Source: Betaproteobacteria bacterium
GTDB taxonomy: Bacteria > Pseudomonadota > Gammaproteobacteria > Burkholderiales > SHXO01
NCBI GenBank assembly: GCA_009693245.1
Contig: SHXO01000007.1
Coordinates: 15,001-55,092 of the forward strand
Direction: 5' to 3'
Length of the DNA stretch: 40,092 bases
Shown here: one piece after another, positions 1-40,092 of the stretch
How the letters are laid out: each line of letters starts with the position of its first letter
How positions within the stretch are numbered: the first letter of the stretch is position 1
Position numbers and translations under genes: made by a program
The notes under the pieces: generated by a model
What the model was told of the DNA's origin: nothing
Database searches by the model: none
Seen by the model: only the letters and a program-made list of their open reading frames with translations

Positions 1-318
1 GGGCTGGCGGTACGCAATGATCGCCAGGGTTTCAAGGACCGCGCGTGAGTACTTGGGCGACTTCTCCGAGCACATCCGATCAAGGTATCGTTGTAGATCG
101 CTTCGGGTTTGAAACCGCCAGCCTCCGGCCAAGGACACCAACTCGATGCCTCTACCAGACCAATCGGCGCGCAGATCGTCCAAAAGCCGCCGCAGAAGAT
201 CATGGTCAACTTCGCTGTCGAACAACCTAGCCAGATCGTCAACCGTGACCGGCCCCGCACTGGCCAGTATGGCCGCTTCCAGAATGTTCTTAATGCTCTG
301 TAAATCAATCTGTTCCAT
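1..318 (-). CDS. scpB: Segregation and condensation protein ScpB, N-terminal part (runs off the left edge)
   Basis: Reading leftward from an ATG at 318 gives 106 open codons with no stop before the edge, beginning MEQIDLQSIKNILEAAILAS. This is the winged-helix N-terminus of ScpB, the kleisin-associated subunit of the SMC-ScpA-ScpB condensin-like complex that compacts and segregates the chromosome. The recognisable ScpB stretch RAVLETLAIIAYRQP lies at the edge. The start overlaps the 3' end of scpA by 14 bases, the usual scpA-scpB arrangement, so translational coupling is likely. The C-terminal half lies outside the window. Identity rests on family resemblance plus the neighbour. Confidence 0.9.
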   Translation of the reverse strand, partial: MEQIDLQSIKNILEAAILASAGPVTVDDLARLFDSEVDHDLLRRLLDDLRADWSGRGIELVSLAGGWRFQTRSDLQRYLDRMCSEKSPKYSRAVLETLAIIAYRQP

Positions 319-1111
319 CGCTCAACTTGACGTAGATAGGGGAAAAAACCGACCGTTGCACCACTTTCACTAAACCCTCCCTGGCAAGTTCCAGCAAACC
401 CAGTAGGGAAACTACCAGTCCCGGGACTCCTTGCGAGGAATCGAACAAGCTCGAAAACTCCGCAAATCCACCTGTGCGTAGGCGGCGCATGATCTGGCTC
501 ATGGATTCGCGCACGGAGAGTTGCTCGCGTGCTACCAGGTGATGTTTGTTGGCCTTCGCCCTAGCCACCAATGCCAGCCAAGCCATGCGCAAATCCTCGG
601 GATGAACCTCCGGTAATTGCTCCACGACAACCCGCTCGAACCACGCCCGGGCTACCTTGAAGTCCCGCTCCACGACCGGTAGTTCATCCAGCCGGCGTGC
701 CGCCATCTTCATCTGCTCATATTCCAGTAGCCGCCGTACCAATTCCGCCCGCGGATCCTCCTCATCCACGGGCTTTTCCGGTCTGGGCAGCAGCATTCGC
801 GACTTAATTTCGATGAGAAGCGCCGCCATTAGCAGGTACTCCGCCGCCAACTCCAACTGGTGGGATCGCATGACCTCGACATAGGCCAGATACTGCCGGG
901 TTAAATCCGCCATGGAGATATCGAGAACATTCAGATTTTGCTGCCGGATCAGATATAAGAGTAGGTCCAGCGGGCCTTCAAAGGCCTCCAGGATGATGGC
1001 AAGGGCCTCGGGAGGAATGTAGAGGTCCTTGGGTAACTCAGCCATGGGCTCGCCATAGAGACGCGCTACCGGATGCAAACGCTCAACCGGGATTTCGGCA
1101 ACTACCCGCAA
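305..1111 (-). CDS. scpA: Segregation and condensation protein ScpA (kleisin)
   Basis: A 268-residue protein with the diagnostic ScpA core LEAFEGPLDLLLYLIRQQ around residues 42-59. A long helical middle and a C-terminal winged helix (about 195-265) follow. ScpA is the kleisin that bridges the SMC heads and recruits ScpB for chromosome condensation. The longest frame begins with TTG at 1111, with a GAGG-type ribosome site about 10 bases upstream. An internal ATG at 1045 is an alternative, but many betaproteobacterial ScpA proteins carry a similar N-terminal extension before the LPxDLYIPPEAL stretch. scpB follows with a 14-base overlap. The upstream 217 bases, shared divergently with cheV, must hold its promoter; I did not recognise a clear sigma-70 site there. 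Confidence 0.92.
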   Translation of the reverse strand: MRVVAEIPVERLHPVARLYGEPMAELPKDLYIPPEALAIILEAFEGPLDLLLYLIRQQNLNVLDISMADLTRQYLAYVEVMRSHQLELAAEYLLMAALLIEIKSRMLLPRPEKPVDEEDPRAELVRRLLEYEQMKMAARRLDELPVVERDFKVARAWFERVVVEQLPEVHPEDLRMAWLALVARAKANKHHLVAREQLSVRESMSQIMRRLRTGGFAEFSSLFDSSQGVPGLVVSLLGLLELAREGLVKVVQRSVFSPIYVKLSDGTD

Positions 1112-1210
1112 ATGTCCCCCACCTCGTACGCTAGCCTACTCATGGACTTGGCTTCAACATCGCTTAAGAGCCGTGATTATCCGTCAATCCAGGAAGGCCA
1201 CCCCTGCGGT

Positions 1211-1237
1211 TAAAGAAGCCACATGCGATGCCGTTAT
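1211..1237 (+). promoter_or_regulatory. Candidate sigma-28 (FliA) promoter for the chemotaxis genes
   Basis: TAAAGAAG (1211-1218), an 11-base spacer, then GCCGTTAT (1230-1237). The enterobacterial flagellar sigma factor consensus is TAAAGTTT-N11-GCCGATAA. The site has 5 of 8 and 6 of 8 matches with the exact spacer length. It lies about 90 bases before the cheV start and points at the chemotaxis genes, which are typical late flagellar-class targets. Seen by eye only. Confidence 0.5.
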
Positions 1238-1328
1238 CTCGCCCCAACCGGTATCGCCACGCACGTGCTCATCGAAGACCGAATAGCTATCGCGACTACC
1301 CACCCAGAGCCCGCAGACAGATTTCGCA

Positions 1329-2270
1329 ATGGACACTATCGAAAACAACAATCCTCTCGATGCTATCGATGCCAGAACCAAGCTGGCCGGGTCCAATAAG
1401 CTCGAAATCCTGCTTTTTTCGCTAGGTACCGAAGAGATATTCGGAATCAATGTTTTCAAGGTGAGGGAAGTCACGAAAACACCTCAGGTAACCCAAACAC
1501 CCAACATGCCGCCGGGCATCCAAGGCGTGATTTCACTGCGGGGACACATCATCCCAGTCATCAGCCTTGCGAGTTTTTTCAAACTCACCGGCCGCCACAA
1601 TGCCTCCGAAGACACGATGCTCGTCACCTAGTACAGTCGGCGCACGCAAGGTTTCCTCGTGCACGATGTTGACCGTATCGTGCGCGTGGATTGGGATCAA
1701 GTGAAATCCGCCGATGGCATCCTCTCCGGCCACGAGCAAATGGTCACGGCCATTACCGAGCTGCCCAGCGGGAGGCTCGTGTCCATCGTCGACGTCGAGC
1801 AGATTCTGGTGGATGCCTTTGGCGAGGCCGCGATCCCGAAGCTTGCACCAGTGGAGCAATCGCGGGACCGGACGGTGTTCTTCGTGGATGACTCTGCCGT
1901 CGCACGGCGCGAAATCTCATCCGTGCTCGACCAGCTTGGCGTGAAGTACCACCAAGCCAACAATGGCAAGGAAGCCTGGGAAAGACTACAGGGCATGGCG
2001 CAGCGTGCGACACAAGATAACCAACCCTTGCAATTGCAACTGAACGTCATACTGGTGGATGCCGAAATTCCGGAAATGGACGGCTATGTACTCACTCAGA
2101 ACGTCAAGGCCGACCGCCGTTTCGAAGGAATTCCCGTGGTGATGCACTCCTCGCTTTCATCCGAGGCAAACCGCGGCATGGGCAAGAAGGTAGGCGTGGA
2201 TGCCTACGTCGCCAAGTTCGATGCGGCCATGCTGGGCGATACGCTCAGGCCCTTGCTGCAAATGCATTGA
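1329..2270 (+). pseudogene. cheV: Chemotaxis coupling protein CheV (CheW domain + receiver), interrupted by one in-frame TAG
   Basis: One reading frame carries a complete CheV apart from a TAG at 1629-1631 (codon 101). Before it lies MDTIENNNPLDAIDARTKLA and the first half of a CheW-like domain. After it the same frame continues with YSRRTQGFLVHDVDRI, the rest of the CheW domain, and a receiver domain (about codons 180-305) with the DD pair and the phospho-acceptor Asp in VDAEIPEMDG (about codon 244). CheV proteins usually read (V/I)TEY at the TAG site, so a single GAG-to-TAG change explains it. CheV couples receptors to CheA and adapts through phosphorylation. The frame is otherwise intact over 313 codons, so the lesion is recent, an assembly error, or read through. 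A GTG at 1659 could restart translation but would lack half the CheW fold. cheY follows 58 bases later. Confidence 0.88.
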
Positions 2271-2328
2271 CCGCTTCCATGAATCACCCCCCCTCGCAAC
2301 ATATTGAATGACGTAAGGCGCATGACCC

Positions 2329-2733
2329 ATGACTAAAGGTGATCTCAAGTTTCTTGTCGTAGATGATTTCTCGACCATGCGCCGCATTGTGCGCAATCTT
2401 CTCAAGGAGGTTGGAATTACCAATGTGGAGGAAGCCGAGGATGGCGTGGCCGCGCTTGCACTGCTGCGCGCGGGCAAGTTCGACTTCGTGGTAAGCGATT
2501 GGAACATGCCCAATATGACGGGGATTCAGTTACTAAGGGAAATCCGGGCGGACGCAACGCTCAAGCATCTACCCGTATTGATGGTCACCGCGGAAGCGAA
2601 GAAAGAAAACATCGTCGAAGCCGCCAAAGCCGGTGCGAACGGTTATGTCGTAAAGCCTTTCACTGCGGCGACGTTAGATGAAAAGCTCCAAAAAATCTTT
2701 CAACAAATGCAGAAATCCGGAACTCTACAATGA
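2329..2733 (+). CDS. cheY: Chemotaxis response regulator CheY
   Basis: A 134-residue single-domain receiver. All signature positions fall at the E. coli CheY numbering: acidic pair D12-D13, phospho-acceptor D57 (VVSDWNMPN), T87 (VTAEA) and K109 (VVKPF). Phosphorylated by CheA, CheY binds the flagellar switch FliM and changes the rotation direction; CheZ dephosphorylates it. The ATG at 2329 has AAGG about 10 bases upstream. The 3' end overlaps cheZ by four bases (ATGA), so the two are translationally coupled. There is no output domain, so a motor-binding role is the natural reading. Confidence 0.96.
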
Positions 2734-3476
2734 CTCTCGCCATCGCCACCGCTTCGTCCTCCTCGCCGTCTTCAACTACCGATTCTCCCGATCTTGAAGC
2801 TTTGTTAGACAGCATAGTTTCGGCCCAGCAAATGCCCGAACCCGCGGCCGCCACCGCACCCGTATCTGGCGGCACGTATATGGTGTCTCAAGTGGGACAT
2901 TTAACGCGAAAACTCTACGACACCTTGCGAGAGCTGGGCGCGGACCAAGCATTGGAGAAAGCGAGCGCCTCCATTTCAGATACCTGCGAGCGCCTTTCCT
3001 ACGTGGCCAATTTGACCGACCAGGCAGCGCACCGGGCGCTGGCGGCCATCGAAACCGCCAAACCCATTCAAGACAATCTAGGGCGCGCGGCCAGCGAACT
3101 GCACGCGAATTGGGAGCGTTTCTTCAAACAGGAGTTAAGCGCCGGTCAGTTCAAAACGCTGGTGGAAAACACACGCTCTTATCTGGCTGGAGTTCCGGCC
3201 CAAGTCGGCGCCACCCAACAGCAACTCACCGAGATCATGATGGCACAAGATTTTCAGGATCTCACCGGCCAGGTGATCAAGCGCGTAACCACCGCGGCGC
3301 AGGACATGCAAAAACAACTGCTGCAATTATTGGTAGCCAATGTCCCAGCCGATAAACGCGAAGCAGCCGAAGCGAGCGGTCTTCTCAATGGCCCGGTCAT
3401 CAACGCCAGGGGCCGCACAGACATAGTCACCAGCCAAGCGCAGGTCGATGATCTGCTGCAAAGCCTCGGCTTCTAA
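2730..3476 (+). CDS. cheZ: Chemotaxis protein CheZ, CheY-P phosphatase
   Basis: A 248-residue, mostly helical protein. The catalytic block [16 protein letters not shown] contains the Asp/Gln pair equivalent to D143 and Q147 of E. coli CheZ, where Gln positions the attacking water on CheY-P. The C-terminal tail [13 protein letters not shown] is the CheY-binding helix, nearly identical to the enterobacterial one. A Ser/Thr/Pro-rich N-terminal 20 residues looks unstructured. It overlaps cheY by ATGA and is followed 18 bases later by cheA. Presence of CheZ supports a flagellar rather than an alternative-function chemosensory pathway. Confidence 0.95.
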
Positions 3477-3494
3477 GAAAAAAGGATTGGCGCG

Positions 3495-5396
3495 ATGAGT
3501 CACTTTCAAGGCATGGAGGAGTTGCTTAAAGACTTCCTGACAGAGGCAGGCGAGCTCCTGTCCGATGTGGACAGCAAACTCATGGAGTTGGAGCAACGTC
3601 CCAATGACAAGGAGCTGTTGAACACCATTTTTCGCGGATTCCATACGATAAAGGGGGGCGCCGGATTTCTCAACGTCACGGATCTGGTGAACCTGTGCCA
3701 TTTGACGGAAAACCTCTTCGACAAGCTACGCAACTCCGAGCTTTTGCTCAATGCCGAATTGATGGATGTCATCATGTCCGCAACGGGCTGCGTCAGCGAC
3801 ATGTTCGGTCCGCTGCGCTCCAGCCAGTTACCGGCCCCAGCGGATCCTGGCTTGATCGCCGCCATGAAGGCAGCGCTCGAAGGAAAAACCGCCGCACCTC
3901 AACCTGCACCCGCCGCACAACCCGCCCCGCCCGTGGCGGCCGAGACACCCAAGGCAAGCACTCAGGATGCAGCGGGAGTCGACTGGCAGCACTGGCAAAA
4001 CACCATCCTCGGCCAACCGAGTCCGGCTACGGCCCCTGCCGCACCCATTGCTCCCGAAAATGCCGGCGCCCCTGCGGCAGCGGCGGAAGCAGCCGCCCCG
4101 GCGCGCTCGCCTGGGCGAAGAGCGACGGACCAGCCCGACAGAGATGGCGCCCGTACAGAGCTCCGGGAGAATGACAAGGTCGCCGTGGCGGCGGCGGAAT
4201 CCACCATACGCGTGGGCACCGTGCGCTTGGATCAAGTACTCAATCTCTCTGGCGAGATTGGATTGGCGAAAAACAGGCTAAATTGCTTGCGCACGGATTT
4301 GCTACAAGGCAAGCGAGATCCGGAAACTCTGCGTGAACTGGACCTCGCCGTGAGCCGTCTGGATTTACTGGTGAGCGATCTGCAAAACGCCGTGATGAAG
4401 ACGCGTATGCAACCCATCTGGCGCTTGTTCCAGAAGTATCCCAGGATGGCGCGGGATCTTTCTCGCCAGCTCGGAAAGAACATCGAAGTGGCGCTGAAGG
4501 GCGAGGAAACGGAACTCGACAAAACCATGATCGAGGACCTCGGCGACCCACTCATCCATCTCGTGCGAAATGCCGTGGACCATGGCATCGAATCGCCCGC
4601 GGACCGGGTAGCCCAAGGCAAACCGGAGAAATCCATCTTGCGCCTGAAGGCCCAGCAAATCGGCGACAGCATCATCATCGAGATCAGTGACGACGGACGC
4701 GGCATGCGCCCGGATATCATCCGCAAGAAAGCGGTGGAGAAAGGCTGTATCACCGCGGACGCCGCGGCCAATCTCAACGACGACGAGTCGCTAAAACTGA
4801 TCTTGCTACCGGGATTCTCCACCAAGGACACGGTAAGTGACGTCTCCGGCCGGGGCGTGGGGATGGCCGTGGTGAAGACCAAAATTCAAAAACTCAATGG
4901 CAGAATCGAAATCAAGTCCGTCATCGGCCAAGGCTCCACCTTCACTATCTACCTACCCCTCACTCTTGCCATCTTGCCGGTGCTGGTCGTGCGTTGCGGG
5001 GAACGGCCCTTCGCCGTCCCCCTGGCCTTGGTACGAGAGATCATTCCGATCCATTCAGAAGAGGTGCAGGCCATATCGGGCAAGGCAACCATGGTGATTC
5101 GCGACGAAATACTGCCTGTGTTTTCGCTCGCTTCCCTCATCGGATGGCCGCGCACGCAAGCCCCTGCCTATGGAGTGTTGATGCAATCCGCCGTGCGCTC
5201 GTTCATCCTCGCGGTGGATAGCTTTGTCGGCCGGGACGATGTAGTGATCAAACCCTTGGAAGACATCAAGCCAAGAGGCGTGGCGGGCGCCACGCAATCT
5301 GGCGACGGCTCCGTCGTATTGGTGCTCGACATGGAGGAATTATTGCGAGAGATGGCCAGCGAATCACGCGGCGATCTCCTCAAGGCAGCCGCCTAA
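3495..5396 (+). CDS. cheA: Chemotaxis sensor histidine kinase CheA
   Basis: A 633-residue CheA. The HPt domain (about 1-110) has the phosphorylated His at residue 50 in FRGFHTIKGGAGFL. A long Ala/Pro-rich linker (about 125-225) replaces a recognisable P2 CheY-binding domain. The dimerisation helices begin near IRVGTVRLDQVLNLSGEIG (about 235). The ATPase domain has the N box LVRNAVDHGIE, the G1 box DDGRGM, and LLPGFSTKDTVSDVSGRGVG. A CheW-like domain ends the protein (about 495-620). It autophosphorylates in response to receptors and passes phosphate to CheY and CheV. The ATG at 3495 has AAGGA eight bases upstream. The cluster contains no cheW, cheR, cheB or receptor, so these must lie elsewhere. 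Confidence 0.95.
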   Translation: MSHFQGMEELLKDFLTEAGELLSDVDSKLMELEQRPNDKELLNTIFRGFHTIKGGAGFLNVTDLVNLCHLTENLFDKLRNSELLLNAELMDVIMSATGCVSDMFGPLRSSQLPAPADPGLIAAMKAALEGKTAAPQPAPAAQPAPPVAAETPKASTQDAAGVDWQHWQNTILGQPSPATAPAAPIAPENAGAPAAAAEAAAPARSPGRRATDQPDRDGARTELRENDKVAVAAAESTIRVGTVRLDQVLNLSGEIGLAKNRLNCLRTDLLQGKRDPETLRELDLAVSRLDLLVSDLQNAVMKTRMQPIWRLFQKYPRMARDLSRQLGKNIEVALKGEETELDKTMIEDLGDPLIHLVRNAVDHGIESPADRVAQGKPEKSILRLKAQQIGDSIIIEISDDGRGMRPDIIRKKAVEKGCITADAAANLNDDESLKLILLPGFSTKDTVSDVSGRGVGMAVVKTKIQKLNGRIEIKSVIGQGSTFTIYLPLTLAILPVLVVRCGERPFAVPLALVREIIPIHSEEVQAISGKATMVIRDEILPVFSLASLIGWPRTQAPAYGVLMQSAVRSFILAVDSFVGRDDVVIKPLEDIKPRGVAGATQSGDGSVVLVLDMEELLREMASESRGDLLKAAA

Positions 5397-5424
5397 CAGT
5401 TCATCTACATAATCCTCCTTCCGC

Positions 5425-6602
5425 ATGGGCACGTCCGCCTTTCTCGCACGGGAACCCATCCTCGATCACAGGCAAGAACTGGCCGTCTACGATCTGCGGT
5501 GGGCGGGCCAGGATTCTTCCGCCAATGGCATGGATCTTCTGGCGCTGTTGACCGGCCCGGCCGGCAAGAACTGGCTGCTGGGCTCGCGCATCGTGGTGAG
5601 CGATCGAATTCCAGCACCGCTCGCCTCACCCTCTCCGATCCCCAAGGCCGCTTACGTCGTGGAACTCGCCGGTGAAGCTGCCACGATTGCTGCGGTGCAG
5701 GCCGCGCGCGCAGCGGGTTTGGCGTGTTGTATTCGCGCGCCCACTTCGGCACCCGTGCCGCACGAACTCTATCCCAGCCTCGGGTATCTGAGCTTGGACG
5801 TTAGCCGGCTAGGCCCCGCGCTCAAAAAAGTATCCGAATCGTTGCGCAAGCTGCCCGCACAACAAATCGGCCGGCAAATCGCCTTGGAGGAATCCTTCTC
5901 GGCCGCCAAGGATGCCCATCTCGATTTATACCAAGGGTACTGGTTTTTGAATCACGGCACGCAAACCGGAGCGATCATTGGCCCCGCCTATGGGAACCTG
6001 GTGGCCTTGATGCGGCTCGCCCGAGAAAACGCGCCGGTCAGTAAGCTCGAAGATATTTTGAAGCGCGACGCTGCGTTGTCGTTCAAATTACTGCGCTACA
6101 TCAACAGCGCCGGCTTCGGTCTGTCTTGCGAAATTCAGTCCTTGCGCCACGCGGTCACGGTATTGGGTTACCAGAATCTCTACCGTTGGCTCGGCTTTCT
6201 AATGGTGAACGCGGCGCGCAAGAATTCCTCCGACGCGTTGGTCACCACAGCCATCACACGCGGGCGATTGATGGAGTTGTTAGGTAAAGATTTGCTCGAA
6301 GCCGCCGAGCGCGACAATCTATTCATCGTGGGAATGTTCTCCTTGTTGGGCGCGATCTTGCGCGTGCCCATGGAAGAAATCACCAGCCAGATCCCGCTAC
6401 CGGAGTCCATCGGCGATGCCCTCACGGGACGCCAAGGACCCTACGGCCCCTTCCTCCAATTGGCGGAGGCTTGCGAACAATTGCACGATCCAAAAAATAG
6501 GGAGCAAGCCGAACTCCTCGCCATGAGCCTAGATCTCAAACCGGCCTATGTGAATCGCGCCCAGATCGACGCCATCGTCTGGGCGCATGCATTGAGCGCG
6601 GG

Positions 6603-6606
<4 letters not shown>
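5425..6606 (+). CDS. Degenerate EAL-like/HDOD domain signalling protein
   Basis: A 393-residue protein of the YuxH-like class. The N-terminal part (about 1-190) starts [20 protein letters not shown], resembling the first strand of EAL domains, but with YDL where catalytic proteins have YEL(L), and with no recognisable metal-binding set. It is therefore probably not a c-di-GMP phosphodiesterase. The C-terminal part (about 195-390) is an HDOD domain, with [20 protein letters not shown] followed by the helical repeats of this family. HDOD proteins of this type are signalling adaptors, several influencing motility or c-di-GMP responses. It starts 28 bases after cheA, on the same strand, suggesting cotranscription with the chemotaxis genes. 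Its stop overlaps the clpB stop in convergent orientation. Confidence 0.82.
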
Positions 6607-9203
<2,597 letters not shown>

Positions 9204-9248
9204 GATGGCACCCTAATAGTGGATGAGCGTGGATGGGGGTTACCGGTC

Positions 9249-9276
9249 AAATGAGGCCTGGGCGGAAAATTTCAAC
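9249..9276 (-). promoter_or_regulatory. Heat-shock (sigma-32) promoter of clpB
   Basis: On the minus strand, GTTGAAA (9276-9270), a 13-base spacer, then CCTCATTT (9256-9249). The sigma-32 consensus is CTTGAAA-N13/15-CCCCATNT, so each element differs by one base. Transcription would start near 9242, leaving a leader of about 40 bases. Placement directly upstream of clpB, a classical heat-shock gene, makes this a strong call. Confidence 0.8.
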
Positions 9277-9375
9277 ATCCGGGGTTGAAGAGACGGAGGA
9301 ACAATGGCACAGTCGCGTTCCAAGTTCCACTCTACCCTCTATCTACCCTATATCTAATTTCTCATCCCGTCTCCC

Positions 9376-9948
9376 ATGAAACGCTATCTTGTACTGGCGG
9401 GCCTCTTACCCGCATTGATTCACGTCAATACCTTGGCCGGCGAACCCTCGGACTTCACCCTCAAGGCGCGTGGCATCGCCGGGCAACTGGTACAGGAATT
9501 GGGCGCCGGGCTTAAGAAGGAAATGTCCAGTAACGGACCCGCCAGCGCCATATCCGCGTGCAAGAACCTAGCACCCGAGATTGCGGGCCGGCTGTCGCGC
9601 GAACACGGCGCCCGAGTCGCCAGGGTAAGCCTCAAGGTACGCAACCCGCTGCTCGGCCAGGCGGACAGTTGGGAGCAATCGGTACTTGCGAGCTTTGACC
9701 GCGTCGCAAGCGAGAAACCGGAAGCCCTGGAGTACAGCGAAATCGTCACCGAACCGCAGGGCCGGTATTTTCGCTATATGAAGGCCATTCCAGTACAGCC
9801 GTTGTGTTTAAGCTGCCACGGTTCGCCGGAGGCGATTCCGGGCGAGGTCAAGGCCATCCTGGCCAAGGAGTACCCCCATGACCAGGCCACTGGCTACAGC
9901 ACCGGCCAGATTCGGGGCGCGGTTACCATCAAGCAGCGGCTAGACTGA
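9376..9948 (+). CDS. Secreted single-haem DUF3365 (Tll0287-like) protein
   Basis: A 190-residue protein with an N-terminal signal peptide (MKRYLVLAGLLPALIHVNTLAG, cleavage expected after residue 21). The rest matches the DUF3365/Tll0287-like haem domain. The typical stretch AISACKNLAPEIAGRLS lies at 58-74, and a c-type haem motif CLSCH is at 144-148. Haem would be attached covalently in the periplasm. Relatives are proposed to be redox or gas sensors, often fused to kinases; here the domain stands alone, so its partner is unknown. It is flanked by divergent clpB and a convergent gene, with no redox operon around it. The family call is firm, the function is not. Confidence 0.8.
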   Translation: MKRYLVLAGLLPALIHVNTLAGEPSDFTLKARGIAGQLVQELGAGLKKEMSSNGPASAISACKNLAPEIAGRLSREHGARVARVSLKVRNPLLGQADSWEQSVLASFDRVASEKPEALEYSEIVTEPQGRYFRYMKAIPVQPLCLSCHGSPEAIPGEVKAILAKEYPHDQATGYSTGQIRGAVTIKQRLD

Positions 9949-9959
9949 AGCTGGCTGGC

Positions 9960-11468
9960 CTATCCGGCGTGCGCGAGTTCTCTCGCGAAATTCTTGGCGT
10001 GGGGCCGCTCTTCCGGATAGGGATAGAGCGTGCTGCAAGCCACGCTGCGATTGGCGGTTTCGACTAGACGCACATGCTCCCGGCGAAACTCGCGCGCGTG
10101 TTTGAGCCCGCAGGAGTGCGCGATCATGTCGATCTCCTTGTTCATATTCTTGGCGTAATGGGCCACGCGCAAATACTTTTCCTCCACTACCAAGCCGCGC
10201 TGCAACCGCTTGTTGTGCGTGGTGATCCCCGCGGGACAAGCGTTGGTGTGGCAACGCAGCGCTTGAATACAGCCCAGTGCGAACATGAAACCACGGGCCG
10301 TGTTAATGAAATCCGCGCCCACGCATAGCGCCCAAGCAGCCTTGGCGGGCGTGACCAACTGGCCCGATGCCACGACGCGGATGCGTTGCTTGAGACCGGA
10401 TTCCAGCAAGGCGTCCACCACGCGAGGCAGCGCCTCAGAGATGGGTAGACCCATGTGATCGGCCAAGGCTTTAGGCGAAGCACCGCTGCCGCCCTCGCCG
10501 CCGTCGATCACGAGGAAGTCGGGCGCATGGTCCACTCCGCGGCGGTGCACCGCTTCGCAAAGTTGATGCATGAATTGCCATCCGCCGATGGCGGTTTTAA
10601 CGCCCACTGGACGGCCGGTGAGATCGCGCAGGTCGCTCACCTTGTCGAGCAAGTCATCGATATTGGCAATGTCGCGGTGGCGGTTCGGGCTGATGGAATC
10701 CTTATGGGCGGGAATGCCGCGAATGCGCGCGATCTCCTCGTTCACCTTCCCCGCCGGGAGCACGCCGCCCTTGCCAGGTTTCGCACCTTGGGACAGTTTG
10801 ATCTCAAAAGCCGAGACTCTCTCGGCAATGGCGCGCGCACGCGAGCGCGAAAAGGAACCATCCTCCTCGCGCACACCGTACTTGGCGGTGCCAATTTGCA
10901 TGATGACGTCGCAGCCGCCTTCGTTATGGTATGGCGAAAGCCCGCCTTCTCCGGTATCCAGCCAGCAGCGCGCTTCCGCCGCGCCGCGAGAAAGGGCTCG
11001 CACCGCCGGCTCGGAAATGGCGCCGTAACTCATACCGCTGATATTGATCAAGGAGCGCGCCCTAAAAGGCTGCTCGCAGTAGCCCTCGCCGATCACCAGT
11101 GCCGGTGTCTGAACGCTGTCTTCTTCAAGCACCGGAAAAGGCGCATTCACGAATATGAGGGAACCCGGTTGCTTCAAATCGTGGGTCGAACCAAAGCCGA
11201 TGATGCCGCCTTCGTCCTTCGCCAAGCGGTAGACCCAACCCCGGGTGGAGCGGTTGAAGGGAAGCTCGTCGCGGTCCCTCGCGAACATATACTGGCGCAG
11301 ATACTCGCCCAGTTGCTCCAAGAGGTAACGCAGGCGGCCAATGACCGGAAAGTTGCGCAGAACCGTGTGCTTTTTCTGGGTGATGTCCCGCACGAACCAG
11401 TAGAGCAACACCCCGACCACGACCAACCCGAGGATCGTCCCTGCTCCTTGCAACAATACATCGAGCAT
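9960..11468 (-). CDS. Membrane-anchored FMN-binding glutamate-synthase-like protein
   Basis: A 502-residue protein with one N-terminal membrane helix (about 8-26, GTILGLVVVGVLLYWFV) followed by the FMN/Fe-S central domain of glutamate synthase. Conserved stretches include FEIKLSQGAKPGKGG, LVIDGGEGGSGASP, and the three-cysteine cluster in GCIQALRCHTNACPAG (C-x5-C-x4-C), which in GltB binds a 3Fe-4S cluster. The glutaminase domain and the C-terminal GltB domain are absent. These stand-alone proteins (COG0069) are widespread in proteobacteria but their substrate is not established; ammonia-dependent glutamate formation is only a guess. It lies 58 bases downstream of the methyltransferase gene and may be the last gene of that minus-strand unit. 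Confidence 0.85.
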   Translation of the reverse strand: MLDVLLQGAGTILGLVVVGVLLYWFVRDITQKKHTVLRNFPVIGRLRYLLEQLGEYLRQYMFARDRDELPFNRSTRGWVYRLAKDEGGIIGFGSTHDLKQPGSLIFVNAPFPVLEEDSVQTPALVIGEGYCEQPFRARSLINISGMSYGAISEPAVRALSRGAAEARCWLDTGEGGLSPYHNEGGCDVIMQIGTAKYGVREEDGSFSRSRARAIAERVSAFEIKLSQGAKPGKGGVLPAGKVNEEIARIRGIPAHKDSISPNRHRDIANIDDLLDKVSDLRDLTGRPVGVKTAIGGWQFMHQLCEAVHRRGVDHAPDFLVIDGGEGGSGASPKALADHMGLPISEALPRVVDALLESGLKQRIRVVASGQLVTPAKAAWALCVGADFINTARGFMFALGCIQALRCHTNACPAGITTHNKRLQRGLVVEEKYLRVAHYAKNMNKEIDMIAHSCGLKHAREFRREHVRLVETANRSVACSTLYPYPEERPHAKNFARELAHAG

Positions 11469-11526
11469 CGCGCTTTTTCCGCTGTTGTAACCGACAGCGG
11501 AATTAACGGTAATTTCGAGGAGGGCT

Positions 11527-12153
11527 TTATCTCTTGCGCGCGATTAAATCGATCAAGGCCGCGGCACCCACGTGCTTGGTCCCTTCGCGCAATTCGTATT
11601 CGTGCTCGGCAAGGTGAAGGATCCGCATCCCGCTCACCAATTCACGCAGCAAGTCCGAGGAATAAAGATGCGATAACTCCTTCGGTCCCCCGGACCTGAA
11701 ATTCAGCTGCTCAGGCGTGAAGCCTTGCAGCAACAACATTCCGCCCGGCTTGAGTGTGCTTACGATGCCGTCAAACAACGCACCACGCCCCTCGGGCGCG
11801 GCGAACTGGATAAAAATAGTGAGCACGGCATCGAAATCTTCTGGCTGCCACCGCCACCCGCGAATGTCATCTTCCAGAAATTTCGGCGATACAGCGTGAT
11901 CCGCCGCCAGCTTACGAGCCTTGTTCAGGGCCAGTGGGGAGATGTCCACGCCCACCACCTCGCACCCGAGCTTCGCCAGCCAGACACTGTTGCGGCCTTC
12001 GCCGCAGGCGATGTCCAACACACGCATGCCAGGAGCGAACCGGTGCTTCTGGGAGAGCAAGAAAGCGTTGGGTTCAGTCCCAAAGATGTATTCGGGCGCC
12101 GCATAACGCTTGTCCCAAAACTCCCTCGCGTCGTCGAACCCCGGCGTATTCAC
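11527..12153 (-). CDS. Class I SAM-dependent methyltransferase
   Basis: A 208-residue protein with the SAM-binding motif I VLDIACGEGRNSVWLAKLG (about 45-63) and the acidic motif II VVGVDISPLAL. The N-terminal FWDKRYAAPEYIFGTEPN resembles the TehB/thiopurine-methyltransferase-like group of small cytosolic enzymes. The substrate cannot be told from sequence. The start is a GTG at 12153 that overlaps the thrC stop (GTGA), implying translational coupling to thrC. There is no obvious metabolic link to threonine synthesis. Confidence 0.82.
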   Translation of the reverse strand: MNTPGFDDAREFWDKRYAAPEYIFGTEPNAFLLSQKHRFAPGMRVLDIACGEGRNSVWLAKLGCEVVGVDISPLALNKARKLAADHAVSPKFLEDDIRGWRWQPEDFDAVLTIFIQFAAPEGRGALFDGIVSTLKPGGMLLLQGFTPEQLNFRSGGPKELSHLYSSDLLRELVSGMRILHLAEHEYELREGTKHVGAAALIDLIARKR

Positions 12154-13562
12154 GCGGCGCAGCGAGACGCGATGAAGTCCTTCACTGCCTGCGCGTCTAC
12201 ATCCATCACTTCGGCCCGCAAAGGGAGTTTGTCCATGCCTTCGTAACCGGGGGGCACGGCGGGATCCCGTCCCAAGGCTTCGCGTATGGTGGCCGCGAAT
12301 TTCGCCGGCAGCGCGGTTTCAAGACAGACCACCGGTACCCCGGGCTCGCGAAGTTCCATCGCCACCTTCACGCCATCGGCCGTATGGGTGTCGATCATGA
12401 CCCCGTGTTCCTTGTACACATACCGGATGGTAGCCAGGCGGTCCGCGTGCGTACTGCTACCGGACACGAACCCGTACTTGCCCAATTGTCCCGAGTAAGG
12501 CGTGTTCGCCAAATCGAACCCGCCTTCGGTATCCACCTTGCGCCACAGGTCCTTCACCACCCGCGGATTCTGGCCCACTAAATCGTAGATGAAGCGCTCG
12601 AAGTTCGACGCCTTGGATATATCCATGGAGGGACTCGATGTTTGCACCACCTCCGATCCCTTGCGCACCCGGTAACGGCCAGACTTGAAAAACTCCTCCA
12701 GTACATTGTTCTCGTTGGTGGCGAGCATCAATTTATGAATGGGCAAGCCCATTTGCCGCGCGATGTGGCCCGCGAAAATATTTCCGAAGTTGCCCGAGGG
12801 CACGCAGATGGACACGGGACCGCCCACTTTCTTCGCGGCACCAAAGTAGGCCTTGAAGTAGTACACCACTTGGGCCACGATGCGCGCCCAGTTGATGGAA
12901 TTCACCGCGCCGATTTTGTAGCGCGCCTTGAACGCCGCGTCGTTGCTCACGGCCTTGACGATGTCCTGGCATTCGTCGAACACGCCGCGAATGGCGATGT
13001 TGAAGATGTTGGCGTCTTGCAGCGAATACATCTGCGCCGTTTGAAACGGGCTCATCTTGCCGTACGGCGAGAGCATGAACACCCTCACCCCGAGTTTTCC
13101 CCGCAGCGCGTACTCCGCCGCCGATCCCGTGTCACCCGACGTCGCGCCCAGGATATTGATCTTGCTCCCGCTCTTGCCCAGCGCGTATTCGAACAGGTGC
13201 CCGAGAAACTGCATGGCGATGTCCTTGAAGGCCAGCGTGGGCCCATTGGACAGCCCCAGTAAGTGTAGTCCGGGTTCGAGGGTCTGGATGGGCGTGATAT
13301 CCGAGGAACGGAATACTTCCTTCGTATAGGTGCGCTTGAGCAACGCACGCAGATCGCCTTCCGGAATATCGTCCACGTAGGGCCGCATGATCTCGAAGGC
13401 CAGTTCTGCGTAGGGCAGCGTACTCAACCGAACGAGCGTCCCATGATCCAGATGCGGGTAACGCTCCGGCATCACTAATCCGCCATCGGGTCCCAGTCCC
13501 TCCAGCAAGATGTCGCAAAAAGGCTTGGCCGGCATGCCGCCGCGCGTACTTACATATTGCAT
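12150..13562 (-). CDS. thrC: Threonine synthase
   Basis: A 470-residue PLP enzyme converting O-phosphohomoserine to threonine. The start MQYVSTRGGMPAKPFCDILL is typical of the long proteobacterial/yeast-type threonine synthase. The PLP lysine lies in GPTLAFKDIAMQFLG (about residue 110). The phosphate-binding SGDTGSAAEYA and the SGNFGN motif are present. Its ATG directly abuts the hom stop (TAGATG), and its stop overlaps the methyltransferase start. With hom and alaC it forms a minus-strand unit for the lower threonine pathway. The feedback-regulated first step, aspartokinase, is not in the window. Confidence 0.96.
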   Translation of the reverse strand: MQYVSTRGGMPAKPFCDILLEGLGPDGGLVMPERYPHLDHGTLVRLSTLPYAELAFEIMRPYVDDIPEGDLRALLKRTYTKEVFRSSDITPIQTLEPGLHLLGLSNGPTLAFKDIAMQFLGHLFEYALGKSGSKINILGATSGDTGSAAEYALRGKLGVRVFMLSPYGKMSPFQTAQMYSLQDANIFNIAIRGVFDECQDIVKAVSNDAAFKARYKIGAVNSINWARIVAQVVYYFKAYFGAAKKVGGPVSICVPSGNFGNIFAGHIARQMGLPIHKLMLATNENNVLEEFFKSGRYRVRKGSEVVQTSSPSMDISKASNFERFIYDLVGQNPRVVKDLWRKVDTEGGFDLANTPYSGQLGKYGFVSGSSTHADRLATIRYVYKEHGVMIDTHTADGVKVAMELREPGVPVVCLETALPAKFAATIREALGRDPAVPPGYEGMDKLPLRAEVMDVDAQAVKDFIASRCAA

Positions 13563-14873
13563 CTAATCGAGATCTTCTTGCCGGATGAGTTTGACTGGAC
13601 CCAGCACCACCGGCAGCGCCTCGATGGCCGCCAAAGCCGCGCGCACGTTTTTCTCGACCGCCATGTGGGTGAGGAAGATGATGTCCACTTGCTCCTCGCC
13701 AGCCTGCGCTTCCTTCTGCACCATGGCGTCGATGGAGATTTGTTGATCGGCGAAGATGCGCGTGACGTCGGCCAGCACACCGGGCTGGTCCTTCACCCGC
13801 ATGCGCAGGTAATAGCAGGTTTCTACCTCGCCGATGGGTAGGATGGGAGTGTCTGCCAGCCGGTCGGCTTGAAAAGCGAGATGGGGCACGCGGTGCTCGG
13901 GATCGGCCGTGAGCAAACGCGTGACGTCCACCAAATCGGCGACGATGGCCGAGGCGGTGGGTTCCGAACCGGCGCCCGCGCCGTAGTACAAAGTTTCGCC
14001 CACGGCATCGCCCTTCACCACCACGGCGTTCATCACGCCTTCCACGTTCGCGATGAGCCTGTGCTTCGGAATCAGCGTCGGGTGTACGCGCAATTCGATG
14101 CCCTTTGGCGTTCGCCGTGTGATGCCGAGTAATTTGATACGGTAGCCAAGTTGTTCGGCATAGCGGATGTCGTCTTGCTCCAGCTTCGCGATGCCTTCCG
14201 TGTAGGCTGCCTTGAAATTCATGGGAATGCCGAAGGCGATCGCGCTCATGATGGTGAGCTTGTGGGCAGCGTCGATACCTTCGATGTCGAAGGTGGGATC
14301 CGCCTCGGCATAGCCCAAGCGCTGCGCTTCCTTCAGCACGTCGGCGAAGGCCAGGCCCTTGCTGCGCATCTCCGACAAAATGAAGTTGGAGGTACCGTTG
14401 ATAATGCCCGCGATCCACGCAATGCGGTTCGCCGTGAGCCCTTCGCGCAAAGCCTTGATGATGGGAATGCCGCCGGCGACCGCTGCCTCGAAATTCACGG
14501 TGACGCCTTGCTTGCTCGCCGCCGCGAAAATTTCGTTACCGTGAGTGGCCAGCAAAGCCTTGTTGGCCGTCACCACGTGCTTGCCAGCGGCGATGGCTTT
14601 CAGCACCAGATCCTTGGCCGCCGTGTAGCCGCCGATCAACTCGATGACGATATCTATCTCGCGGTTGGCGATGATGTCCAGCCCGTTCTTGGTAACGACC
14701 GCCCGGCCGCGCACGATGCGCTCGGCCCGCTCCACATCCAAATCCGCCACCATGGTGATGGCGATGTCGCGGCCCGCGCGGCGAGAGATTTCCTCGCGGT
14801 TTCGTTCCAGCACCTTGAAGGTGCCCGAGCCCACGGTGCCGATGCCCAGCAAACCTACTTGAATGGGTTTCAT
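13563..14873 (-). CDS. hom: Homoserine dehydrogenase
   Basis: A 436-residue NAD(P)-dependent enzyme reducing aspartate semialdehyde to homoserine, the branch point to threonine and methionine. It shows the Rossmann motif [10 protein letters not shown] (about 10-19), the catalytic core GTSNFIL and [19 protein letters not shown], and a C-terminal ACT domain (about 350-430) expected to give threonine feedback inhibition. It is monofunctional, with no aspartokinase part. The start overlaps the alaC stop by ATGA, and thrC abuts the 3' end. This alaC-hom-thrC order is common in betaproteobacteria. Confidence 0.97.
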
Positions 14874-16096
14874 TTGCTTACAAGCTCCACCGTTCCCGCT
14901 CTGCTGGGTGAAGATAACAATCCATCCTTGCGGAACATGTCCTTGATGCCACGAATGGCTTGCCGGGTGCGCGCCTCGTTCTCGATCATGGCGAAGCGCA
15001 CGTAGTCATCGCCATATTGGCCAAATCCGATACCGGGCGCCACGGCTACCTTTGCGTCGTTCAACAGCCGCTTGGAAAATTCCAACGACTTCAATTCGCT
15101 GTATGCATCGGGAATGCGCGCCCACACATACATCGAGGCTTTGGGAATTTCGACGTTCCAACCGGCGGCGTGCAACCCTTGGCAAAGCACGTCGCGGCGT
15201 TTTTGGTAGGTGCCGCGCACTACCTCCACGCAATCCTGCGGGCCTTCCAGCGCCACGATGGAGGCCACCTGGATGGGCGTGAAGGTGCCGTAGTCGTGAT
15301 AGCTCTTGATGCGTGCGAGAGCACCCACCAGATCGCGGTTGCCCACCATGAAGCCCACGCGCCAGCCCGCCATGTTGTAGCTCTTCGACAAGGTAAAGAA
15401 CTCCACCGCCACGTCCTTGGCGCCTGGTACTTGCATGATGGAGGGCGCCACATAGCCGTCGAACACGATGTCGGCATAGGCCAAGTCGTGCACCACGTAG
15501 ATGCCATGCTCCTTGGCCAGGGCCACGATCTTCTCGAAGAAGGACAACTCCACGCACTGCGCCGTGGGATTGCTGGGAAAATTCAGTATGAGGAACTTCG
15601 GTTTGGGATAGCCCTCATGAATGGCTTTCTGCATTTCGGTGAAGAAGTCCACGCCCGGCGTCATGGGAATGTGGCGAATATCCGCCCCTGCGATCACCGG
15701 CCCATAGATATGAATCGGATAACTGGGGTTGGGCACCAGCACCGTGTCGCCCGCATCCAGCGTTGCCAGGGCCAGATGGGCCAAGCCTTCCTTGGAGCCG
15801 ATGGTCGAGATCGCTTCCGTGTCGGGGTCCAGATCCACACCGAAGCGCTGCCGGTACCAATAGCAGATGGCCTTGCGCAAGCGGATGACGCCCTTGGAAA
15901 CGGAGTAACGGTGCGTATCGGGCCGCTGCGCGGATTCGACCAGCTTGGCCACGATGTGAGGCGGTGTCGGCTGGTCGGGGTTACCCATGCCAAAATCGAT
16001 GATGTCCTCGCCTCGCTTGCGCGCCGCGGCCTTGAGTTCCGCGGTGATGTTGAACACGTAGGGCGGAAGACGTTTAATACGGGGGAACTGCTCCAT
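14870..16096 (-). CDS. alaC: Alanine-type PLP aminotransferase (AlaC-like)
   Basis: A 408-residue class I/II aminotransferase. It has [13 protein letters not shown] near the N-terminus, NPSYPIH, the substrate-site NFPSNPTA, the PLP lysine in [14 protein letters not shown], and the carboxylate-binding Arg in [10 protein letters not shown]. The AlaC group makes alanine from pyruvate and glutamate. The ATG at 16096 ([18 protein letters not shown]) matches the usual family start. The frame also allows a TTG at 16126, which I consider less likely. It overlaps hom by ATGA and is the first gene of the unit. The exact substrate is inferred from this conserved neighbourhood. Confidence 0.88.
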
Positions 16097-16147
16097 GAAT
16101 GCTCGATCCTCAATCAGTACCGTCAATCGTACCGTTATGCACAGCCG

Positions 16148-16174
16148 TTCAAGTGGACGGCCTGCTCCTATAAT
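16148..16174 (+). promoter_or_regulatory. Candidate sigma-70 promoter for the Mth938-like gene
   Basis: A perfect TATAAT at 16169-16174, with a weak TTCAAG (16148-16153) 15 bases upstream in the -35 position. Transcription from here would give a leader of about 40 bases to the TTG start at 16223. The -10 is convincing, the -35 is not. Confidence 0.45.
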
Positions 16175-16222
16175 GCTACCGGAAAAGCTCTTTATCTCAA
16201 ACCTTTACAACGGTTTTCGGCA

Positions 16223-16597
16223 TTGAAACTACATCTTTCGCGCTTCGCCGGCCAGAACTCCTTCAGCGGTTATGGCGAAGACTATGTCACCATCAACGGC
16301 CAGCGCCATGCGCACAGCATCCTTGTACTACCGGATGAGCTGCGCGATTGGTCACCCGCGCGGCTAGACGAAAACGCATTCGCCGTATTGATGGATCTAC
16401 CCGTGGAAATACTACTGCTCGGTACGGGGCGCACGCTGCTCTTTCCGCATCCTTCCATCGCCGTCAGCTTTCGGCATAAGGGCGTCGGACTCGAGGTCAT
16501 GGACACGGCCGCCGCCTGCCGGACCTACAACATCTTGCTCTCCGAAGCGCGCAAGGTCGGTGCCGCTATCTTTATTGAAGCCCCGCCAAAACCTTGA
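16223..16597 (+). CDS. Mth938-like (DUF498) domain protein
   Basis: A small protein of 124 residues starting at a TTG: MKLHLSRFAGQNSFSGYGED. The family core follows: YVTINGQRHAHSILVLPDEL, then LLLGTGRTLLFPHP and a C-terminal NILLSEARKVGAAIF. Bacterial members of about 125 residues have the same length and start, which supports the TTG. No in-frame ATG lies just upstream; the frame stays open further left only as the antisense of alaC. The human relative NDUFAF3 assists complex I assembly; the bacterial function is not settled. The last 26 bases overlap the 3' end of the convergent histone-deacetylase-like gene. Confidence 0.82.
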   Translation: MKLHLSRFAGQNSFSGYGEDYVTINGQRHAHSILVLPDELRDWSPARLDENAFAVLMDLPVEILLLGTGRTLLFPHPSIAVSFRHKGVGLEVMDTAAACRTYNILLSEARKVGAAIFIEAPPKP

Positions 16598-17498
16598 TGT
16601 GGGCCACCACGCTACGACCCAAGGCAGACAAAGCGTAACCCCCTTCGAGCACCGAGACGATGCGGCCTTGGGCATGCCGGTTGGCCACCTCCACCAACAA
16701 CTTCGTCACCCAAGCGTAATCGGCCTCGACCAGCCCAAGGGAAGCCATATCGTCTTCCCGGTGCGCGTCGAAGCCGGCGGAAATAAACAAGCATTCCGGG
16801 GCAAAGGAATCCAGCGCCGGTAGCCAATGCTTTTCCACCGCCGCGCGAAACTGGCGGCCGTCGCTGCGTGCAGGCAGGGGAATATTCACCATGCGCTCCG
16901 AGCGCCCCTCGATTCCGCTGTAAGGATAGAAAGGGTGCTGGAAGGTCGAGACCATCAACACGCGCTCATCGTCCTGAAATATGTTCTGCGTGCCGTTGCC
17001 GTGGTGGACGTCGAAATCCACCACGGCCACGCGCGCGAGGCCATGATGTTCGAGCGCATGAGCCGCGCCCACGGCCACGTTATTGAAAAAACAAAAACCC
17101 ATGGCACGCGCGCGTTCCGCGTGATGACCGGGCGGGCGAACGGCGCAAAAGGCACGCTGCTCTTTCGCACCCAGCACGAGACCAGCTGCCAGTTCCACCG
17201 CCCCGGCCGCCCGCATGGCCGCGCGCAGGCTATGGGAATTCATGGCCGTATCGGGATCCAGATGCACGTGTCCTTCGCGGGGCGCGCATTGCTCAAGGGC
17301 TTGGATGTAGCGCGGCACATGCACTCGCGCAAGGGCGGCCGCGCTCGCCAGCGGCGCTTCGTATTCCGTCAATTGCGCCAGCACACCGCTGGCGATCAAT
17401 TGGTCGCGAATGGCGCCAAGGCGCTCGGGACATTCCGGGTGGCCCGAACCCATTTCATGGAGCGCGCAGTCGGGGTGGGTGATGAAAGCGGTTCCCAT
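16572..17498 (-). CDS. Histone deacetylase-like amidohydrolase
   Basis: A 308-residue zinc enzyme of the HDAC/acetoin-utilisation superfamily. It keeps the tandem catalytic His in RPPGHHAE, the zinc ligands in VDFDVHHGNGTQ and AGFDAHREDD, and the substrate-binding LEGGY. The N-terminal GSGHPECPERLGAI is typical. All catalytic residues are present, so it should be active; bacterial members cleave acetylpolyamines or acetyl-lysine, and the substrate here is unknown. The ATG at 17498 gives MGTAFITHPDCALHEMG. It appears to be a single-gene unit divergent from moxR across 228 bases, in which I see a small CCGGC-TAT-GCCGG hairpin at 17630-17642 but no clear promoter. Confidence 0.9.
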   Translation of the reverse strand: MGTAFITHPDCALHEMGSGHPECPERLGAIRDQLIASGVLAQLTEYEAPLASAAALARVHVPRYIQALEQCAPREGHVHLDPDTAMNSHSLRAAMRAAGAVELAAGLVLGAKEQRAFCAVRPPGHHAERARAMGFCFFNNVAVGAAHALEHHGLARVAVVDFDVHHGNGTQNIFQDDERVLMVSTFQHPFYPYSGIEGRSERMVNIPLPARSDGRQFRAAVEKHWLPALDSFAPECLFISAGFDAHREDDMASLGLVEADYAWVTKLLVEVANRHAQGRIVSVLEGGYALSALGRSVVAHIKVLAGLQ

Positions 17499-17720
17499 TA
17501 GTCGATTACAGGTTCACTGTGGGCGGAATTGGAGAAGAAATCGCGCAACGTTGCTCTGGGGGATTAACAAGTGGATCGCCCCTTGTTCGTAACATGATTG
17601 TTGCCGAAGCGAGTGCATGCGTTTTGGTTCCGGCTATGCCGGCTTAGGCTAAAACATCCTAGTCATTAAGTCAGTGGTACAGTTCCTGCACAATGGCACT
17701 TTCTTCTCCGTCCGGTTCCT

Positions 17721-17739
17721 TGTCACATGCAACGTGACA
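17721..17739 (+). promoter_or_regulatory. Perfect inverted repeat enclosing the moxR start codon
   Basis: TGTCAC (17721-17726), seven bases, GTGACA (17734-17739). The spacer begins with the ATG at 17727, so in RNA the start codon would sit in the loop of a six-base-pair hairpin; in DNA it could be a dyad operator. No strong ribosome site is visible upstream. It could be chance. Confidence 0.35.
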
Positions 17740-18737
17740 GCCTCCTAAAGAGCATTCTAAGCAGCGTCAAGGCACCCGGCACCGCGCCCGTCACGAACAC
17801 GGACACGGACAAAGAGCTGCAAGACGCCACCGAAGCGTTGCACCGGGTGATCGCACAAGTGAATGCCATCGTGCTGGGTAAAGAAGCGCCCGTCAAGCTC
17901 ACGCTGGCTGGCTTGCTGGCACGCGGGCATTTACTCATTGAAGATATGCCCGGCGTGGGAAAAACAACGCTGGCTCATGCGGTAGCGCGTTCCTTGGGTC
18001 TTAGTTTCCAGCGCATTCAATTCACCAGCGACTTGCTGCCCGCGGATATTCTGGGCACCTCGGTCTTCGACCGTGACACGTCCAGCTTTCGCTTTCATGC
18101 CGGGCCCATCTTCTCGCATCTGATATTGGCCGACGAAGTGAATCGCGCCACGCCCAAGGCACAAAGCGCCCTCCTGGAAGCGATGGAAGAGCGCCAGGTC
18201 ACCTTGGACGGCGACACCCGGGCATTGCCCGATCCGTTCTTCGTCATCGCCACGCAAAATCCTTCCACTCAGGTGGGCACCTATCCGCTGCCGGAGTCGC
18301 AGTTGGACCGCTTCCTCATGCGTATCCAATTGGGCTTTCCCGATGCGCGAGCGGAGCGCGCTTTGCTCGCGGGCGATGATCGGCGCGAGATGCTCGCGCG
18401 CATTTCCCCGTTGATGAACCTGGCGCAATTGTCCTGCCTGCAACGCGCCGTGCGTAACATGCATGTCTCGGATGCACTACTGGATTACGTGCAGGCCATC
18501 CTCGCCCATACGCGCTCCCATCCAGACCTCAAGCACGGCTTGAGTCCTCGCTGTGTGGTGTTCCTGTTGCACGCCGCGCGCGCCATGTCCTTCCTCAACA
18601 CGCGCACCTTCGTGGTTCCGGAGGATTTGCAAGCCGTGCTGGGTCCCGTTATCGGACACCGGCTTCAAGGAAGCACGGCCTCGAATTCCACGGAATCCTT
18701 CGTGCGAAAAATTCTCGGCAGCGTTCCGATTCCCTAG
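17727..18737 (+). CDS. MoxR-family AAA+ ATPase
   Basis: A 336-residue AAA+ protein with Walker A DMPGVGKTT (K79), Walker B LILADEVNRA (D136/E137), sensor I FFVIATQNP and the MoxR signature YPLPESQLDRFLMRI. MoxR ATPases act as chaperone-like factors for metal insertion or complex assembly, usually with VWA or DUF58 proteins. Here a DUF58 gene follows seven bases later and then a transglutaminase, a very common three-gene operon whose exact role is unproven. The start lies inside an inverted repeat. The 30-residue Thr/Pro-rich N-terminus is outside the conserved fold. Confidence 0.93.
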   Translation: MQRDSLLKSILSSVKAPGTAPVTNTDTDKELQDATEALHRVIAQVNAIVLGKEAPVKLTLAGLLARGHLLIEDMPGVGKTTLAHAVARSLGLSFQRIQFTSDLLPADILGTSVFDRDTSSFRFHAGPIFSHLILADEVNRATPKAQSALLEAMEERQVTLDGDTRALPDPFFVIATQNPSTQVGTYPLPESQLDRFLMRIQLGFPDARAERALLAGDDRREMLARISPLMNLAQLSCLQRAVRNMHVSDALLDYVQAILAHTRSHPDLKHGLSPRCVVFLLHAARAMSFLNTRTFVVPEDLQAVLGPVIGHRLQGSTASNSTESFVRKILGSVPIP

Positions 18738-18744
18738 AGTCATC

Positions 18745-19701
18745 ATGGTGGGTGCGTTGCGGGGCTATTTCACGGCATGGCTCAACCGCCGCCACCAACA
18801 CGAAATTCCGCCCGTTCGCCTGACACAGCGGCGCATCTATGTACTGCCCACGCGCCCGGGCTTGCTGTTCGGCAGCACTTTGGTGGTCATGCTGGTGGGG
18901 GCCATCAATTACAACCTGAGCCTTGGGTACGTGCTCGTGTTCTTGCTATGCGGTGTGGGTATCGCCTCTTTGCTACATACCTACCGCTGCTTGGCCGGCC
19001 TGTCTCTCCGCCCGGGGAAGAGCGGCGCCGTGTTCGCCGGCGACACCGGTACGTTAGCCATGCTCATCCGCAATCCGGCCACCGTGTATCGCTATGGCGT
19101 GGAACTGTCGCTGGACAACCTGGGCACCACCACTGTGGACGTGGAGCCCTTGAGCGAGACCATCGCCCGGGTCTCGGTTCCAACCGAGCGCAGAGGAGTG
19201 CTTCGCTTCAAGCGATGGAGGATCACCTCCACCTATCCCTTAGGACTGACACGCGCTTGGGGTTACGCGCACCTGGGCAGCGAAATCATCGTCTACCCCC
19301 GGCCAGAACCCGCCGGCCCTCCTCCCCCTCTGGACGCCGCAAGCGGGATCGACGGACGTCATGGTGACCACGGCCAAGAGGACTTCGCTGGATTGCGCCG
19401 TTACCAACAGGGCGACTCGTTGAAACACATCGCGTGGAAGGCCCTGGCGCACGGGCACCCTTTACTCAGCAAGCAATTCACCGGCGGCACGCTCCCCGAG
19501 CTTCATCTTCGCTGGACCGATACCGGTGCCGAACTCGGAACCGAAGGCAGACTTTCTCGTTTGTGCCGCTGGAGCCTGGAGGCCTCGGCGCTTGGCGTGC
19601 CCTATGAGCTGGAACTGCCCGGGACATGTATTCCCATGGGGACAGGACCTGCCCATGACGAGGCGTGCCTGCAAGCCCTGGCGTTGTTCGAATCACAGTG
19701 A
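18745..19701 (+). CDS. DUF58 domain membrane protein
   Basis: A 318-residue protein from the ATG at 18745. Two membrane helices (about 36-80) follow a cytoplasmic N-terminus with RRIYVLPTRPGLLF. The C-terminal DUF58 block is recognisable by DFAGLRRYQQGDSLKHIAWK (about 210-230). DUF58 proteins are VWA-like and occur with MoxR ATPases, probably as their partners. The gene begins seven bases after moxR, and its TGA overlaps the GTG of the next gene (GTGA), so all three are translationally linked. The frame is also open further upstream, but that part is antisense or out-of-frame to moxR and has no family resemblance. Confidence 0.88.
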   Translation: MVGALRGYFTAWLNRRHQHEIPPVRLTQRRIYVLPTRPGLLFGSTLVVMLVGAINYNLSLGYVLVFLLCGVGIASLLHTYRCLAGLSLRPGKSGAVFAGDTGTLAMLIRNPATVYRYGVELSLDNLGTTTVDVEPLSETIARVSVPTERRGVLRFKRWRITSTYPLGLTRAWGYAHLGSEIIVYPRPEPAGPPPPLDAASGIDGRHGDHGQEDFAGLRRYQQGDSLKHIAWKALAHGHPLLSKQFTGGTLPELHLRWTDTGAELGTEGRLSRLCRWSLEASALGVPYELELPGTCIPMGTGPAHDEACLQALALFESQ

Positions 19702-21667
19702 AAACCCTGGCCGCTAAATCACCCCTCCCAACCCTGAGCGTACGGGAAGTATCGGTACTCCTCGCGCTCTTGTGCGCGGTGAGCGCGCCGCACGTGATGC
19801 GCATCTCCTCGTGGCCCGTGATGACAGCGATGGTCTTTATCGCCTACCGGCTGATAGCCGCATGGCGCCGCTGGCCGCTCCCCGGACCATGGTTGCGCTT
19901 TCTTCTCGTCGTTTTGGTGTGCGCCGGCATCGTGTTCGATTTCAGCACGCGCTTCGGGCGCGATGCCTCCGTGGCCATGCTTCTTTTGATGGCGGCGCTC
20001 AAAGCGCTTGAACTGCGCCATCCGCGCGACGGATTGGTGATCATCAACCTTGGTTACTTTCTCATCATCACGAGCTTTCTGTATTCCCAAAGCGCCGCGC
20101 TCGCGTCTTACATGCTCGTACTCATGCTGTGCATCACCGCGCTCCTCACCGCCTTGCAGCGCCGCGACAATCCATTCTCGCCCGGGCAATCGCTGCGGCT
20201 TGCCACGCGCCTGATGTTGCAAGGCGTTCCGCTCATGCTCGTGCTGTTCTTGCTATTTCCGCGCGTGGAAGGCCCGTTATTCGGCTGGCCGCAATCCTCG
20301 CTCTCGGGAATGAGCGGGTTGTCGGACGAAATGTCGCCTGGCAGCCTGAGTGCCTTGAGCTTGTCCGACGATGTCGCCTTTCGTGTGCAATTCGAGAGCG
20401 CCACGCCCGAACCCTCCACTTTGTATTGGCGAGGGCCGGTATTGTGGGATTTTGGCGGGCGCACCTGGCGCGTGGCCAGAGTGCCAGTCTTGCAACAGCC
20501 CATTCATCACTCCGTGTCGCGGCGGGTGCGTTACCAGGTGACGCTGGAGCCGCAGCAAGCGCGCTGGCTGTTCGCCATCGATCTGACCTCGCGAATTCCC
20601 GCCGGTGCTGTGCTCACGGCCGACTATCAATTGTTGAGCCGCCAGGCGCTTCGCCAGCGCCAGAGCTACGACATGGAATCGGACTTGGGCTATGGGGCGC
20701 CCAGGAATCCGAGCAGACCCTCGGCCGGGCGCTGCGCCTGCCACCGGATGGCAATATGCGATCCCGCCAGCTTGCCGCCGCCTTTTTACAGGAGTCCAAA
20801 TCGCCCCAGGAATTGGTGGAAAAAGCGCTCGGTCTGTTCCGCACGCAGCGCTTCTTCTATACACTCGCGCCGCCATTACTGGGAGCCGAGCCGGTGGATG
20901 AATTCCTCTTCGGCACGCGCCGTGGCTTCTGCGAGCACTTTGCCTCGAGTTTCGTTTTCCTAATGCGCGCGGCGGGGCTTCCGGCACGCGTGGTGACCGG
21001 CTACCTCGGCGGGGAAATCAATCCCATCGGCAACTATCTCGTAGTGCGCCAGTCGGAAGCTCACGCTTGGGCGGAAGTGTGGCTACCCGGCCAGGGTTGG
21101 CGGCGCGTCGATCCCACCGCCGCCGTGTCGCCCGCCCGCATAGAAATCGGATTGGCGGCGGCCGTGACCGCGGGCGAGCCTGTCCCCTTGGGGCTACGGA
21201 TGGATACCGCCTGGATCAAGAATCTTCGCTATACCATCGACGCCGCGGCGAACGGTTGGAATCAATGGGTGCTGGGATACACTCCGGCACGCCAAGCGCA
21301 ACTGCTGTCGAAGGCGGGCATCAAGGAAGTGAACTGGCACAAACTCGTATTGCTGCTCATGGTGTTCGCCGGCGTGGCGACGGGTCTGTTGGCGCCCTCG
21401 TTACTGAGGGACATTCACTTCCGGCGCGCTGCGGCGGCACCCAGACTTTACCGGCGCTTCGTGCGCAAGACGGCACGTGTAGGACTGCGGCCAAGAAGCG
21501 GAGAATGGCCCTTGGACTTCGCCCAGCGTGTGATTGCCGCCAATGGCGCGTGGCGCATTCCCGTGCAAACCATCACCGAACACTACGTGAATATTAGCTA
21601 CGGAAAGGAAGAAAACGAACAGCGCCTGCGCGCCCTGGCGCAGGCGGTCAATCGGTTTTCGCCCTAG
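19698..21667 (+). pseudogene. TgpA-like transglutaminase membrane protein with a frameshift
   Basis: The protein is split between two frames. The first runs from a GTG at 19698 overlapping the DUF58 stop and encodes several membrane helices (about residues 15-170) and the DUF3488 region up to YDMESDLGYGA. From about 20694 the homology continues in the frame one base back, with QESEQTLGRALRLPPDGN, then the transglutaminase core (Cys in RRGFCEHFASSF, His in SEAHAWAEVW, Asp in RRVDPTAA), a further membrane helix and a DUF4129-like tail. A GGGG run at 20694-20697 sits at the break; one more G would restore a 656-residue protein. TgpA is essential in Pseudomonas aeruginosa. Sequencing or assembly error and real mutation cannot be separated here. 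The stop shares CTAG with the convergent nlpD stop. Confidence 0.85.
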
Positions 21668-22674
21668 CGCGAAGGCAAGAATTTAATGGGATCCACGGGC
21701 TGGCCTTGCTTTCTGATCTCGAAATGCAGTGCTGCCTGGCCCGCGGACCGCTCCCCCATCTCCGCGATCTTTTGTCCTGGGGTCACCTGTTGCCCATCCT
21801 TCACCAAGATCTTCGAGTTGTGCGCATAAACGCTCAGATACTCGTTGCTGTGCTTGACGATCACCAAGGGCCCGTAAGCCTGAATCGCCTTGCCCGTGTA
21901 GACCACCTTACCCGCGGCCGAGGCGAGAACGGGATCTCCCTGCTTGCCGTTGATGGAAATCCCCTTGCTTCGGCTTCCGTCAAAGCCATGGATAATGTCT
22001 CCTTGCGCGGGCCACAGCCACTTCGCGGCGTCGAAACCCGCTTCCGCGCCGGGTAACAGCACCGCTCCCGGTAACGATGGGGGCACGGGCGCCTTGGTGC
22101 TTGGCTTGGGCACGGGCTTTTCATGTATCTCGCTTCCGGGAACTGGCGCCTTGGGGGGCCACTCGCCTCGCTGCATGCGCGCGAAGGCTTCAGGGCTGTA
22201 GGGGACTTTCCGCGCCTTGGGTTCCGTTTTCAGCGGTGCGGGAGCCAGTTCGGGCAACGCTTCCCCAGAGGGAAGTTCTCCCGGCAAGAATGGTTTGGAT
22301 TCGACCACGACCGGCTCGGGTTCCGCATCGTGAACCTGCGGGCCGCGCGGATTTTTCATCGTCAGTATTTGCCCAACGCCGATGCGGGCCGGGTCGGTGA
22401 TACCGTTCCAAGATGCGACGTCGCGGTAATCCAATCCGTATTCCAGAGCGATGGAATAAAGCGTGTCGCCTTCCTTGATGCGGTAGATTTCCGGGGTGGG
22501 TGCCGGCTTGGCGTTCTTGCCAAGGTCCACGGTGGCAGGGTCTCGCACCACGGGTTTCGGCGGCGGATTGCGTTCCGCGTCTTCGAACGTACGATCGACC
22601 ACGGGCGCCGTGAGGGGGCCGACTATGCAGCCCGCGACGAGACTAATCCACGCGCAAACAAACAGCCGGCGCAC
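21664..22674 (-). CDS. nlpD: NlpD-like lipoprotein (LysM + degenerate M23 domain)
   Basis: A 336-residue protein starting at GTG. The signal sequence has a lipobox VAGC (Cys16), so it should be an outer-membrane-anchored lipoprotein. A LysM domain (about 62-106, IYRIKEGDTLYSIALEYGL) binds peptidoglycan. After a Pro/Ala-rich linker comes an M23/LytM domain (about 220-334). Its zinc ligands are largely lost, as in E. coli NlpD: GFDGSRSKGISINGKQGD where active enzymes have a metal-binding HxxxD. It would therefore activate an amidase (AmiC-type) in cell separation rather than cut peptidoglycan. It overlaps pcm by one base (TAGTG). rpoS, the frequent downstream neighbour, is absent; a convergent gene follows. 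Confidence 0.92.
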   Translation of the reverse strand: MRRLFVCAWISLVAGCIVGPLTAPVVDRTFEDAERNPPPKPVVRDPATVDLGKNAKPAPTPEIYRIKEGDTLYSIALEYGLDYRDVASWNGITDPARIGVGQILTMKNPRGPQVHDAEPEPVVVESKPFLPGELPSGEALPELAPAPLKTEPKARKVPYSPEAFARMQRGEWPPKAPVPGSEIHEKPVPKPSTKAPVPPSLPGAVLLPGAEAGFDAAKWLWPAQGDIIHGFDGSRSKGISINGKQGDPVLASAAGKVVYTGKAIQAYGPLVIVKHSNEYLSVYAHNSKILVKDGQQVTPGQKIAEMGERSAGQAALHFEIRKQGQPVDPIKFLPSR

Positions 22675-23333
22675 TAGCGGCCCAGTCCCGGTACTAGCGG
22701 GACGAAGTGCACGTCCTCCAAGACCGAGCGGTGCAGGCCGCGCTCATCACGCTCGATCAATGTGAGCTGCTGCTCGCGCGGTCCCAAGGGCATGATCAAG
22801 CGGCCACCCACCGCGAGCTGATCTAGCAGTTGCTCGGGCACATGCGAAGCGGCGGCGGCCATCACAATGCCTTCGAAAGGCGCCTCCTCGGGCAAGCCTA
22901 GATGTCCATCGCCGTGCTTGGCCTTCACATTGCGAATATTGAGATCGCGCAAATTGATGCGAGTCTTGGAAACCAGCGGCAACAAGCGCTCGATGGTCCA
23001 CACGTGTTTGGCAAGGCGCGACAACAATGCCGCTTGGTAGCCGCATCCGCTGCCAATTTCCAGCACGCGCTTTAGCATGCGCCCGCCGCGCAATATTTCC
23101 AGCATGCGCGCCACCGTCTGGGGATTGGAAATGGTTTGGCCGTAGCCGATGGGCAGCGACAAATCTTCGTACGCCCGGTGCGCCAGCGCCTCATCGACAA
23201 AAACGTGGCGGGGAATCTCGCTCATGGCGGCGAGCACCAATTCGTCCGCGATGCCTTGGTCACGCAACCTTTCCACCATCCGCATGCGCGTTCGGTTCGA
23301 GGTCATCCCCACACCCGCGCTGCGAGTGCTCAT
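22674..23333 (-). CDS. pcm: Protein-L-isoaspartate O-methyltransferase
   Basis: A 219-residue enzyme that methylates L-isoaspartyl residues so that damaged proteins can be repaired. Motif [16 protein letters not shown], the conserved [15 protein letters not shown] substrate loop and [13 protein letters not shown] are present. I chose the ATG at 23333 ([19 protein letters not shown]), eleven bases after the surE stop. An ATG at 23306 preceded by GGTGTGGGG is an alternative. The frame extends further upstream only inside surE. surE-pcm-nlpD is the standard proteobacterial order. Confidence 0.93.
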
Positions 23334-23343
23334 GGGCGCCGGG

Positions 23344-24087
23344 TTAGGCACGGAGCCACTGCTTGGTGCCGTCCAGTTGCGGGTAACTGGTGAGATCGAT
23401 TTGCAAGGGAGTAAGGGAAACGTAGCCTTCCGCCACCGCCCAAAAATCCGTGCCCTCGCCGGCGTCTTGCGCACCGCCTGCCGCTCCGACCCAATACACC
23501 GTGTCCCCGCGCGGGTTGGTCGTGCGTATCACGGCCTCCGCCTTGTGACGCCGGCCAAGCCGCGTGACAAGGCTGCCCTTTAGCGCGGCCCATGGCACAT
23601 CTGGCACGTTCACGTTGAGGAGTCTGGGTTCCTTCCACGGATGCGCTTGATACCTCTTCACCAAATCGAGCGCCACACGCGCCGCCGTGGCGTAATTGCC
23701 AGCGGCCTTGCTGGCAAGAGACATCGCGATGGAAGGAATGCCCAGCAGATATCCCTCGGTGGCCGCCGCCACGGTACCCGAATAGATGGTGTCGTCCCCC
23801 ATATTGGCGCCGTGATTGATACCGGAGACCACCATGTCCGGCAGTTCTTCCAACAAGCCGGTGACAGCGAGGTGAACACAGTCGGTAGGCGTGCCATTGA
23901 CGTAGCGAAATCCAGAACTGGCGCGCCTGACCACGAGAGGCCGGTCCAAGGTCAGCGAATTGCTCGCCCCGCTGCGGTCGCGCTCCGTGGCCACGACCGT
24001 GATCTCACCCACCTCGGACAGCGCTTCGGCCAGAGCCACCAAACCGGGCGCGAAATAGCCATCGTCGTTACTTAGCAGTATTCGCAT
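23344..24087 (-). CDS. surE: 5'/3'-nucleotidase SurE
   Basis: A 247-residue metal-dependent nucleotidase of normal length. It has the N-terminal metal site [15 protein letters not shown] (N7, D8, D9), the [13 protein letters not shown] loop, and [21 protein letters not shown] with the conserved Asn and second metal contact. SurE dephosphorylates nucleoside monophosphates and is linked to stationary-phase survival. It is the first gene of surE-pcm-nlpD. Its upstream region (24088-24164) lies after the tRNA-Pro terminator; no strong promoter was recognised by eye. Confidence 0.96.
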
Positions 24088-24164
24088 GTCATTGGATTAT
24101 AGCCAAGGCCCGGCGAGATTCGACAGATGGGAGCTTCAGGGGAAATGACAGATGGGGCAGATAG

Positions 24165-24192
24165 AAAAAAAGCTAGGCTTGCGCGCTAGCTT
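24165..24192 (-). terminator. Intrinsic terminator after tRNA-Pro
   Basis: On the minus strand AAGCTAG (24192-24186) pairs with CTAGCTT (24176-24170), with further GC pairing round a GCAA loop, followed directly by a run of T to 24165. It starts 14 bases after the tRNA 3' end and separates the tRNA/ihfA side from surE. Confidence 0.82.
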
Positions 24193-24203
24193 CTTTCAGA
24201 TGT

Positions 24204-24282
<79 letters not shown>

Positions 24283-24291
24283 AATGTTGAA

Positions 24292-24297
24292 AGTATA
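24292..24297 (-). promoter_or_regulatory. Possible -10 element of the tRNA-Pro promoter
   Basis: TATACT on the minus strand ends 10 bases before the tRNA 5' end. No good -35 is visible at 16-18 bases upstream, so this is a weak call. Confidence 0.3.
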
Positions 24298-24325
24298 GCA
24301 GGGACCAGCGGGCACTCTCCACGGC

Positions 24326-24700
24326 CTAGCGCAAACTTTCCAGAATATCCTTGATCTCCTTTCTCAGCGCCGAAGGTTTTAGTTTTCCATCGCTCGCCAC
24401 GGCCTTGCTGGCTTCTTCAGCGCCCTGGTCCAGTCGCAGGCGCGCGCCGCTGATGGTGAAGCCCTCTTCGTAGAGCAGTTGCCGGATGCGGCGGATGAGG
24501 AGTACTTCGTGGTGTTGGTAATAGCGCCGGTTGCCGCGGCGCTTGACGGGTTTGAGCTGGGTGAACTCTTGCTCCCAATAGCGCAGGACATGGGGCTTCA
24601 CCCCGCACAGCTCGCTTACCTCACCGATGGTGAAGTACCGCTTCGCCGGGATGGGGGGAAGATCAACCTTCTTGTTCGAGGGATTCTGGTTCGCGTCCAT
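24326..24700 (-). CDS. MerR-family transcriptional regulator
   Basis: A 124-residue protein with an N-terminal MerR-type winged helix: [24 protein letters not shown] (about 20-43), then [27 protein letters not shown]. The C-terminal part is a short helix with no effector domain and no Cys pair, so it is not a metal-sensing MerR. It corresponds to the small regulator that habitually follows ihfA in proteobacteria; its regulon is unknown. Its start lies inside ihfA, giving a 38-base overlap, so the two are coupled. Confidence 0.9.
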
Positions 24701-24986
24701 GGAAGTTCTTCTCTACCATGGCTTTCAATTTCTGGCTGGCGTGGAAGGTCACTACCCGGCGGGCGGAGATGGGAATTTCTTCTCCGGTTTTTGGGTTGCG
24801 TCCGGGCCGCTGGGGTTTATCGCGCAACTGAAAATTGCCGAATCCGGAGAGCTTGACTTGGTCGCCGGCTTCCAAGGCCTTGCGGACTTCCTCGAAGAAG
24901 GCTTCCACCACGTCCTTGGCTTCACGCTTATTGAGGCCCACCTTCTCAAATAACATATAGGCCAAATCCGCCTTGGTCAGCGTCAT
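24663..24986 (-). CDS. ihfA: Integration host factor subunit alpha
   Basis: A 107-residue HU/IHF-family DNA-bending protein. It begins [20 protein letters not shown], has the family stretch [14 protein letters not shown], and the beta-arm [12 protein letters not shown] with the intercalating Pro. It pairs with IhfB (not in this window) and bends DNA sharply in recombination, replication and sigma-54 promoters. It lies 15 bases after pheT, the conserved pheST-ihfA arrangement. Confidence 0.96.
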
Positions 24987-25001
24987 TGTTATCCCTTCCG
25001 T

Positions 25002-27359
25002 CTAATCTCGTAAGCGCCCATCGAATTTCCGCAGCAGATGTTCCAGGAGATCCTGGACGGCGGTCTCCACTTCGGTATCTGTAAGCGTCTTCTGAGTATC
25101 TTGTAATAACACACGGAAAGCAAGACTTTTTCTCCCCGCCTCGACCCCTTTCCCACGGTACAAATCGAAGAGCACGATGTCCTGCACGATGCTCATTCGG
25201 TGCGCCAATAAGCTCCTCAAAACATCCCCCGCGGCGGCGGCCTCCGGAACCAACACCGCCAAGTCCCGGGTCACTACCGGCAAGCGCGAGAACTCCTGGA
25301 AGCGCGGTACATCACGGTTGCGAAGGGCCTCCACACCGAGTTCGAATAGAACCGGTGGATGGGGTAGCTCGTATTTTTGAACCCATTGGGGGTGTAACTC
25401 GCCCAAGCAACCTATGCGTGTTCCGCCAATTCTAATTTCGGCAGACTTCCCAGGATGAAAGGCCGGATGGCCGCTGGCACCATATATAAAATCCGAGTGG
25501 CCTAGCAACGCGCCCAAGTCACCCTTCACATCGAAGTAGTCTGCCCAACGCGCGGGCACCCCCCATTGCTCGGGTGCGGCGCTGCCATGGACCAACCCGC
25601 CCAGAAGCAACGGTTGGTTGTAGTGGGCTCCTTCTTTCATGTAACAACGCCCCATCTCGAATATTCGGACACTGTCGCGCTTGCGATTGAGGTTTTGTTG
25701 AAGACATTCGATCAAGCTACCGAACAACTGCGAGCGCATGACTTGCAAGTGGGAGGCGATCGGATTGGCGAGTTCGATGGCGTCGTCCTTGCCGCCGAAA
25801 TCACGCTCCCATTCCTTCGGCACGAAGCTGAATGTGATGATTTCTTGATAGCCACGAGCGACAAGCTTCGCCCTGAGGTCCGCATCGGAGGAGACCTTCT
25901 CTTCGCCGAATGCCACCACCAATTCCACCCGTGGTAAGGCTGGGGGAATGGCATCGTAGCCATGGATGCGCCCGAGTTCCTCGATCAAGTCTTCCTCGAT
26001 CTCGATATCGAAACGGAAGCTAGGAGGGGTCACCTCGTAACGATCTCCCCGCGCCGTCCAAGGCAGCTGCAACCTGTCCAGTATCCGCTCTGCCTGCACA
26101 CCCTGAAGGGGAATGCCAAGAACGCGTTGCGCGCGCGCCAGCCGAACGGATACGGGCTTGCGTACCGGCAGCGCGGAACGCGCCTCCACGACCGGGCCTG
26201 CCTCGCCACCGCAGATTTCCGCGATGATCTGCGTGAGCCGTTCCAGCGCTTGGCGTGTGCCACCAAAATCCACACCGCGCTCGAAGCGGTGGGCGGCGTC
26301 CGAACTGAGCTCCAGACGCCGTGAGCGCCCCGCGATGACCTTGGGTTCGAAGTATGCCGCCTCCAAAAACAAATTCGTCGTGGCAGCACCCACACCACTG
26401 TGCAATCCGCCCATCACCCCCGCCAAGGCAACGGGTCCGGCATCGTCCGCGATCACCAGCAGATCACTGGCGATCGCGATCTCCTCGCCATTCAGTACGG
26501 TAAGCCGCTCGCCGGGTTTGCCGAAGCGAACATGGATATCTCCGTTCAACTTGTCGAGGTCGAAGGCGTGCATGGGCTGGCCAATTTCCAGCATGACGTA
26601 ATTGGTGGCATCCACGACTGGGCTGATGCCGCGCAACCCTGCACGCTCCAAGCGAGCGACGATCCAGTGGGGCGTGCGCGCACCACTTCGTATGCCACGC
26701 ATGACGCGCCCGCAATACAGCGGACAGCCCTCGGGATTGCGCAGCGTGACAGCGCGGGTATCGGTGAGGGTGGCACGCTGCTCATGGGGCACCGGCGCAT
26801 GGAGCGCGGCCCCCGTGATGGCCGCCACTTCGCGCGCGATGCCGAGCATGCTCAAGCAATCGCCCCTGTTCGGGGTGAGCTTGAGGGTGAGCAAGGCATC
26901 GTCCAATTGCCAGTATTCGCGGAAATCGGCGCCGGCTGGCGCGTCGCTCGCTAATTCCAGTAACCCCGAGCTATCGTCCTTGACGCCCAGTTCCGCCGCC
27001 GAACACAGCATGCCTTGGGATTCCACGCCGCGCAGATTCGAAGCCTTGATTTCCAGCTGCGGCAAACGCGCACCCACCCGCGCCAACGGCGCCTTCATCC
27101 CCACGCGCGCATTGGGCGCACCGCATACCACCTGGAGACGCGCACCACCGCCCGAGTTCACTTGGCAGACATTGAGGCGGTCCGCATTGGGATGGCGCGA
27201 CATCGCCACGATCTCTCCCACCACGACACCGCTGAAAGCCGGCGCGGCGGGCTCGATGCCTTCCACTTCCAGCCCTGCCATGGTCAGCGCATGAGCCAGG
27301 GCCTCAGTGGAAAGCGGCGGGTTCACCAAAGTGCGCAACCAACGTTCGGAAAATTTCAT
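25002..27359 (-). CDS. pheT: Phenylalanyl-tRNA synthetase beta subunit
   Basis: A 785-residue protein of normal bacterial length. It has the N-terminal tRNA-binding (EMAP-like) domain (about 39-150, VVVGEIVAMSRHPNADRLNV), the B3/B4 editing domain (about 210-370), B5 (about 400-470), a catalytic-like core, and the C-terminal ferredoxin-fold anticodon-binding domain (about 690-784, FQEFSRLPVVTRDLAVLVPE). With PheS it forms the alpha2-beta2 enzyme charging tRNA-Phe. It starts 18 bases after pheS and is followed closely by ihfA. Confidence 0.97.
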   Translation of the reverse strand: MKFSERWLRTLVNPPLSTEALAHALTMAGLEVEGIEPAAPAFSGVVVGEIVAMSRHPNADRLNVCQVNSGGGARLQVVCGAPNARVGMKAPLARVGARLPQLEIKASNLRGVESQGMLCSAAELGVKDDSSGLLELASDAPAGADFREYWQLDDALLTLKLTPNRGDCLSMLGIAREVAAITGAALHAPVPHEQRATLTDTRAVTLRNPEGCPLYCGRVMRGIRSGARTPHWIVARLERAGLRGISPVVDATNYVMLEIGQPMHAFDLDKLNGDIHVRFGKPGERLTVLNGEEIAIASDLLVIADDAGPVALAGVMGGLHSGVGAATTNLFLEAAYFEPKVIAGRSRRLELSSDAAHRFERGVDFGGTRQALERLTQIIAEICGGEAGPVVEARSALPVRKPVSVRLARAQRVLGIPLQGVQAERILDRLQLPWTARGDRYEVTPPSFRFDIEIEEDLIEELGRIHGYDAIPPALPRVELVVAFGEEKVSSDADLRAKLVARGYQEIITFSFVPKEWERDFGGKDDAIELANPIASHLQVMRSQLFGSLIECLQQNLNRKRDSVRIFEMGRCYMKEGAHYNQPLLLGGLVHGSAAPEQWGVPARWADYFDVKGDLGALLGHSDFIYGASGHPAFHPGKSAEIRIGGTRIGCLGELHPQWVQKYELPHPPVLFELGVEALRNRDVPRFQEFSRLPVVTRDLAVLVPEAAAAGDVLRSLLAHRMSIVQDIVLFDLYRGKGVEAGRKSLAFRVLLQDTQKTLTDTEVETAVQDLLEHLLRKFDGRLRD

Positions 27360-27377
27360 GGGATCGTCAGATGCGAA

Positions 27378-28804
<1,427 letters not shown>

Positions 28805-28815
28805 GTGCTCTCTCC

Positions 28816-29013
28816 TTACGCGTAGGGAAGCATCGCTCTCACGGACTTGACGTCGGCTGCACACACCGCCGTCATGCCGCGCAACTGGCGCTTACGCTTC
28901 GTGGTTTTCTTGGTGAGGATGTGGCGCAGGTTCGAGCGCGTGCGCTTGATGGCGCCGCTCCCCATGACGCGGAAACGCTTCGCCGCGCCGCGCTTGGTCT
29001 TAAGCTTTGGCAT
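28816..29013 (-). CDS. rpmI: 50S ribosomal protein L35
   Basis: A 65-residue protein of normal length, [20 protein letters not shown] with a basic middle and [10 protein letters not shown] at the end. It is a late-binding protein of the large subunit. A clear AAAGGA ribosome site stands about 8 bases before the ATG. The 98-base gap from infC holds a GC-rich hairpin that could be part of an L20-responsive leader, as known in E. coli. Confidence 0.97.
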
Positions 29014-29046
29014 TGCTATTTCCTTTTTTTGGCATGAAACCGGGTG

Positions 29047-29061
29047 GCTCGCGGCGCGAGC
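29047..29061 (-). promoter_or_regulatory. GC-rich hairpin in the rpmI leader
   Basis: GCTCGC and GCGAGC form a perfect six-pair stem with a three-base loop, 34-48 bases before the rpmI start. No T run follows, so it is not a terminator. By analogy with E. coli, where L20 binds the infC-rpmI leader, it may be part of an autoregulatory structure; this is inference. Confidence 0.35.
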
Positions 29062-29111
29062 ACTTTCACTACCTCGGCATCACTTGTAACTGCTACTACG
29101 TAGGCTTACTG

Positions 29112-29633
29112 CTAAAGCTTCTTCTTGGGTCCGAGCACCATCACCATCTGGCGCCCTTCCATCTTGGGCATTTGTTCCACCGCGCCGTAAGCGTCCAAGT
29201 CTGCCCGGACCCGCTCCAAGAGCCGCATACCGAACTCCTGGTGTGCCATCTCACGGCCTCTGAACCGCAGGGTGATTTTAGCCTTATCTCCCTCTTCCAG
29301 AAAACGAATCAAGTTGCGCAGCTTCACCATATAGTCACCTTCATCGGTGCCTGGGCGAAACTTCACTTCCTTGACCTGGATCTGCTTTTGTTTGAGCTTC
29401 GCTTCGTGCTTTTTCTTGGCTTCATGGTACTTGAACTTGCCGTAGTCCATGAGCCTGCACACAGGAGGCTTGGCTTGCGGTGCGATTTCTACCAGATCCA
29501 CCTGCGCTTCTTCCGCCATTCGGTTCGCGGCCGACGCGCTTACCACACCGATTTGTTCGCCATCCACCCCAATGAGCCGCACTTCGGGTGAGGTAATTTC
29601 CTCGTTGATACTAACTTCCCGTTCCTGAGCGAT
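29112..29633 (-). CDS. infC: Translation initiation factor IF-3 (probable AUC start)
   Basis: A 173-residue IF-3. The N domain starts [40 protein letters not shown] leads into the helical linker, and the C domain includes [20 protein letters not shown] and [16 protein letters not shown]-3 keeps 30S subunits free and rejects non-canonical start codons. No ATG is available at the N-terminus. ATC at 29633 lies seven bases after a perfect GGAGG, whereas the in-frame TTG at 29639 is only one base from it. infC of many bacteria starts with AUU or a similar rare codon, through which IF-3 represses itself; AUC fits that pattern. thrS ends 55 bases upstream. Confidence 0.93.
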
Positions 29634-29688
29634 AGTCAAACCTCCGTGCTGTGATTAATCAAGAATGCTCTTTCCCAACCTACTGCTA

Positions 29689-31593
29689 TTACGACGGCGG
29701 CAACTCGGAATTCAGGCGAGAAATGAAGTCGCTGACGGACATGGCGCCCAAGTCGGTATTGCCCCGTTCGCGTACCGCAACGGTCTTGGCGTTTACCTCT
29801 TTCTCGCCAATCACCAGTTGGTACGGGATCTTCTGAAGACTATGTTCGCGAATCTTATAGGTTATTTTCTCATTCCTCAAGTCGCAAAGCACGCGCACCC
29901 CGGCGGCTTCCAGTATGCGCCCCACTTCTTGGCAGTAAGCCTGCTGGCTTTCCGAGATATTCAAGACCACTGCCTGCACCGGGGCAAGCCAGGTGGGCAA
30001 GGCCCCGGCATAGTGCTCGATCAAGATACCGATGAAGCGCTCCAGGGAACCCAGCACCGCCCGGTGCAGCATCACGGGTATCTTGCGGGCGTTATCCTCG
30101 GCCACGTATTCCGCGCCTAAACGCCCGGGCAGGGCGAAATCCAGCTGCAACGTCCCGCATTGCCAGACGCGAGCCAGGGAGTCCTTCAGGGAAAATTCGA
30201 CCTTCGGCCCATAAAAGGCACCGTCGCCAGGGGAGACCTCATAGGCCAGACCCTTCTGGGCCAGCGCCTCCCCCAGGGCTTTTTCCGCACGATCCCACGC
30301 CTCGTCACTGCCGATGCGCTTGACGGGCCGGGTGGCGAGCTTGATCAAGATGTCGGTGAACCCAAAATCCCGGTAGATACACCGCAGTAAGTCTATAAAG
30401 GCCGCAGCTTCGGACTGCACCTGGGCTTCCGTGCAAAAGATATGGGCATCGTCTTGCACGAACCCGCGCACCCGCATGATGCCGTGCAAGGCTCCCGATG
30501 GCTCATTGCGGTGGCAAGACCCAAACTCCGCCAAGCGCAAGGGCAGATCGCGATAGCTCTTGATGCCCTGGTTGAAGACCTGGATGTGCCCAGGGCAATT
30601 CATGGGCTTGACCACGTAGTCCCGGTTCTCGGAACTCGTGGTAAACATATGCTCCCCGTAGTTCTCCATATGGCCCGAGCGCTCCCACAGCACCCGGTCC
30701 ATAACCAGGGGAGTACGCACTTCTTGATACCCCTGCTTGGCCAGCACCCGCCGGACATATTGCTCGATCTGCTGCCACACGGACCAGCCTCTAGGGTGCC
30801 AGAACACCATGCCGGGGGCTTCATCCTGGAGATGGAAGAGGTCCAATTGCCGCCCAAGCTTGCGGTGATCGCGCTTTTCCGCTTCCTCCAACCGGTGAAG
30901 ATGGGCGTCCAGATCTTCCTTCTTGGTCCAGGCCGTGCCGTAGATCCTCTGCAACATCTCGTTGCGCGAATCGCCGCGCCAATAGGCGCCGGCCAGCTTC
31001 ATCAGTTTGAAGACCTTGAGCTTGCCAGTGAAGGGGACATGAGGACCCCGGCACAGATCGGCGAAATTGCCTTGTGTGTAGAGCGAAACGTCCTCACCCG
31101 CCGGAATGGATTCGATGATCAGCGCTTTGTAGTGCTCGCCTTGGTTCTTGAAGAACGTTACGGCCTCGGACCGCGGCATCACGCGCCGCGTCACGGGCAA
31201 GTCGCGCTTGGCGATCTCCCCCATGCGCTTTTCGATGGCGGCCAAGTCTTCCTGCGTAAAGGGGCGTTTGTAGGAGAAATCGTAGAAGAAGCCGTCCTCG
31301 ATGACGGGGCCGATGGTGACCTGGGCATCCGGAAAGAGTTCTTTCACCGCGTGCGCCAACAAGTGCGCGCTCGAATGGCGGATGATTTCCAGGCCTTCCC
31401 GGTCACGGTCAGTGACGATGGCCAGATCCGAATCCGCATCCAAACGGTGGCTGGTATCCACCAGCTTGCCATTTACCTTGCCAGCCAGCGCCGCGCGCGC
31501 GAGCCCCGCGCCGATGGAAGCGGCGACCTCGGACACCGTAACGGGATGATCGTACTGGCGCTGACTTCCGTCAGGCAAGCGTATGGTTGGCAT
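29689..31593 (-). CDS. thrS: Threonyl-tRNA synthetase
   Basis: A 634-residue class II synthetase of normal length. The TGS domain (1 to about 60, [20 protein letters not shown]) is followed by the editing domain (about 65-225) with [16 protein letters not shown]. The catalytic core has the zinc-binding Cys in MNCPGH, motif 2 ([15 protein letters not shown]), and [16 protein letters not shown]; a C-terminal anticodon-binding domain ends the protein. It charges tRNA-Thr. It is the first gene of the thrS-infC-rpmI-rplT-pheS-pheT-ihfA series. The upstream 95 bases hold its promoter region after the tRNA-Val terminator; no T-box features are seen. Confidence 0.98.
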
Positions 31594-31688
31594 GGCTCGA
31601 TAACACCCAGGGTACGCTCAACCCCCGAAAGGGCGCCGCGACGACCGGGACAAACATTCAACGGCGATAAGACGAGGAAGACGAGAAA

Positions 31689-31717
31689 GGGCGGGAGTCT
31701 CTAGCGAACTCCCGCCC
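31689..31717 (-). terminator. Intrinsic terminator after tRNA-Val
   Basis: A perfect ten-pair stem GGGCGGGAGT/ACTCCCGCCC with a nine-base loop, followed on the minus strand by TTTCTCG. The stem is very stable though the T run is short. It begins 11 bases after the tRNA-Val 3' end and separates it from thrS. Confidence 0.75.
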
Positions 31718-31727
31718 CCTCATCCGT

Positions 31728-31804
31728 TGGTAGGCGCGATTGGACTCGAACCAACGACCCCCACCATGTCAAGGTGGTGCTCTAACCAGCTGAGCTACGC
31801 GCCT
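31728..31804 (-). tRNA. tRNA-Val (anticodon GAC)
   Basis: A 77-base cloverleaf on the minus strand with encoded CCA (31730-31728). The acceptor stem is AGGCGCG/CGCGCCT. The anticodon stem is CCACC/GGTGG with loop TTGACAT (anticodon GAC), and the T-arm contains GGTTCGAGTCC. It reads GUC and GUU valine codons. Flanked by a candidate stable-RNA promoter and a strong terminator, it appears to be a single-tRNA unit. Confidence 0.97.
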
Positions 31805-31867
31805 AAATAGCTCCGGCATGACCTGCTTTGCAGGTTATCCTTCACTGAAACTTCGTTTTCGGGCGGG

Positions 31868-31895
31868 ATTCTAGCCGAAAGGCGCCTGAGTTCGA
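31868..31895 (-). promoter_or_regulatory. Candidate promoter of tRNA-Val with a GC-rich discriminator
   Basis: On the minus strand TCGAAC (31895-31890), 16 bases, TAGAAT (31873-31868), then CCCGCCCG. A GC-only discriminator after the -10 is typical of stringently controlled stable-RNA promoters. The -35 has only three matches to TTGACA. A short ACCTGC-AAA-GCAGGT hairpin lies between it and the tRNA. Confidence 0.4.
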
Positions 31896-31904
31896 TAGAG
31901 GTAT

Positions 31905-32519
31905 TCAGCCCATCTCGAACAACTTGCTGAAATTGGCGATGTCTAGCACCTGCCTTACCGACCCCTTGCAATTGGTCAATTTGATGCCCTTGCTGGCGGC
32001 CTGGGCTTTCTCGCGCAGCATGAGCAACATGCCCAGGGCGGAGCTGTCCAGGTAATCCACCTGGGCGAGGTCGATGTCGATCTGCCTTACGTCCGTGGCG
32101 TCTATCCCAGGCGAATACGCATCGCGAAAGGCCCGGTGCGCGCTGAAGTCGAAGCGGCCGTTCAGTTTGATGCGCATGGTTCCATTGGATTGTTGTACAT
32201 CCGTACGGCTGGCGCCCGCGCTCAAGTTATCGCGCAGATACGCCACGGCATCCGCCCGTATGGAAGGCAAGGCGGCTAACAACCCGGCCGCGATGCTCTC
32301 CGCGTCCATGGACATGCCCACCAGGATGCCAGCCACTTCACGTGCGTGATTGAGATAGGATTCGCCCGTGGGCATGAGGCGCTCGCCGAACTGGGCATTG
32401 GCCATCTCGGCGGCGCGCGCCAGCAGTGCGTTCTCGGCGCCCGTACAACGCGCTTGCGCACCGGCCAACCATGCATCTGTTTGCATGCCACCGGCGGCTT
32501 GCCTCACCTGCACCGTCAT
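31905..32519 (-). CDS. STAS-domain protein with an N-terminal RelA/SpoT-HD-like stretch
   Basis: A 204-residue protein from the ATG at 32519, which overlaps the comEC stop (ATGA) and has GGAG six bases upstream. The C-terminal part (about 112-204) is a STAS domain: GRFDFSAHRAFRDA, then VDYLDSSALGMLLMLREKA with the Ser pair (159/160) that is phosphorylated in anti-sigma-factor antagonists, and ITNC-like KLTNCKGSVRQVL. The N-terminal part (about 30-100) resembles the start of the RelA/SpoT hydrolase fold: TGESYLNHAREVAGIL followed by MDAESIAAGLLAALPS. The metal-binding His-Asp pair is missing, as in RelA. No synthetase domain is present. A partner-switching adaptor role is a guess. Confidence 0.72.
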   Translation of the reverse strand: MTVQVRQAAGGMQTDAWLAGAQARCTGAENALLARAAEMANAQFGERLMPTGESYLNHAREVAGILVGMSMDAESIAAGLLAALPSIRADAVAYLRDNLSAGASRTDVQQSNGTMRIKLNGRFDFSAHRAFRDAYSPGIDATDVRQIDIDLAQVDYLDSSALGMLLMLREKAQAASKGIKLTNCKGSVRQVLDIANFSKLFEMG

Positions 32520-34888
32520 CGTCCTCTCCAATATCTACGCTGTTGCTCGCGCCAGGCGCTTGCCTCGATGACATTTTCCTTCATTCGAAACAGTATGGCT
32601 CCATGCTGGTCACTGCGGTAAAGCTTGGCCCCTAGATCACGGTAACGTTGCACCACTTCTTCCTTGGGGTGGCCAAAACTATTTCGGTAACCGTTGGTGA
32701 ATACCGCGAACCTTGGAACCACCTGCCGCAGGAAGGTTTCCGTGGAGGAGGTGCCACTGCCGTGATGCGGCGCGATCAAAATATCCGTGCGCGGTAATTG
32801 GGGCGTCTCGCGTAGAAGCCTAGCTTCCGCGGCGGCTTCGATGTCGGCGGGAATCAAGGCACTGGCACCTGGGACGGACACGCGCAGCACACAGCTGCGA
32901 TTGTTGTCCTTGATGTGCGTATCTTCATAGCTGCCAGCGCTCGGATGCAGCATTTCGAAGTCAACACCATCCCATTTCCAGCGCTGGCCGCTCACGCAGC
33001 GCACGCTGCGAGCCGCCAAGGCATGCAGTGCATGTTCGGGGGCAAGGGAGGACGCCATCCAATCCACCGTTACCATGCGCAGCACCGAGGCCGCCCCGCC
33101 GGAATGATCGCTGTCGTCATGGCTGACGATCAAGCCGCTTAGGTTGGAGATGCCCTGCGCCCGCAGGTAAGGCACCACCACGCGATCCCCCGCATCGGAT
33201 TCCTCGGAGTAGCCGGGCCCCGTATCGAACAGCAACTGGTGCCGCGCGGTACGCACCACCACGCCAAGCCCTTGTCCCACGTCCAGAACATCCAACCACG
33301 CTTCACCTTGCCCCGGCGCGGGCGCCACCGTGAGAAACATCGGAAGCATCGCCATCATACCCATCCAGCGAGCGGGAAACCCGCGCGGGGCAAGCAGCCA
33401 TAGCGCGCCTAATAGCGCCACCGCGACGCTCCAAATGGAAGGGCTCGCCTGCTGCCACGCGGCGATGGGCGTGGCGTCTAGCCATTGCAGCAGTTCAATG
33501 CATAAAGACATCACGCGCCCGGCGGCGAGCAGCACGAAATCCACGGGCAACAACGCTCCAACAAGGGTCAGAGGCACCACCACCAGACTCACCAGAGGAA
33601 TGGCGAAAGCATTGGCGAGTGGCGAGACGATGGAAACCTGCGCGAACAACACGAGCAACAGCGGTATCAGTCCCACCGTCAGCGCCCATTGCGCACCGAC
33701 CCATCGCATCACGCGCGAGGGAGCGCCAACGCGGTGCGCGCTGGCGTAGGCGATCAGCGCCACCGCGCCGAAGGACAACCAGAACCCCGGAGCCATGACT
33801 GCAAAGGGATCGAACACCGTCACCACGAAGAGCGAGACCGCCAATACAAAACTGGAAGACCAAGTGCGCGACCAGAGCAACGCCAGCACGATGGCCGCCA
33901 GCATCAGAACGGTTCTCTGGGCCGGTACCGCGAAGCCCGCGACGGCGGCATAGAGCACCGCCACCGCCAGCCCGGTAACCAGCGCCGCCTTCTGAGCGGG
34001 AAATCGCAACACCAACTTGGCGCTGCGCCGCCAGCACCAACCCACCACCAGTGCGGCCAGCCCCGAGAGCATGGTGATGTGCAGCCCGGAAATGGACATG
34101 AGATGATTCACGCCCGTGCGGGTAAACAAGCGCCACTGTTCCGCGCCGATGGCTCGCTGTTCGCCCACGGCCAGGGCCACCAGCACTCCCCCGGATACTT
34201 CGTCCGCAAGCGCGCCCTCAATGCGGTCACGAACGTGCTCGCGCACGATCTCCACGAGATAACGCGGGTTGCCCGTACCAACTCGTTCATGGGTTGCCTT
34301 GGGCCGCACATATCCCGATGCGCGAATCCCGCGCTCCAACATCCAGAATTCGTAATCGAAACCGTGGGGATTGGCCGCGCCATGGGGACGCTTCAACCGG
34401 ACACTGAGCCGCCAGCGTTCGCCCGCGTGCAATTCGGGCGGCGGAGTCCGCGCCTCGGCGTACCAGGCTAATTGGAGGGAACTCGGAATCCGCGCAAGCG
34501 GCGTGAGCACGCGATCCACATCGAACCGAAATCGCACTCCGCGCTCGAAGGCCACCGGCATTTGCGCCACGGTACCTTCCACCCGCACGTCTTGCCCCTC
34601 CCATTCCACGGCCAGTTGATCGGAGATCTTGGCCTGCGCCACCACACCCGCCCACACAAAACCGGCGGCAATCCATAGCGCCGGATCCACGATCCAAGTA
34701 AAGCGATGGAGCGCATCCCGCGCGAGCCAGCGCACCAGCACGCAAGCAGCAAGGAGATAAGCCCAGAGCAAGCTAGGCAGCGCCGGCTGTTGTTGCAACA
34801 GCCATGCGCCGGAAACGAATAACACGGCGTGAAGCGTGAAACGTGAAGCGTGAGGCGTTGTGCAGAAATCGCGCGTCGGAAGGTGCAT
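32516..34888 (-). CDS. comEC: DNA internalisation competence protein ComEC/Rec2
   Basis: A 790-residue polytopic inner-membrane protein. It has N-terminal helices and an OB-like DUF4131 region (about 60-190), then the Competence domain (about 215-500) with VNHLMSISGLHITMLSGL and many membrane helices. A C-terminal metallo-beta-lactamase-like domain (about 520-765) has LLFDTGPG, SHDDSDHSGG and ILIAPHHGSGTSST. ComEC forms the channel through which single-stranded DNA enters during transformation, and the MBL domain may degrade the other strand. The first 20 residues are encoded by a heptamer repeat and look unlike the family. lolD ends five bases upstream. Confidence 0.94.
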   Translation of the reverse strand: MHLPTRDFCTTPHASRFTLHAVLFVSGAWLLQQQPALPSLLWAYLLAACVLVRWLARDALHRFTWIVDPALWIAAGFVWAGVVAQAKISDQLAVEWEGQDVRVEGTVAQMPVAFERGVRFRFDVDRVLTPLARIPSSLQLAWYAEARTPPPELHAGERWRLSVRLKRPHGAANPHGFDYEFWMLERGIRASGYVRPKATHERVGTGNPRYLVEIVREHVRDRIEGALADEVSGGVLVALAVGEQRAIGAEQWRLFTRTGVNHLMSISGLHITMLSGLAALVVGWCWRRSAKLVLRFPAQKAALVTGLAVAVLYAAVAGFAVPAQRTVLMLAAIVLALLWSRTWSSSFVLAVSLFVVTVFDPFAVMAPGFWLSFGAVALIAYASAHRVGAPSRVMRWVGAQWALTVGLIPLLLVLFAQVSIVSPLANAFAIPLVSLVVVPLTLVGALLPVDFVLLAAGRVMSLCIELLQWLDATPIAAWQQASPSIWSVAVALLGALWLLAPRGFPARWMGMMAMLPMFLTVAPAPGQGEAWLDVLDVGQGLGVVVRTARHQLLFDTGPGYSEESDAGDRVVVPYLRAQGISNLSGLIVSHDDSDHSGGAASVLRMVTVDWMASSLAPEHALHALAARSVRCVSGQRWKWDGVDFEMLHPSAGSYEDTHIKDNNRSCVLRVSVPGASALIPADIEAAAEARLLRETPQLPRTDILIAPHHGSGTSSTETFLRQVVPRFAVFTNGYRNSFGHPKEEVVQRYRDLGAKLYRSDQHGAILFRMKENVIEASAWREQQRRYWRGR
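34828..34855 (+). repeat. Heptamer tandem repeat CGTGAAG x4 inside the comEC 5' end
   Basis: Four consecutive seven-base units, CGTGAAG, CGTGAAA, CGTGAAG and CGTGAGG. They lie within the first 20 codons of comEC and encode the odd N-terminus HASRFTLHA. The unit length equals that of two other arrays in the window. Confidence 0.85.
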
Positions 34889-34893
34889 TCGTA

Positions 34894-35601
34894 TTACCCC
34901 TCCCTCCTCCCTCCTCCCTCCTCCCCGCCTTTCAAAATTCCATCCTCCAACCTCAACGTCCTATCCATGCTGGCCGCGATGCTCATGTCGTGGGTGACGA
35001 TGATGAGGCTGGCCCCGAGATCGCGATTGAGGCCGAGCATGAGATCCAACATCTGCTCCGCCGTGTGCCGGTCGAGGTTACCCGTGGGTTCGTCGGCTAG
35101 CAGGCAGGCGGGTTTCGTGACCAGTGCCCGCGCCAACGCCGCGCGCTGCCGCTCCCCGCCCGAGAGTTCGCCCGGCCGGTGAGTGAGCCGGTGCGAGAGT
35201 CCCACTTTCCCGAGGATCTCCGCAGCTTCCTTGTACGCGATCTCCGGCCGCGTGCGCCGGATGAGTAAGGGGATCGCCACGTTCTCCCGCGCGCTGAATT
35301 CCATCAGCAGATGATGAAACTGGTAGACGAAGCCCAGGGCCTCGTTGCGCAATTGGCCGCGCTCGGCGTCGGAGAGTTCGCTCATGGGGCGGCCGAGGAT
35401 GGCCACGCTTCCTCCGCTGGGAGCATCCAGCCCGCCCAGCAGATGAAGCAAGGTGCTCTTGCCCGAGCCTGAAGCCCCGACGATGGCCACCCCTTCTCCG
35501 CGCGCCACGCGCAGATTCACGCCGAGCAATACGGGTACTTCGTAGGGCCCTTGATGGAAGACCTTGCGCAGGCCCTCGCAGGCGATGATGTCCTCATTCA
35601 T
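34894..35601 (-). CDS. lolD: Lipoprotein-releasing system ATP-binding protein LolD
   Basis: A 235-residue ABC ATPase. It has Walker [10 protein letters not shown], the Q loop [13 protein letters not shown] (typical of the LolD/MacB group), signature LSGGERQR, Walker B LLADEPTG and the switch His in VTHD. With LolC/E it powers release of lipoproteins from the inner membrane to LolA. The ATG at 35601 ([18 protein letters not shown]) overlaps the lolC stop by eight bases; the frame is open further upstream only within lolC. The last dozen residues ([11 protein letters not shown]) come from a heptamer repeat and go beyond the usual LolD end. Confidence 0.96.
34897..34926 (-). repeat. Heptamer tandem repeat at the lolD 3' end
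   Basis: On the plus strand TCCCTCC occurs three times in direct succession (34901-34921), followed by a partial fourth copy. On the coding strand it is G-rich and encodes the Gly/Glu/Arg tail of LolD just before its stop. Four G runs in a short stretch could also form a G-quadruplex. Confidence 0.85.
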
Positions 35602-36838
35602 AGCGCAACGCCTCCGCGGGGTTGACACGCGCGGCCCGCAGGCTGGGATAGATAGTGGCCACCAAGGACAACACCAGGGATACGCCTCCAACCGTGAACA
35701 CGTCGGCCCACTGCAAATCCGAAGGGAGGTCCTTGATGTAGTAGATGGAAGGGTCCAGAAAGTGCACGCCAAAGGTTTTCTCGATGGCGGGCACCACGAC
35801 ATCGATGTTCATGGCGAGCAACACCCCGCACACGATGCCGAGAACGGTTCCAATCACGCCGATCAAGGTTCCTTGCACCATGAAAATTTTAAGTATGGAA
35901 GCAGGCGTGGCCCCCAAAGTACGCAAGATGGCGATATCGGAAAGTTTGTCGGTGACCGCCATCACCAACGTGGAGACGATATTGAAAGCCGCCACGGCGA
36001 CGATCAGGGTCAATATGATGAACATCATGCGCTTCTCGATGGCCACGGCGCGAAAAAAATTGGCGTGGCTTCGCGTCCAGTCGGATGCATGAACATCATG
36101 CGGCAAAGTCTTGCCGAGTTCGCGGGCGACGGCGGGGGCTTGAAAGAGATCGTCCAGTTTCAAACGCACACCGCTCACTGCATCGCTCATGCGGTAAAGG
36201 CGTTGTGCATCTTCCATGCGGACCAAGGCGAGCCCGGAATCGAACTCGTACATCCCCACCTCGAAGATCCCAATCAGAGTGAATTGCTTGATGCGCGGAA
36301 GAATCCCCGCTGGCGTGACCTGGCCTTGCGGTGCGATCACCACCAATTTTTCCCCGATCCTGGCGCCCAGGCTCTGCGCCAGTTCCGCCCCCAGGACGAT
36401 GCCAAACTCACCGGGGCGCAAGTCCTTGAGATTGCCCGTCTTCATATTCCGGCCGAGATCGGCCACGCGCTCTTCTTCCTCGGGAATGATTCCGCGAATC
36501 ATCACGCCTTGCACGTCCTGGCCGTTGGAGATCAAGCCTTGCGCGCTGATGTAGGGCGCGGTTGCCAACACGCGCGGATGCTGGCTCGCGAGTTGGGAAA
36601 CCCGTGGCCAATCGGGCAAGCTGCCATCCAAACCGGAGAGCTGCACGTGGGAGGCTACCCCCAGAATGCGCGTGCGTAATTCCTTCTGAAATCCGTTCAT
36701 CACCGACAGCACAATGATCAACGCGGCAACGCCCAGGCCAATGCCCGCCATGGAGATCACCGAGATGATGGAGATGAAATGATTGCGCCGCTTGGCCCGG
36801 GTGTAGCGCAGTCCGACAAAGAGTTCGTAGGGTTGCAA
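35594..36838 (-). CDS. lolC: Lipoprotein-releasing system permease LolC/LolE
   Basis: A 414-residue FtsX-family permease, the normal LolC/E length. It begins [24 protein letters not shown], then the first membrane helix (about 24-45, [20 protein letters not shown]). A large periplasmic domain follows (about 50-265), then three C-terminal helices and the end [16 protein letters not shown]. The start is a TTG at 36838; no in-frame ATG lies near, and 414 residues from here fits the family. The ribosome site is weak, with AAGGA 13 bases away. A single LolC/E gene with lolD suggests the homodimeric LolF-type arrangement, since no second permease gene is here. Confidence 0.92.
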
Positions 36839-36948
36839 AAGGGAATGATGGTCCTTGAGGAAGGCCGAAGTGTGCCACAACCGCCATGCTAGACTCGCCC
36901 GGCATTGCTGAGTTCCTCGAACGACATTTCTGGGCTGATAAAACCCTC

Positions 36949-37914
36949 GTGCGCAACCTTTGCATCTTTCTTTGCGTACCGCCTCCCGACCCTTACGCGC
37001 CTGCTTTCTTGCCTGCCATGCCAGCATTGAGACGGCTGCTATCGCGCGCGAATCGCACCCGGCTCGAAGCCCGTGACAAGGAAGCAGCACTTTGCGCATT
37101 GTTCGATGAGTCCTTGAAGGCGAATCCGCCTTGCGCCGCGCTCACCGCCCTGGCCGATGGCCTCGGCCCAAGCGATAACTATTGGCTACGCGCCGACCCC
37201 ATACATCTGCAACCGATGCGCGATGATCTGGCGGCCATGGAAATTGCGGATCTCGCTCCGGAAGAAGCGCAAGCGCTGATTCAATCCATCAATGCACTAC
37301 TCGCGGATGACGGGTTGCAACTGATATACGGTGCACCGAACCGGTGGTATTTTCGGTTGCTGGCACAGCCCCGGATCACCACTACCGCACTGAGCCAAGT
37401 CATTGGCCGTGGCATCGATGTGCATCTTCCGAAGGGAGACGAGGCTCCGGCATGGCAACGGCGCTTAACCGAGATTCAAATGTTGCTTCACACCCACGCG
37501 ATCAACGAAAAACGCGAATGGCGGCTTGCCGTCAGCGCGCTGTGGCTATGGGGAGGCGGGTCACTTCCCACTGTAGCGCACAAGTCATTCTCCGCCCTAT
37601 ACGGGGTTGATGCCTTGGCAACCGGTCTCGCGCGCTGGAGTGGTGCTGAAAGCTTCCCGTTGCCCGGGCGCTTCGAACTGCCGTTGAACATGGATAACTC
37701 TCTGGTGATCCTCGCTCCGTCCACCGATTTTTTTTCAGGACTGGATCAAAGCTGGTTCGCTCCTCTCCTCGCCTCTCTCCGGAGGCGATCCATCGCCCAA
37801 TGCGACATCGTGGTGTGGAACGGAGCAACATCCCGCTACCGCCTGTCACCCAGGGATTTATGGCGTTTCTGGCGCAAGGACTCGAGCCACGACTTGATCG
37901 CCGCCGATGCCTGA
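36949..37914 (+). CDS. RpfE-type regulatory/conserved protein (COG4255-like)
   Basis: A protein of about 321 residues, divergent from lolC. It shows the RpfE-type features PALRRLLSRANRTRLEAR near the start, DNYWLRADPIHLQPMRDDL (about 75-95), RWYFRLL, and HAINEKREWRLAVSALWLWGGG, the last being highly characteristic. In Xanthomonas rpfE lies in the pathogenicity-factor regulation cluster, but the biochemical role is unknown; some annotations call relatives phosphoglycerate-mutase-like. I chose the GTG at 36949 because the family begins with a short hydrophobic strand like RNLCIFLCVPPP. An upstream ATG at 36886 in frame would add 21 residues. The 3' end overlaps recJ by eight bases, so they are probably cotranscribed. 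Confidence 0.78.
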   Translation: MRNLCIFLCVPPPDPYAPAFLPAMPALRRLLSRANRTRLEARDKEAALCALFDESLKANPPCAALTALADGLGPSDNYWLRADPIHLQPMRDDLAAMEIADLAPEEAQALIQSINALLADDGLQLIYGAPNRWYFRLLAQPRITTTALSQVIGRGIDVHLPKGDEAPAWQRRLTEIQMLLHTHAINEKREWRLAVSALWLWGGGSLPTVAHKSFSALYGVDALATGLARWSGAESFPLPGRFELPLNMDNSLVILAPSTDFFSGLDQSWFAPLLASLRRRSIAQCDIVVWNGATSRYRLSPRDLWRFWRKDSSHDLIAADA

Positions 37915-39607
37915 AATTCATGACCGCCGGGTTCCCGCTGAACACCTGAAACCGCTGCTCGCGGGTCACGTTCATCCGGTTGTCGCAAGAGTGCTGGCCG
38001 CCCGCGGCGCTGCCAGCGCGAACGTTCTGGACTTCGGCCTCCCCCGCCTCCTGCCGCCCAGTCTCATGCACAACCTCAACGCCATGGGGCAGCGGCTGGC
38101 GCAAGCTATCGAAGACCACAAACGCCTGCTCATCGTGGCGGACTACGACTCCGACGGCGCGACGGCTTGCGCGCTCGGCGTGCTGGCGCTGCGCGAAATG
38201 GGAGCGGAGGTGGATTACATCGTCCCCAACCGCTTCGAGTATGGATACGGCTTGACCCCCGAGATTGTCCGTCTCGCCGCGCAGCGCATACCGGATTACT
38301 TGATCACGGTGGATAACGGCATCGCCAGCGTGGAAGGCGTGCGCGAGGCGAACCGATTGGGCATGCAGGTGTTGATCACCGACCATCATCTGCCAGGACC
38401 CGAATTGCCCGCGGCCGCATGCATAGTCAATCCGAACCAAGTTGGCTGCGGCTTTCCCAGCAAGAACCTGGCGGGCGTGGGCGTCATGTTCTACGTGCTA
38501 CTGCAACTGCGCGCCGAACTGCGCGCACGCGGAAAATTCATCGGCACTTCCGAACCCAATCTCGCCAACTGGCTGGACTTGGTTGCGCTCGGCACAGTGG
38601 CCGACGTGGTCAAGCTGGACGACAACAACCGGTTGCTCGTCCAACAAGGCCTCGCTCGTATCCGCGCGGGGCGCGCCCGTCCTGGCATCCTCGCACTGCT
38701 CCAAGTGGCTGCGCGCGAACCCATCAGGGCAGGCGTTTATGATCTAGGCTTCGTGTTAGGCCCCCGCCTCAACGCGGCGGGCCGCTTGAGCGACATGTCG
38801 CTGGGCATCGAATGCTTGCTCGCGCAAGACCCCGCGCAAGCCGGCCGCCTGGCGCGAGATCTCGATTCTCTCAACCGCGAACGCCGCGTCATCGAAGCGC
38901 AAATGCAAGACAGCGCGCTGGAACACCTCGACCGCTTCGAAGATGCGGGGCGCTGGGGCGTGGCATTATTCGACACCACCTGGCACCAAGGCGTCATCGG
39001 CATCCTTGCCTCGCGCCTGCGTGAACGCCTGCACCGCCCGGTCATCGCCTTCGCCGCTGGCGCCGAAGGCGAACTCAAAGGCTCCGGCCGCTCCATTTCC
39101 GCCCTGCATCTGCGAGACGCCCTGGATCTCATCAGCAAGCGCCATCCGGACCTGATCACCCGCTTTGGCGGCCACGCAGCGGCGGCGGGACTTAGCATCG
39201 GTACCAACCAGTTCGTCACCTTCTCCCGCGTTTTCGATGAAATCGTGCGAGAACTCATAACCCCCAGCGACTTGCATCAGCGAGTGGAAACCGACGGCCC
39301 CTTGCAAGACGACGACTTCTCCCTCGAACTCGCCGAGGCGCTAGCCGGCATGGTCTGGGGCCAAGGCTTTCCCGCCCCCACCTTCCGCAACGAGTTCCGC
39401 GTGGAACAACAACGCGTGGTCGGAGAGAAGCACACGCGCTTGCGATTGCGCCCCGTGACCGGCGGAAAATTCCTAAACGCCATCCTGTTCGGCGACACCG
39501 GCCCGCTGCCCATCGCGGTGGAGTTGGTGTACCGGATGGACGTCAACGAGTTCAACGGGCAGCGGATGCTGCAATTGGTGGTGGAACATTGGAGGGAGGT
39601 GGGGTGA
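37907..39607 (+). CDS. recJ: Single-stranded-DNA-specific exonuclease RecJ
   Basis: A 566-residue DHH-family nuclease of usual length. The phosphoesterase motifs include VADYDSDGATACALG (motif I), the VDNGIAS region and TDHHLPG (DHH), and VALGTVADVVKLDDNNR. The DHHA1 domain has FDTTWHQGVIGILASRLRE, KGSGRSI and RFGGHAAAAGLSI, followed by a C-terminal OB-like domain (about 450-560). RecJ degrades 5' single-stranded ends in recombination and mismatch repair. The ATG at 37907 lies inside the preceding gene. Its stop is immediately followed by GGGGTGA heptamers; the last residues (WREVG) may be repeat-derived. Confidence 0.97.
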   Translation: MPEIHDRRVPAEHLKPLLAGHVHPVVARVLAARGAASANVLDFGLPRLLPPSLMHNLNAMGQRLAQAIEDHKRLLIVADYDSDGATACALGVLALREMGAEVDYIVPNRFEYGYGLTPEIVRLAAQRIPDYLITVDNGIASVEGVREANRLGMQVLITDHHLPGPELPAAACIVNPNQVGCGFPSKNLAGVGVMFYVLLQLRAELRARGKFIGTSEPNLANWLDLVALGTVADVVKLDDNNRLLVQQGLARIRAGRARPGILALLQVAAREPIRAGVYDLGFVLGPRLNAAGRLSDMSLGIECLLAQDPAQAGRLARDLDSLNRERRVIEAQMQDSALEHLDRFEDAGRWGVALFDTTWHQGVIGILASRLRERLHRPVIAFAAGAEGELKGSGRSISALHLRDALDLISKRHPDLITRFGGHAAAAGLSIGTNQFVTFSRVFDEIVRELITPSDLHQRVETDGPLQDDDFSLELAEALAGMVWGQGFPAPTFRNEFRVEQQRVVGEKHTRLRLRPVTGGKFLNAILFGDTGPLPIAVELVYRMDVNEFNGQRMLQLVVEHWREVG

Positions 39608-39633
39608 GGGGTGAGGGGTGAGGGGTGAGGGGT
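39601..39633 (+). repeat. Heptamer tandem repeat GGGGTGA x4 at the recJ 3' end
   Basis: Four perfect GGGGTGA units followed by GGGGT. The recJ stop codon TGA (39605-39607) is the end of the first unit. Same unit length and G-rich character as the array at the lolD end. Confidence 0.92.
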
Positions 39634-39804
39634 ATTCGGCGCGGTGTCAGGGCTGCGCCAAGCGCTTGATGCGCCGTGGCAAAGCATTCATCAGCAACGA
39701 CGGCTATACTCGTGTGTGGTCTCCGAAAACAGGATAGGCGGTAATCTTCCGTATTGCAAAGCGGGACTTTTCTGATTGAATTACAGGAGTTTCCCGTCTG
39801 CTTA

Positions 39805-39944
39805 ATGCTATGCCCCGTGCCCATGATCTACGGCTTGCGCGACCACGAGCGCTACGTTTACCACTACACAAGGGTATCGGTCGCTTGCGACTTCATTCTG
39901 AAAGAGCGCACGCTCAGATTTAGCAGCTTCGCTCGCACAAACGA
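39805..39944 (+). pseudogene. 5' fragment of a DUF2971-type gene, cut by an insertion sequence
   Basis: A frame with ATGs at 39805 and 39823 reads MIYGLRDHERYVYHYTRVSV, then FILKERTLRFSSFARTND, and is then cut. This resembles the N-terminus of DUF2971 proteins, which open with a Y(H/R)YT motif and have a short stretch ending FNDP(F/E). Similarity stops exactly after the ND, where the putative IS end TGAGCTTCCCCC begins at 39945. An AGGAG at 39785 could serve as a ribosome site for an earlier start. DUF2971 proteins are often in defence or accessory islands; their function is mostly unknown. Only about 40 residues support the call. Confidence 0.6.
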
Positions 39945-40092
39945 TGAGCTTCCCCCGAAATTTCGTCTTCCAAGAGTAGGAGTTTATTCTGGACGAACTG
40001 GAGGGATTGAAGATGAAGAAGCTACCAAAGCAGGAGTACACGGCAGAGTTCAAGCAACTGGCGGTGAAGCGCGTCAAGGGAGGCCAAAGCTG
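39945..40092 (+). mobile_element. Left end of an IS3-type insertion sequence (runs off the right edge)
   Basis: A TG-starting end, TGAGCTTCCCCC, stands 68 bases before a transposase OrfA start. This spacing and the TG terminus suit IS3-family elements. The homology of the neighbouring gene fragment breaks at the same point, which supports this boundary. The right inverted repeat and the target duplication lie outside the window, so the exact end is not proven. Confidence 0.62.
40013..40092 (+). CDS. IS3-type transposase OrfA, N-terminal part (runs off the right edge)
   Basis: The ATG at 40013 has GGAGG eight bases upstream and opens MKKLPKQEYTAEFKQLAVKR followed by VKGGQS. The pattern Y(T/S)xEFKxxAV(K/R)xV is the typical start of the helix-turn-helix OrfA (HTH_Tnp_1) of IS3-family transposases. 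Only 26 complete codons are inside the window. OrfB with the DDE catalytic core would follow, normally reached by a -1 frameshift. Confidence 0.82.
   Translation, partial: MKKLPKQEYTAEFKQLAVKRVKGGQS

Follow-up and report, generated by a model that had tools for sequence, protein, structure and literature searches.

What becomes of a chemotaxis gene whose reading frame is complete apart from one stop codon? The question is raised by cheV in a stretch of 40,092 nucleotides (the window), which comes from contig SHXO01000007.1 of a Betaproteobacteria bacterium. The frame occupies positions 1329–2270 of the plus strand, starts with ATG at 1329, ends with TGA at 2268–2270 and comprises 313 codons. 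It is interrupted by only one premature stop, an amber codon (TAG) at 1629–1631, which is codon 101 and sits in the local sequence GTC ACC TAG TAC AGT CGG. The initial annotation offered four accounts of this codon: a very recent nonsense mutation, an assembly or read error, suppression, or a split CheV restarted further downstream. Here, we conclude that cheV is very probably a recent nonsense pseudogene in the relict chemotaxis operon of a lineage without motility.

CheV proteins are coupling proteins in which a CheW domain is fused to a receiver domain (PMC4742279, PMC12691637), and the domain order of the window CheV is the same. When the frame is read through the stop, Pfam places the CheW domain at residues 26–162 (119.9 bits), spanning the stop, and the receiver domain at residues 183–296 (47.5 bits). 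No frameshift is present in the frame, and the initial description of a complete CheW-receiver gene with undamaged flanks, broken by the TAG only, agrees with both the sequence and the domain matches. The two domains thus share one frame, yet translation by the standard code would stop after 100 amino acids. This N-terminal fragment (1329–1631, plus strand) breaks off about halfway through the CheW domain and is probably inactive. A C-terminal fragment of 203 amino acids, counted from a GTG at 1659 (1659–2270, plus strand), would comprise a complete receiver preceded by the final third of the CheW domain; the receiver keeps its active-site residues DD, D, S and K, as read from the sequence.

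The stop falls on a residue that is never seen to vary in relatives. Of the 200 order-level genomes surveyed, 103 contain a cheV match, most often as two copies in tandem. The residue aligned to codon 101 is glutamate in all 109 other loci, a few of which are duplicates of one genome. Among 84 relatives the codon is GAG in 46 and GAA in 38. The nearest orthologues, from genus-mates G001 and G002, are 68–70% identical to the window CheV, read VTEYSRRTQG at this site and use GAG. Among the matches listed for genomes of the order, the window copy is the sole cheV with an internal stop. The lone nonsense codon, in a frame that is sound everywhere else, is real and not a chance reading, and relatives have this frame unbroken. 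Since glutamate is always conserved and the nearest relatives carry GAG, the TAG is most simply accounted for by a single substitution in a GAG codon, and the origin proposed in the initial annotation is borne out by this codon comparison.

The wider sequence of CheV also departs from its relatives. Of 128 positions at which at least 97% of relatives agree, nine are changed in the window protein, compared with one and two in the genus-mates and at most five in 82 others. The branch leading to this genome is also fast in the neighbouring scpA and clpB, so that no clear acceleration of cheV stands out against them; because the whole lineage is fast, the excess in CheV is only suggestive of relaxed selection.

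The surroundings of the gene establish which cheV it is and what has been lost beside it. Relatives share the gene order scpA, cheV1, cheV2, cheY, cheZ, cheA, an HDOD gene and clpB. The window keeps scpA, cheY, cheZ, cheA, the HDOD gene and clpB in that order, and the interrupted gene corresponds in position and orthology to cheV2, the downstream member of the betaproteobacterial tandem pair; in the genus-mates, CheV2 is likewise encoded just before cheY, cheZ and cheA. The tandem sister cheV1 is missing. Its site, between scpA and cheV2, is occupied here by about 217 bases (1112–1328), in which no cheV1 remnant is detectable, and no promoter or terminator signals were found within 1080–2400. 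Downstream on the plus strand, cheY (2329–2733) and cheZ (2730–3476) are open and match the NCBIfam CheY and CheZ equivalog models above cut-off, while cheA (3495–5396) is open and encodes Hpt, dimerisation, HATPase_c and CheW domains.

The pathway that these genes would serve is largely gone from the host genome, a 3.0 Mb draft in 130 contigs that is 97% complete and 0.03% contaminated. Searches of this genome returned no match for MCPsignal (chemoreceptors), for flagellin, FlhA or FliM/FliN, or for CheR. It contains no stand-alone CheW either, the only CheW-domain proteins being the window CheV and CheA. In genus-mates G001 and G002, every family searched across the genus is present; a third, G003 (78% complete), has the receptors, FlhA, FliM/N and CheR and lacks flagellin alone. 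The absences in the host are strong, short of absolute given the state of the draft. Flagellar chemotaxis requires receptors (MCP), a CheW or CheV adaptor, CheA, CheY and the FliM/FliN switch; of these, CheA and CheY are present, and MCP, CheW and FliM/N are absent. The CheV adaptor acts within a complex of receptors and CheA (PMC4742279, PMC12691637). With both receptors and motor switch missing, nothing is left for CheV to link, and the pathway on which selection for the gene depends has been lost. The window CheV differs from working CheV coupling proteins in its premature stop, in the lack of a cheV1 partner and in a genome that has neither receptors nor stand-alone CheW.

These observations suggest a sequence of events. 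Flagellar motility and chemotaxis would already have been lost, or have been in the process of being lost, when the conserved GAG (Glu101) became TAG by a single base change. With the receptor array and motor gone, selection on cheV would have lapsed and the nonsense mutation would have been tolerated; that cheY, cheZ and cheA have stayed open presumably reflects how recent the loss is. The rest of the cheV frame and the receiver active site are kept, so either the stop arose recently or selection acted on the gene until a short time ago. Of the accounts offered by the initial annotation, the very recent nonsense mutation is the one favoured by the lone stop in an otherwise conserved frame and the GAG of the genus-mates. 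Counting against a pseudogene, cheA, cheY and cheZ remain open and conserved.

The cheV gene is not alone in being broken. Stop-codon usage and broken genes were surveyed in stretches of the genome amounting to about 804 kb. Antisense ORFs produced many false hits when the survey greedily took the longest ORFs, and several persisted with codon scoring; the breaks given here are restricted to those whose sense frame is recognisable, and they are not a measure of how often genes are broken. In a pilU/pilT-type ATPase gene (L251, G000:C6, minus strand) a TAG at contig position about 31732 stands where the genus-mate has glutamate (GAA), and twitching motility may be decaying as well. The mscL gene (L077:9403-9834, minus strand) is interrupted by one TGA, on either side of which the gene is intact. 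At L078:18102-19199 (minus strand), a Bmp-type substrate-binding fragment with an internal TAA is joined to an amidohydrolase, which looks like a deletion fusion. A UxaA-like hydrolase gene (L257, G000:C13, about 32214) carries a frameshift, its halves being 81–90% identical to the genus-mate, and an outer-membrane protein gene and pabB are each broken by TAG. The window itself holds a second broken gene, a tgpA-like transglutaminase gene at 19665–21600, with Pfam TgpA_N in its first part and a frame that shifts near 20690 relative to the genus-mate. The essential window genes thrS, pheST, infC, hom, thrC, recJ and clpB, named by sequence recognition, are all open.

Could the codon at 1629–1631 be read as something other than stop, or be something other than TAG? 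If TAG were decoded as glutamate or another residue, full-length CheV would be made, and pilU, with a TAG at a second conserved glutamate position, speaks for this. Given the codon usage here, however, TAG is the outcome of about 52% of single-base nonsense changes, and glutamate is the commonest source residue, so that finding TAG at glutamate twice (cheV, pilU) needs no special cause. A recoded genome would carry a CUA-anticodon tRNA, with TAG rare or release factor 1 (RF1) lost; here, the RF1 gene is present, full length and intact, and TAG terminates 237 of the 689 called genes (about 34%) with no sign of avoidance. The search for an amber suppressor tRNA that the initial annotation had called for found no CUA anticodon among 33 tRNAs, a set that is incomplete, several expected tRNAs being missing. 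Other genes are broken by other means: mscL by TGA, another by TAA and two by frameshifts. Amber suppression is extremely unlikely on this evidence, and recoding was rejected with it. An error in the consensus, with a sense codon at 1629–1631 and an intact cheV, is unlikely, if less so; the genome is a draft, the difference is a single base, and several other genes of the assembly have single-base breaks, which could equally stem from a poor consensus. On the other hand, the breaks sit in dispensable genes and the essential genes of the window are open, CheV has unusually many changes at conserved sites, and the loss of receptors, motor and cheV1 cannot stem from miscalled bases and is in itself a reason to expect relaxed selection. 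A consensus error at codon 101 would, moreover, leave the picture of a dismantled pathway unchanged.

It was also proposed that CheV is split but functional, with re-initiation at GTG 1659 giving a receiver that retains only part of the CheW domain and drains phosphate from CheA. A restart is conceivable: the GTG lies in frame 27 bases past the stop and is preceded, at a distance of 7 bases, by AAGG. The intact active-site residues of the receiver and the intact downstream cheA, cheY and cheZ also count in favour of a functional split. Yet the AAGG-like stretch falls in codons for residues conserved in relatives and gives no evidence of a new start site, and no such split occurs among the relatives' matches listed. 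Receptors, stand-alone CheW, CheR, flagellin, FlhA and the FliM/FliN switch are all absent, leaving nothing to signal through, so a phosphate sink has no evident purpose and a fragment restarted at 1659 would have no array to join. A functional split is very unlikely, and it is just as improbable that a CheA–CheY–CheZ core lacking receptors and motor has been retained to serve a function other than motility, the GTG 1659 fragment acting as its phosphate sink. The break in cheV, very probably a nonsense pseudogene as argued above, is best read as the ordinary decay of a gene whose pathway has fallen out of use and not as a new decoding trick.

Lineages that have lost the ability to swim are known to carry motility and chemotaxis genes inactivated by nonsense mutations; the module is lost whole and remnants carry inactivating mutations, as in the host, whereas the host keeps an open cheYZA stump and so looks like an early or intermediate stage of loss. 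Ferrovum (PMC4886054) and Bordetella (PMC5045587) are examples of such gene loss. A literature search for nonsense mutations in CheV found nothing specific. The locus would then offer a snapshot of dismantling, with receptors, motor and one cheV gone, the other cheV newly broken, and kinase, regulator and phosphatase open, and it makes the order of loss testable within a small clade of Burkholderiales-related bacteria. The main consequence is for annotation: chemotaxis or swimming should not be ascribed to the host, however intact its cheA, cheY and cheZ look. Within the open cheA (3495–5396), changes are seen at near-invariant sites, for example D439A, adjoining the G2 box, and G290W (G001 numbering); these are perhaps early decay in CheA.
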